From positions 1,804,501 through 1,868,500 of the forward strand of contig NZ_LBIQ01000030.1 of assembly GCF_001280515.1 (NCBI RefSeq): a DNA stretch of 64,000 nt, given 5' to 3'. Shown here one piece after another: positions 1-64,000 of this stretch. How positions within the stretch are numbered: position 1 is the first letter of the stretch; every line of letters starts with the position of its first letter. A model generated the notes under the pieces. That model saw nothing but the letters and a program-made list of their open reading frames with translations, had not been told where the DNA came from and did not search any database. The position numbers were made by a program, and so were the translations under genes. The DNA comes from Mangrovimonas sp. ST2L15. Its GTDB lineage: Bacteria; Bacteroidota; Bacteroidia; Flavobacteriales; Flavobacteriaceae.

Positions 1-798
1 TTTACTCAACCCATTAAGATCTTTAACCAATCTATTGAATTCATAAATTTTCAAATCAGATTCAGGAATTAAATAACTCATAAAATAGTTATAGGGTTCC
101 AGGGAGTTATGATTTGGATTTTCACTTCTTAAATCTTCATAAAGAAGAAAAGAAGAAGCAGAACGGTGGTGCCCATCTGCTATATATATCACTGGAATTT
201 TTTCAAATTCCGCTTGTATTTTTTGAATTGATTGATCATCCTCAACCAACCACATGTAATGAGTGTCTCGGTAAGTGGTTGTGAACTCGTATTCTGGGCG
301 GTTTTTTTGAACTTTGGCTATTATTTGAGCTATGGATGCATTGTCAGGATACGTTAAAAGTACGGGTTCGGCATTAAACCCCACGGCTTTAAGATATTCC
401 TTGAAAATAATTTCCTTGTACGCCAGGGTATCCTCATGCTTTTTTATAGCATCCTTTTCATAATCTATGGCACTTGCGGCCGCAATTATTCCATTGAATA
501 TATCACCATCCCTGTTTACAATGCGATACACATAATAGGTTGGCTTTTCATCTTCTATAAAAATGCCATCTTCTTTAAATTCTAGGTATCTATTCTTAAC
601 AAGCGCATATCGAGCTTTTCCAACAACATCTTTTGCAAACCGATACCCAGGATTTATAATATGTAAAAACGAAAACGGATTATCCCTTAACCTAGATTCT
701 ACCTGCTCTTTGGTGTAGCTTTGGTAGGATCTAGAAGCTACAAGACTCACCTTATCTCTGGTGGGTCTAACAGCTTTAAAAGGAATAATATGGGCCAT
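1..798 (-). CDS. DUF1015 family protein (3' part; runs off left edge)
   Basis: The reading frame opens with ATG at 798 (MAHIIPFKAVRPTRDKVSL) and stays open for 266 codons to the window edge, so the C-terminal part is missing. The start PFKAVRP and the later block IADGHHRSASSFLLYED (about residues 205-221) are characteristic of DUF1015 (COG4198), a conserved family without an assigned reaction. There is no signal peptide or membrane segment, so it is probably cytosolic. It lies 17 bases downstream of the 3-hydroxyacyl-CoA dehydrogenase gene on the same strand and is likely co-transcribed with it. Family assignment is by motif recall; function is unknown. Confidence 0.8.
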   Translation of the reverse strand, partial: MAHIIPFKAVRPTRDKVSLVASRSYQSYTKEQVESRLRDNPFSFLHIINPGYRFAKDVVGKARYALVKNRYLEFKEDGIFIEDEKPTYYVYRIVNRDGDIFNGIIAAASAIDYEKDAIKKHEDTLAYKEIIFKEYLKAVGFNAEPVLLTYPDNASIAQIIAKVQKNRPEYEFTTTYRDTHYMWLVEDDQSIQKIQAEFEKIPVIYIADGHHRSASSFLLYEDLRSENPNHNSLEPYNYFMSYLIPESDLKIYEFNRLVKDLNGLSK

Positions 799-815
799 TT
801 ATAAATGTTCTTTTT

Positions 816-1703
816 TTAGATAAATTGTTTAGACACCTTTTCAGCTTTTCTACTTTCGGAATAATCATAAAAACCTTCCCCAGATTTTACCCCTAACTTT
901 CCAGCTCTTACCATGTTAACTAGTAATGGACAAGGAGCATATTTAGGATTTTTAAATCCATCATACATCACTTCCAAAATAGATAGACATACATCCAACC
1001 CAATGAAATCCGCCAATTGTAACGGTCCCATGGGGTGGGCCATTCCTAATTTCATTACAGTATCAATCTCTGAAACTCCAGCGACTCCATTATAAAGTGT
1101 TTCTATAGATTCGTTTATCATTGGCATCAAGATTCTATTGGCTACAAATCCTGGATAATCGTTTACTTCAACTGGAATTTTGCCCAATTGTTTTGACATT
1201 TCCATGGTGGTATTTGTTACTTCATCACTTGTATTATAACCTCTAATTATTTCAACAAGTTTCATGATAGGAACTGGATTCATAAAGTGCATTCCGATAA
1301 CTTGATCTGGTCTAGCAGTCACAGAAGCGATTTGGGTGATAGAAATAGAGGAGGTATTGGTTGCCAAAATCGTGTCCTCTGAACAGTCATCACTTAACTG
1401 TTTGAAAATTTTTAATTTAAGGTCAATATTTTCAGTAGCTGCTTCTACCACCAAACTAGCATATTCAACTCCTTCTGTTATATCAGTAAAAGTGGTAATG
1501 TTATCTAAAGTATTCTTTTTATCAGCTTCAGTAATAGTCTCTTTTGAAACCATTCGGTCCAAATTTTTAGTGATGGTATCCAAACCTCGCTTTAAAGATG
1601 CTTCACTTATATCAATAAGTTGTACTTTAAATCCAGCTTGAGCAAAAGTATGTGCGATACCATTTCCCATGGTTCCGGCACCTATAACTGCTACGTTTTT
1701 CAT
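816..1703 (-). CDS. hbd: 3-hydroxybutyryl-CoA / 3-hydroxyacyl-CoA dehydrogenase
   Basis: This 295-residue protein oxidises or reduces 3-hydroxyacyl-CoA with NAD(H), in fatty acid, butyrate or phenylacetate-type pathways. The N-terminal Rossmann fold begins MKNVAVIGAGTMGNG, with GAGTMG at residues 8-13. NTSSIS near 116, the catalytic His in HFMNPVP near 139, and a C-terminal helical domain with NRILMPMINE follow in the expected order. Length matches the single-domain family (about 280-295). It is cytosolic, with no signal. DUF1015 follows 17 bases downstream. The short palindrome and tandem repeat upstream at 1720-1766 are described separately. The exact acyl-chain preference cannot be read from sequence. 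Confidence 0.9.
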   Translation of the reverse strand: MKNVAVIGAGTMGNGIAHTFAQAGFKVQLIDISEASLKRGLDTITKNLDRMVSKETITEADKKNTLDNITTFTDITEGVEYASLVVEAATENIDLKLKIFKQLSDDCSEDTILATNTSSISITQIASVTARPDQVIGMHFMNPVPIMKLVEIIRGYNTSDEVTNTTMEMSKQLGKIPVEVNDYPGFVANRILMPMINESIETLYNGVAGVSEIDTVMKLGMAHPMGPLQLADFIGLDVCLSILEVMYDGFKNPKYAPCPLLVNMVRAGKLGVKSGEGFYDYSESRKAEKVSKQFI

Positions 1704-1719
1704 AATAATAATTTTGTGC

Positions 1720-1766
1720 TCCCGCCAAAGCGGGATTGTTCTTAATTAGTTTGTGATTAGTTTGTG
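1720..1766. repeat. Short GC palindrome followed by 11-base tandem repeat
   Basis: Bases 1721-1734 form a hairpin (CCCGC, loop caaa, GCGGG), and ATTAGTTTGTG is repeated twice head to tail at 1745-1755 and 1756-1766. The element sits between the Gfo/Idh gene stop and the dehydrogenase start. The hairpin could act as a weak terminator for the upstream gene on the minus strand, but no strong T run follows it. Role unknown. Confidence 0.4.
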
Positions 1767-1780
1767 TTTGAATTTAGTCC

Positions 1781-2740
1781 CTAAAATTGCTCAATTATTT
1801 TTGTGGCTAATCTTAAGGCTTCGGTACCATCCTGAAGTGTGACAACAGGCGTGGTGTTTGTGTTAATGGCATGAGCAAAAGTTTCTAATTCATCCAAAAT
1901 AGCATTGTTTTTAGGAATGTCTGGATTATCAAAATAGATTTGCTTTTTAATACCTTCTGCATTTTGAAGGATCATATCAAAATCTCCTGGATCTGTAGGG
2001 GCATCTTTCATTTTTACCACTTCACATTTCTTTTCCAGAAAATCTACCGAGATATACGCATCACGCTGGAAGAAGCGTGTTTTACGCATGTTTTTAAGCG
2101 AAATTCTACTGGCTGTTAGGTTAGCTACACAACCATTTTCAAATTCGATTCGAGCATTGGCAATATCAGGCGTTTCACTGATAACTGAAACACCACTAGC
2201 AGAAACAGATTTCACTTTTGATTTAACCACACTCAAAATGACATCAATATCATGGATCATCAAGTCTAACACAACAGGAACATCAGTTCCTCTAGGATTG
2301 AATTCTGCCAATCTATGGGTTTCAATAAACATGGGGTTAACAATCTTGTCCTTTACCGCAGTAAATGCTGGATTGAACCTTTCAACATGACCTACTTGCC
2401 CCCTTAAGTTATTTTCTGCCAATAACCTTCTAATATGCTCTGCTTCTTCAACCGTATTGGTAATGGGTTTTTCAATAAAAATATGCCTGCCTTTAGAGAT
2501 TGCTTTTTTGGCGCATTCATAATGAGAAAGGGTTGGTGTTACAATATCCACCATATCAACCGCGTCAATTAAATCATCTATAGAATTAAAGTATTTATAA
2601 CCGAATTCTTCTTCTACTTTTTTGGCATTGTGTTCGTCTTCGTCGTAAAAGCCAACCAATTCGTATTTGGTTGATTGTTTGAGAAGTCTGAGATGGATTT
2701 TGCCAAGATGGCCTGCACCAAGTACTCCAGCTTTTAACAT
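1781..2740 (-). CDS. Gfo/Idh/MocA family NAD(P)-dependent oxidoreductase
   Basis: This 319-residue cytosolic protein has an N-terminal Rossmann domain (GAGHLG, residues 8-13), the family signature EKPITN near residue 95, and a C-terminal alpha/beta domain containing DLMIHDIDV near 165, where the His is usually catalytic. These fit the Gfo/Idh/MocA family, which oxidises or reduces sugars, inositols and related polyols. The substrate cannot be told. It is upstream of the 3-hydroxyacyl-CoA dehydrogenase with a gap of about 77 bases and divergent from pcm. Confidence 0.85.
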   Translation of the reverse strand: MLKAGVLGAGHLGKIHLRLLKQSTKYELVGFYDEDEHNAKKVEEEFGYKYFNSIDDLIDAVDMVDIVTPTLSHYECAKKAISKGRHIFIEKPITNTVEEAEHIRRLLAENNLRGQVGHVERFNPAFTAVKDKIVNPMFIETHRLAEFNPRGTDVPVVLDLMIHDIDVILSVVKSKVKSVSASGVSVISETPDIANARIEFENGCVANLTASRISLKNMRKTRFFQRDAYISVDFLEKKCEVVKMKDAPTDPGDFDMILQNAEGIKKQIYFDNPDIPKNNAILDELETFAHAINTNTTPVVTLQDGTEALRLATKIIEQF

Positions 2741-2897
2741 ATTATCTTGTTTTTAACAAAAATAAGATTTTAGATATTATTTTGAATGTTTTGAACTATT
2801 AAAATATCCCTAAAGGAATTACCAATAAAATCTGTTGAATTTGGTTTTGACCTTTCAAATGTTTGATTAATTTTATCCAGAAATCTGCTACTTCATT

Positions 2898-3539
2898 TTG
2901 AAAGATACTTATAGACATCAAGGATTAAGACAGCAACTGGTTGAGGTTGTAAGAGCTAAGGGCATCGAGGATGAAAAGGTCCTAAAAGCCATAGGGAAGG
3001 TGCCAAGGCATTTGTTTATGGATTCAGGGTTTTTGGATCATGCTTATCAGGATAAAGCATTTCCAATTGCGGCAGACCAAACGATATCTCAACCCTATAC
3101 AGTAGCTTTTCAAACCGAGTTGTTAGAAGTGAAACCAGGAGATAAGATTTTGGAAATAGGAACGGGGAGTGGTTACCAAACTGCCATATTGTGTGAATTG
3201 GGGTGTCGCGTCTTTAGTATTGAAAGACAAAATGAGCTGTTTAAGAAAACTTCAAAGTTTCTTCCCAAGTTGGGCTATAGAGCTAAAAAACTCATTTTTG
3301 GGGATGGGTACATTGGTTTGAAGGAAGAAGCACCTTTCAAAGGCATCATTGTGACAGCGGGGGCACCATTTGTTCCCAAAGCGCTTTTGGCACAATTGGA
3401 AATTGGTGGGCGTCTCGTGATTCCTGTCGGAGACAACGTTCAAACCATGACTTTATTTATTAGAAAAGGCCCCAAGGACTTTGAAAAACATGAATTTGGT
3501 GATTTCAGGTTTGTACCTTTATTAGAAGATAAAAACTAA
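2898..3539 (+). CDS. pcm: Protein-L-isoaspartate O-methyltransferase
   Basis: This enzyme repairs isoaspartyl residues in aged proteins using S-adenosylmethionine. At 213 residues it matches the family. TISQPY (residues 62-67) is the conserved substrate-side block and LEIGTGSGYQTA (about 85-96) is SAM motif I. Post-I and motif II regions (FSIERQ, GDGYIGL, APFKGIIVTAGAP) are also present. The start is taken as TTG at 2898 because the conserved N-terminus (KDTYRHQGLR) begins immediately after it and no ATG lies close upstream in frame. It is divergent from the Gfo/Idh gene and convergent with the M61 peptidase gene, with only 34 bases between stops. Confidence 0.93.
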   Translation: MKDTYRHQGLRQQLVEVVRAKGIEDEKVLKAIGKVPRHLFMDSGFLDHAYQDKAFPIAADQTISQPYTVAFQTELLEVKPGDKILEIGTGSGYQTAILCELGCRVFSIERQNELFKKTSKFLPKLGYRAKKLIFGDGYIGLKEEAPFKGIIVTAGAPFVPKALLAQLEIGGRLVIPVGDNVQTMTLFIRKGPKDFEKHEFGDFRFVPLLEDKN

Positions 3540-3573
3540 ATCTCCTTCCTATTTACCCTGTTTAACACAGTTA

Positions 3574-5604
3574 TTAATCTACTCTTGGTAAATATTCTGG
3601 TGGAATAGGGTTTTCTGGGGTTTCTTGGGTCCAGTAAATATTGACAATCCACCAACGTTTGCCATCAAAAAGCAATTGAATGCTATTAACACCTCGCATA
3701 AAAGGAATAACATCTGTTTGAGTTCTAAAGGTCTCATAAGTACTGAAAACTTGTGCGATGTTTCCATAGGTGTTAACCACTCTGTTAATTTCTTTTTCAA
3801 AGAAACCATTGTCCATCATCCAAGTTTCAGCTGACTTCACATAATCATTGGGAGAAATATATTTCACTTTATAAGTACTGTCTTGTGCTCTCGCCGTCGG
3901 TATTAATTTGGCATCTGGTTTAAATAGATATTTAAAAAATTCCCAATTTCTTTCTTGACCTCTTTCTCCAGAAATTACTTCATAAAGAGACTCTATAGTA
4001 GAATCCATTGTTCCTACATAATTGATAAAGTTGGTTTGTGGTAAAAAGAGACTGATACCTCTTTTTCTTAATGGTTCAAACCATTTATTTCTTAATTTAA
4101 GTTGCTCTTCAGAAGGCTCTTTTAAAACGGTAAATTTATTAGTGTCTTCATCATACAGAATTCCTATTTTAAAATAGTATTCTTGAAGTGGTAAAGGTTC
4201 TGCATGGATGATATATTTATCAAAAAAATCGCTGATTTCTGGATAGGTTTCCTCTGTAAAATCAGCAAAGAAAGAATCCTCATTAAAGGTTTTGTTGGGA
4301 CCATATTTTCTGCTCAATTTGATAATCACATCCATTAAACCTGTATTGCCTTTAGAGAGTTCAATGAGTCTGATGTCCAATAGGCTGGCAGCTAAAGCTC
4401 CTTTCATATTGATGTTCCCAAATTGTTTTTGTCCATCAGCTGTATAGGAAGTTAGTGCTAGATCCAAAAGGCTATAATGATTGTTGTAAAGGTTTTTACT
4501 GATGTAAACCTTTTTTTCCAATTCAGACAAATATTCATCGGCAGTTGTTTCACCACCTCTAAACATCATCATTTTTGAAGCCCATTCGGTAACGCCCTCA
4601 TAAAGCCATAAATGCTTTGAAGGAAGCGGGGTGTCATATTGGAATTTAGAAACAATCTCACTATGAAGATTTAATGGGGTCACTATATGAAAAAATTCAT
4701 GTGCTGCTAGGTCTAGGATTTCCTTCTCTAAATTTTTCCATGGTGTTTCTCTATAAACGTAACCAGAGCTGCGGTTGTGAGCCCAAGAACCATCTGTTTT
4801 ATCTTCAAACATGAATAGGAATGTGTATTGGTCAACAGGAATACCTTCTATATAATTACCAGCAGTTTCAAACATTTTCTTCATAGATTCCATGATTTGT
4901 GAAGCTGTAACGACACCTGTTTTTGAATATGAAAAAATATCAATTACAGACCCCTGAACTGTCATGGATTCTCTAGTGAGATATCCAAGTAAAATTGGAG
5001 AGTCTACCACGTGGCTATAGTTTTTTGCCAGATATTTTCCTGAGCTTGATTTTTTTAGAGAAGTGGCAACTTGCCATTCTGCTGGGTGTTGTAATTGAAG
5101 TTTAATGGGCGTTTTCTTCTTTCCTTTGAAGTAACCAAAAACAGCCTGCCCATTGATTAAAGCATGATCATTTTCAATGGAAGTTCCAAATCTCAAATGA
5201 ATTGGGTTTTGGTCTACTGGACTATCCCAAGTCTCTGAAATTTCATATTCAATTCGAATGACTTTATGTGGTTTTGAAATTTTAAATTGGTTGGTAGAAA
5301 TGTGTTTGGTAGCAATCTCATTTCCATGTTTATCAAATGCCCTAAAAGAGGTTACATATTTCCCTATGTCCATTATTTGATAAGTGTTTGGAGCAGTAGC
5401 TGCAAAATTGAATATATCATTTTCCTCTCCCAAACTAGGAGGTGTAACTGTAACTTTAAAGGTATCGTTACTCCTGTCTAATAAATTAACCGTAAACTGA
5501 ATGTCATTAGTTACCGGGATAGTAGGGTTTAATAGAGAACTACAAGAAGATAAAAGGATTGAAAGAGCAATGATGTAAACTTTAAAAAATCTTTTCATGA
5601 ACAA
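3574..5604 (-). CDS. M61-type metallopeptidase, lipoprotein
   Basis: This 676-residue protein begins with a lipoprotein signal ending LLSSCSS (Cys21), so it should be exported and membrane anchored. A beta-rich N-terminal domain (about 35-215) is followed by a peptidase domain with the zinc motif HEFFH at 302-306 and a downstream acidic cluster YEGVTEW at 335-341 that can supply the third zinc ligand. This matches the M61 glycyl aminopeptidase family, although the usual PDZ region is not obvious. The C-terminal part (about 530-676) resembles an NTF2-like or DUF fold only vaguely. It lies 27 bases downstream of smpB and may be co-transcribed. Confidence 0.78.
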   Translation of the reverse strand: MFMKRFFKVYIIALSILLSSCSSLLNPTIPVTNDIQFTVNLLDRSNDTFKVTVTPPSLGEENDIFNFAATAPNTYQIMDIGKYVTSFRAFDKHGNEIATKHISTNQFKISKPHKVIRIEYEISETWDSPVDQNPIHLRFGTSIENDHALINGQAVFGYFKGKKKTPIKLQLQHPAEWQVATSLKKSSSGKYLAKNYSHVVDSPILLGYLTRESMTVQGSVIDIFSYSKTGVVTASQIMESMKKMFETAGNYIEGIPVDQYTFLFMFEDKTDGSWAHNRSSGYVYRETPWKNLEKEILDLAAHEFFHIVTPLNLHSEIVSKFQYDTPLPSKHLWLYEGVTEWASKMMMFRGGETTADEYLSELEKKVYISKNLYNNHYSLLDLALTSYTADGQKQFGNINMKGALAASLLDIRLIELSKGNTGLMDVIIKLSRKYGPNKTFNEDSFFADFTEETYPEISDFFDKYIIHAEPLPLQEYYFKIGILYDEDTNKFTVLKEPSEEQLKLRNKWFEPLRKRGISLFLPQTNFINYVGTMDSTIESLYEVISGERGQERNWEFFKYLFKPDAKLIPTARAQDSTYKVKYISPNDYVKSAETWMMDNGFFEKEINRVVNTYGNIAQVFSTYETFRTQTDVIPFMRGVNSIQLLFDGKRWWIVNIYWTQETPENPIPPEYLPRVD

Positions 5605-5631
5605 TTGGGATTAAAGTAATATTCCGGTAGG

Positions 5632-6096
5632 TTAGAAACTTTTATTAATTCTGTCTAAATTTCTTTTCATATCGCGATCCTTGATAGTCTCCCGTTTATC
5701 AAACAGTTTCTTACCTCTGGCTAAGGCAATTTCAATTTTAGCAAGTCCTCTATCATTTATAAAAAGTCTTAAAGGGATGATGGTTAATCCTTTAGTGCTA
5801 ATGTCTTTTTCGAGTTTTTTTAATTCCCTTTTATTTAAAAGTAGTTTTCTTTCTGCCTTGGGTTTGTGGTTGTAGTAGTTCCCAAAGGCATATTCTTCTA
5901 TAGTCATATTGATGACAAATAATTCCCCGCGATCATTGAATTCGCAAAAACTCTCAGCAATTGATGCCTTACTTTGTCTAATGGATTTTATTTCGGTACC
6001 AGTAAGAACGATACCGGCGGTATATTTATCCAAAATTTCATATTGAAATTTGGCTTTTTTATTTTTGATATTGACTTGCTTCTGCATATCCCACAA
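5632..6096 (-). CDS. smpB: SsrA-binding protein SmpB
   Basis: SmpB binds tmRNA and brings it to stalled ribosomes for trans-translation. The 154-residue protein contains the family blocks NKKAKFQYEILDKY, GIVLTGTEIKSIR (about 29-41), the basic LLLNKRELKKL region and a C-terminal tail GKKLFDKRETIKDRD that inserts in the decoding site. The ssrA gene itself is not seen in this window. The start may be the second Met (MQKQVN, three codons in). That would fit better with known homologues but is undecided. Confidence 0.95.
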   Translation of the reverse strand: MWDMQKQVNIKNKKAKFQYEILDKYTAGIVLTGTEIKSIRQSKASIAESFCEFNDRGELFVINMTIEEYAFGNYYNHKPKAERKLLLNKRELKKLEKDISTKGLTIIPLRLFINDRGLAKIEIALARGKKLFDKRETIKDRDMKRNLDRINKSF

Positions 6097-6169
6097 AATT
6101 ACTGTTTTTTAATGATTGTAGAAAAATGAAACTGCAAGCTATCTTATGAATTTTATTTTTTATTGGATG

Positions 6170-6868
6170 TTAAGCTAACTCCAAAGCGATTTGAATCATT
6201 TCTTCAAAAGTAGACTCCCTTTCTTTGGAAGTAGTACGTTCTCCAGTAACCAATGAATCAGAGATGGTTAAAATGGTTAGGGCGTTCACATTGTGTTTGG
6301 CTGCAACGGTGTATAAACCAGCGGTTTCCATTTCCACACACAACACACCAAATTTGGACCACTTTTTATAGCTTTCAAAATCATCAGCATAAAATTCGTC
6401 ACTGGTAAAAACATTCCCTGCCTTAATAGGAATTTGTTTTTCTCTAGCCACATGAATCGCCTTTTCAAATAATTCAAAACTAGCTGTTGGGGCATAATCG
6501 GCACCTCCAAATCGAAGTTCGTTAACGCCTGAATTTGATGAGGCTGCCATAGCAATAACAATATCTCTGAGCCTAACATTTTTTTGATAGGATCCAGCGC
6601 TGCCTACACGAATTAAATTCTTTACTCCGTAATAGGCTATTAATTCATGAGAATAAATGGAAATACTGGGAACACCCATTCCTGTACCCATGACTGAGAC
6701 ACGTTTCCCGTTGTATGTGCCCGTATAGCCAAACATATTTCTAACTTTATTAAAGCAGAAGATATCTTTTAAAAAGGTTTCTGCAATCCACTTAGCTCTC
6801 AGTGGATCTCCTGGGAGTAAAATGGTTTCAGCAATCTCTCCCTTTTTGGCTTCAATATGTATACTCAT
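6170..6868 (-). CDS. deoD: Purine-nucleoside phosphorylase DeoD
   Basis: It splits purine (deoxy)nucleosides with phosphate to a free base and (deoxy)ribose-1-phosphate. The 232-residue protein shows GDPLRA at 20-25 (phosphate-binding Arg24), RVGSAGS, the nucleoside-binding VEMETAGLY, and SDSLV with Asp204 plus Arg217. The last two fall on the same numbers as the catalytic pair of the E. coli hexameric enzyme. It starts 6 bases after the deoC stop, so deoC-deoD form a deoxynucleoside catabolic operon in which deoxyribose phosphate from this step feeds the aldolase after mutase action. Confidence 0.95.
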
Positions 6869-6874
6869 AAGTTC

Positions 6875-7540
6875 TTAGTAATTATTAGATGTAGAAGTAT
6901 TTCCTAACACAATAGCGATTCCAGAGGAGGTGCCAATCCTGGATACACCTAAGTCGATATACTCTTGTGCAGTTTTAGTGTCTTTGATACCACCTGAAGC
7001 TTTAATCTTTATCTTTTCTCCAGCAACAGATTTCATTAATTTCACATCATGAATTGTTGCGCCACCTGTGCCAAAGCCAGTTGAAGTTTTAATAAAATCG
7101 GCGCCACTCAATATTGATAATTCGCTGCCTTTGATTATTTCAATTTCTTCAAGATAGCAAGTTTCTAAAATGACTTTAAGGGTATTGTTGGGCATTATAT
7201 TTTTTACAGCTTCTATATCTTGCCAAACTTTATCAAATTCTTTTCCCTTTAACCATCCAATATTAATGACCATATCAATTTCATCGGCCCCATCGAGAAG
7301 GGCTTGTTGGGCCTCAAAGACTTTAGCTTCGGTACTCATTGCTCCTAATGGGAAACCAATCACTGAACATATTTGCACATTGGAACCGGATAAATAATTT
7401 TTAGCAAGGGAAACGTAGCAACTATTAACACAAACAGAGAAAAAGTCATAGGATTTTGCCTCTTCGCATAGTTGCATTACATCCTCAGCAGAGGCTTGGG
7501 GTTTAAGTAAGGTGTGATCAATGTATTTGTTTAATTCCAT
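6875..7540 (-). CDS. deoC: Deoxyribose-phosphate aldolase (canonical copy)
   Basis: It cleaves 2-deoxyribose-5-phosphate to glyceraldehyde-3-phosphate and acetaldehyde. The 221 residues carry all expected parts: N-terminal YIDHTLLKP (6-14), GFPLGA, DEIDMVINIG with Asp89, the Schiff-base Lys151 in FIKTSTGFG, Lys180 in IKASGGI, and the phosphate loop GTSSG (203-207). It is the first gene of the deoC-deoD pair. The long upstream gap (7541-7853) should hold its promoter. Compare with the second, altered paralogue at 7854-8519, which aligns without gaps. Confidence 0.95.
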   Translation of the reverse strand: MELNKYIDHTLLKPQASAEDVMQLCEEAKSYDFFSVCVNSCYVSLAKNYLSGSNVQICSVIGFPLGAMSTEAKVFEAQQALLDGADEIDMVINIGWLKGKEFDKVWQDIEAVKNIMPNNTLKVILETCYLEEIEIIKGSELSILSGADFIKTSTGFGTGGATIHDVKLMKSVAGEKIKIKASGGIKDTKTAQEYIDLGVSRIGTSSGIAIVLGNTSTSNNY

Positions 7541-7853
7541 ACCAATAAATGTAATTATTTTTATTGTAAAATGTTAAAAATCATCGCTTTTATGGGTAAT
7601 GGTAAGGAATTAATTGGAATTGTCACATGATAATTATCAGTCTATTACTTGATTATGCCATTTACTTTTGTTTTGATTATTGGTTCTAAGCGGTAGTCAA
7701 AAATATAGTTTTAAAGTCAACCCTTATGACTTCATTTGAATAGTAATTTAAGTATTATGATTAATTGTTGTATTAAAATTTCAAATGGTCATAAGAAAAA
7801 TGCTCCATGTTTTACATGGAGCATTTCATTTATAGCAAATTATTTTCAAAGTA
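7541..7853. other. Intergenic region between the two deoC paralogues
   Basis: This 313-base gap is AT-rich. I see no open reading frame with coding character and no RNA gene. It should hold the promoter of the deoC-deoD operon (minus strand), and at 7796-7824 it has the terminator of the upstream deoC paralogue. No operator could be assigned. Confidence 0.5.
7796..7824 (-). terminator. Intrinsic terminator of the second deoC paralogue
   Basis: A perfect 11-base-pair stem (ATGCTCCATGT / ACATGGAGCAT) with a three-base loop is followed on the minus strand by a T run (A run 7796-7800 on the plus strand). It lies about 30 bases past the stop of the paralogue, so the paralogue and deoC-deoD are probably separate transcription units. 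Confidence 0.85.
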
Positions 7854-8519
7854 TTAACTTGTCAAGGCATAGGATGGTTGTCCTGTGATAATTTGATTTC
7901 CATTTGTTGTTGCAATACGAACGACTCCTGTATCAATATATTTTACCGCCATATCGTAATCATCTATACCTCCCGAGGCTTTGATTTTTATTTTATTCCT
8001 AACAGTTTTTTTGATCATTTTCACGGCAGTAAGGGTAGCACCGCTCTTAGAAAATCCTGTAGATGTCTTTATGCCTTCTGCCTTGGCATCTATACAAATC
8101 TGACAAGCTCTTATAATTTCATTTTTAGAAAGCTCACTAATTTCAAGTATAACTGTTAAAGGTATATGCCCTATTGCCAACTTGACATCGCGAATATCTT
8201 TAAAAACAGAAACAAAATTTTTACTCCGCATTAAGCCAACATTCATAACCATGTCAATTTCATGGGCGCCATCTTCAACGGCCTTGACAGCTTCATATAC
8301 CTTGGCTTCAGTGCTCATAGCTCCTAATGGGAAACCAACAGTAGCCACTGTTTTGACGTTACTTGTGATTAAATAATACTTGGATAAGGGGACATTAGAA
8401 CTGTTTACGCAAACTGCGTGATAACGATGTTTTTTTGCTTCTTCACACAATTTTTTAATGTCTTCCTTGGACGCTGTAAGGGATAATTGCGCCTCTTCAA
8501 TATAGCTATTAATTTTCAT
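7854..8519 (-). CDS. DeoC-like aldolase paralogue with altered substrate-site motifs
   Basis: This has the same length (221) as the neighbouring deoC and aligns with it without gaps. The aldolase core is kept: Asp89 in HEIDMV, Lys151 in GIKTSTGFS and Lys180 in IKASGGI. Two diagnostic motifs are changed. The N-terminal DHTLLK (8-13) reads EEAQLS, and the phosphate-binding GTSSG (203-207) reads ATTNG. It is therefore probably able to form a Schiff base, but may not bind deoxyribose-5-phosphate in the normal way. It could act on a different or unphosphorylated substrate, or be losing function. The reading frame is intact and it has its own terminator. A simple deoC label would hide these differences. 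Confidence 0.8.
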   Translation of the reverse strand: MKINSYIEEAQLSLTASKEDIKKLCEEAKKHRYHAVCVNSSNVPLSKYYLITSNVKTVATVGFPLGAMSTEAKVYEAVKAVEDGAHEIDMVMNVGLMRSKNFVSVFKDIRDVKLAIGHIPLTVILEISELSKNEIIRACQICIDAKAEGIKTSTGFSKSGATLTAVKMIKKTVRNKIKIKASGGIDDYDMAVKYIDTGVVRIATTNGNQIITGQPSYALTS

Positions 8520-8675
8520 GAATGTAGGTTAAGATGTCGTAAAAATACGATAAACGGTTTGTTTTGTGAAATTTTTTAGATGAACGGTAGAAAAAATTAA
8601 GAAATTTTAGGACTCTAAAATTTAATTGACTGAAAACAAAAAAAATAGATTTTTGACTTTGAATTATAGGAAAAT

Positions 8676-8724
8676 AAAAAAGCAACGATCGTCTAAAAGT
8701 GAAGTACGACTCACGTTGCTTTTT
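8676..8724. terminator. Bidirectional hairpin, possible terminator of a small RNA
   Basis: AGCAACG at 8681-8687 pairs with CGTTGCT at 8714-8720, flanked by an A run (8676-8680) and a T run (8720-8724). The 26-base interior can itself fold (TCGT with ACGA, or GTGA with TCAC). It stands 77 bases beyond the ClpB stop codon on the plus strand side, upstream of the DeoC paralogue and not next to any gene end, so it does not obviously terminate a known gene. It may be part of a small structured RNA or a leader. Confidence 0.45.
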
Positions 8725-8803
8725 CAACTAACTAACCAACTATATGATAAAATTAACGCATTTCTTTTAAGTATATTATTCTGATAGGATTTTTAACTTA
8801 ACT

Positions 8804-11413
8804 TTAATATTCCTCAGTAATTAAATCTCCTTGATTTCTGAAAACCAATTTGTCGTCAAAAGCATCTAGTAAAATAATACTATCTGTACTTATTCTACCA
8901 GATAAGATTTCTTTACTCAATTCATTCAAGACTTCTTTTTGAATGACTCTTTTCACAGGTCTGGCTCCATACTCTGGATTATAGCCTTTTTGAGCTAAAT
9001 AGTCAACTGCCTCTTTTGTTGCATCAAAAGTGATACCTTGTTTAGAGATCATTTTGGTTAAACCTTTTAATTGAAGTTCAACAATATCATGTATGTTCTC
9101 TTGCGTTAATGGTGTAAACATGATGGTGTCATCAATCCTATTTAAAAACTCGGGTCTAACTGATTTTTTCAATAAACCTAAAACCTCAATTTTTGCAATT
9201 TCCATGGCAGCTTCAATATCCTTAGTAGCTTCAAACTTTTCTTGGATAATATGGCTTCCCATATTTGAAGTCATAATGATAATCGTGTTTTTGAAATCTG
9301 CAATTCGACCTTTATTATCTGTAAGTCTTCCTTCATCCAATACTTGTAATAGGATGTTGAAGGTATCGGGATGTGCTTTTTCAATTTCATCCAACAATAC
9401 AACGGAGTAGGGCTTACGTCTTACAGCTTCGGTTAATTGTCCTCCTTCGTCATAACCTACGTAACCTGGAGGTGCTCCAACCAACCTACTCACTGCGTGA
9501 CGTTCTTGATATTCACTCATATCAATCCTAGTCATAGCATTTTCATCGTCAAATAAATATTCGGCAAGGGCTTTAGCCAACTCAGTTTTACCTACACCGG
9601 TTGTTCCTAAAAATAGAAATGTACCAATTGGTTTTTGCGGATTTTGTAAACCTGCACGAGACCTTCTTACGGCATCACTTACTGCTTGTATGGCTTCTTC
9701 TTGACCAACCACACGTTTGTGTAATTCATCTTCTAGTTTTAAGAGTTTTTCTCTTTCACTTTGAAGCATTTTGGTCACAGGTATGCCTGTCCATTTGGCT
9801 ACTACTTCCGCAATATCATCATAAGTAACTTCTTCTTTGATAAGGGAATTATTAGCTTGATTTTCTAAAAGTTCTTTTTGAAGACCATCTAGTTTTTCTT
9901 GAGCTTCTTTGATCTTACCATATCTTATTTCAGCTACTTTCCCATAATCACCTTCTCGTTCAGCTCTTTCTGCATCTAATTTAAAATTTTCAATTTCCAA
10001 TTTGATGGCTTGAATATTTTCAACCAGTTCTTTTTCGCTCTTCCATTTGGCATAAATTTCATTACGCTCTTCTTTGAGATTGGCCAAATCAGAACTTAAA
10101 GATTTTAATTTGGCTTCATCCTTTTCGCGTTTAATGGCTTCTATTTCAATTTCCAATTGCATGATTTTTCTATCCAAAACATCCAATTCTTCAGGTTTTG
10201 AATTGATTTCCATACGCAATTTGGAAGCAGCCTCATCCATTAAGTCAATGGCCTTATCTGGTAAAAATCGATTAGTGATATATCTTTCTGATAATTCAAC
10301 TGCGCCAATGATAGCCTCGTCTTTAATGCGAACCTTATGGTGCGCCTCATATTTCTCCTTAATACCACGTAAAATGGAAATAGCACTTTCAGTATCAGGT
10401 TCATCTACCATGACCTTTTGAAAACGTCTTTCTAAGGCCTTATCCTTCTCAAAATACTTTTGATATTCGTCTAGAGTTGTTGCACCTATAGATCGTAACT
10501 CACCTCTTGCTAAGGCGGGTTTCAAAATGTTGGCAGCATCCATAGCTCCTTGACCGCCGCCAGCTCCTACAAGTGTATGTATCTCGTCTATAAACAATAC
10601 AATGTCGCCTTCGCTGGATGTTACTTCCTTAATAACAGCTTTTAAACGTTCTTCAAATTCACCTTTGTATTTAGCACCGGCAATTAGAGCTCCCATATCT
10701 AAAGCATAAATTTGCTTATCCTTTAAATTTTCAGGGACATCACCGTCCACTATCCTGTGAGCCAATCCTTCTGCTATGGCTGTTTTACCGGTTCCTGGTT
10801 CACCCACCAGAATAGGATTGTTCTTAGTTCTTCTGGATAGAATTTGCAGAATACGTCTTATTTCCTCATCCCTACCTATAACCGGATCTAATTTGCCGTC
10901 TTTGGCCAATTGATTTAGGTTTTTGGCATATTTATTTAGGGAATTGTAAGTGTCTTCCTGACTTTGGGAAGTGACTCGATCTCCTCTTCTCAGTTCCTCA
11001 ATGGCAGCTTTTAAGTCTTTTTCTGTGACTCCTTGGTCTTTCAGCATTTGTCCAATTTTACTATTGGATTTAAAAACAGCCAAAATGAGGTGCTCTATAG
11101 AAACGAAATCATCGTTCATTTTTTTTGCAATGATGGATGCTTCGTTTAAAGTTTTTGAAGCTTCTCTTGAAAGCATAATATCTCCACCAGATACCTTAGA
11201 AAAACTTTCCAACTGTTTGTCTAAAGCCTGTTCTAATATCGATGTATTGACATTTAATTTTTTAAGAATAAATGGCAAAACATTTTCATCAACTTCAAGA
11301 ATGGCTTTAAATAAATGTTCGTTCTCAATTTGTTGATGTCCAAAGCCTTGTGCTAGCTGTTGCGCTTGCTGAACGGCTTCTTGTGATTTGATTGTATAAT
11401 TGTTGAAATTCAT
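8804..11413 (-). CDS. clpB: ATP-dependent chaperone ClpB
   Basis: This hexameric disaggregase works with DnaK to rescue aggregated proteins. At 869 residues it has the full ClpB layout: N-domain (1-145), NBD1 with Walker A GEPGTGKTA near 206 and DEIHTLVGAG, the coiled-coil middle domain (about 405-525, rich in E/K and heptads), and NBD2 with GTTGVGKTE near 605 and LNRIDDTIMF. The middle domain separates it from ClpA/ClpC. It stands alone. The 227 bases upstream, shared divergently with the DUF885 gene, should hold heat-response promoters, but I cannot identify a heat-shock element. Confidence 0.97.
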   Translation of the reverse strand: MNFNNYTIKSQEAVQQAQQLAQGFGHQQIENEHLFKAILEVDENVLPFILKKLNVNTSILEQALDKQLESFSKVSGGDIMLSREASKTLNEASIIAKKMNDDFVSIEHLILAVFKSNSKIGQMLKDQGVTEKDLKAAIEELRRGDRVTSQSQEDTYNSLNKYAKNLNQLAKDGKLDPVIGRDEEIRRILQILSRRTKNNPILVGEPGTGKTAIAEGLAHRIVDGDVPENLKDKQIYALDMGALIAGAKYKGEFEERLKAVIKEVTSSEGDIVLFIDEIHTLVGAGGGQGAMDAANILKPALARGELRSIGATTLDEYQKYFEKDKALERRFQKVMVDEPDTESAISILRGIKEKYEAHHKVRIKDEAIIGAVELSERYITNRFLPDKAIDLMDEAASKLRMEINSKPEELDVLDRKIMQLEIEIEAIKREKDEAKLKSLSSDLANLKEERNEIYAKWKSEKELVENIQAIKLEIENFKLDAERAEREGDYGKVAEIRYGKIKEAQEKLDGLQKELLENQANNSLIKEEVTYDDIAEVVAKWTGIPVTKMLQSEREKLLKLEDELHKRVVGQEEAIQAVSDAVRRSRAGLQNPQKPIGTFLFLGTTGVGKTELAKALAEYLFDDENAMTRIDMSEYQERHAVSRLVGAPPGYVGYDEGGQLTEAVRRKPYSVVLLDEIEKAHPDTFNILLQVLDEGRLTDNKGRIADFKNTIIIMTSNMGSHIIQEKFEATKDIEAAMEIAKIEVLGLLKKSVRPEFLNRIDDTIMFTPLTQENIHDIVELQLKGLTKMISKQGITFDATKEAVDYLAQKGYNPEYGARPVKRVIQKEVLNELSKEILSGRISTDSIILLDAFDDKLVFRNQGDLITEEY

Positions 11414-11610
11414 AATGTTATCTTACTTTGCGAATTACCTAGGTCAACAATCTTACCAATCAAAAGAGGCAGACAAAATGTCTTTTAAATCTAGAAATAG
11501 CGTGACTTTTAGTCAGTTGTGCTTTTTTGGATTTTACTTCAATTTTTATTCAATATAATTGTTAATTGGCAATATTGGGTATTAAAATGATTTCATTGGA
11601 TTGGTTTCTT

Positions 11611-11618
11611 TATATTTG
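11611..11618 (+). promoter_or_regulatory. Bacteroidota -7 promoter element (TATATTTG)
   Basis: TATATTTG matches TAnnTTTG and lies 22 bases upstream of the DUF885 start codon. No clear TTTG lies at the usual distance upstream, so this is a moderate candidate. Confidence 0.45.
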
Positions 11619-11640
11619 AATATTAACCAATTACATAGAT

Positions 11641-13416
11641 ATGAGAAAAGTTTTGTTTTTTGCTGTTGTCGTTTTTTTCGCATGCTCTTGCCAAGAGGAA
11701 GTTAAAGAACCGACTCCAAATGCAGGTGAAGAATTATCACAGTTACTATCAGATTACAGTGAAGAAGGCTATTCATTAAACCCTTTAATTGCTACAAGTG
11801 CTGGGGATAATAGATTTAATGATCAGTTCCCCGATTTTTTGTCAGAATCCTACAAGGCTAAAAGTAAAGAATATTTCACAAGATACAAAAAGGCAGTTTT
11901 AGCGATAGATGATTCTTTATTGACTGATACCGAGTTGATGAGTAAAAAGGTATTGCTTTGGGAGTGTGATATGAATTTGGATGGATTTCAGTTTAGGAAA
12001 GATTTAATGCCCATAGACCAAATGTGGTCTGCTAATTTGGACTTCAATCAGTTAGCCAGTGGCACAACGGCACAACCTTTTAAAACAGTAGAAGATTATG
12101 ATAATTGGTTGAAAAGAGTGGATGGTTATTTGGTTTGGTTGGCTTCAGCAAAGAAGAATATGAAAGAAGGTTCCCGAAAAGGTTATGTGCTTCCTAAAGC
12201 TTTAATAGTCAAGGTGATTCCGCAATTTGAATCCTTGGCTCATGGTCCGGTAGAAGACCATTTGTTCTATTCTCCTATAAAACTTTTTCCAGATTCCTTT
12301 TCTGATGAAGAAAAATCAAGATTGACTCAATCCTATTCAGAAATGGTGGAGAATAAAATCATTCCAGCTTACGCCGATATGGCGACCTATTTAAAAGAAG
12401 ACTATTTGCCTTTAGGTAGGGAAAGTAGTGGAATGGCCGCTACACCACTTGGAGATAGCTATTATCCTCATCAAATTAAAAAATATACAACCACTAACAT
12501 GTCGGCAGATGAAATCCACAACTTAGGATTAAGTGAAGTGGCTCGCATAAGAGGTGAAATGGAAGCCGTAAAAAAACAAGTAGGCTTTGAGGGTGACCTC
12601 AATTCATTTTTTGAATACATCAGGAATAATAAAGAGTTGATGCCTTTTACAGAACGTTCACAAGTATTGGCTTTTTATGATAGTATTCATAAAGTCATGC
12701 AACCACAATTGGATAAAATGTTTGGAAAGCAACCGAAGACTGCTTTTGAAGTAAGGCGCACAGAGCCTTTCAGGGAAAAGTCCGCTGCGGCAAATTACAG
12801 TCCGGGCTCTTTAGATGGTACTCGACCAGGTATTTTTTATACCCCCATTCCTAATGTAGAGGAATATAATGTGTTTGATAAAGAAGATTTGTTTTTGCAT
12901 GAAGCTATTCCTGGTCATCATTTTCAATGCTCATTGCAACAAGAAAATGAGGATTTACCGATGTTTAGAAAAACCTTGTGGTATAGTGCTTATGGAGAAG
13001 GATGGGCTTTATATTCAGAATCCTTAGGAACCGAGTTGGGACTTTATAAAGACCCGTATCAATATTTCGGGATGTTAAGCAGTGAAATTCATAGAGCAAT
13101 TCGTTTGGTGGTTGATACAGGTATTCATGCTAAGGGTTGGACAAGAGAAGAGGCCATTAAATATTCCTTAGAAAATGAGGCAGAAGATGCAGCAAGTATA
13201 GAAAGTGAAATAGAACGCTACATGGCCAATCCGGGACAAGCTTTATCCTATAAAATAGGGCAACTTAAAATCATTGAAATGAGAAAGAAGGCAGAGCAGG
13301 AATTGGGTGATAAATTTGATATTAAGGATTTTCATGATCAGATCTTGGAAACCGGGTGTGTCCCTTTAGCGCTTTTGGAAGAACGGATGTACCAATGGAT
13401 AGCATCTGCAAAATAA
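11641..13416 (+). CDS. DUF885 family lipoprotein (putative metallopeptidase)
   Basis: The 591-residue protein begins with a short signal peptide ending FFACSC (lipid-modified Cys15 or Cys17). The body matches DUF885, a family of predicted zinc peptidases. The motif HEAIPGHH is at residues 420-427, followed by GEGWALYSE near 455, which together give the HExxH-like ligands and downstream Glu expected for the family. Probably located at the cell envelope. Substrate is unknown. It has its own terminator at 13421-13447 and a -7 promoter element upstream. Confidence 0.85.
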   Translation: MRKVLFFAVVVFFACSCQEEVKEPTPNAGEELSQLLSDYSEEGYSLNPLIATSAGDNRFNDQFPDFLSESYKAKSKEYFTRYKKAVLAIDDSLLTDTELMSKKVLLWECDMNLDGFQFRKDLMPIDQMWSANLDFNQLASGTTAQPFKTVEDYDNWLKRVDGYLVWLASAKKNMKEGSRKGYVLPKALIVKVIPQFESLAHGPVEDHLFYSPIKLFPDSFSDEEKSRLTQSYSEMVENKIIPAYADMATYLKEDYLPLGRESSGMAATPLGDSYYPHQIKKYTTTNMSADEIHNLGLSEVARIRGEMEAVKKQVGFEGDLNSFFEYIRNNKELMPFTERSQVLAFYDSIHKVMQPQLDKMFGKQPKTAFEVRRTEPFREKSAAANYSPGSLDGTRPGIFYTPIPNVEEYNVFDKEDLFLHEAIPGHHFQCSLQQENEDLPMFRKTLWYSAYGEGWALYSESLGTELGLYKDPYQYFGMLSSEIHRAIRLVVDTGIHAKGWTREEAIKYSLENEAEDAASIESEIERYMANPGQALSYKIGQLKIIEMRKKAEQELGDKFDIKDFHDQILETGCVPLALLEERMYQWIASAK

Positions 13417-13420
13417 TTGA

Positions 13421-13447
13421 AACCTCCTTTATTGGAGGTTTTTTTTT
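13421..13447 (+). terminator. Intrinsic terminator after DUF885 gene
   Basis: AACCTCC (13421-13427) and GGAGGTT (13434-13440) form the stem, followed by a run of nine T. It lies a few bases past the DUF885 stop codon. Confidence 0.9.
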
Positions 13448-13572
13448 GAATATAAATCATCGATAAAAAAAGGAAATGTCTAATTTCAGTAGGATTTAAG
13501 GTTGTTATTTTAAATCATTATTTTCGCGCTGTAAGAAGAACTAGTTTTTACGACTTAGAAAAGAAAATTTTT

Positions 13573-13977
13573 ATGTCCTTATTCAATAAAATCTTTAAAA
13601 CATCGCCTAACTCTGAACCTGAGAAGGAATTTCACTGGCAGGAATTAAAAACCGAAGAGCAATTGGAAAACATTACGGAGCAAAGTCATGAAAAACCGCA
13701 ATTGATCTTTAAACATTCAACAAGATGTGGAATTTCTCGAATGGTTAAGACACAGTTTGAAAGAAATTATGATGTAGATCCGCAAGATGCCGGAGTTCAT
13801 TATTTAGATTTAATCGCTTTTAGAGAGGTTTCAAATTCGATAGCAAATAAATTTGACGTCATTCATGAATCCCCTCAATTAATAATTTTAAAGAATGGTA
13901 AGGTTCAAAAGCATGAATCTCATGGCGCTATCAATGATTTACCATTAAAACAAATCATTGAGAAACAGGTCTTTTAA
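13573..13977 (+). CDS. ytxJ: YtxJ-like bacillithiol-system thioredoxin-fold protein
   Basis: This 134-residue cytosolic protein has FKHSTRCGISR around Cys52, the monothiol-type active site of YtxJ/DUF2847, a thioredoxin-fold protein proposed to remove bacillithiol from protein thiols. The following ESPQLIILKNGK segment (about 97-108) carries the cis-Pro of the fold. Length agrees with the family, apart from a slightly extended N-terminus. It stands alone upstream of pheT. Function in redox repair is a family inference. Confidence 0.82.
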   Translation: MSLFNKIFKTSPNSEPEKEFHWQELKTEEQLENITEQSHEKPQLIFKHSTRCGISRMVKTQFERNYDVDPQDAGVHYLDLIAFREVSNSIANKFDVIHESPQLIILKNGKVQKHESHGAINDLPLKQIIEKQVF

Positions 13978-14046
13978 ATAGTTATTTAGTTAATTTGATT
14001 AAATAGGGTTTATAACGTGAAATTATCTACAAATTTCACGACAATA

Positions 14047-14077
14047 TTTGATACCTCTACACAATATTTTATCTTTG
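14047..14077 (+). promoter_or_regulatory. pheT promoter (TTTG-N19-TATCTTTG)
   Basis: TTTG at 14047-14050 and TATCTTTG at 14070-14077 are separated by exactly 19 bases, an excellent match to the Bacteroidota housekeeping promoter. The pheT ATG is 23 bases downstream. Confidence 0.8.
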
Positions 14078-14100
14078 CCACCCTATATTAGAACATACTT

Positions 14101-16527
14101 ATGAAGATTTCATACAACTGGTTAAAACAATTCATTAAGATAAATTGGACACCTGAAAAAACAGGTGAATTACTTACAGATTTAGGTCTCGAGGTTGAAG
14201 GCATTGAAGCTTTTCAATCTGTAAAAGGAGGTTTGGAAGGAATTGTGGTTGGAGAAGTCTTAACCTGTGTTCAGCATCCAAATGCCGACCGATTAAAGGT
14301 CACCACAGTCAATATTGGAGAGGTAGAGCCTTTACAGATTGTTTGTGGCGCACCAAATGTAGCAGCAGGACAAAAAGTTCCGGTTGCTACCATTGGAACA
14401 ACGTTATATACTGCCGAAGGTGAATCTTGGGAAATTAAGAAAGGAAAGATTAGGGGAGAGGCTAGTCATGGAATGATATGTGCTGAGGATGAACTTGGAT
14501 TAGGAACGTCTCACGACGGTATTATGGTTTTGAGCGAGGACTTAAAACCAGGAACCTTGGCTTCTGAGATATTTGATGTAGAAAATGACCATGTTTTTGA
14601 AATTGGTTTAACGCCAAACAGAGCAGATGCCATGAGTCATTATGGAGTGGCTCGAGATTTAAAGGCAGGTTTTTTACAAAATGATATTCATTCTGAATTA
14701 ATTACGCCGTCAGTAAGTGCTTTTCATGTAGACAATAGAACTTTGAAGGTGGACATTGAGATTGAAAGCAAAAAACTGGCTCCTAGATATTGTGGCGTAA
14801 CGATTTCAGGAATAAAGGTTCAAGAATCTCCGGCTTGGTTACAAAACAGGTTGAAAGCAATAGGATTAACTCCTAAAAATAATGTTGTAGATATCACCAA
14901 TTATGTGCTCCATGAATTAGGACAGCCACTTCACGCTTTTGATGCCACTAAAATTACTGGTAACAAAGTAGTGGTTAAAACGTTGCCTACAGGAACCAAG
15001 TTTAAAACTTTGGATGGCATAGAACGTGAGCTTCATGAAGATGATTTAATGATATGTAATGCCGAAAAACCAATGTGTATTGCAGGGGTTTTTGGAGGTG
15101 AAGATTCTGGAGTGACAGAGGGAACAACAAGTATCTTCTTGGAAAGCGCTTATTTCAATCCGGTGAGTGTCAGAAAAACAGCCAAACGCCATGGATTAAA
15201 TACCGATGCGTCATTCAGATTTGAAAGAGGAATAGATCCAAATATTACTGAATATGCATTAAAGAGAGCTGCCTTGTTGATTGTTGAGTTGACGGGCGGG
15301 AAAATATCTAGTGACATCATGGATTTTTATCCTAAAAAAATAGATGATTTTCAAGTTAGATTAACCTTTGACCATGTCAACAAATTAATCGGACAGGAAA
15401 TACCAAAAGATACGATTAAGCAAATTTTGACATCCTTGGACATTAAAATTAACAATGTCACTGAAGCTGGTTTGGGATTGACTATTCCTGCATACCGCAA
15501 TGATGTGCAAAGGGAAGTTGATGTAATTGAAGAGATTTTAAGAGTTTACGGATATAACAATATAGAAACCACAGAAAAATTAAACGCTTCTATTTCAAAT
15601 TCCAGTCGCTTTGAGGATTACAAGTTGCAAAATGTAGTAGGGAACCAATTGGTGTCTCAAGGTTTTTATGAAATTTTATCAAACTCTTTGACGACTCCAG
15701 AATATTCTGAGTTAAGCGAACAATTAAAAGAAGAGCAACAGGTTAAAATGTTGAATCCTTTGAGCAATGACTTGGGTGTTATGAGACAAAGTTTGTTATT
15801 TTCAGGTCTGGAAGCTGTTAGCCATAATATCAATAGAAGGCGTGACAATTTAAAATTGTTTGAATTTGGTAAAACGTATTTTGATTTTGGTGGAAAGAGA
15901 GAAGAATTCAAAAAATTATCGGTTTTAGTTTCTGGAGATAAGCTTCAGGAGCGTTGGAACGCAGCCGCAAAACCGAGTGACTTTTTCTTTTTGAAGGGAA
16001 CTGTTACAGCTATTTTGTCTCGATTGGGATTAAATAGATTTAAAGTGTCACCTTTTAAAAATGATGTTTTTAGTGAAGGTATCAGTTTGTCAATAGGGAA
16101 AACAACTTTAGTGGAGTTTGGACTGGTTAAAAAATCTATTTTGAAGAAGTTTGGAATCGACCAACATGTTCTTTTTGCAGATTTTAATTGGGACCATGTT
16201 CTTGATATGGCCAAACATAACAAGGTTGCCTATACTGAAATTCCAAAATACCCGGAGGTGAGAAGGGATTTTGCTTTATTAATTGATGAGCATGTAACCT
16301 TTGAGGATATTGATAAAATAGCTTCGCAAACGGAGAAGGTTCTTTTGAAAGATGTTGATTTATTTGATGTTTACCAAGGAAGTAATTTACCTAAAGGGAA
16401 AAAGAGTTATGCTGTAAGTTTTACATTACAGGATGAGAAAAAGACCTTGACAGATAAGCAAATTGATAAGATTATGAGTAAGCTTCAAACCAACTTTGAA
16501 AAGCAGTTGGGAGCTGAATTGAGATAA
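14101..16527 (+). CDS. pheT: Phenylalanyl-tRNA synthetase beta subunit
   Basis: It forms the alpha2-beta2 enzyme that charges tRNA-Phe. The 808 residues hold the usual chain: an N-terminal OB-fold tRNA-binding domain (about 40-150, with GVEGLE/HPNADRLKV-type motifs), the B3/B4 editing domain (FDATKI, GVFGG), B5 (about 410-480), the catalytic-like core, and the C-terminal FDX-ACB domain starting near YPEVRRDFALLID (about 715-808). pheS is not in the window, so the two subunits are encoded apart, as is usual in this phylum. A strong promoter and a bidirectional terminator bracket the gene. Confidence 0.97.
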   Translation: MKISYNWLKQFIKINWTPEKTGELLTDLGLEVEGIEAFQSVKGGLEGIVVGEVLTCVQHPNADRLKVTTVNIGEVEPLQIVCGAPNVAAGQKVPVATIGTTLYTAEGESWEIKKGKIRGEASHGMICAEDELGLGTSHDGIMVLSEDLKPGTLASEIFDVENDHVFEIGLTPNRADAMSHYGVARDLKAGFLQNDIHSELITPSVSAFHVDNRTLKVDIEIESKKLAPRYCGVTISGIKVQESPAWLQNRLKAIGLTPKNNVVDITNYVLHELGQPLHAFDATKITGNKVVVKTLPTGTKFKTLDGIERELHEDDLMICNAEKPMCIAGVFGGEDSGVTEGTTSIFLESAYFNPVSVRKTAKRHGLNTDASFRFERGIDPNITEYALKRAALLIVELTGGKISSDIMDFYPKKIDDFQVRLTFDHVNKLIGQEIPKDTIKQILTSLDIKINNVTEAGLGLTIPAYRNDVQREVDVIEEILRVYGYNNIETTEKLNASISNSSRFEDYKLQNVVGNQLVSQGFYEILSNSLTTPEYSELSEQLKEEQQVKMLNPLSNDLGVMRQSLLFSGLEAVSHNINRRRDNLKLFEFGKTYFDFGGKREEFKKLSVLVSGDKLQERWNAAAKPSDFFFLKGTVTAILSRLGLNRFKVSPFKNDVFSEGISLSIGKTTLVEFGLVKKSILKKFGIDQHVLFADFNWDHVLDMAKHNKVAYTEIPKYPEVRRDFALLIDEHVTFEDIDKIASQTEKVLLKDVDLFDVYQGSNLPKGKKSYAVSFTLQDEKKTLTDKQIDKIMSKLQTNFEKQLGAELR

Positions 16528-16530
16528 GAA

Positions 16531-16560
16531 AAAAGCCTGCAAATGCAGGCTTTATTTTTT
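16531..16560. terminator. Bidirectional terminator between pheT and cold-shock gene
   Basis: AAAGCCTGC and GCAGGCTTT form a stem with a four-base loop (16532-16553). It has A and T runs on the two sides and sits between convergent genes, so it can serve both. Confidence 0.9.
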
Positions 16561-16582
16561 CGAATTCAATAAGCTAAAATAT

Positions 16583-16774
16583 CTAGATGACCTTAACGTT
16601 TACTGCATTCATACCCTTTCTACCTTCCCTTAAATCGTACTCTACTTCATCACCTTGGCTAATTTTGTCGATTAATCCGGAAACGTGAACAAAATGTTCG
16701 TTGTTAGTTTCGTCTTCTACGATGAATCCAAATCCTTTAGATTCATTGAAGAACTTTACTGTACCTTTACTCAT
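16583..16774 (-). CDS. Cold-shock domain protein (CspA family)
   Basis: The 63-residue single-domain protein has GTVKFFNESKGFGFIV, with RNP1 KGFGFIV at about 13-19, and RNP2-like HFVHVSGL near 27-34, the nucleic-acid binding surface of CspA-type RNA chaperones. A long A/T-rich leader upstream (16775-16830) has a near -7 element (TATATTTA on the minus strand). Whether it is cold induced cannot be told. Confidence 0.93.
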   Translation of the reverse strand: MSKGTVKFFNESKGFGFIVEDETNNEHFVHVSGLIDKISQGDEVEYDLREGRKGMNAVNVKVI

Positions 16775-16959
16775 TATATTATTAAAAAAATTATTAAAGT
16801 ATAAATATAGTCTTTTAGTTTGATGTTTAGGTTAAGAGAAGGAAAAAAATAAAAAAATTGAATTTCAATCAGTTAAATTTTCAAATTAAGAATTCCGATA
16901 ACCATGCACTTTTAAAGGATATTTCGTATATTTAGGTATAATGTTTAAATAAAAAAGTT

Positions 16960-17193
16960 ATGGATTCATCCTATAGTAAAATCTATACAGGAAGCTTTAT
17001 TATAGCACAATTAATTGTGGATAAGCTGACGGCAATAGGAATAACCCCTATCGTGAAAGATGAAACCGAGTCAGGTAGATTGGCTGGCTTTGGCTCTTCA
17101 GTACCTGGGTATCAGGAATTATTTGTAAGTGAAGATGAACTTGAGGCCGCTATTCCAATAGTGGAAAGTGTGACCACCGAGTTGCAAGAATAA
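16960..17193 (+). CDS. DUF2007 domain protein
   Basis: The 77-residue soluble protein has a beta-alpha-beta fold pattern typical of DUF2007: the opening SKIYTGSFIIAQLIVDKL, then GYQELFVSEDELEAA. DUF2007 is related to the PII-like signal transducing fold, and no reaction is known. It is convergent with the ABC-F gene and shares a terminator with it. Recognition is by pattern only. Confidence 0.75.
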   Translation: MDSSYSKIYTGSFIIAQLIVDKLTAIGITPIVKDETESGRLAGFGSSVPGYQELFVSEDELEAAIPIVESVTTELQE

Positions 17194-17220
17194 AAAAGCC
17201 TCTTAAAAAGAGGCTTTTTT
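17192..17220. terminator. Bidirectional terminator between DUF2007 and ABC-F genes
   Basis: AAAAAAGCCTCTT and AAGAGGCTTTTTT form a 13-base-pair stem with a three-base loop between two convergent genes. It starts inside the DUF2007 stop codon. Confidence 0.92.
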
Positions 17221-17225
17221 AATAA

Positions 17226-18857
<1,632 letters not shown>

Positions 18858-18963
18858 TTACTTAAAATTTTTGCAAAAGTAGAAAAAGAAGGGCCAACAT
18901 AAAAGAAATGTAGTCATAATAATATTTAACAACGCCTTAACAACATCGTTAGGTGGCAACATT

Positions 18964-18971
18964 TACTTTTG
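18964..18971 (+). promoter_or_regulatory. -7 promoter element (TACTTTTG) very close to start codon
   Basis: TACTTTTG matches TAnnTTTG. It ends 8 bases before the ATG at 18980, so transcription would begin within a few bases of the start codon, giving a leaderless or near-leaderless mRNA. Confidence 0.5.
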
Positions 18972-18979
18972 TTGATACC

Positions 18980-20452
18980 ATGAAAAGAAGAGGGATAAAC
19001 ATTTTTTCATCAGGAAATCTATGTCATTTAGCGATATTGATGTCCTTGATGGCTTTTGTTGCGTGTGAAAAAGATATTTCCACGACAACAGATACTGCCT
19101 ACTTTGGAGGGGAAATCATTAATCCCAAAAACGATCGGGTTATTCTTTCTAAATCTGGGAAAGGGATAGATACCTTAAGACTGGATAAAAACAATAGATT
19201 TATCTATAAAATAAATGACTTGCAGCCTGGTTTATACACGTTTGAACTAGTTGCAGGTGATGCTAATGAGCTTCAGATGGTTTTAATTGAACCTGGTGAT
19301 AGCATCATGTTTAGATTAAATACATTGGAATTTGATGAATCTTTGGTTTATACAGGAAAGGGCGCCAAGAAGAATAACTTTTTAATTGAGATGTTCCTTG
19401 ATGGTGAAAACGAAGAGCGAGCCTTGTTAGGATTCAGTCAATTACCACCTAGAGACTTTGAAGAGAAGGTCGATTCCATGAGGAAGGATAAAATTAAAAA
19501 GCTGAAACAGTTTGATGATTCAAACACACCCTCCGAATTGTTTGACGAAATTGCAAAGGTGAATATTAATTATGCTTATTATTTAAGTAAAGAAGTTTAT
19601 CCTTTTGCCAATTATTCTAAAAGTGAAAAGAAGATCATAGAGTCGTTACCTAAGGATTTTTATGATTTCAGAAAGGATGTCAATTATAATTACACCTTAG
19701 TAGAGGGCTACTTTCCTTATTACTATTTTCTAAAAAGACATTTTGAAAATATGGCCTTGGCTAAACATTTCAAGCACTCTAAGGATAGCGTCTTTAATAG
19801 AAAATGTGCCGGGTATAGTACCACACGATTAAATTTAATAGATAGTTTGATTCAAGAGCCTAGTATTAAGGATCCTTTATTGCTACGAGCCACCATGGAA
19901 TTTATTAGTAATAATAAGAATGTGGGAGATTATGATGAATTGCTGCAGTCCTTTTTAGCAAAAAGTTCTAATGAAGATCATAAACACTATGTTTCAAATG
20001 TCATTAATTCTTTAAAAGAATTGAAGCCTGGTAACTACCTGCCAAATATTGCGGTTTATAATACCAAAGGGGAGGAAGTGGACCTTAAGAATGTGGGAGG
20101 AAATGGGCAGCCTAAGGTGCTTTATTTTTGGTCTAATGCCTATATGAATTATTTTCAAGATTGTCATAAAAAGGCAAAGGAATTGAAGGTAAAATACCCA
20201 GAGGTCAATTTTTTGGCCATCAATACGTCTTTTCATGATGTGAACACTTGGGAACAGGTGTTGAAAAAATATAAAACCAACACTGATAATGAGTACTTAT
20301 TTAAGAATGTAGCCCAAGCTCAAAAAAGATTGGCGATTTACCCTATGAATAAGGTCATGATTATCGATAAAGATGGAAAAATTATAAATCCGCATACCAA
20401 TATGTTCTCTTATGATTTTGAAGAGCAATTGTTGGGCATGTTGAATCAATAG
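18980..20452 (+). CDS. Thioredoxin-fold (TlpA-like) lipoprotein lacking CxxC
   Basis: I start at ATG 18980 (MKRRG), because this gives a normal lipoprotein signal with a basic head and lipobox FVAC; a GTG nine codons upstream would overlap the promoter. The 490-residue protein has a DUF4369-like N-terminal beta region (about 35-130), a helical middle and a C-terminal thioredoxin-like domain (about 350-490). Where TlpA proteins have WCxxC, this one reads YFWSNAYMNYFQDC, so the redox CxxC is missing. It probably binds rather than reduces its partner. Exported, likely periplasm-facing. A bidirectional terminator follows at 20475-20505. Confidence 0.72.
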   Translation: MKRRGINIFSSGNLCHLAILMSLMAFVACEKDISTTTDTAYFGGEIINPKNDRVILSKSGKGIDTLRLDKNNRFIYKINDLQPGLYTFELVAGDANELQMVLIEPGDSIMFRLNTLEFDESLVYTGKGAKKNNFLIEMFLDGENEERALLGFSQLPPRDFEEKVDSMRKDKIKKLKQFDDSNTPSELFDEIAKVNINYAYYLSKEVYPFANYSKSEKKIIESLPKDFYDFRKDVNYNYTLVEGYFPYYYFLKRHFENMALAKHFKHSKDSVFNRKCAGYSTTRLNLIDSLIQEPSIKDPLLLRATMEFISNNKNVGDYDELLQSFLAKSSNEDHKHYVSNVINSLKELKPGNYLPNIAVYNTKGEEVDLKNVGGNGQPKVLYFWSNAYMNYFQDCHKKAKELKVKYPEVNFLAINTSFHDVNTWEQVLKKYKTNTDNEYLFKNVAQAQKRLAIYPMNKVMIIDKDGKIINPHTNMFSYDFEEQLLGMLNQ

Positions 20453-20474
20453 AAAAAGAAAAATACTTTATAAT

Positions 20475-20505
20475 AAAAAAGCCTCAGGATTTCTGAGGCT
20501 TTTTT
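20475..20505. terminator. Bidirectional terminator between TlpA-like and transaldolase genes
   Basis: AAAAAAGCCTCAG and CTGAGGCTTTTTT form a 13-base-pair stem with a four-base loop between convergent genes. Confidence 0.92.
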
Positions 20506-20529
20506 ATTTATAGAATGTGGAAACTAAAC

Positions 20530-21186
20530 TTATTTATTTCCTTTATTGTAATCAGCTAAGAATTTTTCTAAACCAATGTCTGTTAATGGGTGGTTAAGTA
20601 AACCAGTAATAGAACTTAATGGTCCAGTCATAACATCAGCACCAATTTTAGCACAGTCAATAACATGCATGGTGTGACGCACAGAAGCGGCTAAAATATT
20701 GGTTTCGTATCCATAATTGTCAAATATGTGACGGATTTCAGAAATTAGGTTTAGACCATCCGTAGAGATGTCATCTAAACGTCCAATAAATGGAGAAACA
20801 TAGGTTGCACCAGCCTTGGCAGCCAATAAGGCTTGCCCTGGAGAAAATACTAAGGTCACATTGGTTTTAATACCTTTATCAGAAAAGTACTTACATGCCT
20901 TAACTCCATCCTTGATCATAGGAAGCTTAATAACAATTTGGTCATGCAATTCGGCCAAAGCCTCACCTTCACGAACCATACCTTCAAAATCGGTAGAAAT
21001 CACTTCGGCACTCACATCACCATCTACAATATTACAGATGTCTACGTAGTGCTTCATAATATTATCATGGCCGGTAATACCTTCTTTTGCCATTAAAGAT
21101 GGGTTGGTTGTAACGCCATCCAAAACTCCTAAATCTTGTGCTTCTTTAATCTGATCTAAATTAGCTGTGTCAATAAAAAATTTCAT
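20530..21186 (-). CDS. fsa: Transaldolase / fructose-6-phosphate aldolase family
   Basis: The 218-residue protein of the small transaldolase subfamily (TalC/FSA) transfers or releases dihydroxyacetone units in the pentose phosphate pathway. It begins [16 protein letters not shown], then [13 protein letters not shown] (24-36), the Schiff-base Lys in VIKLPM (near 85), [20 protein letters not shown] and SPFIGRLDD. Sequence alone does not separate transaldolase from fructose-6-phosphate aldolase activity; in Bacteroidota this type usually serves as the transaldolase. Cytosolic. Confidence 0.92.
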
Positions 21187-21252
21187 AGTGCTTGTGTTTA
21201 TAAGTGTAAAAATAACACTTTTTATTTTGTTTTGAAATATTGCGCTGCAAAA

Positions 21253-22056
21253 TTACAATTTATAATGATTCATAAGGAGTTTTTCATATAGTTTGTCTGG
21301 TAGAATACGTTTCAGAAAAATGGAGAACTTTTGCATGAATTCTCCCACCTTATAATGCACTTTTGGTTTATCCGTATTAATAATTTTATAGATGGCTTCG
21401 GCCATTTGTTTGGGGTCACTTCCTGAATCTACATGGTCATCCATAAGTTTCAAGGTATTGCCATAAGCCATTTTATATGGAGAATCTTCTAAAACTGGTG
21501 CGTGATATCTTCCAGCAGCTATATTGGTTGCAAAATCCCCTGGGGCCACATTGGTCATTTCTATGTTGAAAGGTTTTAACTCCATCCTAAAGGCTTCCGT
21601 AATTAGTTCCAATGCGCCTTTACTAGCACTGTATACACCACGATAGGGAAGGCCCATGTATCCTGCAATAGAGGTAATATTAATAATCAAACCCGATCCT
21701 TGCAGTCTCATTTGGGGAAGCACTGCTTTGATAACGTTGATAGGACCAAAGAAATTGGTTTCAAAATTCCTTTTGATTTCCTGCTCGGGAATTTCTTCTA
21801 TGGGTCCCGTGATACCCGCGCCGGCATTATTAATTAGAATGTCCAATTGACCAGAAGAATCTATCACTTCCTGGACCGCCGAGGCAATGGAGTCTACACT
21901 AGCCACATCCAAGGCAACTAAAGGTAATTTACTATTTGGATATTTTTCTGGATTTCGGCTGGTACCATAAACGGTAAAGCCTTTGTCCATTAAGAATTCT
22001 CCTATTGATTTTCCAATTCCAGATGAACCGCCCGTTATTAAAACAACTTTAGACAT
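21253..22056 (-). CDS. Short-chain dehydrogenase/reductase
   Basis: The 267-residue classical SDR has the cofactor motif TGGSSGIG (8-15), NNAGAG (about 87-92), catalytic Ser in NITSIAG, and the YSASKGA tetrad (Tyr about 154, Lys 158). The Asp-free loop after the second strand (GTSRNPEK) suggests NADP. The substrate is unknown. Its C-terminal extension with KVGEFMQKFSIFLKRILP resembles the membrane-near tail of lipid- or retinol-type SDRs. It lies 66 bases upstream of the transaldolase gene on the same strand. Confidence 0.88.
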   Translation of the reverse strand: MSKVVLITGGSSGIGKSIGEFLMDKGFTVYGTSRNPEKYPNSKLPLVALDVASVDSIASAVQEVIDSSGQLDILINNAGAGITGPIEEIPEQEIKRNFETNFFGPINVIKAVLPQMRLQGSGLIINITSIAGYMGLPYRGVYSASKGALELITEAFRMELKPFNIEMTNVAPGDFATNIAAGRYHAPVLEDSPYKMAYGNTLKLMDDHVDSGSDPKQMAEAIYKIINTDKPKVHYKVGEFMQKFSIFLKRILPDKLYEKLLMNHYKL

Positions 22057-22144
22057 AAATTTTAGGTTGATTTTGCATCCAAAAGTAAGTAAATAATTGA
22101 GAAATTGATAGTGTTTGGAGTAGTGTAACCTTCACTTTGGGGTA

Positions 22145-22246
22145 CAAAAAAAGGCAAGCTACCTACATCACACCGCTACGACCGCGTACCTTTGCTACGT
22201 TCCCGTCCTGGAGGATTAAGCAGGAGCTGGTTGTGTAGGACTTGCC
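22145..22246 (-). ncRNA. ffs: Signal recognition particle RNA (small bacterial SRP RNA)
   Basis: Read on the minus strand, the RNA starts GGCAAGTCCTACA and ends TGTAGGTAGCTTGCC followed by seven T. The ends pair (GGCAAG with CTTGCC, CCTACA with TGTAGG) to make a long rod. The apical part has the SRP hallmark: CCAGGACGGGAACG then TAGCAAAGGTA, the GGAA-type tetraloop and asymmetric loop bound by Ffh. The mature RNA is about 94 nt (22153-22246); bases 22145-22152 are the T-run terminator. A perfect promoter lies directly upstream. It binds Ffh for co-translational targeting to the membrane. Confidence 0.88.
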
Positions 22247-22251
22247 GGGTG

Positions 22252-22281
22252 CAAAGATACCACATTTTAATTGTTTCACAA
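22252..22281 (-). promoter_or_regulatory. SRP RNA promoter (TTG-N19-TATCTTTG)
   Basis: On the minus strand TTG (22281-22279) and TATCTTTG (22259-22252) are separated by 19 bases, the Bacteroidota consensus. The RNA's first base follows about 5 bases after the -7 element. Confidence 0.82.
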
Positions 22282-22341
22282 TAATTTTTTAAACTGAATT
22301 TTAATAAATAACTTGCCCTGAATATTTATAAGAACATAGAG

Positions 22342-23370
22342 ATGTTTAAAAGTCTTACTATCATATTTTTAAGTGCCTTAGCTATTTCTTGTGGCAGTAG
22401 TTCTGCCGAAAAAAAGAAGAGTCTTTCGGTCAAAACAAATTCCGAAAATCATGTATTTACTATAGGAAATACTATGGATTTTAGTTTGAACAATCCTAAA
22501 AACTATGATTTGGGAGAGGTGACTTTTTCTTTTGATGGAAAACCCGTGTCTTCATCTGTTGATTTAAGTAATATCAGATTGGGAGAACACCAATTGGTAG
22601 CACAAGTCAACTTGGACGGTGAAACAGAAACCATACAGCAGACTATTACGGTCATGAATGATATGGCACCTAAAGTTTATACCTTTAAAATTGTTAATGA
22701 ATATCCACATGACATCACATCATATACCCAAGGATTGGAATTTTATAAGGGTGAATTATATGAAAGTACCGGCCAGTATGGGGAATCTAAATTGCGTAAA
22801 GTAGATTATAAAACAGGAGAGGTCATTCAGAATTATGATTTACCTAAGGAATATTTCGCTGAAGGTCTAACGGTCATGAATGATAAGGTATACCAATTGA
22901 CTTGGAAGCGCGGAACCGGTTTTGTTTATGATGCCAATTCCTTTGAAAAATTAAGTTCCTTTAAATACAATGAAAGTAAAGAAGGATGGGGGATATGCAA
23001 TGATGGTCAAGTGCTTTATAAAAGTGATGGGACTGAAAAAATCTGGACCCTAAATCCAGAAACACTTATGGAAGAAAGTTATGTTCAGGCATATCATAGC
23101 AAAGGTAAAGTGGTTGAGCTTAATGAGCTGGAATGGGTAGAAGGCAAGATTTACTCAAATCGCTGGCAGAAAAATGGGGTAGCTATTATCAATCCAGTAA
23201 ATGGCGCTGTTGAAGGCGTAATTGACTTTACACCTTTACATAATAAAGTGACCCAGCACCAAAAACTGGACGTACTTAATGGAATTGCTTATAATCCAGA
23301 AACCAAAACCTTATTTGTGACTGGAAAAAGATGGGACAAATTATTTGAGGTTGAAATTGTAGAAAAATAA
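22342..23370 (+). CDS. Glutaminyl-peptide cyclotransferase, lipoprotein
   Basis: The 342-residue protein starts with a lipoprotein signal (lipobox AISCGS, Cys17). After an N-terminal Ig-like stretch (about 25-115) comes a five-blade propeller domain of the plant/bacterial glutaminyl cyclase family: the opening YPHDITSYTQGLEFYKGELYES-type block near 128-150, YFAEGLT, LNELEWVEGKIYSN near 260, and the closing VLNGIAYNPETKTLFVTGKRWDKLFEV. It converts N-terminal Gln to pyroglutamate on exported peptides. The thioesterase gene begins 8 bases after its stop, so they are probably one transcript. Confidence 0.85.
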   Translation: MFKSLTIIFLSALAISCGSSSAEKKKSLSVKTNSENHVFTIGNTMDFSLNNPKNYDLGEVTFSFDGKPVSSSVDLSNIRLGEHQLVAQVNLDGETETIQQTITVMNDMAPKVYTFKIVNEYPHDITSYTQGLEFYKGELYESTGQYGESKLRKVDYKTGEVIQNYDLPKEYFAEGLTVMNDKVYQLTWKRGTGFVYDANSFEKLSSFKYNESKEGWGICNDGQVLYKSDGTEKIWTLNPETLMEESYVQAYHSKGKVVELNELEWVEGKIYSNRWQKNGVAIINPVNGAVEGVIDFTPLHNKVTQHQKLDVLNGIAYNPETKTLFVTGKRWDKLFEVEIVEK

Positions 23371-23378
23371 AACTATCA

Positions 23379-23768
23379 TTGAACAGTCTCGAGAAAATAA
23401 TTACAGTTTCTGAGGAAGATTTAGACGAACTTCAGCATGTCAACAACATTCGTTATGTGCAGTGGGTTCAAGACATGGCCAAAGAACATTGGCAAAAGGA
23501 AACAACCAAAGATATCAATGATCACTTTTTTTGGGTCATGCTTTCACACCATATCGAGTATAAGAAGGAAGCTAAACTTCACGATAAAATTATTATGCGA
23601 ACTTATGTGAGAAAAACTGAAGGCATTTATTCCTTTCGCATCGTGGAGTTTTACAATGAAGAAACCCAGATATTGTTGGCTAAATCTGAAACCAAATGGT
23701 GTTTTATGAATGCAGATACCTTAAAGCCAAATAGAATACCAAAAGAGATTATTGAATTGTTTGATTAA
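23379..23768 (+). CDS. Acyl-CoA/acyl-ACP thioesterase (4-hydroxybenzoyl-CoA type hotdog)
   Basis: The 129-residue single hotdog-fold protein has the signature DLDELQHVNNIRYVQWVQD (about 11-29), matching the catalytic D-x-x-x-H-V-N-N motif of YbgC/4-HBT thioesterases, and a C-terminal MNADTLKPNRIPKE typical of acyl-ACP thioesterase. The start is TTG at 23379, because the motif requires it and no ATG lies near. It follows the glutaminyl cyclase gene by 8 bases. The natural substrate is unknown. Cytosolic. Confidence 0.83.
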   Translation: MNSLEKIITVSEEDLDELQHVNNIRYVQWVQDMAKEHWQKETTKDINDHFFWVMLSHHIEYKKEAKLHDKIIMRTYVRKTEGIYSFRIVEFYNEETQILLAKSETKWCFMNADTLKPNRIPKEIIELFD

Positions 23769-23830
23769 CCGCTTGTTATACTAAATCTTGTTTTTAAAAG
23801 TTATATTTTTGAAGACTTAACTACTAATTA

Positions 23831-25384
23831 ATGAAATCATTCCTTTATACATTTAGTGCTCTGGTCCTTGTTCTTTTGGCCAGTTCATGTAGAAAAGACT
23901 TGGAATTTGATAATTACACAGATCGATTGGAGTTTTCAAAAGACACCGTTTATCTGGATACCGTTTTTACCAATATTGGGTCAAGCACTTATAACTTAAA
24001 AGTTTATAATCGCTCAGATAATGCCATTACCATCCCGTCCATTAGATTAGGATTGGGGCAGGATTCCGAGTATCGATTAAATGTAGATGGAATTGCAGGA
24101 AGGGAGTTTGAAAATGTGGAAATGCTAGCTAAAGATTCCATGTTTATTTTTATTGAAACTACCATAGATATCAATAATTTACCCAATTCCAATAACGAAT
24201 TTTTATACACTGATGTGATTGAATTCAATACTGGAATCACGTCTCAAAAGGTAGATTTGGTCACGCTTGTAAAAGATGCAGTTTTTATCTATCCAGATCG
24301 CGATAATACTACAGGAATCATCGAAACCTTATCCTTAAATATTGGTGGCGAATCGGTGGAAACCGATATCCAAGGAAGGTATTTACTTCCAGAGGAATTG
24401 GTATTTACCAATGAAAAGCCCTATGTTATTTATGGCTATGCTGCGGTACCTAATAACGAAACTTTACTGGTTGAGGCTGGTGCCAGAATCCATTTTCATG
24501 CCGACTCGGGAATTTTAGTAGCTGAAGGTGCATCGCTTCAAGTACAAGGAGATTTTAGTGATGATGCTGAATTGATGGAAAACGAAGTCATATTTGAAGG
24601 AGATCGTTTGGAACCGCTTTTTTCTGATGTTCCGGGGCAGTGGGGAACCATATGGTTGTTTGAAGGGAGTGTGAATAATGAAATTCATCATGCTACAATC
24701 AAAAATGGTTCAGTGGCCATATTAAGTGATGGAAATCCCAATGAGATCAATGAGAAATTAAAGCTGACCAATACCCAAATCTATAACTCCAGTAATTATG
24801 GGATTTTAGGTAGAAATACTTCTATTTCCGGAGAGAACGTGGTCATCAATTATTCCGGACTGTCCTCTTTTGCAGGAACCTTGGGTGGTAAATATCGTTT
24901 TACGCATAGTACAATAGCCAATTATTGGAATAATAGTTTTAGACAATTCCCATCGGTACTACTTAATAATTTTCAAGAAGATGGCAATGGCACGTTATAT
25001 TTAGCAGATTTAACGGAGGCTAGTTTTAATAACTGTATCATTTATGGCAATGATAATCCCGAGATTATTTTAGATGAAGTCGTTGACAGTGCGGTGGTTT
25101 TTAACTTTAGATTCAATCATTGTTTGATTCGATTTGATGACCCAACCAACGCTTTTGATGGACCCAACTATGATTTTGGCGATACCAATCATTATATAGG
25201 CAATCAATATAATGACGATCCGGTTTTTAGAGATCCGCATAACAATGATATGATTATTGGGGACAATTCTGGTGCGATCAATCTAGGAGATTCTGATTTT
25301 GCCAATGAGGTGCCCAACGATATTTTAAATGTCAATAGAACGGTTGCTCCAGATGCTGGCGCTTATCAGCATACTAGTTTTTGA
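23831..25384 (+). CDS. Conserved lipoprotein with beta-helix-like repeats
   Basis: The 517-residue protein carries a lipoprotein signal ending LLASSCRKD (Cys20). An Ig-like domain (about 25-145) is followed by a long region of short beta strands with turns rich in G, N and D (about 210-480; for example HATIKNGSVAILSDG and IYNSSNYGILGRN), which looks like a right-handed parallel beta-helix. I know similar proteins across Flavobacteriia without a function. The closing N-R-T-V-A-P-D-A-G-A-Y-Q block is common at the ends of such helix proteins. Probably surface or periplasm facing. Confidence 0.68.
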   Translation: MKSFLYTFSALVLVLLASSCRKDLEFDNYTDRLEFSKDTVYLDTVFTNIGSSTYNLKVYNRSDNAITIPSIRLGLGQDSEYRLNVDGIAGREFENVEMLAKDSMFIFIETTIDINNLPNSNNEFLYTDVIEFNTGITSQKVDLVTLVKDAVFIYPDRDNTTGIIETLSLNIGGESVETDIQGRYLLPEELVFTNEKPYVIYGYAAVPNNETLLVEAGARIHFHADSGILVAEGASLQVQGDFSDDAELMENEVIFEGDRLEPLFSDVPGQWGTIWLFEGSVNNEIHHATIKNGSVAILSDGNPNEINEKLKLTNTQIYNSSNYGILGRNTSISGENVVINYSGLSSFAGTLGGKYRFTHSTIANYWNNSFRQFPSVLLNNFQEDGNGTLYLADLTEASFNNCIIYGNDNPEIILDEVVDSAVVFNFRFNHCLIRFDDPTNAFDGPNYDFGDTNHYIGNQYNDDPVFRDPHNNDMIIGDNSGAINLGDSDFANEVPNDILNVNRTVAPDAGAYQHTSF

Positions 25385-25421
25385 TATTTCAAATACAATT
25401 TTGCTATCTTAGGTGATAGCT

Positions 25422-26387
25422 ATGAAAAAGATCATATTATCCACATTGTTGTGTTTAATCATAACTTCTTGTGCTACAATCTTAAAGAAGAAAACTTATG
25501 AGTTGTCTGTAAGTTCAGATGTGTCAGGCTCAAAAGTGAAAATATATGATTCAATTTATCCTCTACCGGCAAATGTAGTTGTTGAAAGGTCTAAAGAGGA
25601 TTTAAATTTGATATGGCTTACTTCAGATTCAATTCAAAAAGATTATCTGGTTAAAACATCACCTAACAGTACATTTCTGTTTGCTAATCTTTTGGGTTTT
25701 CATTTCATTCCAGTAACATATGGAATAGATTTTACGAACCAAAAACGATTTTACTATGGAAAAGAAATTTTCTTAAGTTCACAAGATACTACTTATACAA
25801 TATTCCCGCCAATAAGAGAAAAGGGAGTGAAAATTGCTAATTATTTTAAAAGAGAATTTCTTAGGACACCAGGTGATATGAATTTAGTGATATCTATCCC
25901 TTCCATAAATGGGTTTAATATGGATACAAAACAACATGGTGTTAGAGTGCAAACGGGGGTGTTTGGTTTTCGTACGGGGTTTGATTATTATTATTATAGA
26001 GAAGATAAATATTTTAATGTGAGTCTGGCTTTCTCCTCAGGAAGATTATTATTTTCAGATGAAAAATTGAATACATATTATTTGTCACTTACGGATAACA
26101 AAATTCTACATAGATTGAATGTAGGTTATGGTTTAAATTATAGTATAAATCGATGGAAATTTGAAGAATTTGATGAAGATGAGCCCGATCCTTGGAATGG
26201 AGAAAAGTCCATCATACATGCTGTAGGACTAATAGGCAATTGCTATCTAAATTTCAATAGAATAATTAGCGCAGGAGTTATTTACAAACCAACATTTCTT
26301 CAAGTTTATCCTGAAACCAAGTTTCAATATGAACATTTAATTAGTATTGATTTTCAGATTAAAATTCCTATTAAGAAGAATAAATAA
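25422..26387 (+). CDS. Hypothetical lipoprotein
   Basis: I start at ATG 25422, giving MKKIILSTLLCLIITSCATI with lipobox ITSC; the GTG three codons upstream overlaps a likely -7 promoter element (TATCTTAG, 25407-25414). The 321-residue protein has an N-terminal part resembling a PEGA-like beta domain (YELSVSSDVSGSKVKIYD) and a C-terminal half with alternating aromatic/hydrophobic strands (about 150-320) that could be a small outer-membrane barrel. I do not recognise a family. A bidirectional terminator follows. Confidence 0.6.
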   Translation: MKKIILSTLLCLIITSCATILKKKTYELSVSSDVSGSKVKIYDSIYPLPANVVVERSKEDLNLIWLTSDSIQKDYLVKTSPNSTFLFANLLGFHFIPVTYGIDFTNQKRFYYGKEIFLSSQDTTYTIFPPIREKGVKIANYFKREFLRTPGDMNLVISIPSINGFNMDTKQHGVRVQTGVFGFRTGFDYYYYREDKYFNVSLAFSSGRLLFSDEKLNTYYLSLTDNKILHRLNVGYGLNYSINRWKFEEFDEDEPDPWNGEKSIIHAVGLIGNCYLNFNRIISAGVIYKPTFLQVYPETKFQYEHLISIDFQIKIPIKKNK

Positions 26388-26417
26388 AAAAGCCTGCTAG
26401 TTTTAGCAGGCTTTTTT
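26386..26417. terminator. Bidirectional terminator between hypothetical lipoprotein and glyA
   Basis: AAAAAAGCCTGCTA and TAGCAGGCTTTTTT form a stem of about 13 base pairs with a short loop between convergent genes. Confidence 0.92.
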
Positions 26418-26441
26418 ATGAATAGAATGATTTCTTTAAAA

Positions 26442-27716
26442 TTAGGAAGCAAACAATGGTAAGTCGCTCATCATATCATTGACTTTAGAAGCGATTTCTT
26501 CCAACTTGGCTTCGTCTTGATAGTTTGTGATAACGTCATCAATTAAACCAACGATGGTTTCCATATCTCCTTCTTTTAAACCTCTACTTGTAACGGCTGG
26601 TGTTCCCACACGAATTCCAGAAGTGACGAAAGGGGATTTGTCATCAAATGGCACCATGTTTTTGTTCACGGTAATATCTGCCTTAACCAAAGCCTCTTCA
26701 GCATCTTTTCCTGAAATATCCTTATTTCTCAAATCGATTAACATCATGTGGTTATCGGTTCCATTAGAGATGATGTTGTAGCCTCTTTTAACAAAAGCGG
26801 CTGCCATGGCTTCGGCATTCTTTTTTACCTGTAAGGTATAAGTTAAAAACTCATCAGTTAAAGCTTCACCAAAGGCAATAGCTTTAGCAGCAATAATGTG
26901 CTCTAATGGTCCACCTTGATTTCCTGGGAATACGGCTGAATCCAAAAGCGAAGACATTTTTCTCAAACTGCCATTTTTTAAGGTCAATCCAAATGGGTTG
27001 TCAAAATCTTTCCCCATCATAATCATACCACCACGAGGACCTCTCAAGGTTTTATGCGTAGTTGTTGTAACAATGTGACAATGTGGAAGCGGATCGCTCA
27101 AAATTCCTTTAGCAATCAATCCCGCAGGATGTGAAATATCAGCCATTAAAATAGCGCCCACACTATCAGCGATTTCTCTAAACTTCTTAAAGTCCATATC
27201 TCTAGAATAGGCAGAGGCTCCAGCAATAATCAACTTTGGTTGGTGCTCTTTGGCTGCCTTTTCAACATGGGCATAATCAATAATACCTGTTTCTTTATCT
27301 ACACCATAGAAAACCGGATTATATAATTTACCCGAAAAGTTTACTGGAGACCCATGGGTCAAGTGTCCACCATGAGAAAGATCAAATCCCAATATGGTAT
27401 CACCTGGCTTCAAACAAGCAGCAAAAACTGCTGTATTGGCTTGACTTCCAGAGTGTGGTTGTACGTTTACATATTCGGCATTAAATAAAGCTTTGGCACG
27501 ATCTATGGCGATTTGTTCAACTTCATCTACCACTTCACAGCCACCATAGTAACGTTTTCCAGGATATCCCTCGGCATATTTGTTTGTCAACACAGAACCA
27601 GCAGCCTCCATCACTTGTGGGCTTACAAAGTTTTCTGATGCAATCAATTCTATACCATGTAATTGTCTTTCGTGTTCAGCTTCTATAAGCTCAAAGATTT
27701 GTTCGTCTCGTTGCAT
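26442..27716 (-). CDS. glyA: Serine hydroxymethyltransferase
   Basis: This PLP enzyme interconverts serine and glycine with tetrahydrofolate, the main one-carbon source. The 424 residues match the family: [18 protein letters not shown] near 22, [13 protein letters not shown] near 49, the PLP-lysine motif [14 protein letters not shown] (Lys about 227) and [13 protein letters not shown] near 365. The gene stands alone, divergent from fahA with a 199-base intergenic region. Cytosolic. Confidence 0.97.
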
Positions 27717-27915
27717 TTTTTGTCTTTTGTTAAAAATCCCCCAAAAATACTAAATCCATTAGTTTAATACACCAAAAAACATATATTTACTCACTCAATT
27801 TTTAACCGAGAAATTAACAATTTTCCTTGGTTTCTACTTTTAATTGAATTTGTCTACAAAATCAATTATTTTATGTAGGTTTACGAACATTTAACTAACA
27901 AAAAATAAATTTAAT

Positions 27916-29208
27916 ATGCCTTTATCAGCCAACAATCCTAATAGAAAATCTTGGTTGCATGTTGATAAGAATTCAGATTTCCCCATCCAAAACATTCCTT
28001 TTGGGGTGTTTTTAACGCGTGATGACATTATAACTATTGGAACCCGAATAGGTGATACCGCTATAGATTTAGGGGCTTTACACCAATTGGGGTATTTTGA
28101 TGGAATCCCATTAACGGATGATATTTTTCTTCAAGATAGTTTGAACGATTTTATTGCGGATGGAAGAAAAACATGGAGAGCTGTTAGAAATCGAATTGCT
28201 GAGATTTTTGATGATGAAAATGATTCTTTAAAGAATAATAAAAAACACAAAGAGATTGTGTTGTTCCGTTTGGATGAAATTGAAATGCAATTGCCTGTGC
28301 AAGTAGGTGATTACACCGATTTTTATTCGAGTAAAGAACATGCTACCAACGTTGGGACCATGTTTAGAGGAGCAGACAATGCTTTAATGCCAAACTGGTT
28401 GCACATTCCAGTGGGATACCACGGTAGAAGTTCGTCTATCATCCCATCGGGAATTCCGGTGCACAGACCACAAGGACAAACCATGCCAGAAGGTAGTGAA
28501 ACGCCAGTTTTCGGACCTTCCAAATTGGTTGATTTTGAATTGGAAATGGCTTTTGTAACCACAGCTGCCAATGACATAGGAGAACCTATTCCTATTGAGG
28601 AAGCTGAAGAATATATTTTTGGTTTGGTCTTGTTTAATGACTGGTCGGCCAGAGATATTCAAAAATGGGAATACGTACCATTAGGACCATTCTTGGCGAA
28701 AAACTTTGCATCGTCCATGTCACCATGGATTGTCACTTTGGATGCCTTAGAACCATTTAGAGTGGAAGGACCTAAGCCCATTGCACCTCAGTTACCTTAT
28801 TTGCAGTACAAAGGAAAGAAAAGCTATGATATTCAATTGGAAGTAGCGATCAAACCTAAAAAGGCAAAAGAAACCATTGTAAGCCGTTCCAATTTTAAAT
28901 ACATGTATTGGACCATGGTACAGCAATTGGCGCATCATACCGTGAATGGTTGTCCGGTGAATTCAGGAGATTTAATGGGAAGCGGAACCATTTCTGGACC
29001 AACCGAAGATTCTTATGGGTCGATGTTGGAATTAACTTGGAGAGGTACCAAACCGATTACCATGGAAGATGGCTCAGAACGTAAGTTTATCAATGATAAC
29101 GATACGGTGATCATGAGAGGACATTGTGAAAAAAATGGTGTTAGAATAGGTTTTGGAGAAGTATCAACCCAACTGCTACCCGTTTTTAATCCGAAAAAAC
29201 ACAAATAA
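27916..29208 (+). CDS. fahA: Fumarylacetoacetase
   Basis: The last step of tyrosine/homogentisate breakdown: fumarylacetoacetate to fumarate and acetoacetate. The 430 residues have an N-terminal SH3-like domain (1-120) and the FAH catalytic domain with DYTDFYSSKEHATNVG (catalytic His near 135), LVDFELEMAFV metal ligands near 200, and FNDWSARDIQKWEYVPLGPF. Other homogentisate pathway genes are not adjacent. A terminator follows at 29233-29260. Confidence 0.95.
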   Translation: MPLSANNPNRKSWLHVDKNSDFPIQNIPFGVFLTRDDIITIGTRIGDTAIDLGALHQLGYFDGIPLTDDIFLQDSLNDFIADGRKTWRAVRNRIAEIFDDENDSLKNNKKHKEIVLFRLDEIEMQLPVQVGDYTDFYSSKEHATNVGTMFRGADNALMPNWLHIPVGYHGRSSSIIPSGIPVHRPQGQTMPEGSETPVFGPSKLVDFELEMAFVTTAANDIGEPIPIEEAEEYIFGLVLFNDWSARDIQKWEYVPLGPFLAKNFASSMSPWIVTLDALEPFRVEGPKPIAPQLPYLQYKGKKSYDIQLEVAIKPKKAKETIVSRSNFKYMYWTMVQQLAHHTVNGCPVNSGDLMGSGTISGPTEDSYGSMLELTWRGTKPITMEDGSERKFINDNDTVIMRGHCEKNGVRIGFGEVSTQLLPVFNPKKHK

Positions 29209-29232
29209 GAATATATTGATTTATAATAACAG

Positions 29233-29260
29233 AAAAGGTGCTCAATTTTGAGCACCTTTT
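29233..29260. terminator. Intrinsic terminator after fahA
   Basis: AAAAGGTGCTCA and TGAGCACCTTTT form a 12-base-pair stem with a four-base loop, 24 bases past the fahA stop. The flanking A and T runs make it usable in both directions, although the next minus-strand gene ends a further 80 bases away. Confidence 0.88.
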
Positions 29261-29338
29261 CTATTTCAATCTAAGGGTTGTGAGGTTAAATCTATGATTT
29301 TAGATTCACGCTATAGGTTTATATATTTGACTAAAGAT

Positions 29339-29920
29339 TTATTTTCTTTTCCGTGTTATAATCGTATCAATGGTTATAGTTTTATCTACTTGGAAATCAT
29401 ATTTGTCGTATACAATTATTAATTCATCATCGTTATTTTTAGGGTAACTGATAGAATGAATATGTATGTCATCATGAAAATCTATATCGCTTAACTTCTC
29501 TTCAATTAGCCATAAATGTTTTTCAGTAATTTCATAAGGACAGCACGGTCCCATAAACCCTTGAAATTTTTGATATACAGTAAAGTTTTTGGATATAGTT
29601 ACAATTTGGTTCGGGTAAATAGGATAAAGAATTACGGCACTAATTAGGGCTAAAAATATTCCGCCAAATAACCAAAAAAATAAAGCCAAAAGTGGTGTAA
29701 TGAAATAATAACCATAATAAATTCCAATTCTTTTGAAAGGTTTTAGATTCCACAAAAATAGAGTAAGTCCGCTTGTAAATATTAAAAGGGTAATAATATA
29801 GGCTAACTTGTAATTTAGGCTAAATTCAAATATGGTTTTTGAAATCCAATTTATTATTCCAATTCCCAAAAGGAAGAAATGAGACCTCGTGAGAATAATT
29901 TTAATTTTGGGATACGTCAT
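29339..29920 (-). CDS. Hypothetical membrane protein
   Basis: The 193-residue protein has three or four hydrophobic segments (about 12-28, 38-58, 66-82 and 85-103), then a C-terminal soluble part of about 90 residues with a CC pair (MGPCCPY) and several DE-rich turns. I do not recognise the family. It is flanked by non-coding DNA on both sides. No signal peptidase site; probably inner membrane with the tail on one face. Confidence 0.55.
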   Translation of the reverse strand: MTYPKIKIILTRSHFFLLGIGIINWISKTIFEFSLNYKLAYIITLLIFTSGLTLFLWNLKPFKRIGIYYGYYFITPLLALFFWLFGGIFLALISAVILYPIYPNQIVTISKNFTVYQKFQGFMGPCCPYEITEKHLWLIEEKLSDIDFHDDIHIHSISYPKNNDDELIIVYDKYDFQVDKTITIDTIITRKRK

Positions 29921-30074
29921 ATTATGACCATCTTTTCATTTTGGAATAAATATATCCCTTTTTTCTAAGCCTGTTTGTATTAGGTTGCCTAATGTCGTGG
30001 ATTTAAGATTTAAATCAACAATATAGAAGCTAGAAATTCATCAGCCATGTGAGATAAAAATTCTTGTTATCACC

Positions 30075-31034
30075 TTAATTCTTTAAAAATTCTAGCATTT
30101 TTTTATTCACAATTTCAGCCTGATCTATGGATAAAAAATGTCCGGCATTTTGAATTATTTCACCTGTTCCTTTTGGTAGCATTTGGGCGATTTCAACGGT
30201 TCTCTCTCCGTTAATCACATCGTCGTCACCTATTAGCACTAATACAGGCATTTGTAATGACTTTAATTCGTCATTTGAAAAAGGTTGCATACTCGTTATA
30301 AACTTGTTCTCAGATTCTTTTTCTAAACCTAATTTGTACTGCTTTAAATAGATGTCACTAATTTGATCTACCTTGGTGGACATGCTTTCTATAGTTTGTT
30401 CAATTTGCTTTTCTTCCGAAGAAAATAAGGAGACCAAATTTTTAAATAAATCCATACTGGGTCTAATCCATGTAAATGTTTGCGCCGGACTTAATAGTAT
30501 TAAACTTTTAACGTTGTTGTTTTTATTTAAGGCGATGGTAACAGCCAACCAGCCACCTCGAGAAGCACCGATTAAATGATAACTGTCCAATTCTAAAGTA
30601 GCTATTACTTCCTCATACCAATCGGTGACATTTTCTACGCTTTCAATATCCCTTTCTAAGTTTGATTTTCCGGGTTCCAAAATAAAATCAATAGCAAACA
30701 CCCGATGGTTTTTACTAAGAGATTCTATATTTGGATACCACATGGTAGAACTCGCATTCATTCCATGAAGTAACACCAAGGGATCTGCATTTTTTGGCCC
30801 ACTGACTATCACATGTGCCGTACCATAAGTGGTTGAGATATACAATTCCTCAAAAGAGACCTGCCATAAATTTAAGGTTTCGTCATACGCTTTAAAGTAA
30901 GCTTCATTTAAAGCAGTTGGCTTTGAAATATATTCTGGCTCTTTTTTGTACTCCGCATATTTGTCCGTGCAATTCATAAAGAGCAGGAAAGGAGCAAGCC
31001 ATAAAGACAATCTTATAGGGGAGATTTTATACAT
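30075..31034 (-). CDS. Alpha/beta hydrolase, putative lipoprotein
   Basis: The 319-residue protein starts with a hydrophobic segment ending FLLFMNCTDK, a likely lipoprotein signal (Cys22). The hydrolase fold shows the oxyanion block VLLHGMNASS (about 87-96), nucleophile elbow GASRGG (Ser about 158), an acid in LIGDDDVINGERT and catalytic His in NAGHFLSID near the C-terminus. Esterase or lactonase activity is likely; the substrate is not known. It precedes nothing tightly, with 102 bases to the photolyase operon upstream. Confidence 0.8.
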   Translation of the reverse strand: MYKISPIRLSLWLAPFLLFMNCTDKYAEYKKEPEYISKPTALNEAYFKAYDETLNLWQVSFEELYISTTYGTAHVIVSGPKNADPLVLLHGMNASSTMWYPNIESLSKNHRVFAIDFILEPGKSNLERDIESVENVTDWYEEVIATLELDSYHLIGASRGGWLAVTIALNKNNNVKSLILLSPAQTFTWIRPSMDLFKNLVSLFSSEEKQIEQTIESMSTKVDQISDIYLKQYKLGLEKESENKFITSMQPFSNDELKSLQMPVLVLIGDDDVINGERTVEIAQMLPKGTGEIIQNAGHFLSIDQAEIVNKKMLEFLKN

Positions 31035-31136
31035 GGTTGTATTGTGTTGTGTACTGTTTTTTGTTTAAATGTTTAATGAAGGAGTTGGTTATTTTATCGA
31101 TATGGTGGATTTGAATTAATTGAGTTTCTAATAAAA

Positions 31137-32438
31137 CTAATCCAAAGCCGCTTTATAGGTTTTTAAACACCGCTCTCTAGCTTCTTTGTGGTCTACAATC
31201 TGGCGGTACCTTAGTTCTTGGTATTCGGGGACCCATTTTTTGATATACTTGTGGTCTTTGTCAAATTTTTCAATTTGTGTAGTAGGATTAAAAATCCTAA
31301 AATAAGGAGCAGCATCCACACCAGAACCAGCCACCCATTGCCAGTTGCCCACATTGCTTGCCATCTCATAATCATGCAGTTTTTCTGCAAAATAGGCTTC
31401 GCCCCAGCGCCAGTCTATTAAAAGATGTTTGCACAAAAAGCTACCAACCACCATGCGCACCCGGTTGTGCATGTATCCCGTTTCATTCAGTTGGCGCATC
31501 CCAGCATCTACTAAAGGATAACCCGTTTTTCCGCCGCACCAAGCTTTAAATTCCTCTTCGTTATTCCGCCATTGGATTCGGTCATATTTTGACTTAAAAC
31601 TTTCATGCACCGTATGTGGAAAGTGCCATAAAATCTGCATGAAAAATTCCCTCCAGATTAGTTCTTGCCAAAAGGTTTCGTTTTTGTCTGCAATGGCTTT
31701 TTTAACCATTTTCCGAATACTTACCGTTCCAAACCGTAAGTGGGGACCCAACCTAGAGGTGCCATCAACAGCAGGAAAATTTCTGGTGTCTTTATAGTCA
31801 TGAATAAGAGTAGGGGTGACATCATAGTCTTCAATAGTTTGTGAAGATTTTTCAAATCCCAAATCTTTTAAATCCAAATTGGGCAATCGCGTATTTTTTA
31901 CCAGATTATCCAAATAGGAATTGGTGTAATAAATATTTAAATCAGTGGTTTTAAATTTGGCCTTCCACGTCTTCATATAAGGGGTATAAACCACATAGGG
32001 ATCGCCATTATCCTTCACCACTTCGTCTTTTTCAAAAATGACTTGGTCTTTAAATGTTTTAAACTGTATGTCCTTTTGAGAAAGTAAGTTTTTGATGGCA
32101 TCATCCCGTTCTTTGGCATAAGGCTCATAATCATGATTGGTGAAAACGGCACTTATTTCATATGTTGCAATTAGGTCTTCAAAAATGTCCTTTGGCGTAC
32201 CCTGGAAGATGGCAATGGAACTGTCATGTTCCTTTTGCAATTCCTTTCTAAGTTTCTGAAGCGTTTCAAAAATGAAGGTAACTCGCGCATCATCCTTAGG
32301 CAAACCTTCAAGAATCTGCGTGTCAAAGATGAAAATGGGTAAGACAGGAAGCTCACTTTTTAAGGCATGATAGAATCCCAAATTGTCATCAAGCCTTAAA
32401 TCTCTTCTAAACCAAAATAAGTTGATGGGTTCTTTCAT
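31137..32438 (-). CDS. phrB: Class I CPD photolyase (PhrB type)
   Basis: It repairs cyclobutane pyrimidine dimers using blue light and FADH-. The 433 residues have the N-terminal antenna-binding Rossmann domain (INLFWFRRDLRLDDN) and the FAD domain: TSRLGPHLRFG, IWREFFMQILWHFPH, GYPLVDAGMRQL, MHNRVRMVVGSFL, and NVGNWQWVAGSGVDAAPYFRIF-type end block, where the Asn before VGNWQW and the tryptophan chain are kept. It overlaps the SRPBCC gene by 4 bases and is the last gene of the gpx-tspO-SRPBCC-phrB operon. One of three photolyase-family genes within 8 kb. Confidence 0.95.
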   Translation of the reverse strand: MKEPINLFWFRRDLRLDDNLGFYHALKSELPVLPIFIFDTQILEGLPKDDARVTFIFETLQKLRKELQKEHDSSIAIFQGTPKDIFEDLIATYEISAVFTNHDYEPYAKERDDAIKNLLSQKDIQFKTFKDQVIFEKDEVVKDNGDPYVVYTPYMKTWKAKFKTTDLNIYYTNSYLDNLVKNTRLPNLDLKDLGFEKSSQTIEDYDVTPTLIHDYKDTRNFPAVDGTSRLGPHLRFGTVSIRKMVKKAIADKNETFWQELIWREFFMQILWHFPHTVHESFKSKYDRIQWRNNEEEFKAWCGGKTGYPLVDAGMRQLNETGYMHNRVRMVVGSFLCKHLLIDWRWGEAYFAEKLHDYEMASNVGNWQWVAGSGVDAAPYFRIFNPTTQIEKFDKDHKYIKKWVPEYQELRYRQIVDHKEARERCLKTYKAALD

Positions 32439-32905
32439 TGTTGTTTGTATGCTCCAAAAAGTTCGACAAGTTTGTTTTTTCGATATTCAAAAATTTCTTC
32501 CAATTTGGGACGTACCATAAGGGGATGGGTCCATTTACCAAAGATTCCAAAAGGAATTTTATAATCAATTAAGTCTTCCATTTCAACTCCACCAGGAATG
32601 GGTTTGATGAAATGTTTGTGATGCCAAAGTGCATAAGGGCCAAACCGTTGTTCATCAACAAAATATTCGTAATCTTTCACATGGGTGATTTCTGTAACCC
32701 ATTTGGTTTTTATCCCCATAACGGGCGTTACGATGTATTGGATTATCTGTCCTGGGTACATGTCTTTATCGGCACCAGAAAGAATATGAAACCCCATATA
32801 ATCGGGAGTAATCACTTTTAAATTCCTTGGATTGGATAAAAAATCCCAAGCTTCTTCTATAGAAATAGGTAATTTCTGAAATTTATGTAATTGGTATAAG
32901 GCCAT
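32435..32905 (-). CDS. SRPBCC family ligand-binding protein
   Basis: I use ATG 32905 (MALYQLHKFQKLP); a start further upstream would run into tspO. The 156-residue protein matches the START/SRPBCC helix-grip fold of COG4276-type proteins: FQKLPISIEEAWDFLSNPRN at the N-terminus and a conserved tail with FGPYALWHHKHFI. Such proteins bind hydrophobic ligands and are often found next to photolyase genes. Here the gene starts 2 bases after the tspO stop and overlaps phrB by 4 bases. The ligand is unknown. Confidence 0.82.
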   Translation of the reverse strand: MALYQLHKFQKLPISIEEAWDFLSNPRNLKVITPDYMGFHILSGADKDMYPGQIIQYIVTPVMGIKTKWVTEITHVKDYEYFVDEQRFGPYALWHHKHFIKPIPGGVEMEDLIDYKIPFGIFGKWTHPLMVRPKLEEIFEYRKNKLVELFGAYKQQ

Positions 32906-32907
32906 TT

Positions 32908-33372
32908 TTAATTTTCCAAAAAGATATAGGCGTTCAAAGAAATGGCTACAATGAGCCACAATAAATAGGGTATTAGTAGGAAACGGGCTTTTCTCATGTT
33001 TTCAATTCTGAATTTGAAAAAGAGATAAGTGATAATTAAAAATAGAATGGAAATAACTACCAGTCCCCAAAAGATCAAATGTTGGTTAAAAAATACATAG
33101 TTCCAACTAACATTGAAAATGACCTGGAAGATAAAAATTCCTCGCAACGGCCAAGAGTCATGATCTTTAAACAGAAATGCCAGATAGATTGAAAAACAAA
33201 TCATTATTAAGGTCCAAGCAAAACCGAAAACCCAACCAGCGGGGGTCCAAGGCGCTTTGTTGAGATCCATGTACCACAAGGATTGCGGACCATTATCCAT
33301 TAACCAACTTCCTAAGGCAAGACTAGCAAAGTTGATCAAGAGAAATAATAAGATGAGTTTTAAAATTTTCAT
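32908..33372 (-). CDS. tspO: TspO/MBR family tryptophan-rich sensory protein
   Basis: The 154-residue protein has five membrane helices and the family tryptophans (GSWLMDNGPQSLWYMDLNKAPWTPAGWVFG near 21-50, NVSWNYVFF near 97). TspO binds porphyrins and other tetrapyrroles and takes part in stress and light responses in several bacteria. It overlaps the glutathione peroxidase gene by 4 bases (ATGA) and lies 2 bases before the SRPBCC start, so translation is coupled. A role in handling light-reactive porphyrins fits the neighbouring photolyases, but this is inference. Confidence 0.92.
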   Translation of the reverse strand: MKILKLILLFLLINFASLALGSWLMDNGPQSLWYMDLNKAPWTPAGWVFGFAWTLIMICFSIYLAFLFKDHDSWPLRGIFIFQVIFNVSWNYVFFNQHLIFWGLVVISILFLIITYLFFKFRIENMRKARFLLIPYLLWLIVAISLNAYIFLEN

Positions 33373-33914
33373 TCTACATATTTGGTTATTTTACTGCTCA
33401 TTGGCTTGGTAATGGAGTACCAAACATCTATAAAATGGCCATTCTCATCAACCATATATTTTTGAAAGTTCCATTTGACAGAGGAGCTTTTGACACCATT
33501 TATATCTTTGTCTGTGAGCCATTTGTATAAAGGATGCTGATTTTCGCCTTTAACATCAATTTTTTCTGTCATTAAAAAGTCTACGCCATAATTTTTTTGG
33601 CAAAAGCTTTGTATTTCTGACGCGCTTCCAGGTTCTTGACCTCCAAATTGATTACAAGGCAGACCTATGATGACCAATTTGTCTTGGTATTTTTTATGCA
33701 GCTCTTCAAGTTCAGCATACTGTGGTGTAAAACCACATTCGGATGCCGTATTTACAAATAGTATTTTCTTGCCTTTAAATTGACCCAAATCGATAGGGTC
33801 TCCAGAAAGGCTATTTATTGCGATATCATAAATGGACTCTTTTGGCTCATTTTGAGCTTTTGTTTTACAATTAAAAAACATAGTAAATGCGATAATTAAA
33901 GTGAGATATTTCAT
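33369..33914 (-). CDS. Glutathione peroxidase-family thiol peroxidase, lipoprotein
   Basis: The 181-residue protein has a signal segment ending MFFNCKTKAQ (lipobox Cys16), then the family blocks NTASECGFTPQYAELE with the peroxidatic Cys (in place of Sec), LPCNQFGGQEPG with the catalytic Gln, and VKWNFQKYMVD with the catalytic Trp-Asn. It reduces hydroperoxides, most likely with thioredoxin-type reductant because this group lacks glutathione. The export signal places it outside the inner membrane. First gene of the tspO-SRPBCC-phrB operon. Confidence 0.9.
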   Translation of the reverse strand: MKYLTLIIAFTMFFNCKTKAQNEPKESIYDIAINSLSGDPIDLGQFKGKKILFVNTASECGFTPQYAELEELHKKYQDKLVIIGLPCNQFGGQEPGSASEIQSFCQKNYGVDFLMTEKIDVKGENQHPLYKWLTDKDINGVKSSSVKWNFQKYMVDENGHFIDVWYSITKPMSSKITKYVE

Positions 33915-33997
33915 TCGTTGTTTAATACTGTTTTAGATTTTTACTTCTTATAAATTTAATCCTAAATTCATTGTTTAACCATCTTTTTAAGATTAAT

Positions 33998-34936
33998 TTA
34001 TTCTTTTATTTGAGTTTTTTCATCAAATTCATTCATAACAGAAACTCTTGTTTTTGGTAAGCTTTCGGGATAATTTTTTTGAATGAATTTAATCAATCCT
34101 TCTCTTACATAAACTCTTAAATCCCAGGCTTGAGGTGAATTTCTGGCACTCATTAAAGCCCTAATTTCTACACTACGCTCTTTTGAATCGGTTACCTGAA
34201 GCACATTTACCTGTTTGTCCCATAATTCTGTGGATTCCAAAAGTCTTGTGAGTTCCTCTCTCAAAGCATCAAAATCTACATTATAATCGGTGTATATAAA
34301 GACGGTACCAAGAATTTCTGAGGTGGTACGTGTCCAATTTTGAAAGGGTTTTTCAATAAAATAGGTAGTGGGTAAAACCAATCTTCGTTTATCCCAAATT
34401 CTTACAACCACAAACGTAAGTGTGATTTCTTCAACCCAACCCCATTCACCTTCCACAACCAAAACATCATCCAAACGAATAGGCTGGGAAATGGCAATTT
34501 GCATTCCCGCCAATATTGTGGCAATAGCTTTTTGAGCCGCAAAACCCACAATTATTCCTGCAATACCTGCCGAGGCAAAAACGCTAACTCCAAATTTCCT
34601 CACGCTATCAAATAACATTAAACTCAAACCAATAGCTATGATAAGAATGATGAAAATGATAACTCTTTCGAGAACATTAAATTGCGTATATAACTTTCGG
34701 GCTCTTAGGTTGTTTTCACTGGAAATATCATACTTTGTTAAGTACTTCTTTTTTGCAACTTTAATCGTGACTATGATAGCCCAAGTGATCGCTAGAATGA
34801 TCATGATGGAGCTTACTTTTTCAATAACCAATTTGGCTTTTTCCAAATCATTAACGTATGGAAGCACTAATTTTGGAAGAAAGAAAGCTGCCAATAGAAT
34901 AAGGACCGGAGCAATGTAACGTTTTATAAAAGTCAT
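33998..34936 (-). CDS. MscS-family mechanosensitive ion channel
   Basis: I use ATG 34936 (MTFIKRYIAP); a TTG further upstream is less likely. The 312-residue protein has four hydrophobic helices (about 8-25, 35-60, 85-105 and 115-145), the glycine/alanine-rich pore helix (FASAGIAGIIVGFAAQKAIATILAGM) and the cytoplasmic beta and alpha/beta domains with PIRLDDVLVVEGEWG. It relieves osmotic stress. It lies in the photolyase run, 88 bases after folE and 83 bases before gpx, so it may be its own unit. Confidence 0.9.
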   Translation of the reverse strand: MTFIKRYIAPVLILLAAFFLPKLVLPYVNDLEKAKLVIEKVSSIMIILAITWAIIVTIKVAKKKYLTKYDISSENNLRARKLYTQFNVLERVIIFIILIIAIGLSLMLFDSVRKFGVSVFASAGIAGIIVGFAAQKAIATILAGMQIAISQPIRLDDVLVVEGEWGWVEEITLTFVVVRIWDKRRLVLPTTYFIEKPFQNWTRTTSEILGTVFIYTDYNVDFDALREELTRLLESTELWDKQVNVLQVTDSKERSVEIRALMSARNSPQAWDLRVYVREGLIKFIQKNYPESLPKTRVSVMNEFDEKTQIKE

Positions 34937-35024
34937 AGATTTATCTTTTGTCTTAAGATAATTAATATGCAAAAGGATTGAAAGGGTTTAACTAAGTTTT
35001 AAAACGTTATTGATAATTTGACAA

Positions 35025-35717
35025 TTATTGCTGGATATAATTTTGTAATTCAGATATTTTTTGAGGTGAATTAAACTGACCACCGAAAAAAGTTGTAACC
35101 GTAGATGAGGTGTTATCTTTCACGCCTCTAGAAGAAACACATAAATGTTTCGCTTCAATAATTACAGCCACATCTTCGGTTTCTAAAACCGCCTTGAGCT
35201 CATTGGCAATTTGCATGGTGAGTCGTTCTTGAACTTGTGGTCGTTTGGCATAGTACTGAACAATACGGTTTAATTTGGATAACCCAATTACTTTACCAGA
35301 GGAAATATATGCCACATGAGCCTTACCAATAATGGGAACAAAATGGTGTTCGCAATTGGAGTAAAAACTAATGTTTTTCTCCACCAGCATTTGGTTGTAT
35401 TGATATTTGTTTTCAAAAAGGGCAACGGAAGGCTTGTTCTTAGGATTTAAACCACAAAAAATCTCGTCAACATACATTTTTGCTACTCTTTCGGGAGTGC
35501 CTTTCAAAGAATCATCAGTAAGATCAAGTCCCAATACATCCATGATTTCTTCAAAAAGGATGCTTATTTTTTCTTTCTTCTCTTGGTCTGAAAGTTTGAA
35601 AGCGTTAGGTTTCATTGGGGTATCTAAAGAAGTGAACAAATGATCATTCCCAATATCTTCCGAATTAAATTCATTTAGATTATGACCATTTTTCTTTAAC
35701 TGTGTTTTTGTGCTCAT
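35025..35717 (-). CDS. folE: GTP cyclohydrolase I
   Basis: It makes 7,8-dihydroneopterin triphosphate, first step of folate and pterin synthesis. The 230 residues have the zinc ligands Cys and His in SNCEHHFVPIIGKAHVAY (about 120-137) and Cys in AKHLCVSSRGV (about 190-200), plus LSKLNRIVQYYAKRPQVQERLT. The N-terminal 45 residues are an extra polar extension. It overlaps the 143-residue gene by 4 bases, so they share a transcript. Its place among photolyase genes suggests it supplies a pterin cofactor such as MTHF or another pterin, which is inference. Confidence 0.95.
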   Translation of the reverse strand: MSTKTQLKKNGHNLNEFNSEDIGNDHLFTSLDTPMKPNAFKLSDQEKKEKISILFEEIMDVLGLDLTDDSLKGTPERVAKMYVDEIFCGLNPKNKPSVALFENKYQYNQMLVEKNISFYSNCEHHFVPIIGKAHVAYISSGKVIGLSKLNRIVQYYAKRPQVQERLTMQIANELKAVLETEDVAVIIEAKHLCVSSRGVKDNTSSTVTTFFGGQFNSPQKISELQNYIQQ

Positions 35718-36145
35718 ACCAAGTTTATAAAGTTATGTTGTTTGTCATAGGCTATTTTAGCAGCCATCATTTTTTTTAGAAACCCTTTATTTTCTTTAAA
35801 GGTTTTATTGTTGCTGAACTGAATAAATTTTCCTTGAGCATGAATACTCATAAATTTAGTTTTATAAATGTGCAACTGATAGTATGGGATGACCCAAGTG
35901 AAATTTTTTAAACCTTTGTTGATATAGATAACAATACCATGTGGTCTTAGTTCGATATTAGCATAATTGATATCAGAAACCTTGTTTGAATATTGTTGCA
36001 AATTAGGACTGACCTTTTGAATAATCATTCTTTTTGAACCAATGCCTCTCATTTTGATGGATTGCCATAATGAAAATGATTTGCCCACAATATCTTCAAT
36101 TAGAGACTTGTGTTCCTTCTCAAAATATGTGGTGTTTAGGATCAA
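35714..36145 (-). CDS. Hypothetical protein upstream of folE
   Basis: The 143-residue protein has no signal or membrane segment. It is basic, with regular alternating strands in the middle (IELRPHGIVIYI, FTWVIPYYQLHIYKT, MSIHAQGKFIQF) and helices at both ends, suggesting a small alpha/beta fold. I do not recognise a family. It is translationally coupled with folE (ATGA overlap) and is first in its unit, directly behind the shared TGTTTAA/TTAAACA promoter. This links it to the photolyase group, but no function can be assigned. Confidence 0.7.
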   Translation of the reverse strand: MILNTTYFEKEHKSLIEDIVGKSFSLWQSIKMRGIGSKRMIIQKVSPNLQQYSNKVSDINYANIELRPHGIVIYINKGLKNFTWVIPYYQLHIYKTKFMSIHAQGKFIQFSNNKTFKENKGFLKKMMAAKIAYDKQHNFINLV

Positions 36146-36163
36146 TTAATTCAAGTTTATAAC

Positions 36164-36206
36164 CAAAGATACAAATTGTTTAACTAAAAAGATAAAAGAT
36201 TAAACA
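36164..36206 (-). promoter_or_regulatory. Promoter with paired TGTTTAA/TTAAACA operator (143 aa-folE)
   Basis: On the minus strand: TGTTTAA (36206-36200), 16 bases, TTAAACA (36183-36177), ATTTG, and the -7 element TATCTTTG (36171-36164). The start codon is 18 bases further on. The half-sites form an inverted repeat spanning 30 bases. The same arrangement and spacing stands upstream of the TetR gene (42579-42621). No standard TTTG -33 element lies at 19 bases from the -7 element, so the operator may replace it as an activator site. Confidence 0.65.
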
Positions 36207-36221
36207 AAATTAACAAGACAT

Positions 36222-37757
36222 TTAGTAATCGGCTTGATTTTTTATGATGTCTGAGGCTCTTTTTTTAATAGTTTCTACTTGTTTCTTGTCCATTTTGTCC
36301 AAGATGCTATACATCATTTTCATTCTTTGGTTATCCTGTAATTGCTTTCTTTTGTCATCCAAAAAATTCCAGTAAAGACTATTAAAGGGGCAAGCATTTT
36401 CTTCTGTTTTTTTCTTGTAATCATAATGGCAACCTGTGCAATAATTACTCATTTTTTGTATGTAAGATCCCGAAGACACATAAGGTTTTGTTGCAATGTT
36501 TCCTCCTTCTGCAAATTGACTCATGCCCCTTGTATTGGGTAGTTGCACCCATTCTATGGCATCTGCATATATCCCTAGGTACCAAGCATCCACTTCATCA
36601 GGATGAGTTTGGGTGAGTAAAGCATAGTTTCCAGTAATCATCAAGCGTTGAATGTGGTGGGCATAGGCGTGATCTAATGAATTCTGAATGGTGTTTTTGA
36701 GACAGTTCATTTTGGTGTCACCATCCCAAAAGAAGGATGCTAGCTTGTTGGTGTTATTTAAGTGATTTTCGTCCTTAAATTTTGGCATCATGGCCCAATA
36801 CATTCCACGCATATACTCTCGCCATCCTAAAATCTGTCTGATAAAGCCTTCTATTTGGGATATATCTATGTTTTTTCCATGCTTTCGGTAGTAATTCAAA
36901 ACGGTATCAATGACATTTTTGGGAGAAATCAATTTTAAATTCAGTGCAAAGGATAGCCTGCTGTGGAATAAATTTACTTCTTCAGTATTCATGGCATCTT
37001 GATAGTCTCCAAAATATTGAAGGAGCTCTTCACAAAAATATTTTAACTGATTTAAGGCTTGATTTCTTGTAATGGGATATAAAAATGTTTGGGTAGAAAA
37101 GGCACCTATGGTTTTTATTTTGGCCTTTTCAATGTCTTTAAGGACGACATCTACATCATTTTTAAAATATTTGTAATGAGGTACTTTTGGATTGCCATTC
37201 CATGATTTTCGGTTGGATTTGTCATAATTCCATTTTCCGCCTTCGGGTTGATTGTCTCCTACAATAAGAATCTCGTGTTTCTTTCTCATGTATCTATAAA
37301 ATGTTTCCATGAGATATAGCTTTTTTCCTTTAAAGAATTCTTGAAGTTCATTTCTGTCTGTATAGAAATGTTCGCTAGAAACGGTTTCAGAAGGAATGGC
37401 GAGGGATTTACAAATAGATTGTAATTGCTTATCTAAGCGGTGTTCATCAGGAAGCTGGTATTCAAATTTACTAAAACCATGCTTTTGGATAAGTGCTCCT
37501 AAGTTTTCATCCAGCTTTTGATGGTTATACTTGTCATTTATTTTAAAATAAATCACATGATGACCCTGAGATTTAAGCGCTTCGCAAAATTGTCTCATTG
37601 CCGCAAAAAAGCCAATCACTTTTTGAATATGATGGACTACATAGTCTGTTTCTTGCCTCATTTCAAATAGGCAATAAGTCACCTCTTGGTCAACTTCTTT
37701 AAACCAGGAGTGCTTGAAATTGAGTTGATCTCCTAAAAGGAGTCTGAGAGTTTTCAT
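36222..37757 (-). CDS. Iron-sulfur photolyase (FeS-BCP / PhrB-like prokaryotic (6-4) photolyase)
   Basis: The 511-residue protein begins MKTLRLLLGDQLNFKHSWF, typical of the COG3046 branch. Its four cluster cysteines are at 352 (MNCLKN), 440, 443 (CTGC) and 456 (CPFNSLYW); the spacing (88, 3, 13) is the same as in the characterised enzyme PhrB. It should repair (6-4) photoproducts and bind FAD, a lumazine antenna and a [4Fe-4S] cluster. It begins one base after the DASH cryptochrome stop, so the two are translated from one transcript. AYAHHIQRLMITGNYALL is the FAD-domain landmark. Confidence 0.94.
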   Translation of the reverse strand: MKTLRLLLGDQLNFKHSWFKEVDQEVTYCLFEMRQETDYVVHHIQKVIGFFAAMRQFCEALKSQGHHVIYFKINDKYNHQKLDENLGALIQKHGFSKFEYQLPDEHRLDKQLQSICKSLAIPSETVSSEHFYTDRNELQEFFKGKKLYLMETFYRYMRKKHEILIVGDNQPEGGKWNYDKSNRKSWNGNPKVPHYKYFKNDVDVVLKDIEKAKIKTIGAFSTQTFLYPITRNQALNQLKYFCEELLQYFGDYQDAMNTEEVNLFHSRLSFALNLKLISPKNVIDTVLNYYRKHGKNIDISQIEGFIRQILGWREYMRGMYWAMMPKFKDENHLNNTNKLASFFWDGDTKMNCLKNTIQNSLDHAYAHHIQRLMITGNYALLTQTHPDEVDAWYLGIYADAIEWVQLPNTRGMSQFAEGGNIATKPYVSSGSYIQKMSNYCTGCHYDYKKKTEENACPFNSLYWNFLDDKRKQLQDNQRMKMMYSILDKMDKKQVETIKKRASDIIKNQADY

Positions 37758-39068
37758 TTATATTGGAGTTCGTTCTAACCAGAGATTTTGGTAAGTTTCC
37801 TGAGGGTCGTATCGTTCGGCTTGAAGCTTGACATTGAATTCACGGTTTCTTGGATCGTTGCCAACACCTGATAGGTACATCCAGTTGCCATAATTGCTGT
37901 GGACGTCATAATCAAGTAACAAGGATTCAAAGTAAGACGCCCCAATACGCCAATCTAAATTCAAGGTTTTGGCGAAGTATGAGGCTACATTTTGCCTTCC
38001 ACGATTACTCATCCAGCCAGTTTGTTTTATTTCTAACATGTTGGCATTTACAAAAGCTTTTGGCGTCTTACCATGAATCCACTCATTGATTAAATCCCAA
38101 TCTTGTTTCCAAACATAGTCTTGTTGAAGAATTCCATGGATGCGAAATATAGAATTACCATATTTTAAAGAGACATATTTGAAAAAGTCTCTCCAGATGA
38201 GTTCGAAAATTAACCAATAGGTGGAATCATTTTTGGTATGTAAGTTTTCAAACTTTTTCACATTCCAATAGATCATTTTTGCGCTTATAGAACCATTTGC
38301 TAACCATGGTGAAAATTTCGAACTATAATCAACTCCCAATAGCCTATTTCTCGTTTTTTTATAGGTTTTTATTGTTTCGTTTTGAAATAAATATTGATCA
38401 AGTCTGTTTAAAGCCGAAGTCTCTCCACCTTGAAATGGAAAGGCAGTAAGCGAATGTTGTTCAAAATCTTCAAACCCCAATTCCCATAATGTGGGTATTG
38501 GCGTGTCCTTTTTAATAATGGTACCGCTCTCGTTTTTGGTTTCTATCAGGGGGCGAATAGATGCCGTTTTTTCTATCCGTTTTCTAAAATCTGTAAAAAC
38601 TCGCGGAATGTTTTCAACCTCAAATGGCAGGTCTTCGGGATGAAATAGGAATTGGCTGTAGAATGTATGGAATATGACTGAATCGGGTATGTTTCTTTTT
38701 AATTCATTTATAACTGCTTGCTCTTCTGAAGTCCATTCATTTTGATAATACATGTCAGATACCGCAAATTCTTTGATCAAATCAGGAATAATCGTTTCTG
38801 GTTTTTTATGATAAACCAAAAGTGTAATACTCAAAGTTGCCAAGTTTTTCTTTAAATCTGTAACAGTTTCTAAAAGAAACTTTGCTCGAAACTTTCCAGT
38901 TTTTTGAAATCCGAAGGCCGAATTTCTGTAGTGTCTGGGGTCAAAGCAATAGACGGCAATAACGTTTTGGTGATTTTCACAAGCTTGCTTTAAAGAGGCG
39001 TTATCGTGAATTCTTAAATTATTGGTAAACCAAACTAAGCCGTATTTCGATTTTTGTTTCTTCTGCAT
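37758..39068 (-). CDS. DASH-family cryptochrome
   Basis: The 436-residue protein has the photolyase antenna domain (KYGLVWFTNNLRIHDNASL) and the FAD domain with FSPWLANGSIS, IWRDFFKYVSLKYG, GWMSNRGRQNVASYFAKTL, SNYGNWMYLSGVGNDPR, the DASH-specific ends (REFNVKLQAERYDPQ). DASH cryptochromes repair single-stranded CPDs and/or act as light sensors. It shares 34 bases with the DUF2256 gene upstream and directly precedes the iron-sulfur photolyase gene. Start at ATG 39068. Confidence 0.94.
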   Translation of the reverse strand: MQKKQKSKYGLVWFTNNLRIHDNASLKQACENHQNVIAVYCFDPRHYRNSAFGFQKTGKFRAKFLLETVTDLKKNLATLSITLLVYHKKPETIIPDLIKEFAVSDMYYQNEWTSEEQAVINELKRNIPDSVIFHTFYSQFLFHPEDLPFEVENIPRVFTDFRKRIEKTASIRPLIETKNESGTIIKKDTPIPTLWELGFEDFEQHSLTAFPFQGGETSALNRLDQYLFQNETIKTYKKTRNRLLGVDYSSKFSPWLANGSISAKMIYWNVKKFENLHTKNDSTYWLIFELIWRDFFKYVSLKYGNSIFRIHGILQQDYVWKQDWDLINEWIHGKTPKAFVNANMLEIKQTGWMSNRGRQNVASYFAKTLNLDWRIGASYFESLLLDYDVHSNYGNWMYLSGVGNDPRNREFNVKLQAERYDPQETYQNLWLERTPI

Positions 39069-39178
39069 TTTTCACTACAATAAATTACATCGTTCCAATG
39101 GTGTTCCCATTTTTTTCTCCAAGTGAATGGGCGATTGCAAATAGGGCATATTTTTTCGGGAAGGTGTTGTTTTTTCAT
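39035..39178 (-). CDS. DUF2256 zinc-finger-like small protein
   Basis: An ORF of 47 residues lies between the SDR and DASH cryptochrome genes: ATG at 39178, TAG at 39035-39037. It reads MKKQHLPEKICPICNRPFTW and onward with WRKKWEHHW and YCSEKCRR. Cys11, 14, 34 and 38 (CPIC, CSEKC) make a probable zinc site. This is the DUF2256 family, which I know mainly beside or fused to photolyase/cryptochrome genes. It overlaps the SDR gene by 4 bases (ATGA) and the DASH cryptochrome gene by 34 bases, so it is translationally coupled with both. Confidence 0.9.
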   Translation of the reverse strand: MKKQHLPEKICPICNRPFTWRKKWEHHWNDVIYCSEKCRRNKNRNTA

Positions 39179-40596
39179 GTTGCCACAAGCCTTCTTATCA
39201 TACCGTTAAAAATAAAACCATGAAAGGGAAGTACCGCATACCAATATAGCCGTCCGGCTATGCCTCTCGGCCTAAAGGTTGCAGTTTGTTTTAAGAGGTT
39301 TTCTTCAATTTTGAATTCCAACCAGGCTTCACCTGGAAGTTTCATTTCTGCATAAAGTAGAAGCTTTTGCTTGGTTCTGTCTGCATAAATGACGCGCCAA
39401 AAATCCAGAGCATCTCCGGCATGCAAGTTGTAAGGATTCGTTCTGCCACGTCGTAAACCTATGCCGCCAACTAATTTGTCTAGATACCCTCTAATCTTCC
39501 ATAAAAAATTACCATAATACCAACCTTGGTTTCCGCCAATGGCCCAAATTTTATCGATGGTTTTGTCGGTATTGGTGACATGTGCCTCTTTATAATCTTT
39601 AAAGCAGCCATACTTAGGAACATTAATGTATTTATAAAGATTCTTCTTCAATCGTCCGCTGCTTACCATGGAATCTTTCCAACTTGAAACAATGGTGTTT
39701 TGTTCTATTTTCTCAAAAGCCAATGACACGGCTTCTTTATAGGAAATAGGATAAATATCAAGAAGTTCATTTATTTGACTTGGATTACCAATTATTTGAA
39801 CACTCATGCTATCGACCAACGAAGTCGCTAATTTGTATGAAGTAGAGGTTACAAAATAAAGCCAGTAGGAGGAAAGCTTTGGAGTCATGACTGGAACGGT
39901 CCAAATATGACGATTCAATTCCCTTACCTCCGCAAACTGAAGCAACATGTTTTTATAAGTCAGAATTTCTGGACCGAAAATATCATAAGATTGATTGTAA
40001 AGTTTTTCATTGCCCAAAGCTTTTGACAGATACGACATGACATCTCTTACTGCCAGTGGTTGTGTTTTTGTGTGAAGCCACTTGGGAGCAATCATCACGG
40101 GAAGTTTTTCTACTAAATCTCTTATGATTTCAAAGGAAGAACTACCAGAACCAACTATAATTCCTGCTTTGAAAATAGTAGTTGCAAAAGTACCTGATTT
40201 GAGAATGTCTTCAACTTGCTTTCTTGATCTAAGATGTTTTGAAAGCTTTTCCTCATTGGTAATTCCACTTAAATAAATAACTTGTTGGCACTGGGTTTTT
40301 TCTACTCGTGATTTAAAATTTTCGGCACAAGTCATTTCCATTTTTTCAAAATCTTTGGAAGAATTTGACATGGAATGAATCAGATAGTAGGCAGCATCAA
40401 TATCTTCAGGAATGTTCTGTAAGGTCTCTTTTTTTAGGAAATCAACTTCTACAAAACTAACGAATTCTTCATCCAAAGTTTCATCTGCTCGCAAACGGTC
40501 ACGAACAGCGCAAACCACATGGTGCCCCTCATTAATCAAAATAGGAATGAGTCGCTTACCAATATACCCGGTTGCCCCCGTGACCAATACTTTCAT
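39175..40596 (-). CDS. SDR/NAD(P)-epimerase with DUF2867 domain
   Basis: The 473-residue protein has an N-terminal Rossmann-type atypical SDR (MKVLVTGATGYIGKRLIPIL, GATGYIG at 7-13; about 1-290) and a C-terminal DUF2867 domain (about 320-470: GNQGWYYGNFLWKIRGYLD, GDALDFWRVIYAD, PFHGFIFNGMIRR). Proteins of this build occur beside photolyases in many bacteria and no reaction is known. It lies in a tightly coupled operon: 4-base overlaps with the ABC1 kinase gene before and with DUF2256 after. No signal peptide; probably peripheral to the membrane. Confidence 0.87.
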   Translation of the reverse strand: MKVLVTGATGYIGKRLIPILINEGHHVVCAVRDRLRADETLDEEFVSFVEVDFLKKETLQNIPEDIDAAYYLIHSMSNSSKDFEKMEMTCAENFKSRVEKTQCQQVIYLSGITNEEKLSKHLRSRKQVEDILKSGTFATTIFKAGIIVGSGSSSFEIIRDLVEKLPVMIAPKWLHTKTQPLAVRDVMSYLSKALGNEKLYNQSYDIFGPEILTYKNMLLQFAEVRELNRHIWTVPVMTPKLSSYWLYFVTSTSYKLATSLVDSMSVQIIGNPSQINELLDIYPISYKEAVSLAFEKIEQNTIVSSWKDSMVSSGRLKKNLYKYINVPKYGCFKDYKEAHVTNTDKTIDKIWAIGGNQGWYYGNFLWKIRGYLDKLVGGIGLRRGRTNPYNLHAGDALDFWRVIYADRTKQKLLLYAEMKLPGEAWLEFKIEENLLKQTATFRPRGIAGRLYWYAVLPFHGFIFNGMIRRLVAT

Positions 40597-41900
40597 TTAA
40601 AAAACGTCTTGATTTTTACATTCTGGGATTTTAAATCAAACATCAGGTTGTAAAGGCCAAAAAAGGTTCGATTTATATAAATGAAATGCTCTGAACCTCT
40701 ATTTCCATTCATTTTTCTTATCTGGGTGTTTTTGGCATATTTCTCACCTAAGGCTGCTATTTGATTAAAGAAATCGGCATTAGAAAAATCAAACGTTTCC
40801 TCTTGAATGGGTTGGGTAAACAGACTGAGCATTTCATAAAACATTTGACTGAAAAATTCTATTTCTTTTGGCCCGTCTTCAGGTTTTAAAATCTCCAATT
40901 CATAAAGTTTATCCTTAAAAAACTCAGGATTGTTTAAATTGTGTGGTTCAGCCAATTCAAAATAAGGAACATAAAAGTCTTCAGGAATGGTTTTAATACA
41001 TCCAAAATCTAAAACGACTAAATCACCTTCATTTGAAACCAAAAAGTTTCCTGGATGCGGATCGGCATGTACCTTTTTTAATACGTGAATTTGATACATG
41101 TAAAAATCCCACAGGGCTTGCCCCAACTGGTTTGATAATTCTTGATTTTGATTGTGTTTTACAAAATCTGAGAGATGCTCACCATGCATGTAATCCATCG
41201 TTATGATGCGATTGGATGACAATTCTTCGTAATAATTGGGGAATTTTAAATGTGGAATGTGCATGCAAGCCTCGGCCATTTCTCTACTTTGGCTTAATTC
41301 CAATTCGTAATTAGTTTCTTCAATGAGCTTATTTTCTACTTCCTTAAAATATTTGTCAGAGTCTTTCCCTTTGATGTTAAACATTTTAATAGCTATTGGT
41401 TTAACCATAGCCAAGTCAGAAGATATGCTTTCTGCGACTCCAGGGTATTGAATTTTCACAGCTAATTTTTTCCCATCTTTTTCGGCTTCATGCACTTGGC
41501 CAATACTGGCTGCATTGACAGAATTGGGATTGAAGGAGTCAAATAAATCTTCTGGCGATTTTCCAAAATAGGACTTAAACGTTTTGTTTACCAAAGGAGC
41601 GGAGAGTGGAGGAACTGAAAACTGAGCCAATGAAAATTGCTCCACATAAGCTCTTGGTAAGATGTTCTTCTCCATACTAAGCATTTGGGCTACTTTTAAA
41701 GCACTTCCTTTTAATTGCTTCAAACTATCATAGATGTCCTCGGCATTATTTTTATCTAAATTCTCTCTGGCCTCTTCTTCGGTCTTGGTGATTTTATCTC
41801 CATAGTATTTGAGATAGTTAACACCTACTTTAGCGCCCGTAGTAACAAGCTTTCCGGCTCGTTGTATTTTACTGGTAGGGATATGGTCTATGGTTTTCAT
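40593..41900 (-). CDS. ABC1/UbiB (COQ8-like) atypical kinase
   Basis: The 435-residue protein belongs to the ABC1/ADCK family. KGSALKVAQMLS (65-76) occupies the KxGQ position but reads KVAQ, with Ala for Gly. The Ala-rich loop is AASIGQVHEAE, the lysine AVKIQYPGVAESI, the acid site HADPHPGNFLV and metal DFG in VVLDFGCIK. It looks more like COQ8 than E. coli UbiB. It lacks the C-terminal membrane helices usual in UbiB. Known family members support isoprenoid quinone or lipid metabolism and, in plants, photoprotection. It follows the TetR gene by 7 bases and overlaps the SDR gene by 4. Confidence 0.87.
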   Translation of the reverse strand: MKTIDHIPTSKIQRAGKLVTTGAKVGVNYLKYYGDKITKTEEEARENLDKNNAEDIYDSLKQLKGSALKVAQMLSMEKNILPRAYVEQFSLAQFSVPPLSAPLVNKTFKSYFGKSPEDLFDSFNPNSVNAASIGQVHEAEKDGKKLAVKIQYPGVAESISSDLAMVKPIAIKMFNIKGKDSDKYFKEVENKLIEETNYELELSQSREMAEACMHIPHLKFPNYYEELSSNRIITMDYMHGEHLSDFVKHNQNQELSNQLGQALWDFYMYQIHVLKKVHADPHPGNFLVSNEGDLVVLDFGCIKTIPEDFYVPYFELAEPHNLNNPEFFKDKLYELEILKPEDGPKEIEFFSQMFYEMLSLFTQPIQEETFDFSNADFFNQIAALGEKYAKNTQIRKMNGNRGSEHFIYINRTFFGLYNLMFDLKSQNVKIKTFFK

Positions 41901-41907
41901 ATGGTGC

Positions 41908-42564
41908 TTATTTCATGGGCATTTTTTCTTTAAAAAGAAATTTCCCGAGGTCTACAATGTTTTTTAGTGGGGTGGTATCTAGAATATCAAAGCTGGTATT
42001 CACAGATTTTTCTATAAAAATATCTGTTTTTTCAAATGCTTTAGAAGTGTCTTCCATCCAGAACTTCATCGTTAAAAGTAATTGTACCCATGCCGATTCA
42101 CCGATAAAGCGTTTCTTTGCTTTTTCAATTCTTTCTTCTGTAAAATCTAGGGTTTCAATATCTAGGGACTCTATGTAATCAATAAAGATTTCTCTTAAAG
42201 CTGATAGGCACTTTAAATTTTTAAAATTGTTTTTGTGTTTATTGAGGGCATAGGTTACATAGCTTCTATTTGCTGTTAAATTTTCGAAAAAAGTAAAGTA
42301 AAAACTAAGTAATTTGGTTCGAGCATCATAGGTATCATACTCCTTACTAGAGCCTAATGTTGCGAGTGTTTGAATCGCAAATTGGTTAAAAATCTCTTTT
42401 TCCAGAGCTTCAAAAGAACTAAAGTGTTGATAAAATTCAGATTCATCAATGTTATGTTCTTTCCCAAATTTATGTACCGAAGTGGGTTCTTTTCCAAATT
42501 CAAGTACATAATCCATATAGGCATCAATTAAATGCATCAAGGTTATTTTCTTTTTTTTTGCCAT
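41908..42564 (-). CDS. TetR/AcrR-family regulator
   Basis: The 218-residue protein has an N-terminal HTH (about 8-52: SVHKFGKEHNIDESEFYQHF) and an all-helical ligand-binding domain. It is the first gene of the ABC1-SDR-DUF2256-DASH-FeS photolyase unit. Upstream is the TGTTTAA-N16-TTAAACA operator at 42592-42621, which also occurs before the 143 aa-folE unit. It is a natural candidate to bind these sites, either as a self-regulating repressor or in response to a photoproduct, but this is inference. The signal it senses is unknown. Confidence 0.8.
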   Translation of the reverse strand: MAKKKKITLMHLIDAYMDYVLEFGKEPTSVHKFGKEHNIDESEFYQHFSSFEALEKEIFNQFAIQTLATLGSSKEYDTYDARTKLLSFYFTFFENLTANRSYVTYALNKHKNNFKNLKCLSALREIFIDYIESLDIETLDFTEERIEKAKKRFIGESAWVQLLLTMKFWMEDTSKAFEKTDIFIEKSVNTSFDILDTTPLKNIVDLGKFLFKEKMPMK

Positions 42565-42578
42565 TCCAATGTTTTTAG

Positions 42579-42621
42579 TAAAATTACAAAATGTTTAATT
42601 GTTATTAAAATAAGTTAAACA
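42579..42621 (-). promoter_or_regulatory. Promoter with paired TGTTTAA/TTAAACA operator (TetR-photolyase unit)
   Basis: On the minus strand: TGTTTAA (42621-42615), 16 bases, TTAAACA (42598-42592), TTTTG, and TAATTTTA (42586-42579, one mismatch to TAnnTTTG). The start codon of the TetR gene follows 14 bases on. The layout, half-site spacing and 5-base gap to the -7 element are the same as at 36164-36206. Confidence 0.62.
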
Positions 42622-42753
42622 AAATTTAACTCAAAATGCTATTTTAAAGCTTATTCTATGATTTTAGTTCCTATAATTTCTTTAAAAATCCAGTAGACCC
42701 CAAAAGAATTACCTTTTTCTTAACAAAATAGTGAGTCGTATTTTTTGTAATTT

Positions 42754-42761
42754 TATATTTG
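42754..42761 (+). promoter_or_regulatory. -7 promoter element of the DUF2911 gene (TATATTTG)
   Basis: TATATTTG matches TAnnTTTG. It ends 26 bases before the start codon at 42788. No TTTG is seen at the right distance upstream. Confidence 0.5.
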
Positions 42762-42787
42762 TTAACAATAATTTTAACTAATTAGAA

Positions 42788-43636
42788 ATGAAAAAAATAT
42801 TACTTTCAGCAGTAGGACTTATGCTTGCCGTAAGTTTGAATGCACAAGTTTCAACCCCTCAACCTAGTCCAACGGCTAAATTGGAGCAGCCTGTGGGATT
42901 AACTCAAGTTACTTTGGAATATTCACGTCCAGGAGTTAAAGGAAGAACGGTATTCGGGGATTTAGTTCCTTACGGAAAAATTTGGAGAACAGGAGCCAAC
43001 AAAAACTCAATCATTACCTTTAGTGATGATGTAGAAGTAGCTGGTTATGAAGTAAAAGCTGGTTCTTATGCCATCTTTACAAAGCCAGGAGAAAGTTTAT
43101 GGGAAATTTATTTGTATTCAGATACCAATAATTGGGGAATTCCTGAAAAATGGGATGAAAGTAAAGTGGTTGCTATAGCTAAGGCTCAAGTGCATCCAAT
43201 ACCATTCAATGTGGAGACTTTTACCATGGATATCAATAATATTAAAAGTTCTGAAGCTACCTTAGAGTTTATTTGGGAAAAAACTTATGTGGCTGTGCCA
43301 TTTACAGTACCAACTGATAAAAAAGTTATGGCTTCTATCAATGATGCTTTAAGTGGATCGCCAAAGGCCAACGATTACTATGCAGCAGCGGCTTATTATT
43401 ATTCTGAAAATAAGGATATCGAGCAAGCTAAGGAATGGATCGATAAGGCTATGTCTATGAATGAAAAGCCTCAATTCTGGCAATACAGACAACAATCTCT
43501 TATCTATGCAAAAGCAGGAGATAAGGATGGTGCTATTGGTCTAGCTAAAAAATCTCTGCAGGCTGCAAAGGAAGCTGGTAACGATGACTATGTAAAAATG
43601 AACATGGATTCCCTAAAAGAGTGGGGAGCTATGTAA
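42788..43636 (+). CDS. DUF2911 protein with TPR-like C-terminus, exported
   Basis: The 282-residue protein has a cleavable signal peptide (MKKILLSAVGLMLAVSLNAQ). The DUF2911 domain (about 25-175) shows QPSPTAKLEQPVGLTQVTLEYSRP-type start, FGDLVPYGKIWRTGANK and GSYAIFTKPGE. The last about 90 residues are helical with TPR-like periodicity (KANDYYAAAAYYYSENKD). DUF2911 is common in Bacteroidota without an assigned role. A strong terminator follows. Monocistronic. Confidence 0.85.
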   Translation: MKKILLSAVGLMLAVSLNAQVSTPQPSPTAKLEQPVGLTQVTLEYSRPGVKGRTVFGDLVPYGKIWRTGANKNSIITFSDDVEVAGYEVKAGSYAIFTKPGESLWEIYLYSDTNNWGIPEKWDESKVVAIAKAQVHPIPFNVETFTMDINNIKSSEATLEFIWEKTYVAVPFTVPTDKKVMASINDALSGSPKANDYYAAAAYYYSENKDIEQAKEWIDKAMSMNEKPQFWQYRQQSLIYAKAGDKDGAIGLAKKSLQAAKEAGNDDYVKMNMDSLKEWGAM

Positions 43637-43661
43637 AAATTACATATTTTAAAAAACAAGG

Positions 43662-43692
43662 AGCGCAACTTTTAAAAGTTGCGCTTTTTTTT
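43662..43692 (+). terminator. Intrinsic terminator after DUF2911 gene
   Basis: AGCGCAACTTTT and AAAAGTTGCGCT form a perfect 12-base-pair palindrome (43662-43685), followed by a T run to 43692. The opposite strand has no comparable run. The XRE gene on the minus strand ends at 43691, inside this T run. Confidence 0.9.
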
Positions 43693-43891
43693 AGTCTGTT
43701 TCCTCCAGAATGAATATGGCTTCCACTGGTTTTTTGAATAGCTTGGCAATTTTCAAGGCTAGCACTGTAGATGGCACGTATTTGTTTTTCTCCATAGCAT
43801 TGATGGATTGTCTGCTTACCCCTATGGCCTTTGCCAGATCTGCCTGGGTCATATCGTGTATTGCTCTTTCTACTTTTAAATTATTCGTCAT
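43691..43891 (-). CDS. Small XRE/Cro-CI type transcriptional regulator
   Basis: The 66-residue protein is a single helix-turn-helix domain: LKVERAIHDMTQADLAKAIGVSRQSINAMEKNKYVPS (about 5-41), then the closing helix with LALKIAKLFKKPVEAIF. It overlaps the membrane-protein gene upstream by 11 bases. This pair (short HTH plus small membrane protein) is common in Bacteroidota and resembles a self-controlled stress or growth regulator. The palindrome at 44387-44402 upstream is a likely operator. Confidence 0.88.
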   Translation of the reverse strand: MTNNLKVERAIHDMTQADLAKAIGVSRQSINAMEKNKYVPSTVLALKIAKLFKKPVEAIFILEETD

Positions 43892-44354
43892 GACTCATGC
43901 TCTTTAATCTTAAGAAATGGAATCTAAAGACATAAATAATAATAGGGGTAAACATATTGAAAATAAGGACGCTAAAAAAGGTCAGGTCATAAACAAAAAT
44001 TATGGCCAGGATTAAGACAATGTAATTAACCAAGAAGGCCCAAACTAAAGAGTCTTTTCTCAGTTTGGCAATAAACTCATCTTCAATTTTTTCTTTTGAA
44101 AAGCAAAGGATAAGACCTCCAATAATGATTGCTAATGCTGCTAATTCATCTAAAATATCATTCTCGATAAGCTTAAAAAAACCAGACTCAGAAGAAAGAA
44201 ACGAATCACTTTGGTAAATAGAGAGTACCTTGATAGTAAAAAAGTCATTTTCAAGATTGTTGACATCAATTATAATGCCCAGAATAAGACCTGTAATAAA
44301 CAGGGGCCAACCCAATATCTTAAATTGGTTTGGGAGTAGATAGGAAGTTTTCAT
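43881..44354 (-). CDS. Small membrane protein paired with XRE regulator
   Basis: I use ATG 44354 (MKTSYLLPNQFKILG); a TTG ten codons upstream would begin inside the operator region. The 157-residue protein has four hydrophobic segments (about 14-32, 71-90, 103-123 and 127-145) and short charged loops. No family is recognised, though such proteins often accompany the XRE-type partner that follows and overlaps by 11 bases. Function unknown; it may be a membrane partner controlling the regulator. Confidence 0.65.
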   Translation of the reverse strand: MKTSYLLPNQFKILGWPLFITGLILGIIIDVNNLENDFFTIKVLSIYQSDSFLSSESGFFKLIENDILDELAALAIIIGGLILCFSKEKIEDEFIAKLRKDSLVWAFLVNYIVLILAIIFVYDLTFFSVLIFNMFTPIIIYVFRFHFLRLKSMSHDE

Positions 44355-44386
44355 AACTGTTCGATTTTTGATTGAATAATTCAAAA

Positions 44387-44412
44387 GTAAAGAAAACTTT
44401 ACATAAAGTAAA
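44387..44412 (-). promoter_or_regulatory. Palindromic operator candidate (GTAAAG-N4-CTTTAC plus half-site)
   Basis: A perfect palindrome GTAAAGaaaaCTTTAC (44387-44402) with a third half-site AAAGTAAA (44405-44412) lies 33 bases upstream of the start of the membrane-protein/XRE pair. The size fits a Cro/CI-like dimer site, so self-regulation is likely. Confidence 0.6.
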
Positions 44413-44596
44413 ATAAAATGTTCTTTTTGTAAAAAATATTTATCACGTTTGATTCAACTATTCTTAATTTAGAAAGGGATAATGCTATCTTTAGACTGTC
44501 TAAAAGTTTTATTAAATGGATAAAAATGCTTAAATTAGATAGCAAATTTCACTCCCTGAGTCCTAAATCGAAGCGTTTTAATTTAAACTTTTTAAA

Positions 44597-46531
44597 ATGT
44601 CTGGTAAGCAACATTTGGGACACCAATTACTAAAGTGTTTAGAAGAAATTCTTGAAAAAAACTTAGAGAACGAGAAGTTTGGAGTAAATGAGCTTGCCAA
44701 AGAGATAGGGTTTAGTAGGTCACAACTTCATAGGAAACTTCAAAATATTAGTGGTCAATCAACCAGTCAATTTATAAGGGAGTTTAGATTGAGAAAAGCC
44801 TTAATAATGCTTCAGAATGATGAGGTTACCTCTTCAGAAATTGCTTATCGGGTTGGCTTCAATAGTCCTACTTATTTTAACACCTCCTTTAAGGATTATT
44901 TTGGATTTACACCGGGAGAAACTAAATATAAAACGACCGAAGAACTTGATTTTAATAACTTAGTTAAGCCTACAACTCATAGGCCATCGCCAAAGAAAAA
45001 AGTTTATGCTTTAGTACTAACAGGAATTTTGGTTGTTATCCTTGGTTTTTCAGGTGTTAAACTTATAAACCAAGGGAAAAAGGTTCCTGGTAAAGAAGTT
45101 CTTCCTAATCAAAATGTATTGGACTATTCCAAGAAAACAATCGCTGTGTTACCTTTTAAAAGTCTGAGTAATTTGGAAGAAAATGAATTTTTTGCAGAAG
45201 GGATGCGGCAAGACATCATAGATAATCTTTCCAAAATAGATGAACTCGTGGTAAGGTCACAGCAATCTGTAGCTCAATTTATGGATCAAAAGCTATCCAA
45301 CAAAGAACTGGTAGAAAAGTTGGATGTTGATTATTTGGTTGGTGGAAGTGTGCAAAGAATTCAAGATCGTGTGAAAATAAGGGTTCATTTAACAGATACG
45401 AAACAGGATGTTCAAATATGGTCCCAAGATTTTGATAGGGTATATACCGATGTGTTTATTTTGGAAAGTGAAATTTCCCGACTTATTGCTACTGAGCTTC
45501 ATTTATTGATTTCGCCATTAAATATGGAGCGCTTCGAAAAAATACCAACTGATAATTTAGAAGCGTTTAATTACTATAACAAGGCCCGATTTTATTGGTG
45601 CGATTTCACCAATGAAAGTTTTGAACAAATTGAAACATACTTGAATAAAAGTGTGCAGTTAGATCCAAATTTTGCCTTGGGATATTCGGGTTTAGCAGAA
45701 GTTTATTTATGGAAAAGTTGGCCAACACCTTCCTATGATGAATTGGTGAAAGGCAAACAGTATGCCATGAAAGCTGTTGAAATTGATCCGAACTTATCTG
45801 AGCCCCATCGCGTTTTGGGATGGTATTATTTGAATTATGGTTGGGACTGGGTCAAAGTTGAGGAGGAGTTTGAGAAATCTTTAGATCTTAATCCGAATAA
45901 TTATGAGACCTATTGCATGTATGCGCAATATGTTTTTTATTCATTGGGTGATTATACTAAGGCCAAGGATTTACTCGAGCATGCTAAGCTAATTTTTCCT
46001 AACTCCTATTATGCAAATATCCTGAGCGCTGAATTGTATTTGCAACAAGGTGATTTCGATAATGCCTTGGAAGATGCAACCATGGCAGAACTGGTTGCGC
46101 CTAGAGATCTTTGGTCTTATTGGGTCAAGTTTAAAACCTATGCAGCTATGGGAAAAGAGGAAGAGTCTATCAAAATGTTGGAAGAAGGTTGGAGTCTTTA
46201 TCCCGAATTTAAATCCAACATTCCTCCTATGAGACAGGCCTTTGAAAATAATGGTGTTAATGGGGTGTTGCAATGGATCAATGATTCAGATATTAATAAT
46301 TCAGATTCTGAATCATTTCAACTTAATGCCTATTGGGTGGCTGAGAAATTTGCGACTATGGGTGAGAATGAAAAAGCATTGGATTGGTTAGAAACGGCAT
46401 TAGAAGAGCAAAATGCTGATATGTTTAAAACAAAATATCACGCCTGTTTCTCAAAATTAAGAAAAGAGCCTAGATTTCTTCATATTTTAGAAAAGCTAGG
46501 TTTGGGTGATTATGAGCCCTTAAAAACCTAA
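44597..46531 (+). CDS. Membrane-anchored AraC-type regulator with TolB-like and TPR domains
   Basis: The 644-residue protein puts an AraC HTH domain at the N-terminus (about 28-107: NELAKEIGFSRSQLHRKL, IAYRVGFNSPTYFNTSFKDYFGFTPGE), then one membrane helix (about 137-155), a TolB/FlgO-like domain (about 178-300: KTIAVLPFKSLSNLEENEFF) and TPR repeats to the end (about 300-640). It is predicted to have the DNA-binding part in the cytoplasm and the rest outside the inner membrane, so it would sense an envelope signal. The gene stands alone. The signal and target genes are unknown. Confidence 0.85.
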   Translation: MSGKQHLGHQLLKCLEEILEKNLENEKFGVNELAKEIGFSRSQLHRKLQNISGQSTSQFIREFRLRKALIMLQNDEVTSSEIAYRVGFNSPTYFNTSFKDYFGFTPGETKYKTTEELDFNNLVKPTTHRPSPKKKVYALVLTGILVVILGFSGVKLINQGKKVPGKEVLPNQNVLDYSKKTIAVLPFKSLSNLEENEFFAEGMRQDIIDNLSKIDELVVRSQQSVAQFMDQKLSNKELVEKLDVDYLVGGSVQRIQDRVKIRVHLTDTKQDVQIWSQDFDRVYTDVFILESEISRLIATELHLLISPLNMERFEKIPTDNLEAFNYYNKARFYWCDFTNESFEQIETYLNKSVQLDPNFALGYSGLAEVYLWKSWPTPSYDELVKGKQYAMKAVEIDPNLSEPHRVLGWYYLNYGWDWVKVEEEFEKSLDLNPNNYETYCMYAQYVFYSLGDYTKAKDLLEHAKLIFPNSYYANILSAELYLQQGDFDNALEDATMAELVAPRDLWSYWVKFKTYAAMGKEEESIKMLEEGWSLYPEFKSNIPPMRQAFENNGVNGVLQWINDSDINNSDSESFQLNAYWVAEKFATMGENEKALDWLETALEEQNADMFKTKYHACFSKLRKEPRFLHILEKLGLGDYEPLKT

Positions 46532-46690
46532 TTTTCTATTATTTTTTAATCCCTGAAACATAATTTAAAGTGTTTCAAATAAAATTTCAACACTTTTTAA
46601 ATGGTTTAAAGCATTGCAACTTCTAAGATATGTGGTGCAACAAATCTTTGATGACCTTTGGATAACTATTAATCATTAAATCCAAAAGTC

Positions 46691-47236
46691 ATGAAAACCT
46701 TATCAATTACCTTATTTGCCATCTTTTTATCAAGTCATTTAATTATGGCTCAAAACGAACCTTTATTGACAGAAGTGAATGTGTCTAATTATGAACTTCC
46801 TGAAATAAAAAGATCTTCACGAACAAGTGTCTTACATGCCACTTATTTGAAAAAAACTAAAGAGATCAATATGTCCAAACACATACAAAATTTACGAAAG
46901 TATGTTTCCAATTACGATTATAGAAAAAATGAAAACTTTGATGTATTAAGTCAAACTTCAGAGGTAAAATTTCAGTCCGAGAAGGGGTATATTTTAGTGA
47001 CTTATGATGTAAATGGAAAAATTATAAAAACTGAAGAAGTTTTTAAGGATGTAAAAATTCCACTGCGGGTAAGACAAACAGTTTTTTATGTTTATCCTGG
47101 ATGGATTTTAACCAAAGTGAAGTATCATTCACAATATATGGAAAATCAACCCAATACAACTTTCTATAAAGTTGAAATTCAAAAAGGGGATGAGACTAAA
47201 AGTATTAAAGTAAATAGTAAAGGGGAGTTTCTTTAA
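46691..47236 (+). CDS. Hypothetical exported protein
   Basis: The 181-residue protein has a typical signal peptide (MKTLSITLFAIFLSSHLIMAQ). The mature part is basic and beta-rich with repeats of paired strands (SEKGYILVTYDVNGKIIKTEEVF, WILTKVKYHSQYME), suggesting a small beta-sandwich or PepSY-like fold. No family recognised with confidence. A GC-rich hairpin follows at 47255-47276. Confidence 0.6.
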   Translation: MKTLSITLFAIFLSSHLIMAQNEPLLTEVNVSNYELPEIKRSSRTSVLHATYLKKTKEINMSKHIQNLRKYVSNYDYRKNENFDVLSQTSEVKFQSEKGYILVTYDVNGKIIKTEEVFKDVKIPLRVRQTVFYVYPGWILTKVKYHSQYMENQPNTTFYKVEIQKGDETKSIKVNSKGEFL

Positions 47237-47254
47237 TCAATCAAAAAACGTTCG

Positions 47255-47276
47255 GAGCCTGCGACCTCGCAGGCTC
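47255..47276. terminator. GC-rich hairpin between two convergent genes
   Basis: GAGCCTGCG (47255-47263) and CGCAGGCTC (47268-47276) form a 9-base-pair stem with loop acct. On the minus strand a TTTTTT run follows 6 bases later, so it may end the Gfo/Idh transcript. Confidence 0.65.
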
Positions 47277-48257
47277 TCAATATTTTAAAGCAATCCTATC
47301 TCTTACTTGGTCTAGTAATGTTATTAACCTTTTACTGAATTCAAAATTCATAATCGGGCTTTCCTTGAATCCACCTCGTATTAGTTCATTCAAATGTTGT
47401 GCTTCAAAAGAGTAGCCAATGGTGTTATAACCAAAATCCAAGGTTTTCTCCTCACCATTTATTGGAGACATTGTCACGGTACAAGGTTCATGAAATCTAG
47501 AATTTAATTTTATTATTCCTGTTTCACAATGAAAGGTTGCTGTAGTTGGAGTATCTTCTAGCAAAGTACTTTTTAAAATGGCTTTCGTGCCATGTTGATA
47601 ACTGAAAGTCATGGTACAGCTGGAATCCACACCATTTTCAAAATAGGTTGCTTCTGCTACTATGTCTTTAGGAAAGCCTAGGGTGGATAAGGCTGCAAAT
47701 ATAGGGTAGATACCGATATCCAATAAACTACCACCTCCCAAATCTTTTTTAATGAGCCTAGAGGTTACATCATAATTAGCTTTAAAGCCAAAATCGGCCT
47801 CCAATTCCAACACTTCTCCAAAAGTCTTGTTTTCAATTTGCTGAATTACAAATTGAAAATGTGGAAGAAAATATGTCCACAGCGCCTCCATTAAGAGGGT
47901 GTTGTGATCCTTGGCAACTTGAATCATTTCAGTCACTTCCTCTAAATTCATTGCAAATGGCTTTTCACATAGAACAGCTTTTCCATGTTGGAGGCAAAGT
48001 ATCGAATTTTCTTTATGAAACACATGAGGAGTCGCTATATATACCGCATCGATTTCAGGATCATTAGCTAAGTCCTCGTAGCTTCCATATGTCTTTTGAG
48101 CACCAAATTTCTTTCCAAAATCAACTGCTTTGTCATGTGAGCGGGATGCTACTCCCAACAACTTCGTATTGGGGAGTGTAACCAAATCAGTGGCAAATTT
48201 ATGAGCAATTTTACCTAAACCGATAATTCCCCAATTGATTGTTTTATTTGATGTCAT
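47277..48257 (-). CDS. Gfo/Idh/MocA family oxidoreductase
   Basis: The 326-residue cytosolic oxidoreductase has the Rossmann motif GLGKIAHK (about 13-20), family signature CEKPFAMN (about 96-103) and GGSLLDIGIYPIFAAL (about 175-190). It resembles the trans-1,2-dihydrobenzene-1,2-diol/glucose-fructose oxidoreductase-like branch. It overlaps the symporter gene by 14 bases and closes the operon with PIG-L deacetylase, membrane peptide and symporter. It probably acts on the imported sugar. Substrate not known. Confidence 0.86.
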   Translation of the reverse strand: MTSNKTINWGIIGLGKIAHKFATDLVTLPNTKLLGVASRSHDKAVDFGKKFGAQKTYGSYEDLANDPEIDAVYIATPHVFHKENSILCLQHGKAVLCEKPFAMNLEEVTEMIQVAKDHNTLLMEALWTYFLPHFQFVIQQIENKTFGEVLELEADFGFKANYDVTSRLIKKDLGGGSLLDIGIYPIFAALSTLGFPKDIVAEATYFENGVDSSCTMTFSYQHGTKAILKSTLLEDTPTTATFHCETGIIKLNSRFHEPCTVTMSPINGEEKTLDFGYNTIGYSFEAQHLNELIRGGFKESPIMNFEFSKRLITLLDQVRDRIALKY

Positions 48258-49926
48258 TTTTTTGAGTTGTTTGTAAAATTAAGGCCAGAAGAATGACCAC
48301 CATACATCCAAATAGATTTAACCAAAGGTACGGCATCCAATCTAACCACCAAACAAGAATAACAATGATTTGGGTGATTATAGCTCCAATAAACACTGCT
48401 TTGGTTTTTACCATTTTAAAAAAGAAAGCCAATAAAAAGATACCTAGCACATTTCCGTAAAAAATGGAACCAATGATATTAACCAATTGAATCAAGTTTT
48501 CTGCTAGATTAGCAATACAAGCAACAATAATGGCCATAATTCCCCAGCCTAATGTCAACCATTTGGTAGCTTGGACATAGTGACCTTCATCTCGGTCGGG
48601 TGCATAACTACGCTTATAGATATCTAAGGCAGTAGTGGTGGCCAAAGCATTTATTTCACTCGCGGTACTGGACATAGCTGCAGATAATATTACAGCCAAT
48701 AATAATCCAATGAGACCCTTAGGTAAATTGTTTAGGATAAAATGAATAAAAACATAATCTTTATCATTGGTTTCAATGTTTACTAAGCGGTCAGCAGCAG
48801 CTTTTTCGATAAGGTCTTTAGCTGCATTTCGATTGGCTTCATCGGCAGCATTTGAGTCATGGATTTTTTGAATAAGAGTTGGGCTTTTGGTGACTACATA
48901 TTCTTGTATGGCTTGTTCCCTTTCGTTGAATATTTTAGCTTGATCTAATTCTAAAGCCTTATATTCCTCGGAATATTTTGAGTTTTCTATGGTGCTATTG
49001 GCCGCAGGATTAAAGTTGATTGGAGAAGGGTGGAACTGATAAAAAACAAATACCATGACACCTACTAACAATATAAAAAATTGCATTGGCACCTTTAAAA
49101 GACCATTAAATATTAATCCTAATTGCATCTCTCGCATGGATTTACCCGATAAGTATCGTTGCACTTGGCTTTGATCGGTTCCAAAATAGGAGAGAGCTAA
49201 AAATGTACCGCCAATAAGACCACTCCAAACTGTGTATCGGTTTTCAAAATCAAAGGAGAAATCCAATATGTTCATTTTATCACTTGCCCCTGCAATTTCT
49301 AATGCATTTGAAAAGGTAATATTTTCAGGTAAATAACTTAAAATGACAAAAAAGGCAATAAACATGCCTATAAAAATAATAGCCATTTGTTGTTTTTGGG
49401 TCACGCTAACGGCCTTGGTTCCGCCTGTTACAGTGTATACAATGACCAAAATACCTATAATGATATTTAGGTAGGTAAGATTCCATCCTAATACAGCAGA
49501 GAGTATGATCGCTGGAGCATAGATTGTAATTCCAGCTGCCAATCCGCGTTGTATTAAAAATAAAATGGCTGTAAGGCTTCTAGTTTTAACATCAAAACGG
49601 CTTTCCAAATATTCATAGGCCGTATAAACCTTTAATTTGTGATAAATGGGGATGAATACCATGCATATGATAACCATAGCAATGGGAAGGCCAAAATAGA
49701 ATTGAACGAAGCCCATTCCATCGTGAAAGGCTTGTCCCGGAGTAGATAAAAATGTAATGGCACTAGCTTGTGTAGCCATAACAGATAGACCGATGGTCCA
49801 CCATTGTGAGCTATTACCACCTCTCACATAATCTTGAACATTTTTACTTCCCTTGGTTTTTAAGCTGCCGTATATGACTATTGTCAAAAGCGTTCCAATG
49901 AGTATAATCCAATCAATTGTTTGCAT
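48244..49926 (-). CDS. Sodium:solute symporter (SSS family)
   Basis: The 560-residue protein has about 13 membrane helices and the SSS signatures (GGTKAVSVTQKQQMAIIFIGMFIA near 170-190, GTFLALSYFGTDQSQVQRYLSG near 230-255). A soluble loop of about 75 residues rich in E, K and N (about 305-385) sits between helices 8 and 9, as often in Bacteroidota SSS proteins. It imports a sugar, amino sugar or similar solute with Na+. It starts directly after the stop of the 35-residue membrane peptide gene (TAA-ATG). Confidence 0.92.
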   Translation of the reverse strand: MQTIDWIILIGTLLTIVIYGSLKTKGSKNVQDYVRGGNSSQWWTIGLSVMATQASAITFLSTPGQAFHDGMGFVQFYFGLPIAMVIICMVFIPIYHKLKVYTAYEYLESRFDVKTRSLTAILFLIQRGLAAGITIYAPAIILSAVLGWNLTYLNIIIGILVIVYTVTGGTKAVSVTQKQQMAIIFIGMFIAFFVILSYLPENITFSNALEIAGASDKMNILDFSFDFENRYTVWSGLIGGTFLALSYFGTDQSQVQRYLSGKSMREMQLGLIFNGLLKVPMQFFILLVGVMVFVFYQFHPSPINFNPAANSTIENSKYSEEYKALELDQAKIFNEREQAIQEYVVTKSPTLIQKIHDSNAADEANRNAAKDLIEKAAADRLVNIETNDKDYVFIHFILNNLPKGLIGLLLAVILSAAMSSTASEINALATTTALDIYKRSYAPDRDEGHYVQATKWLTLGWGIMAIIVACIANLAENLIQLVNIIGSIFYGNVLGIFLLAFFFKMVKTKAVFIGAIITQIIVILVWWLDWMPYLWLNLFGCMVVILLALILQTTQKNDIK

Positions 49927-50034
49927 TTAGAACGTTTTCATGATGATATAAAACAGGAGAATATAAATAGCGTTAGCCACCAAAACTATGGTGTAAAGAC
50001 TATTCCATCGATTATGCGATTTTTCCGGTTCCAT
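49927..50034 (-). CDS. Small single-pass membrane protein upstream of SSS symporter
   Basis: A short ORF of 35 residues fits exactly between the PIG-L and symporter genes: ATG at 50034, one base after the PIG-L stop, and TAA at 49929-49927, directly before the symporter ATG. It reads MEPEKSHNRWNSLYTIVLVA followed by a hydrophobic stretch ending IIMKTF, giving one membrane helix (about 14-31) with the charged N-terminus inside. Its tight placement suggests a small subunit or regulator of the symporter. This is inference from position and membrane prediction. Confidence 0.75.
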   Translation of the reverse strand: MEPEKSHNRWNSLYTIVLVANAIYILLFYIIMKTF

Positions 50035-50035
50035 A

Positions 50036-52558
50036 TTAATCATTTAAGGAGGTTTGCTTTTGTATGTTCGTTTTTCCTATTGATAGCATGTTGGCAAACA
50101 ATCTATAGGCACCAGAAACACCAGCCGGAAATTCACGGAAAAAGCTCAGCCCAGTGTAGATATAATAACCTTGACCATATTTGGCAACTAATAAGCTTCC
50201 TTTCTTTTTAGATTCTCCTTTATCATGCATTTCAAGAATGGGGGTAAATTCTTTGTCCCAAGAATCTGGAAAATAAAGACCGCGTTCTTGCGTCCAGCCC
50301 TCAAAATCTTTTTCCGAAATTTTATTAGGGTAATTTAAAAGCGCATGTTCCTTATCAATAAAAGATACTTTGGCATTTTCATCGGTAACTCGATCTCTTG
50401 ATAAGTGAATGGAGAACGGTGCTATGTTATCGGTCACCAAACGATGGCTGGTATTGTATTGTACAATCATATTACCTCCGTTTGAAACAAAATCAAATAA
50501 TATATCTTGTTTATATTTCAGGTTTTCGATGGTATTGTAGGCTCTTACACCAACAACGATGGCGTCAAATCGGTGTAATGTTTCTTCTGTAATATCTTCT
50601 GGACTGATGGTAATGACTTCGTATCCAATTTGTCTTAGACTTTCAGGAACTATATCCCCGGCACCTTCAATGTATCCTATATTTTGTCCCATTTTTTGAA
50701 TGTTCAACCTTACGACTTTAGTTTCACTGGGTAATAGCACCGTTTGATACGGAATGTGTTCATAATCGATTTCAATCAATTCCTTAGTATAGGTGTGGTC
50801 TCCTACTTTAATGATAGGAGTCATTAATCCCTCACTTTCATTTTTTGGTGGGATAACTTTAAAGAAAATGGTTTTGGACTCCCCTTTGTAGTCAATGTGA
50901 ACGTTTTGGCTTTCTGGATAAATATTCCAGTCCCTTGGATGGGCTATAGTAACAGAAGCTTCCAAATTATTCTTCCCAGAAGTTACTGTAACAGGTATTT
51001 CCATCTCCTGGTCTGTATTAAAGATAAGCACCTTTTCATCAATTTTTGCTGCTGCTTCAGGTACAATTTCAAAAGGCTTATAAACTTCTCCTTTAACGGG
51101 GTCATTCATTTTATAAACGACGGCTTTTTGAAATGAGATAGCCGTGTTTTCGATTTCTAAATCAAAGGATACGTTGAATTTCCTTGGAGTCTCTGGCTTC
51201 CCAATTAAATCAGGATTTTCCACATTATACATTCCCAAACTCCCTTTTTTAGTGAGCCAATAAGGAGTGGTAGGTTGTTGATTTGTGCCAATTGCCAAAG
51301 ATTCTTTATACTCTAGTTTTTCGTTGTTCTGTAAGGAAACATTTTTTGAAACTTTATGATTGTTAGTTTCATAGGCGACCAATTTTATGGGTTCATTACT
51401 TCTATTGATAATTTCAATATTGAGTTGAACTGTTTCCCCTGCTGTTGCATGTTGGTCACTTGAAACAGCCTCTAGATAAAGACCAGAACAAGCAGCAATG
51501 ATATCTTTGATCTCTGCAGTTTTAAGTGTTTTCCAATGGGCGTCTTCCAACTTTTGGATAAGCTTGTAAGCTTCCAATAATTGTGGTATAGAAGCAGACG
51601 GGTTAGTGAAATCAAAATTTCTTTCCACTTCTTCTAAAATATCACCGATGACTTCGCCTCCTTTTACGCGACTCCAAGTCGTGTTGATGCCCTCGAAGAT
51701 ATCACCATTTTTAGGCATGTCACCTTTAATGAGTTCTACATATTCCATTTGACTTCCACGGGTGCCAGTATTTCCAAAACCTTGAGATTTATGTTGGCTT
51801 CTGCTTAAAGAAGCTATCTCAGAATTGCTTAAACCGAGAGTAGGATAGTAGGTGCCAATATCAAATCCCATCATGCCTGACTTATCAGCTTTTTCAAATT
51901 TCTCCTCACTGCCATAGAACCACCAAGAAGTGTTGAAAAATAGGCGCTTTGGTTGCCAAACCGAAGTCGCTTCCAACTGGTCTGGAAATTGACTTTGATT
52001 ATTGGTAAGATCAAAAGCTTCTACGCTCAACATGGCAGAACTTGTATGATGACCGTGGGTGCTTCCGGGCGAACGATGGTCAAATCTATTGATAATGATG
52101 TCTGGTTTAAATTGTCTAATGGCTAAAACCACGTCATTTAAAACATCCTTTTTATTCCAAATGGCCAACGTTTCATCAGGGTGTTTGGAGTAACCAAAGT
52201 CATTGGCTCTTGAAAAGAACTGTTCACCTCCATCAATTTCTCTGGCCGTAAGTAATTCTTGGGTTCTAATGACACCCAATAGTTCTCTTATTTCTGGTCC
52301 AATCAAGTTTTGTCCTCCATCCCCTCGAGTTAGGGAAAGATAGGCAGTTCGCGCATGCACTTCATTAGCAAAATAAGAGATTAATCTGGTATTTTCATCA
52401 TCAGGATGTGCTGCGACATATAATACAGATCCTAAAAAATTTAGTTTTTTAATAGAATTATAAATTTCTGATGCATTGGGCTTCGAAGGTTTTTGAGCAA
52501 ATGTCAATCCACAGATAAATAATGCCAAAAAGGATGAGACGAGTTGTTTTCTTGTCAT
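50036..52558 (-). CDS. PIG-L family N-acetylglucosamine deacetylase-like protein
   Basis: The 840-residue protein has a signal peptide (MTRKQLVSSFLALFICGLTFA) and an N-terminal PIG-L/LmbE domain with the zinc motif AHPDDE (50-55) and HGHH (168-171). These deacetylases act on GlcNAc-type groups and need zinc. Long beta-sandwich domains follow (about 380-620), and the C-terminus has a ThuA/glutamine-amidotransferase-like fold (about 640-830: VVGVRAYNTIENL, VSNGGNMIVQYNTS). It is exported and is the first gene of the operon with peptide, symporter and Gfo/Idh oxidoreductase. It may release an amino sugar taken up by the symporter. Confidence 0.88.
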   Translation of the reverse strand: MTRKQLVSSFLALFICGLTFAQKPSKPNASEIYNSIKKLNFLGSVLYVAAHPDDENTRLISYFANEVHARTAYLSLTRGDGGQNLIGPEIRELLGVIRTQELLTAREIDGGEQFFSRANDFGYSKHPDETLAIWNKKDVLNDVVLAIRQFKPDIIINRFDHRSPGSTHGHHTSSAMLSVEAFDLTNNQSQFPDQLEATSVWQPKRLFFNTSWWFYGSEEKFEKADKSGMMGFDIGTYYPTLGLSNSEIASLSRSQHKSQGFGNTGTRGSQMEYVELIKGDMPKNGDIFEGINTTWSRVKGGEVIGDILEEVERNFDFTNPSASIPQLLEAYKLIQKLEDAHWKTLKTAEIKDIIAACSGLYLEAVSSDQHATAGETVQLNIEIINRSNEPIKLVAYETNNHKVSKNVSLQNNEKLEYKESLAIGTNQQPTTPYWLTKKGSLGMYNVENPDLIGKPETPRKFNVSFDLEIENTAISFQKAVVYKMNDPVKGEVYKPFEIVPEAAAKIDEKVLIFNTDQEMEIPVTVTSGKNNLEASVTIAHPRDWNIYPESQNVHIDYKGESKTIFFKVIPPKNESEGLMTPIIKVGDHTYTKELIEIDYEHIPYQTVLLPSETKVVRLNIQKMGQNIGYIEGAGDIVPESLRQIGYEVITISPEDITEETLHRFDAIVVGVRAYNTIENLKYKQDILFDFVSNGGNMIVQYNTSHRLVTDNIAPFSIHLSRDRVTDENAKVSFIDKEHALLNYPNKISEKDFEGWTQERGLYFPDSWDKEFTPILEMHDKGESKKKGSLLVAKYGQGYYIYTGLSFFREFPAGVSGAYRLFANMLSIGKTNIQKQTSLND

Positions 52559-52630
52559 GTTTTTTTAGTTAGGGAGGGCTAAAGATAAAAAGAATACCAA
52601 GTAACGGCAGGGATTTAAAGTTTCTTTAAC

Positions 52631-53704
52631 TTAAAGCCATTTCTTACGTTTGAAATAGAGTAACATGCCTATAAATATGGCAATCATAACGGCCCAAACA
52701 CCATAATAGGCATATTTGTAATGAAGTTCTGGCATGTGGTCAAAGTTCATTCCGTAAATGCCCGCAATAAAGGTTAGCGGTATAAAAATGGTAGCGATAA
52801 TGGTTAGGACTTTCATGACTTCATTCATCTTATTGCTAATGGTAGTCATATACATATCCATTAAACTCCAGATCATTTCACGGTAAATATCAACGGTATC
52901 AGATAATTGAATGATGTGGTCATAAATATCCCTGTAGAATTGCATGATTCTTTTGTGGATTAATTTATGATCTGTTTTTTCGATGCGGTTGATAATCTCC
53001 CTCAAAGGGAAAATGGCGCGTCTCACCTTTAAAAGTTCCTTCTTTAAATCCAAGACTGTGCGGCTCATGGATTCATCTGCATCGCCTTCAAATAAAGTGC
53101 CTTCAAGATCTTCAATCTTGTTGCCTAAGGTTTCAGCTACCACATAGTAGTGATCAACAATGGCATCTATAAGCGCATAAAGGAGGTAATCTGATTGCAT
53201 ACCGCGTATTCTACCTTTTCCATGCCTGATGCGTTCCCTAACGTTATCAAATACATCACCTTCAGCTTCCTGGAAGGAAAGCACATAATTATCTCCTAAA
53301 ACAAAACTGACCTGTTCAATGATAATATTTTCATCCTTATCATAGTGAAGCATTTTTAGGGAAATAAAGATGTAGTTTTCATATTCATCTATCTTAGGTC
53401 TTTGGTTTATATGAACAATGTCCTCTAAAATTAAAGGATGTAGCTCATAATGGGACCCGAGTTTTTCAATTTGATCCACATGATTTAAACCATTGAAGTT
53501 TATCCATGTGATGGAATCAGTTGCCTTAAATTCATAAGCTTCCTCTACGTTTAGAAGCTCTTTTTCAACAGCAAACTCGGAATTGTAGTCAAAAACATCA
53601 ATGAATAATTTTTCTTTGGACTTATCACCTGTGTAGACTATGGTTCCTGGTGCTTGTCCAATATGTTTTTTATAGCGTGAAGTTCTGTTTTTTTTCTTGG
53701 CCAT
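52631..53704 (-). CDS. corA: Magnesium/cobalt transporter CorA
   Basis: I use ATG 53704 (MAKKKNRTSRYKK); a TTG seven codons upstream is less likely. The 357-residue protein has a long cytoplasmic domain (about 1-290, with coiled-coil helices) and two C-terminal membrane helices; the first ends with the CorA signature YGMNF near 320. It imports Mg2+ passively as a pentamer. It lies 24 bases after the short MscS gene in the operon from DUF2520. Confidence 0.95.
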   Translation of the reverse strand: MAKKKNRTSRYKKHIGQAPGTIVYTGDKSKEKLFIDVFDYNSEFAVEKELLNVEEAYEFKATDSITWINFNGLNHVDQIEKLGSHYELHPLILEDIVHINQRPKIDEYENYIFISLKMLHYDKDENIIIEQVSFVLGDNYVLSFQEAEGDVFDNVRERIRHGKGRIRGMQSDYLLYALIDAIVDHYYVVAETLGNKIEDLEGTLFEGDADESMSRTVLDLKKELLKVRRAIFPLREIINRIEKTDHKLIHKRIMQFYRDIYDHIIQLSDTVDIYREMIWSLMDMYMTTISNKMNEVMKVLTIIATIFIPLTFIAGIYGMNFDHMPELHYKYAYYGVWAVMIAIFIGMLLYFKRKKWL

Positions 53705-53728
53705 ATGTTTTATAAAAATAAACAAAAA

Positions 53729-54259
53729 TTATAAAGCATCATGGCCATCATCAATTGCATCTTTTTTTAATAGGGTAACGGGTTTTTGAAGAATTAAATT
53801 ATTGGGATAGGTGACAAGGTCGCCATTATCAAGACGCAGATGTAATTGAAACGCCCTGATATCTTCAATGATGGCCTCTATTGGGAAATCTTTATCATGT
53901 ATTTGAATTTTATCTCCCACTTTGTAAGGAAACGAGAAAAACATGATGATTCCAGAGGTGATGTTACTTAGTATGGACCAAATTGCAAAGAGTGCAATTC
54001 CAATTACTGCAAAAACGGAAGAAAAGATAAGAGCTAAGTCCTTAAATTCTGTTCCAAAAATAAAAGCAGCAACAAGAATTCCTATAAGAATGAAGTTAAC
54101 AGTGATGTACCTGATTATTAAATGAATTCTAGCTTCATTAATACCAGTTTTTCGCCCTAGTTTTGCAACTGAAAGCACGGATATTTTCCTCAAAATGAGT
54201 AATGTAATGACTAAAATTAGTAGTCTTAATAGCTCTGTTTTTATATCTTCAAAAATCAT
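53729..54259 (-). CDS. Short MscS-like mechanosensitive channel
   Basis: The 176-residue protein has three hydrophobic segments (about 8-30, 48-70 and 75-105) and then the MscS beta domain (SFPYKVGDKIQIHDKDFPIEAIIEDI, about 108-135), but lacks the C-terminal alpha/beta domain that closes the cytoplasmic cage in full-length MscS. It may be a small natural variant rather than a broken gene; the frame is intact and the tail ends with a normal stop. It lies in the DUF2520-CorA operon. Confidence 0.8.
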   Translation of the reverse strand: MIFEDIKTELLRLLILVITLLILRKISVLSVAKLGRKTGINEARIHLIIRYITVNFILIGILVAAFIFGTEFKDLALIFSSVFAVIGIALFAIWSILSNITSGIIMFFSFPYKVGDKIQIHDKDFPIEAIIEDIRAFQLHLRLDNGDLVTYPNNLILQKPVTLLKKDAIDDGHDAL

Positions 54260-54313
54260 TTAAAAAATGGTATGGTAGTACAAAGATATTGACAAAATCA
54301 AAGGAAGTGACGG

Positions 54314-54898
54314 TTACACCAAACTATTTAATGTTTGATACACCAAATGGGTGGGTAGGCCAACCACATTGAAATAGGATCCTTCAATACCTACAATTCC
54401 TATTTGGCCAATCCATTCTTGAATCCCATAAGCACCTGCCTTATCAAAAGGTTTACATGTTTCAATGTAATAATTTATTTCTGCTTCAGACAATTCCTTG
54501 AAAGTTACCTTTGTAGTTGCATTGACCGTTTTTTGAATAGATTTGGTTGTAAAGCATACAGAGGTTATTACCTCATGGGTTTGATTGCTTAAAGATTGAA
54601 TCATCTTGAATGCGTCTTCTTGGTTTTGAGGTTTTCCAAGGGCTTCTCCATGATGCCAAACAATGGTGTCGCTAGTTACCAGAATGTCTTTTTCCTGCAA
54701 TTCATCTTTATATGGAAGCGCTTTTAACTGAGCCAAATAATCACTAATTTCAAAATGGGATAGACGTGAAGGATAATCTTCCTCAATAGGTTTTAGCCTA
54801 ATTTCAAAATCTAATCCTAATTCCTTGAAAAACTGTTGTCTTCTGGGAGAACCAGAGGCAAGAATCAAATGGTGATTTTTTAATTTAGAATGAAGCAT
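54314..54898 (-). CDS. maf: Maf-family nucleotide pyrophosphatase
   Basis: This house-cleaning enzyme hydrolyses dTTP/UTP or related modified nucleotides and affects septum formation. The 194 residues have LILASGSPRRQQFFKELGLDF (about 12-32), the E-D-Y-P-S-R block, TSDTIVWHHGEALGKPQN (about 74-91) and a C-terminal GAYGIQEWIGQIGIVGIEGSYFNVVGLP. It shares its first base with the last base of the prenyltransferase stop, so translation is coupled. Confidence 0.93.
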   Translation of the reverse strand: MLHSKLKNHHLILASGSPRRQQFFKELGLDFEIRLKPIEEDYPSRLSHFEISDYLAQLKALPYKDELQEKDILVTSDTIVWHHGEALGKPQNQEDAFKMIQSLSNQTHEVITSVCFTTKSIQKTVNATTKVTFKELSEAEINYYIETCKPFDKAGAYGIQEWIGQIGIVGIEGSYFNVVGLPTHLVYQTLNSLV

Positions 54899-55812
54899 TA
54901 ATGAGGTAAAATAAATTTATAAAGCAACAAAGACAAAATACCAAACAGCATGACTAATTTCAATACCATGCTAATATGATGAAATTGTTTTTTGGTTTCA
55001 GCATTAAATAATTTGATGGATACGTAAATCATCGGTGCTATTAAAAACATCAAAAAGTAACCTGCGGCTAATTGTTGGTGGTATAAATAAGTGACCGTAT
55101 AGTAAACTATGGCTGCAAGTGGAATAAACGAAAAAAGAAATGCGATTTTAGCAGCACGCTCCCTTCCAAATACAATGGGGAGCGACTGAATTCCTTCCTT
55201 ATAGTCTCCATCTACATCTTCTATATCTTTAACAATTTCACGCAGAAAATTGATCATGAAAGCAAAAACCGAATAGTCAAATAAAATTTTGAAAAAGGTA
55301 AATTGAGTGGACTGATTCATCTTGGTAATAGCAGGTAATAATTCGAACAGCCCAACAAGGAGAATGGTAAATGCAACCAAGACCGATACAACTAAATTTC
55401 CAACTAATAGCATTTGTTTTAGAAATGAAGAGTAAATGTACAATAGAATGGAAATGATGGCGAAAATAGAGAAAAATGGTCCTTTATTAATGGCCATGGC
55501 TAAATAGAAACCAATGCACACACCTATAATGTTTAAGGCAAAAAATAGGTTGTATGCCGTTTTTTCTGAAATAGCTTTACCCACGATTACTTTTTCGGGC
55601 TTATTGATTCGGTCAATTTCAATATCATGGATATCATTGATAATATTCCCAGCTGCCGCAAGACATACACTGGATAGAACCAATAGGAAAAATTCAAAAT
55701 TTGAAAGTGTTGTGGTTGACGCAAAAGGTTCTAATAAGGCATATTTAATCAATACCTGGGTTAAGGCAATCAACAACAGATTTTTCCATCGAATCAATTT
55801 TAAAATACTCAT
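54898..55812 (-). CDS. UbiA-family prenyltransferase (geranylgeranylglycerol-phosphate GGTase-like)
   Basis: The 304-residue membrane protein has about 8-9 helices and the two Asp-rich UbiA motifs: NIINDIHDIEIDRINKPEKV (about 57-76) and a second DVDGDYKEG block (about 195-207). It transfers a polyprenyl group; the sequence resembles the archaeal DGGGP synthase-like branch, which in Bacteroidota has been linked to prenylglycerol phosphates. The acceptor is not certain. Position in the operon with Maf and the KdsC-like gene gives no clear pathway. Confidence 0.85.
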   Translation of the reverse strand: MSILKLIRWKNLLLIALTQVLIKYALLEPFASTTTLSNFEFFLLVLSSVCLAAAGNIINDIHDIEIDRINKPEKVIVGKAISEKTAYNLFFALNIIGVCIGFYLAMAINKGPFFSIFAIISILLYIYSSFLKQMLLVGNLVVSVLVAFTILLVGLFELLPAITKMNQSTQFTFFKILFDYSVFAFMINFLREIVKDIEDVDGDYKEGIQSLPIVFGRERAAKIAFLFSFIPLAAIVYYTVTYLYHQQLAAGYFLMFLIAPMIYVSIKLFNAETKKQFHHISMVLKLVMLFGILSLLLYKFILPH

Positions 55813-55822
55813 TCAGTAAAAA

Positions 55823-56089
55823 TTATATGAAAAATGTTTCTTTAAAATGGGTCCATAGAAAATCTTTGAACACCACCACAATAGTAATAATTATAACAAG
55901 AACAATAGCTAATGCTTTATTGTTTTGATAGGCGATTTGCTTTTTGATTTTGTTTTTGATGACTTGTCGTTCTTCTTTTGTTAAAGCATGATGATCAAAA
56001 TCTAACTCATGTTTTTGTTGGCTTACAGCGTGCAACCTTTCCTTGTAATCTGAAAAAGAACCTTGGGCTTTCCGATTGAAAACGTTCAT
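55823..56089 (-). CDS. Small hypothetical membrane protein
   Basis: I choose ATG 56089 (MNVFNRKAQGSFSDYKERL), giving 88 residues, because it has a purine-rich GGA about 9 bases ahead. A TTG at 56149 would add 20 residues (MSKTQRRHK start) and cannot be ruled out. The protein has a charged helical first half, then one membrane helix near the C-terminus (ALAIVLVIIITIVVVF, about 58-75) and a short tail. No family recognised. It sits between the KdsC-like and UbiA-type genes, spaced 10 bases from the latter, so it is part of the operon. Confidence 0.6.
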   Translation of the reverse strand: MNVFNRKAQGSFSDYKERLHAVSQQKHELDFDHHALTKEERQVIKNKIKKQIAYQNNKALAIVLVIIITIVVVFKDFLWTHFKETFFI

Positions 56090-56162
56090 GTCATTTCCAA
56101 ATCCAATGTATCCAAACCCTGTTTTATGTCGCCGCTGCGTTTTTGACAAATCTTATATCGTA

Positions 56163-56693
56163 TTAATCGTATTTGGCATCAAAATGACCTTGCCATTTTT
56201 CCTGAACCTTCAATACTTGTTCAATGACATCCCTTACGGCACCTTTGCCACCATTTTTATGGGATACATATTTTGATATTTCCTTTATTTCTGGTGCAGC
56301 ATCTTGCGGGCAACATGGTAAGCCAACCAATTTCATGACTGGATAATCTGGAATATCATCTCCCATGTAAAGTACATTTTCAGATTTGATTTGGTAGGTA
56401 TTTAAATATTCATCCAGTTGTTCGATTTTGTTATGGGCTCCTAAATAAATATCTGTAACTCCCAGACCACGTAGTCTTTCTCGAACTCCCTCATTGGTGC
56501 CTCCAGATATTATACATACTCTAAATCCTGATTGGATGGCAGTTTTTATGGCATATCCATCTTTTATATTCATGTTTCTTAGCATTTGCCCATCGGTGGT
56601 GACTATAATAGTTCCATCTGTTAGCACGCCATCAACATCAAAAATGAAGGTTGTAATATGTTCTAAGTATTCTTTATAACTTTTATCTTCCAT
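56163..56693 (-). CDS. HAD-family phosphatase, KdsC-like
   Basis: The 176-residue cytosolic protein of the C0 HAD type has the nucleophile motif FIFDVDGVLTDG (about 17-28), the Lys block and ISGGTNEGVRERLRGLG, and metal site YMGDDIPDYPVM (about 109-120). This fits 3-deoxy-D-manno-octulosonate 8-phosphate phosphatase (KdsC), which makes Kdo for lipopolysaccharide. Homologues of the tetrameric group include other sugar phosphatases, so the activity is likely, not certain. It overlaps DUF2520 by 11 bases. Confidence 0.87.
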   Translation of the reverse strand: MEDKSYKEYLEHITTFIFDVDGVLTDGTIIVTTDGQMLRNMNIKDGYAIKTAIQSGFRVCIISGGTNEGVRERLRGLGVTDIYLGAHNKIEQLDEYLNTYQIKSENVLYMGDDIPDYPVMKLVGLPCCPQDAAPEIKEISKYVSHKNGGKGAVRDVIEQVLKVQEKWQGHFDAKYD

Positions 56694-57441
56694 GGGTCTT
56701 TTTTATAGAGTGGGTAAGGAGTTCATATATCTTTTTGTGTTCCTCCTTTTCAAGAAGCTTTAAATGTCTTCTTATGGTTTTTTTATCGTTTCTTTTAGCT
56801 GGTCCTGTTTGAGCCATGTATGGAGACATGTGTTGGACTTTTTGAGCCGTTTCCATGATAAGCGGTTTTAAAATATCAAAATCAATACTTTTAGAATCAC
56901 TTATTTCATGTGCAATACGGTAAAGCTGATTCGTGAAATTATTAACAAATACAGCCGACAAGTGCAGTGTTTGTCGTTGTTCCGAATTAATGCGATACCA
57001 TTTGCTGCCAATGCTTTCTGCCAATTGTTTTAAAATGTCTATGTCCTTCTTATCAAGTACTTCTATACAAATAGGAACATTTTCAAAAGATAGTTCGGCA
57101 TCCTTACTAAAAGATTGTAATGGATAAAAGACACCTCGTCTGTTTTTTGAACTTAAATCATGAATGCCAACACTACCAGAAGTATGCACTACCAATCGAT
57201 TTTCAAACGGCAATTGCTTTGAAATATTGGAAACCGCATCATCACTCACTGCAATAACATAGACATCTGCGTCTTCTAGTAAATTAAGATCATCAATGGT
57301 ATTTACTTCATTCATGAAACTACTTATCTTACTAAAATCTCTATTAAACCATTGTTTAACAGTAACGTCTGGAGCCATTTTAAAGGCTTGATATAAATGA
57401 GAAGCTACATTTCCAGCTCCTATAATGCTCACTGAAATCAT
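56683..57441 (-). CDS. Rossmann-fold and DUF2520 domain protein
   Basis: The 252-residue protein has an NADP-type Rossmann fold (MISVSIIGAGNVASHLYQAF, GAGNVA at 8-13) and a C-terminal DUF2520 helical domain (about 125-245: LHLSAVFVNNFTNQLYRIA, MSPYMAQTGPAKRNDKKT). It resembles 6-phosphogluconate dehydrogenase-like/pyrroline-5-carboxylate reductase-related proteins but no reaction is known. First gene of the DUF2520-KdsC-like-UbiA-Maf-MscS-CorA operon, divergent from the truncated haemoglobin gene with 59 bases between them. Confidence 0.85.
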   Translation of the reverse strand: MISVSIIGAGNVASHLYQAFKMAPDVTVKQWFNRDFSKISSFMNEVNTIDDLNLLEDADVYVIAVSDDAVSNISKQLPFENRLVVHTSGSVGIHDLSSKNRRGVFYPLQSFSKDAELSFENVPICIEVLDKKDIDILKQLAESIGSKWYRINSEQRQTLHLSAVFVNNFTNQLYRIAHEISDSKSIDFDILKPLIMETAQKVQHMSPYMAQTGPAKRNDKKTIRRHLKLLEKEEHKKIYELLTHSIKKTHGR

Positions 57442-57485
57442 AACGCTAAAATACGCATTGTCTCATGATTTAAAAACCTAAGCCC

Positions 57486-57493
57486 TATCTTTG
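57486..57493 (+). promoter_or_regulatory. -7 promoter element (TATCTTTG) next to haemoglobin start
   Basis: TATCTTTG matches TAnnTTTG exactly and ends 7 bases before the ATG at 57501. Transcription from here would leave only a few untranslated bases. Confidence 0.55.
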
Positions 57494-57500
57494 TTTTACC

Positions 57501-57896
57501 ATGGAGAAAACAGATATTAAAAATAGGGAAGACATTCATAATTTGGTGGTTCAGTTTTATGGAAAAATAAGAAAACATGAGGTTTTAGGGCCTTTTTTCA
57601 ATAACATAATCACCGATTGGGAAGCTCATTTTGAAAGACTAACCCAATTTTGGGAAGCCAATTTATTTTTAAAATCAAAATTTTTAGGAAACCCATTGAA
57701 GGTTCATGTTGAGGTCGATAGGCATTTTAATCATAGCATAACTCAAGAACATTTTGGATTGTGGTTGAATGAATGGGTTAATACCGTAGATGAATTATTT
57801 CAAGGTGATTATTCTGAAAATGCCAAAAGTAAGGCTCGTAAAATGTCAACCTTTTTGTTTTTGAACATTTATGCTGAAAGAAATAATAACTCTTGA
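57501..57896 (+). CDS. Group III truncated haemoglobin
   Basis: The 131-residue haem protein of the two-over-two globin fold shows the group III pattern: VVQFYGKIRKHEVLGPFFNNII (about 15-36), then WEAHFERLTQFWEANLFLKSKF (about 40-61), and the proximal His in VEVDRHFNHSITQEHFGLWL (about 74-93). Such proteins bind O2, NO or CO and may protect against NO or cyanide. The gene has its own promoter very close to the start and stands alone before ccsBA. Confidence 0.9.
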   Translation: MEKTDIKNREDIHNLVVQFYGKIRKHEVLGPFFNNIITDWEAHFERLTQFWEANLFLKSKFLGNPLKVHVEVDRHFNHSITQEHFGLWLNEWVNTVDELFQGDYSENAKSKARKMSTFLFLNIYAERNNNS

Positions 57897-57951
57897 ATTA
57901 ATTTTAACACCTATAAAGCAGGTTGCAGGTCTGTAAGTTAACAAAAACACT

Positions 57952-57959
57952 TACCTTTG
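57952..57959 (+). promoter_or_regulatory. -7 promoter element of ccsBA (TACCTTTG)
   Basis: TACCTTTG matches TAnnTTTG and ends 25 bases before the ccsBA ATG at 57985, the usual distance. A clear TTTG at 19 bases upstream is not seen. Confidence 0.55.
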
Positions 57960-57984
57960 CACGAGCTAAAAAAAGCCTCTCACA

Positions 57985-60900
57985 ATGCAAAATAAACTTG
58001 CCAAAATCTTATTTTCAACAAGACTTACTGCCATTTTATTTATCGTTTTTGCCGCTGCCATGGCGACTGGGACTTTCTTGGATGCAGGTCAAGATACTTC
58101 ACCAACTCCATTAACTAGAAATCTGATTTATAACGCCAAATGGTTTGAAGCCATTATGGCGCTTTTTGTAATCAATTTTTTGGGAAATATTTTTAGATAC
58201 CAATTGCACAAAAAGGAAAAGTGGGCCTCTTTGTTACTGCATTTAGCCTTTATTTTTATCCTAGTTGGTGCTGGTATTACAAGGTATTTTGGCTTTGAAG
58301 GGATGATGCCTATTCGAGAGGGAGATACAGAAAATACCTTTTTTTCTCGGGAAACCTATATCACCGCCTACATTGATGGGGATTTTGAAATAAATGGACA
58401 ACCACAAAGGCGAGTGGAAGAGGAAGTTGTGGATTTTTCTCCTAGAATGGATAACGAATTTCACCTTACAACGGATTATAATGGGCAACCTGTCACACTT
58501 GAAATGACCAAGTTTATTGGAGGTGCTGAGTTGGATGTGGTTCCAAATGATGAAGGTGAATCCTATTTAAAAGTGGTGGAGTCTGGAGGTGGAAGTCCTC
58601 ATAATCATTTTCTAAAGGAAGGCGAAGTTCAAAGCATTCATAATGTGTTGTTTTCCTTGAACAAGCATGTAGATGGTGCAGTTAATATTACTTATGACCA
58701 AGGGAATTTACAAATTCAATCCCCTTTTGAAGGAGAGTATATGACTATGGCTACTGGAGAAACAGGTCAATTGGTTAAAGACAGCCTACAGCCATTAATA
58801 TTAAGGTCAAGGTATGTTATTGGGTCTATGCAAATGGTATTTCCTAAACCAGTAATAAAAGGAACTTTTGATATCGTAAAGAAATCAACTTTACTTAAAG
58901 GGGATGAAGATGGCGTGGTTATGAAAGTGACTTCCAATAATGATACAAAATATGTGAGATTGCTTGGAGGGCAAGGGCACAGCGGTACCTTTGAACAAGT
59001 AGAAGTGGGCGGTTTGGATATTGCTGTTAAGTATGGTTCAAAAATAAGAGAATTGCCTTTTAGTATTAAGTTGAATGATTTTATTGCAGATAAATACCCA
59101 GGAACTGAAAAAAGCTATTCTGCTTTCGAAAGTGATGTGACTATTCTCGATGAAGAAGAAGGGGATTTTAATTACCGAATTTATATGAACCATATTTTGG
59201 ATCATCGTGGGTATCGTTTTTTTCAATCAGGTTTTGATCCCGATGAAAAAGGAACCAAACTCTCAGTAAATCACGATCAAATGGGTACATGGGTAACTTA
59301 TATTGGTTATTTCTTATTGTATTTGGGACTTATGGCTACTTTATTCTCAAGGGGGACACGATTTGGTGATTTGGGAAGAATGCTTAAAAAGACTAAGGAG
59401 AAAAAGGCAAAATTATTGGCTGCTCTTTTGATTTTTATATCCTGTTCTGTCTTTTCACAACATACCCAAGATGATGGTCATTCTCACACCAAACCAAACA
59501 GAGAGCAACTTGATTCCATTTTAAAACAACATATTACACCTAAGGAACACGCTGATAAGTTTGGTCATTTGGTTATTCAGGATTTAGGAGGAAGGATGAT
59601 GCCTGTAAACACATATGCATCAGAAATGTTGCGGAAATTAAGTAAGTATGACACATATAAGGATTTTGATGCCAACCAAGTATTTCTTTCTATTCAGGAA
59701 AGTCCTTTGTTGTGGTGGAATGTTCCAATTATTCATCTAAAACCAAAAAAGGACGATTCTATTAGAAGCATCATTGGAATTGAAAAAACGCAAAAGTATG
59801 CGGCATTGGTTGATTTCTTTACTGAAAGAGGTGATTACAAATTAGGGCCATACCTTGAAGATGCTTATTCTGCGGGTATACCAAATGCGATACAAAACGA
59901 ATTAAAGGAGATTGATCAACACGTTAACCTATTTTATAACACCATCGAGGGCGGATCTCTTAGAATTTTTCCTGTTCCAAATGATGAAAATAACAAATGG
60001 ATTTCTTCATCTGAGTATAGACGAGATGGTTACAACGAGAAAATTGAAGATTCTTTATATGGTAATTTCATAAATAGTGGATTTAATGCCTATTTATTCA
60101 CCTTGAACAATGCCAAACAAACTGGTGATTTTTCAAAGGCAGATGAGTTGTTGGAGTCTTTTAAACGAACTCAACAGCGATATGGAGGTGATGTGATGCT
60201 ATCGGATAAAAAGATAAAAGCAGAAATATTATATAACAAATATGATATTTTCAAAAAGCTATTTAGCTGGTACATGTATGCTTCTTCGCTGTTATTTATA
60301 GTGCTTATTGTACAAATATTTAAGGAAAAGAGTAGAGGAATAACACTTTCAGTTTCTATTCTTAAGGGAATTGTATTGGTTTTATTTGGCCTTCATTTGG
60401 CAGGATTAATTGTGCGTTGGTATGTTTCAGGGCATGCGCCTTGGAGTGATGCATACGAATCGATGATCTATGTATCTTGGGCTGTGATGCTTTTCGGACT
60501 TATTTTAGGTCGAAAAAGTGATTTAACCATTGCTGCTGCAGCTTTTGTTACCTCCATGTTATTGATGATTGCCCATTGGAATTGGATGGATCCGGCAATA
60601 GCCAATTTACAGCCAGTGCTTGATAGTTATTGGTTGATGATACATGTAGCTGTTATTGTAGCGAGTTATGGTCCGTTTACCTTGGGAGCTATTCTTGGAA
60701 TTGTCACGTTGTTCTTAATGGCTTTTACCAATAAGGATAACAAGAAAAAAATGGGAATCAATATTCAAGAATTGACCATTATCAATGAAATGGCCTTAAC
60801 CGTTGGATTGGTTATGTTAACCATCGGAAACTTCTTGGGAGGAATGTGGGCCAATGAAAGTTGGGGACGTTATTGGGGTTGGGACCCTAAAGAGACTTGG

Positions 60901-61194
60901 GCCCTTATTAGTATTATGGTTTATGCCTTTGTAATCCATATGAGATTGGTTCCAGGATTAAGAGGCAGATTTGCTTTTAATTTGGCTTCCATCTTAGCGT
61001 TCCCTAGCATCATATTTACCTATTTGGGAGTAAATTTTTATTTGTCAGGACTTCATTCCTATCAATCTGGTCAAAAAATAGATAGTTACAACACCATTGG
61101 AATTGCTTTGGGACTTATAGCTATTTTGGCCTTTTTTGCTTTTAGAAAATATGCCAAGTTTTATAGAAAACCTTCTAAAACTGGAAATATATAA
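57985..61194 (+). CDS. Fused cytochrome c synthetase CcsBA (ResB-ResC)
   Basis: The 1069-residue membrane protein attaches haem to apocytochromes c. The N-terminal ResB/CcsB part (about 1-470: helices near 12-32, 45-65, 75-95 and 435-455, with a long exported loop) is followed by a linker and exported segment (about 490-750) and the CcsA/ResC part (about 755-1065), with the haem-handling WWD-type motif WGRYWGWDPKETWALI near 960-975 and conserved His around it. The fusion is typical of Bacteroidota. It is convergent with the MBOAT gene and their ends overlap by 20 bases. Confidence 0.94.
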   Translation: MQNKLAKILFSTRLTAILFIVFAAAMATGTFLDAGQDTSPTPLTRNLIYNAKWFEAIMALFVINFLGNIFRYQLHKKEKWASLLLHLAFIFILVGAGITRYFGFEGMMPIREGDTENTFFSRETYITAYIDGDFEINGQPQRRVEEEVVDFSPRMDNEFHLTTDYNGQPVTLEMTKFIGGAELDVVPNDEGESYLKVVESGGGSPHNHFLKEGEVQSIHNVLFSLNKHVDGAVNITYDQGNLQIQSPFEGEYMTMATGETGQLVKDSLQPLILRSRYVIGSMQMVFPKPVIKGTFDIVKKSTLLKGDEDGVVMKVTSNNDTKYVRLLGGQGHSGTFEQVEVGGLDIAVKYGSKIRELPFSIKLNDFIADKYPGTEKSYSAFESDVTILDEEEGDFNYRIYMNHILDHRGYRFFQSGFDPDEKGTKLSVNHDQMGTWVTYIGYFLLYLGLMATLFSRGTRFGDLGRMLKKTKEKKAKLLAALLIFISCSVFSQHTQDDGHSHTKPNREQLDSILKQHITPKEHADKFGHLVIQDLGGRMMPVNTYASEMLRKLSKYDTYKDFDANQVFLSIQESPLLWWNVPIIHLKPKKDDSIRSIIGIEKTQKYAALVDFFTERGDYKLGPYLEDAYSAGIPNAIQNELKEIDQHVNLFYNTIEGGSLRIFPVPNDENNKWISSSEYRRDGYNEKIEDSLYGNFINSGFNAYLFTLNNAKQTGDFSKADELLESFKRTQQRYGGDVMLSDKKIKAEILYNKYDIFKKLFSWYMYASSLLFIVLIVQIFKEKSRGITLSVSILKGIVLVLFGLHLAGLIVRWYVSGHAPWSDAYESMIYVSWAVMLFGLILGRKSDLTIAAAAFVTSMLLMIAHWNWMDPAIANLQPVLDSYWLMIHVAVIVASYGPFTLGAILGIVTLFLMAFTNKDNKKKMGINIQELTIINEMALTVGLVMLTIGNFLGGMWANESWGRYWGWDPKETWALISIMVYAFVIHMRLVPGLRGRFAFNLASILAFPSIIFTYLGVNFYLSGLHSYQSGQKIDSYNTIGIALGLIAILAFFAFRKYAKFYRKPSKTGNI

Positions 61195-62836
61195 AGGGCT
61201 GGAAATCAGTTGAAAAAGCTTGGTAACAGATAACTCCTGTTATTACTGCTATCACACCTTTCATGTAAATAGGGCTGTTTGAATATAGATTTCCAATACC
61301 ATCTTTAACACGTTGTGGAAGCCAATGGGTGATATACCCTATGAGCATAACCCAGAAGACCGCTTGGTAATGGGCAATGACATTAAGGGCATTTTGCCAA
61401 TCCATGTTTGAGGATACTTGATGATAAAACTTGGAGATTTTTTCCATGTTTTCCCCTCGGAAGTAAATTCTGGTAAAGGTGATAAAAACAAAGGTGTTTA
61501 AAATTCTCCAAGCATGAACTAACCAATGGGTGCTTTTTTCATAAGGGCTTACACGTTTCCAATATTTGTAAACGACAATTCCAAGACCATTCAAGCCTCC
61601 CCAAATAACAAATTTCCATGAGGCACCATGCCACAAGCCACCTATCAACATGGTAAGCATCAAATTGATATTTGTATTGATGTGATTTCTAGCCGAAGTA
61701 CTCAGCATGAGCAATAAATAGCCTATTAAGCATACACCCAGTATAACACAAACGATGATAAATTGGTCTCTAAAGGCCAAAAGCGTTCCTATTATAATGA
61801 CTCCAAGAATGATATAGGATGCAGCAGTTCCATTTCGATTTCCTCCCAAAGGAATGTATAGATAATCGCGTAACCAGGTGGAAAGGGAAATGTGCCAACG
61901 TTTCCAAAAATCTCCTGCACTGTTAGCTTTATAGGGCGAGTTGAAGTTTACGGGAAGTTTGAAACCTAGTAGCATCGCCAAACCAATTGCTATATCTGTA
62001 TAGCCCGAAAAGTCTCCATAAATTTGAAGTGAATAACCAATCATGGCCATGATGTTGGTAAACCCACTGTACATTTGAGGGGCATCAAAAACGGGATCTA
62101 GAAAATGCATTGCAATAAAATCAGCAAACAACATTTTCTTTATTAATCCTTTAATAATCAAGTAGGTTCCTGCGTCAAAATCTGATTTGGTAATTTCAGT
62201 AGGTTTTGAAATTTGTGGCACAAAACTTTCGGCTCTCACTATAGGACCAGCAACTAACTGAGGAAAGAAGCTCACATAAAAGCCAAAATCTAATATAGAC
62301 TTAAGAGGTTTGACTTTATTTCTGTAGATATCCACACTGTAACTTATAGTTTGGAACGTATAAAATGAAATTCCTACTGGTAAGATGATTTTGTCAATCG
62401 TAAAATATGGTCGATTCATTATCTCATTTCCCCATTGACCCAACCAGTTAAAGACTTCATACTGGGTGTGAAAGAGAGAATTAAAGGAATCTGTAAAGAA
62501 ATAGGCATATTTAAAATAACAGAGTACTAATAAATTAATGGTGACACTAGTTGTGACAAGGGCTAAACGCTTATTTTTATTGGAGCTGCGATAAATGGTC
62601 CGGCCAATAAAAAAGTCTACAAGCGTACTGAATATCAATATTCCAATAAATAATCCGCTTGTTTTGTAGTAAAAGAATAAGGAAGCCAAAAAGAGATAAA
62701 CATTTCTTAGTGGAACCTTCTTATAGATGATGGCAAAGAAAAAATAAACCACCACAAAAAAGATCCAGAAATTGGCTTGGGTAAATATAAGAGGGAACTC
62801 TTCTGAAAAGGTGAAAATGTCGTAAAGTCTATTCAT
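61175..62836 (-). CDS. MBOAT-family O-acyltransferase (AlgI/DltB-like)
   Basis: The 553-residue membrane protein has about 11-13 helices and the MBOAT His motif GGLWHGASWKFVIWG (His about residue 400), as well as the preceding DFWKRWHISLSTWLRDYLYIPLGG block. It moves acyl (usually acetyl) groups across or onto surface polysaccharide or teichoic-like polymers. Its stop lies inside the ccsBA end (20-base overlap on opposite strands). The SGNH gene upstream overlaps by 8 bases, making an AlgI/AlgX-like pair. Confidence 0.92.
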   Translation of the reverse strand: MNRLYDIFTFSEEFPLIFTQANFWIFFVVVYFFFAIIYKKVPLRNVYLFLASLFFYYKTSGLFIGILIFSTLVDFFIGRTIYRSSNKNKRLALVTTSVTINLLVLCYFKYAYFFTDSFNSLFHTQYEVFNWLGQWGNEIMNRPYFTIDKIILPVGISFYTFQTISYSVDIYRNKVKPLKSILDFGFYVSFFPQLVAGPIVRAESFVPQISKPTEITKSDFDAGTYLIIKGLIKKMLFADFIAMHFLDPVFDAPQMYSGFTNIMAMIGYSLQIYGDFSGYTDIAIGLAMLLGFKLPVNFNSPYKANSAGDFWKRWHISLSTWLRDYLYIPLGGNRNGTAASYIILGVIIIGTLLAFRDQFIIVCVILGVCLIGYLLLMLSTSARNHINTNINLMLTMLIGGLWHGASWKFVIWGGLNGLGIVVYKYWKRVSPYEKSTHWLVHAWRILNTFVFITFTRIYFRGENMEKISKFYHQVSSNMDWQNALNVIAHYQAVFWVMLIGYITHWLPQRVKDGIGNLYSNSPIYMKGVIAVITGVICYQAFSTDFQPFIYFQF

Positions 62837-64000
62837 TCAAATGTTTGAAGTGGTTAAGTAGTTTGTTTTCGTCTCTTCGGGTACTTTGTGCCCATGCTTT
62901 AACTAAGGCCTCCATTAACAAATCCCCTTTAATGCTGTATCCCAGTTGTGTGAAGTGGATTCTATCTCTAATCATGAGGTGTTTTTTATACCATTTATGG
63001 GATGACCCGAGGCCTCCCATTATTTTGTACAAATCCCATACGGCCATATTATATTCTTGAGCTAGTTCTCCTATAATTTCTTGTTGTATGGCAGTATTTT
63101 TATTAGGATACCTTCTGCGGTAATAGTCATCATTTGGTACGGTCAATAAAATAGCACAATCGGGATTAATTCGTTGAATCATTTGTATGAATGATTTATA
63201 GTAAAATCTGAATTTCTCAGGATCAAAATCTTCAGCTTTTTTGTAAGCATCATTGGTGCCAATCGAAATAATGAATAAATCGGGGTGGTACATGGAAAGT
63301 TGACGTTCCAAATAAATACTTCTATTCAACCATGGGAAACTAGCCCCATTAACACCTAGAGTAGTGTATTCAATTCCTTTTAAGTGTGGATTTTCCAATT
63401 CCAATCCCATCAATAAAAATTCGGGATTTAATTTTGTTGAGTCCTTGACTTGAATCTCAATAGCTATGGAATCTACTTGGCGATTAAAAAAGTATTTTTT
63501 ATAAAAATGCTTTTGGTCAATAGTATCCTTTAAGACTAAAGCAGAATCTAAAAAACGCAATCTATAGTCATCCTTCCAAGTGTTGTAAAAAATCTTTAAA
63601 GCATCAAATTGGTAGGGTTTTTTGGTTTCATTTTTATGGTTGGCTTTAATATAGATAGTATCCATACTCTCTCTAAAGGCCGCGGTTATTCCAGACATGC
63701 CCCAAGTAATACTATCCTTGGTCACAGAACAGCGATAACCTGTCCATAAATCTCTATTAGCTGAAACCCTATAACTCAAAGGATTATTAGTATGAGCTAA
63801 ATGATAAGGAAATACAAAACCTCTTTGTCCCATAGATGAATCATTCATGTTATGGAAATAGGTTCTTAATTTATTCGAATAAAAGTCCGCTTGTATGTGG
63901 GACCCACCTATGTGAAAAATATGAAGCTTTTCTTGTTTGCCTTCGTAGATGTTGTCCAGCTTCTTAAAAAACTTTTGAAAAGTGGGGGCATTTTCCACAT
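62829..64000 (-). CDS. SGNH/GDSL-type hydrolase (5' end beyond right edge)
   Basis: The frame is open to the window edge, so the true start (probably with a signal or membrane anchor) is outside; the GTG at 63998 is not taken as the start. At least 389 residues are visible, with the SGNH blocks HIGGSHIQADFYSNKL (near the visible start, in place of GDSL), IISIGTNDAYK and DRIHFTQLGY (catalytic Asp-His). Such proteins work with MBOAT partners in acetylating polysaccharides. It overlaps the MBOAT gene by 8 bases. Confidence 0.85.
   Translation of the reverse strand, partial: VENAPTFQKFFKKLDNIYEGKQEKLHIFHIGGSHIQADFYSNKLRTYFHNMNDSSMGQRGFVFPYHLAHTNNPLSYRVSANRDLWTGYRCSVTKDSITWGMSGITAAFRESMDTIYIKANHKNETKKPYQFDALKIFYNTWKDDYRLRFLDSALVLKDTIDQKHFYKKYFFNRQVDSIAIEIQVKDSTKLNPEFLLMGLELENPHLKGIEYTTLGVNGASFPWLNRSIYLERQLSMYHPDLFIISIGTNDAYKKAEDFDPEKFRFYYKSFIQMIQRINPDCAILLTVPNDDYYRRRYPNKNTAIQQEIIGELAQEYNMAVWDLYKIMGGLGSSHKWYKKHLMIRDRIHFTQLGYSIKGDLLMEALVKAWAQSTRRDENKLLNHFKHLNE

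Follow-up and report, generated by a model that had tools for sequence, protein, structure and literature searches.

The photolyase cluster of Mangrovimonas sp. ST2L15 raises the question of whether a single regulator controls two separate promoters and, if so, which one. Within the window (the whole 64-kb stretch of DNA that was analysed), two minus-strand sites at 42621-42592 and 36206-36177 each read exactly TGTTTAA-N16-TTAAACA, followed by a 5-base gap (TTTTG after site 1 and ATTTG after site 2) and a -7 box, which is the identical layout that the first-pass annotation had described. The same annotation stated that the sequences differ outside the half-sites and that the boxes lie 14 and 18 bases before the start codons; indeed, the two 16-base spacers are unrelated, and the start codons are an ATG at 42564 and a TTG at 36145. 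The features are as follows.

42592..42621, minus strand: putative operator site 1, exact match to TGTTTAA-N16-TTAAACA, before the TetR gene
42579..42586, minus strand: -7 box TAATTTTA of the operon-1 promoter, 5 bases 3′ of site 1; offset kept in 34/35 TetR promoters
41908..42564, minus strand: TetR-like gene, 218 aa (TetR_C_23), first gene after site 1
40593..41900, minus strand: ABC1/AarF-like kinase gene
39175..40596, minus strand: NAD-binding and DUF2867 gene
37758..39068, minus strand: DASH-type cryptochrome gene (TIGR02765 above cut-off)
36222..37757, minus strand: photolyase-related (DPRP) gene (PF04244 above cut-off)
36177..36206, minus strand: putative operator site 2, exact match to TGTTTAA-N16-TTAAACA, before the 143 aa-folE unit
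36164..36171, minus strand: -7 box TATCTTTG of the unit-2 promoter, 5 bases 3′ of site 2; offset kept in 10/10 promoters of the 143 aa gene
35714..36145, minus strand: 143 aa gene, an open reading frame with a TTG start, first gene after site 2
35025..35717, minus strand: folE, GTP cyclohydrolase I (PF01227)
33998..34972, minus strand: mechanosensitive-channel-like gene (PF00924)
31137..33914, minus strand: further genes (GPx-like, TspO-like, SRPBCC-like, photolyase), named from reading the sequence

Pfam and NCBIfam profile searches gave no match for the 143 aa gene product, whose orthologues in relatives begin with MILNTT and use an ATG. The exact pattern occurs in the window at sites 1 and 2 only, and no place matches it with one or two mismatches. 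When up to three mismatches are allowed, there are 21 matches in the window versus a shuffle mean of 18.0; because this count is at chance level, such matches are uninformative, and loose matching was rejected as evidence for sites in the window.

Occurrence of the site in the genome and in relatives

The genome contains 5 exact sites versus 0 for a reversed-pattern control, or 14 places versus 2 when one mismatch is allowed; a one-mismatch site lies between its CarH-like gene and crtI. Across 249 genomes of the family, there are 726 exact sites versus 29 control matches. In particular, the site is present in 183 of the 186 family genomes with a close CarH relative, compared to 14 of the 63 others (Fisher 2.5e-35), where the counts of site, CarH and TetR co-occurrence were compiled by hand and 26 CarH-less and 70 TetR-less genomes were assigned as the remainder. 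Counting against the link with CarH, the exact site is absent from three close-CarH genomes (G020, G092 and G135), and CarH was not found in 8 of the 14 genomes that carry the site without a close CarH; seven of these 8 genomes are 73-88% complete, and the other (G224) is 94% complete. With spacers of 4-28 allowed, a spacer of 16 was found in 30 of the 42 places in nine close-CarH genomes, a tally made by eye among the places listed, in which G009 is represented by 2 of its 9 places. Outside the family, 17/34 genomes of other class members have the site (control: 3/34); among other genomes of the phylum, outside the class, the exact site was found in 6/186 versus 8 for the control, so there is no signal beyond the class.

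The placement of the site is similarly conserved. The position of site 1 is kept in 25/26 close-CarH genomes (among the best 30 TetR loci), and that of site 2 recurs in relatives, where 9 surveyed sites precede a 143 aa-gene orthologue and others lie directly before SRPBCC-phr or TspO-SRPBCC-phr. A start codon is present at 67/81 surveyed sites, mostly that of a photolyase-cluster, crtI or fasciclin gene, while 14/81 have no start within 70 bases. The search of related Flavobacteriaceae that the first-pass annotation had proposed finds the site conserved at orthologous promoters and shared with carotenoid genes. By their sequence, sites 1 and 2 belong to an operator that is found across Flavobacteriaceae; the site itself, its conservation, its placement, its tie to the presence of CarH and its change with the CarH clade can all be read directly from the genomes.

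A CarH-like protein as the candidate reader

The predicted reader of both sites is very probably a CarH/LitR-type regulator (a MerR winged helix with a B12-binding domain) that would act as a repressor in the dark and be released by light. The genome encodes one such protein (G000:C24:1712794-1713762, minus strand) beside crtI-crtB, about 91 kb before the left edge of the window on the contig that carries it. It has an N-terminal MerR winged-helix DNA-binding domain (PF13411, 51 bits, cut-off 21.6) and a C-terminal B12-binding region (PF02607, 38.4 bits, cut-off 23); PF02310 was not among its profile matches, and its best NCBIfam match, the CarH equivalog NF052513, scores 75.3 bits, below the cut-off of 400. 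A cobalamin adenosyltransferase is also encoded in the genome (PF01923, E 2.8e-62). The first structural match to a model of a 70%-identical relative is full-length Thermus CarH (TM 0.56/0.59, rmsd 10.5), with the domains oriented differently. Moreover, the site adjoins carH in 51/81 loci, versus 0/81 for the reversed pattern and 0, 0, 0, 1 and 0 for five shuffles. A site in every carH-crtI gap was rejected as an expectation, as it is present in 9/30 loci with at most one mismatch and in only 11/30 when a partial locus (L073) and an N17 site (L051) are added.

Across 81 aligned CarH rows, the cofactor-pocket residues are largely kept (Trp in 80, Glu in 81, His in 78 and the Glu of ExH in 79), with the pocket Trp, Glu and His placed by Thermus CarH numbering, and the equivalent of the lower-ligand His177 is present in 78/81. 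The equivalent of His132, the upper ligand in the light state of Thermus CarH, is found in 0/81 rows; its position is occupied by Gln in 42/61 rows outside the variant clade described below and by Gly in 16/20 rows inside it, in an alignment where 4/80 named CarH loci had no usable frame. Because of this absence, the predicted regulator is filed as a CarH-type variant rather than as a Thermus-like CarH, and its photochemistry may differ from that of Thermus CarH.

A diverged CarH clade with a changed half-site

In one diverged CarH clade (support 100/99), the sites beside carH read TGTCTAA/TTAGACA. Of its 20 rows, 17 have the variant type beside carH, 3 have none and 0 have the common type; within 300 bases of carH in the 61 rows outside the clade, there are 33 common sites, 1 variant and 27 without a site. 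Among the 17 variant sites beside carH, 11 carry a single mismatch and several have an N17 spacer. The exact TGTCTAA-type variant is found in 8/17 genomes with a weak CarH, in G135, which has both kinds of CarH, and in 0/30 others. The CarH of G025 falls in the variant clade yet has Ile51, and the common site is kept.

Promoter layout and predicted mode of control

The -7 box lies at a fixed offset of 34-35 or 15 bases relative to the site, giving two positions that are 20 bases apart, and it falls inside the site at crtI and at 11/19 fasciclin promoters. The first-pass annotation had treated a missing -33 element as particular to the 36 kb copy. Instead, exact TTTG is absent 19 bases before the -7 box from both window promoters, which by eye have TTTA and TCTT there, so the absence is not special to that copy; likewise, no conserved -33 box was seen at the usual distance in the group consensus of these promoters.

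We infer binding by CarH, its cofactor, light release and repression at these sites. In the dark, the CarH-like protein, probably loaded with adenosylcobalamin, would sit on two inverted TnnACA half-sites 16 bases apart and cover the core promoter, blocking transcription; light would then release it. Because photolyase and cryptochrome operons share this site with the folE unit, crtI, fasciclins and other genes, a large part of the light response would answer to a single sensor. The earlier proposal that a single regulator controls both halves of the photolyase group is supported by the presence of the site at orthologous promoters and at carotenoid genes. A light-dependent activator elsewhere had also been suggested: a light regulator encoded elsewhere fits, but the overlap of the sites with the core promoter points to repression in the dark rather than to activation.

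Alternative explanations

It is unlikely that CarH instead activates transcription in response to light or B12, even if only at promoters with the -7 box downstream of the site, such as those of TetR and the 143 aa gene. Many MerR proteins are activators, these promoters show no conserved -33 box, and the fixed -7 offsets are as for a protein that touches the polymerase. Against this, a protein bound at crtI and the 11 fasciclin promoters should block the -7 box inside its site, and the CarH proteins described in the available text of three reports are dark repressors (PMC9304148, PMC8156234, PMC4557120). Another regulator that merely travels with CarH would be indistinguishable by co-occurrence alone, as linked genes are, and beyond the variant clade 27 of 61 rows show no site near carH. 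Such a regulator is distinctly improbable, however, as the site takes a different form in the variant CarH clade, adjoins carH in most loci and has a half-site matching the CarH core TnnACA, while the exception with Ile51 (G025) keeps the common site.

The TetR protein of operon 1 had been named as a possible common regulator, through autorepression and control of the folE unit. Site 1 lies directly before its gene, TetR promoters are among the commonest places of the site (14/81 surveyed sites), and close-CarH genomes with TetR have more sites (mean 4.08 versus 2.67), a difference that may merely reflect the extra TetR promoter. Co-occurrence did not bear out TetR as the reader, which makes it a very remote candidate: the site is present in 142/144 close-CarH genomes with TetR and in 41/42 without it (p 0.54), and the TetR-less G143 and G130 have it before SRPBCC-phr and TspO-SRPBCC-phr. 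Among five examined TetR-bearing genomes without detected CarH, four (G059, G158, G180 and G228) have no site before TetR, while G079 (81% complete) has one. Counting instead against the CarH reading, the TetR promoters of G007, G014 and G168 lack the site despite a CarH relative, and those of G066, G230 and G135 have hybrid sites. Finally, chance palindromes in AT-rich promoter DNA would account for the loose matches in the window but hardly for the contrast of 726 to 29 or the preferred spacer of 16, and can practically be discounted.

Implications

Overall, with moderate confidence, we favour a single light regulon of Flavobacteriaceae, shared partly by other class members and covering photolyases, cryptochromes, folE, carotenoids, fasciclins and more, under a His132-less CarH variant that would bind an inverted TnnACA pair. 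With respect to the -7 box, this pair would sit at either of two positions separated by two helical turns; in one clade, a recognition-helix change (Ile51 to Lys, and neighbours) would have accompanied an operator rewriting from TAAACA to TAGACA. Flavobacteriaceae are common in sunlit water. If the proposal is true, one searchable operator predicts the light regulon in most genomes of the family, vitamin B12 supply is tied to sun protection, the TGTTTAA and TGTCTAA half-sites offer a natural regulator pair for studying specificity, and the His132-less proteins give a means of testing how B12 photoreceptors function. TetR, a nearby but apparently wrong suspect, is replaced as the candidate regulator.

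Comparison with known systems

No description of the operator, or of a CarH regulon in Flavobacteriaceae, was found in the accessible text of the open-licence PMC literature. The CarH proteins of Thermus thermophilus, Bacillus megaterium and myxobacteria are B12 photoreceptor-repressors with the same MerR and B12-binding domains; the lower-ligand His, the Trp and the Glu-His residues, the gene's position beside carotenoid genes and the overlap of operator and promoter are also shared. The TnnACA core given for known CarH operators in the available text of PMC9304148 is present in both half-sites here, as an inverted pair with N16, whereas known operators have tandem 11-bp direct repeats; neither such repeats nor a third repeat was seen in the site consensus, and a tandem-repeat operator was rejected. 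Further differences are the lack of a His132 equivalent compared to Thermus CarH (0/81), a protein score of 75 bits where the NCBIfam CarH cut-off is 400, and a predicted regulon that extends to photolyase clusters, folE and fasciclins.

Within Bacteroidota, Chryseobacterium lacus has light-induced carotenoid synthesis and genes, with a regulator thought to be CarA/LitR-like; the portion of that report available gives neither an operator nor a photolyase regulon (PMC7064467). The class II LitR proteins of Pseudomonas (PplR and PmlR) place phrB, cryB and folE in one MerR-type light regulon and, according to the available text, use a spaced half-site pair with TnnACA that overlaps the -35 region (PMC9758184). 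Their site is TGTACA-N12-TGTACA, unlike TGTTTAA-N16-TTAAACA, and they retain only the 4-helix part and work with a LOV photoreceptor, whereas the CarH-like proteins here keep the full B12-binding region.

Operators in the window and in the genome

The first-pass annotation had proposed that two minus-strand promoters share one TGTTTAA-N16-TTAAACA-N5-(-7 box) layout, located 14 and 18 bases from their start codons. Both distances are correct and a pattern search finds both sites to be exact, each followed after 5 bases by the box TAATTTTA (site 1) or TATCTTTG (site 2).

42621-42592, minus strand: site 1, exact TGTTTAA-N16-TTAAACA, preceding the TetR gene
36206-36177, minus strand: site 2, exact TGTTTAA-N16-TTAAACA, preceding the 143 aa-folE unit

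Scanning the window with 1 or 2 mismatches yields no match beyond these two, and matches at ≤3 mismatches are at chance level (21 versus 18.0). Across the genome, the exact pattern occurs in 5 places and the reversed-pattern control in none. The three further exact sites are a pair upstream of a fasciclin-domain gene (locus L006) and a single site preceding a 171 aa outer-membrane-type gene (L005). Nine places have one mismatch; one lies between the MerR/B12-domain gene and crtI-crtB (L008), and the remaining eight, several within genes, show no clear regulon membership. The tandem sites upstream of the fasciclin gene, which lies beside mnmA, are 43 bases apart (L006:7982-8054), and a relative has the same arrangement with sites 42 bases apart (G044, L177:3003-3074).

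Site presence follows the CarH-like protein

In one draw of 249 genomes from the window's family, exact sites were looked for together with relatives of the CarH-like and TetR proteins; named CarH relatives belong to Flavobacteriaceae in every case where their family or genus is stated. Of 186 genomes whose CarH relative reaches E ≤ 1e-50 (close-CarH genomes), 183 have the site, as do 6 of the 17 whose only relative is weaker (weak-CarH genomes) and 8 of 46 without any; of these last eight genomes, seven are 73-88% complete and one (G224) 94%. Close-CarH genomes hold 699 sites versus 24 reversed-pattern matches, and the other 63 hold 27 versus 5. With the spacer left free from 4 to 28, N16 occurs in 30 of 42 listed places of nine close-CarH genomes and in 4 of 31 from seven genomes without close CarH, counted by eye and leaving out G007 (2/2 N16). 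Among close-CarH genomes, TetR has no effect on site presence (142/144 with TetR, 41/42 without; p 0.54), with means of 4.08 and 2.67 sites per genome, respectively. Outside them, 6 of 15 genomes that have TetR carry the site, compared with 8 of the 48 that lack it (p 0.08). Evidence at the sequence level shows a regulon and ties it to the CarH-like protein.

The TetR promoters themselves were compared. Among the best 30 TetR loci, 26 come from close-CarH genomes and 25 of these carry a site 27-35 bases upstream of the ATG, exact in 24 and with 1 mismatch in the other; no site was found at the TetR locus of G084, a close-CarH genome. Nine more close-CarH genomes, picked for their distant TetR proteins, all have a 0-1-mismatch site ≤250 bases upstream, although in four it is 173-238 bases off and may belong to another promoter. 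Of six genomes in which TetR but no CarH was found, all but G147 were considered: the site before TetR is absent in four (G059, G158, G180, G228) and present in G079, which is 81% complete.

In a phylum draw of 247 genomes, the exact site was found in 25 of 27 members of the family, in 17 of 34 genomes of the same class outside it (control 3), and in 6 of 186 from the rest of the phylum (control 8). Within those 34, it occurs in 15 of 23 genomes with a CarH relative (E ≤ 1e-12) and 2 of 11 without.

Regulated genes and promoter geometry

The target survey covered 81 sites: 75 places listed for 20 relatives, some genomes in part, plus six from the window's genome, its five exact sites and the crtI site with one mismatch. 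Of these, 67 lie between 12 bases inside and 70 bases before a start codon, and 14 have no start codon in that range. Best BLAST matches assign the genes as fasciclin (19), TetR (14), the 143 aa gene (10), CrtI (9), SRPBCC (2), DUF2867 (2), TspO (1), the genome's own outer-membrane-type gene (1) and nine others. These nine, named from sequence reading except for CrtW, are four GLPGLI-motif secreted proteins, two GHMP-kinase-like proteins, and one each of MsrA-like, TonB-receptor-like and CrtW-like, the ketolase matching its NCBIfam model at E 1e-71, below the NCBIfam cut-off. In TetR-less genomes, the site precedes SRPBCC-phr (G143) or TspO-SRPBCC-phr (G130). The 143 aa gene before folE (window 35714-36145) has no match in Pfam and NCBIfam searches; in many relatives it stays in the cluster with its own site.

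A secreted-type gene (window 42788-43636) is divergent from TetR and starts 166 bases from site 1. It may be under the same regulator, because similar proteins are divergent from TetR (L144) and from SRPBCC (L171). Genes for HtpG-like chaperones, so named from reading, are also divergent from TetR at 132 (L149) and 109 bases (L163) from a site; another HtpG-like gene lies 117 bases from a site (L139).

Measured from the start of the site, the -7 box begins at 34-35 bases in 34 of 35 TetR promoters and 10 of 10 promoters of the 143 aa gene. It begins at 15, within the spacer, in 15 of 15 crtI and 11 of 19 fasciclin promoters, with no common -7 position among the eight remaining fasciclin promoters. 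The two positions are 20 bases apart, and at both the core promoter is covered, which fits a repressor. At crtI, TTAAACA comes after the -7 box TATATTTG, and in the rows measured the ATG lies 0-4 bases beyond the site.

L008:3750-3780: TATATTTG-TTAAACA-ATG arrangement at crtI; also in relatives' loci L138, L148, L154, L158, L168, L184 and L199

With so short a distance between site and ATG, the crtI transcript may be leaderless or nearly so.

Two operator types and two CarH clades

A variant site, TGTCTAA-N16-TTAGACA, occurs in 9 of 48 chosen genomes: eight are among the 17 weak-CarH genomes and the ninth is G135, with none among the 30 others. It is immediately 5′ of carH in G032, G168, G184, G203 and G222. 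In a tree of 81 CarH proteins, whose deepest forks are weak and whose bootstrap has not settled, variant readers fall in a single 20-row clade (support 100/99). Sites beside carH were counted within 300 bases, tolerating 1 mismatch and N16 or N17. Of the 20 variant-clade loci, 17 have a variant site, exact in 6, three have no site, and none has a common site; the other 61 rows have 33 common sites, 27 with none, and one variant (G135). Overall, a site is found at 51 of the 81 loci, compared to 0 of 81 for the reversed pattern and 0, 0, 0, 1 and 0 for five shuffles.

In the recognition helix, position 51 holds Lys in 18 of 20 variant-clade rows and Ile in 56 of the 61 others. The CarH of G025 (L129) falls inside the variant clade yet has Ile51; this genome carries TGTTTAA sites at four places, including TetR, and lacks TGTCTAA sites. 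As a single case, this exception is suggestive rather than proof, and makes G025 a natural experiment on the specificity residue. The TetR promoters of weak-CarH genomes show variant sites in G038 and, with N17, in G040; half-changed hybrids in G066 and G230; common sites in G025 and G241; and no site in G014, G168 and G007.

G135 encodes both CarH kinds (L117, L136) and has a hybrid site at TetR; in its CarH of the common type residue 51 is Val, and a variant-like site (TGTCCAA/TTAGACA) lies downstream. The diverged carH genes are likely autoregulated through a repeated operator, since two or three variant sites lie upstream of them (L120, L125, L124, L123), often 52 or 66 bases apart and some with N17. 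Three genomes of the window's genus (G028, G484, G485) have the diverged CarH and the window's own genome the common one, a difference that would reflect replacement, transfer or a loose genus.

Proposed mechanism and comparison with known systems

The genome's own CarH-like protein has MerR and B12-binding_2 domains over Pfam cut-offs, and in the PDB it matches 3whp and the Thermus CarH entries best by sequence. The model of a 70%-identical relative (mean pLDDT 82.9) has full-length Thermus CarH as its first structural match, with a different domain orientation. The pocket residues and lower-ligand His are present in 78-81 of the 81 CarH rows, and the genome encodes a cobalamin adenosyltransferase. 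None of the 81 rows has a His at the position of His132, which serves Thermus CarH as upper ligand after light. In Thermus, one study saw the H132A variant remain mostly tetrameric upon illumination, and disassembly had been reported in an earlier one, according to PMC10442372. Most likely, a CarH/LitR-type B12 protein would repress these promoters in the dark and release them in the light; here, the cofactor, the role of light and the direction of control are carried over by analogy from relatives.

Known CarH operators, as described in PMC9304148 and PMC8156234, are tandem 11-bp direct repeats with TnnACA. The half-sites TAAACA and TAGACA match TnnACA, and the difference between clades falls at an n position; in contrast to the tandem direct repeats, the half-sites here form an inverted pair. 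The nearest functional parallel is the Pseudomonas class II LitR, which controls phrB, cryB and folE via TGTACA-N12-TGTACA, according to PMC9758184.
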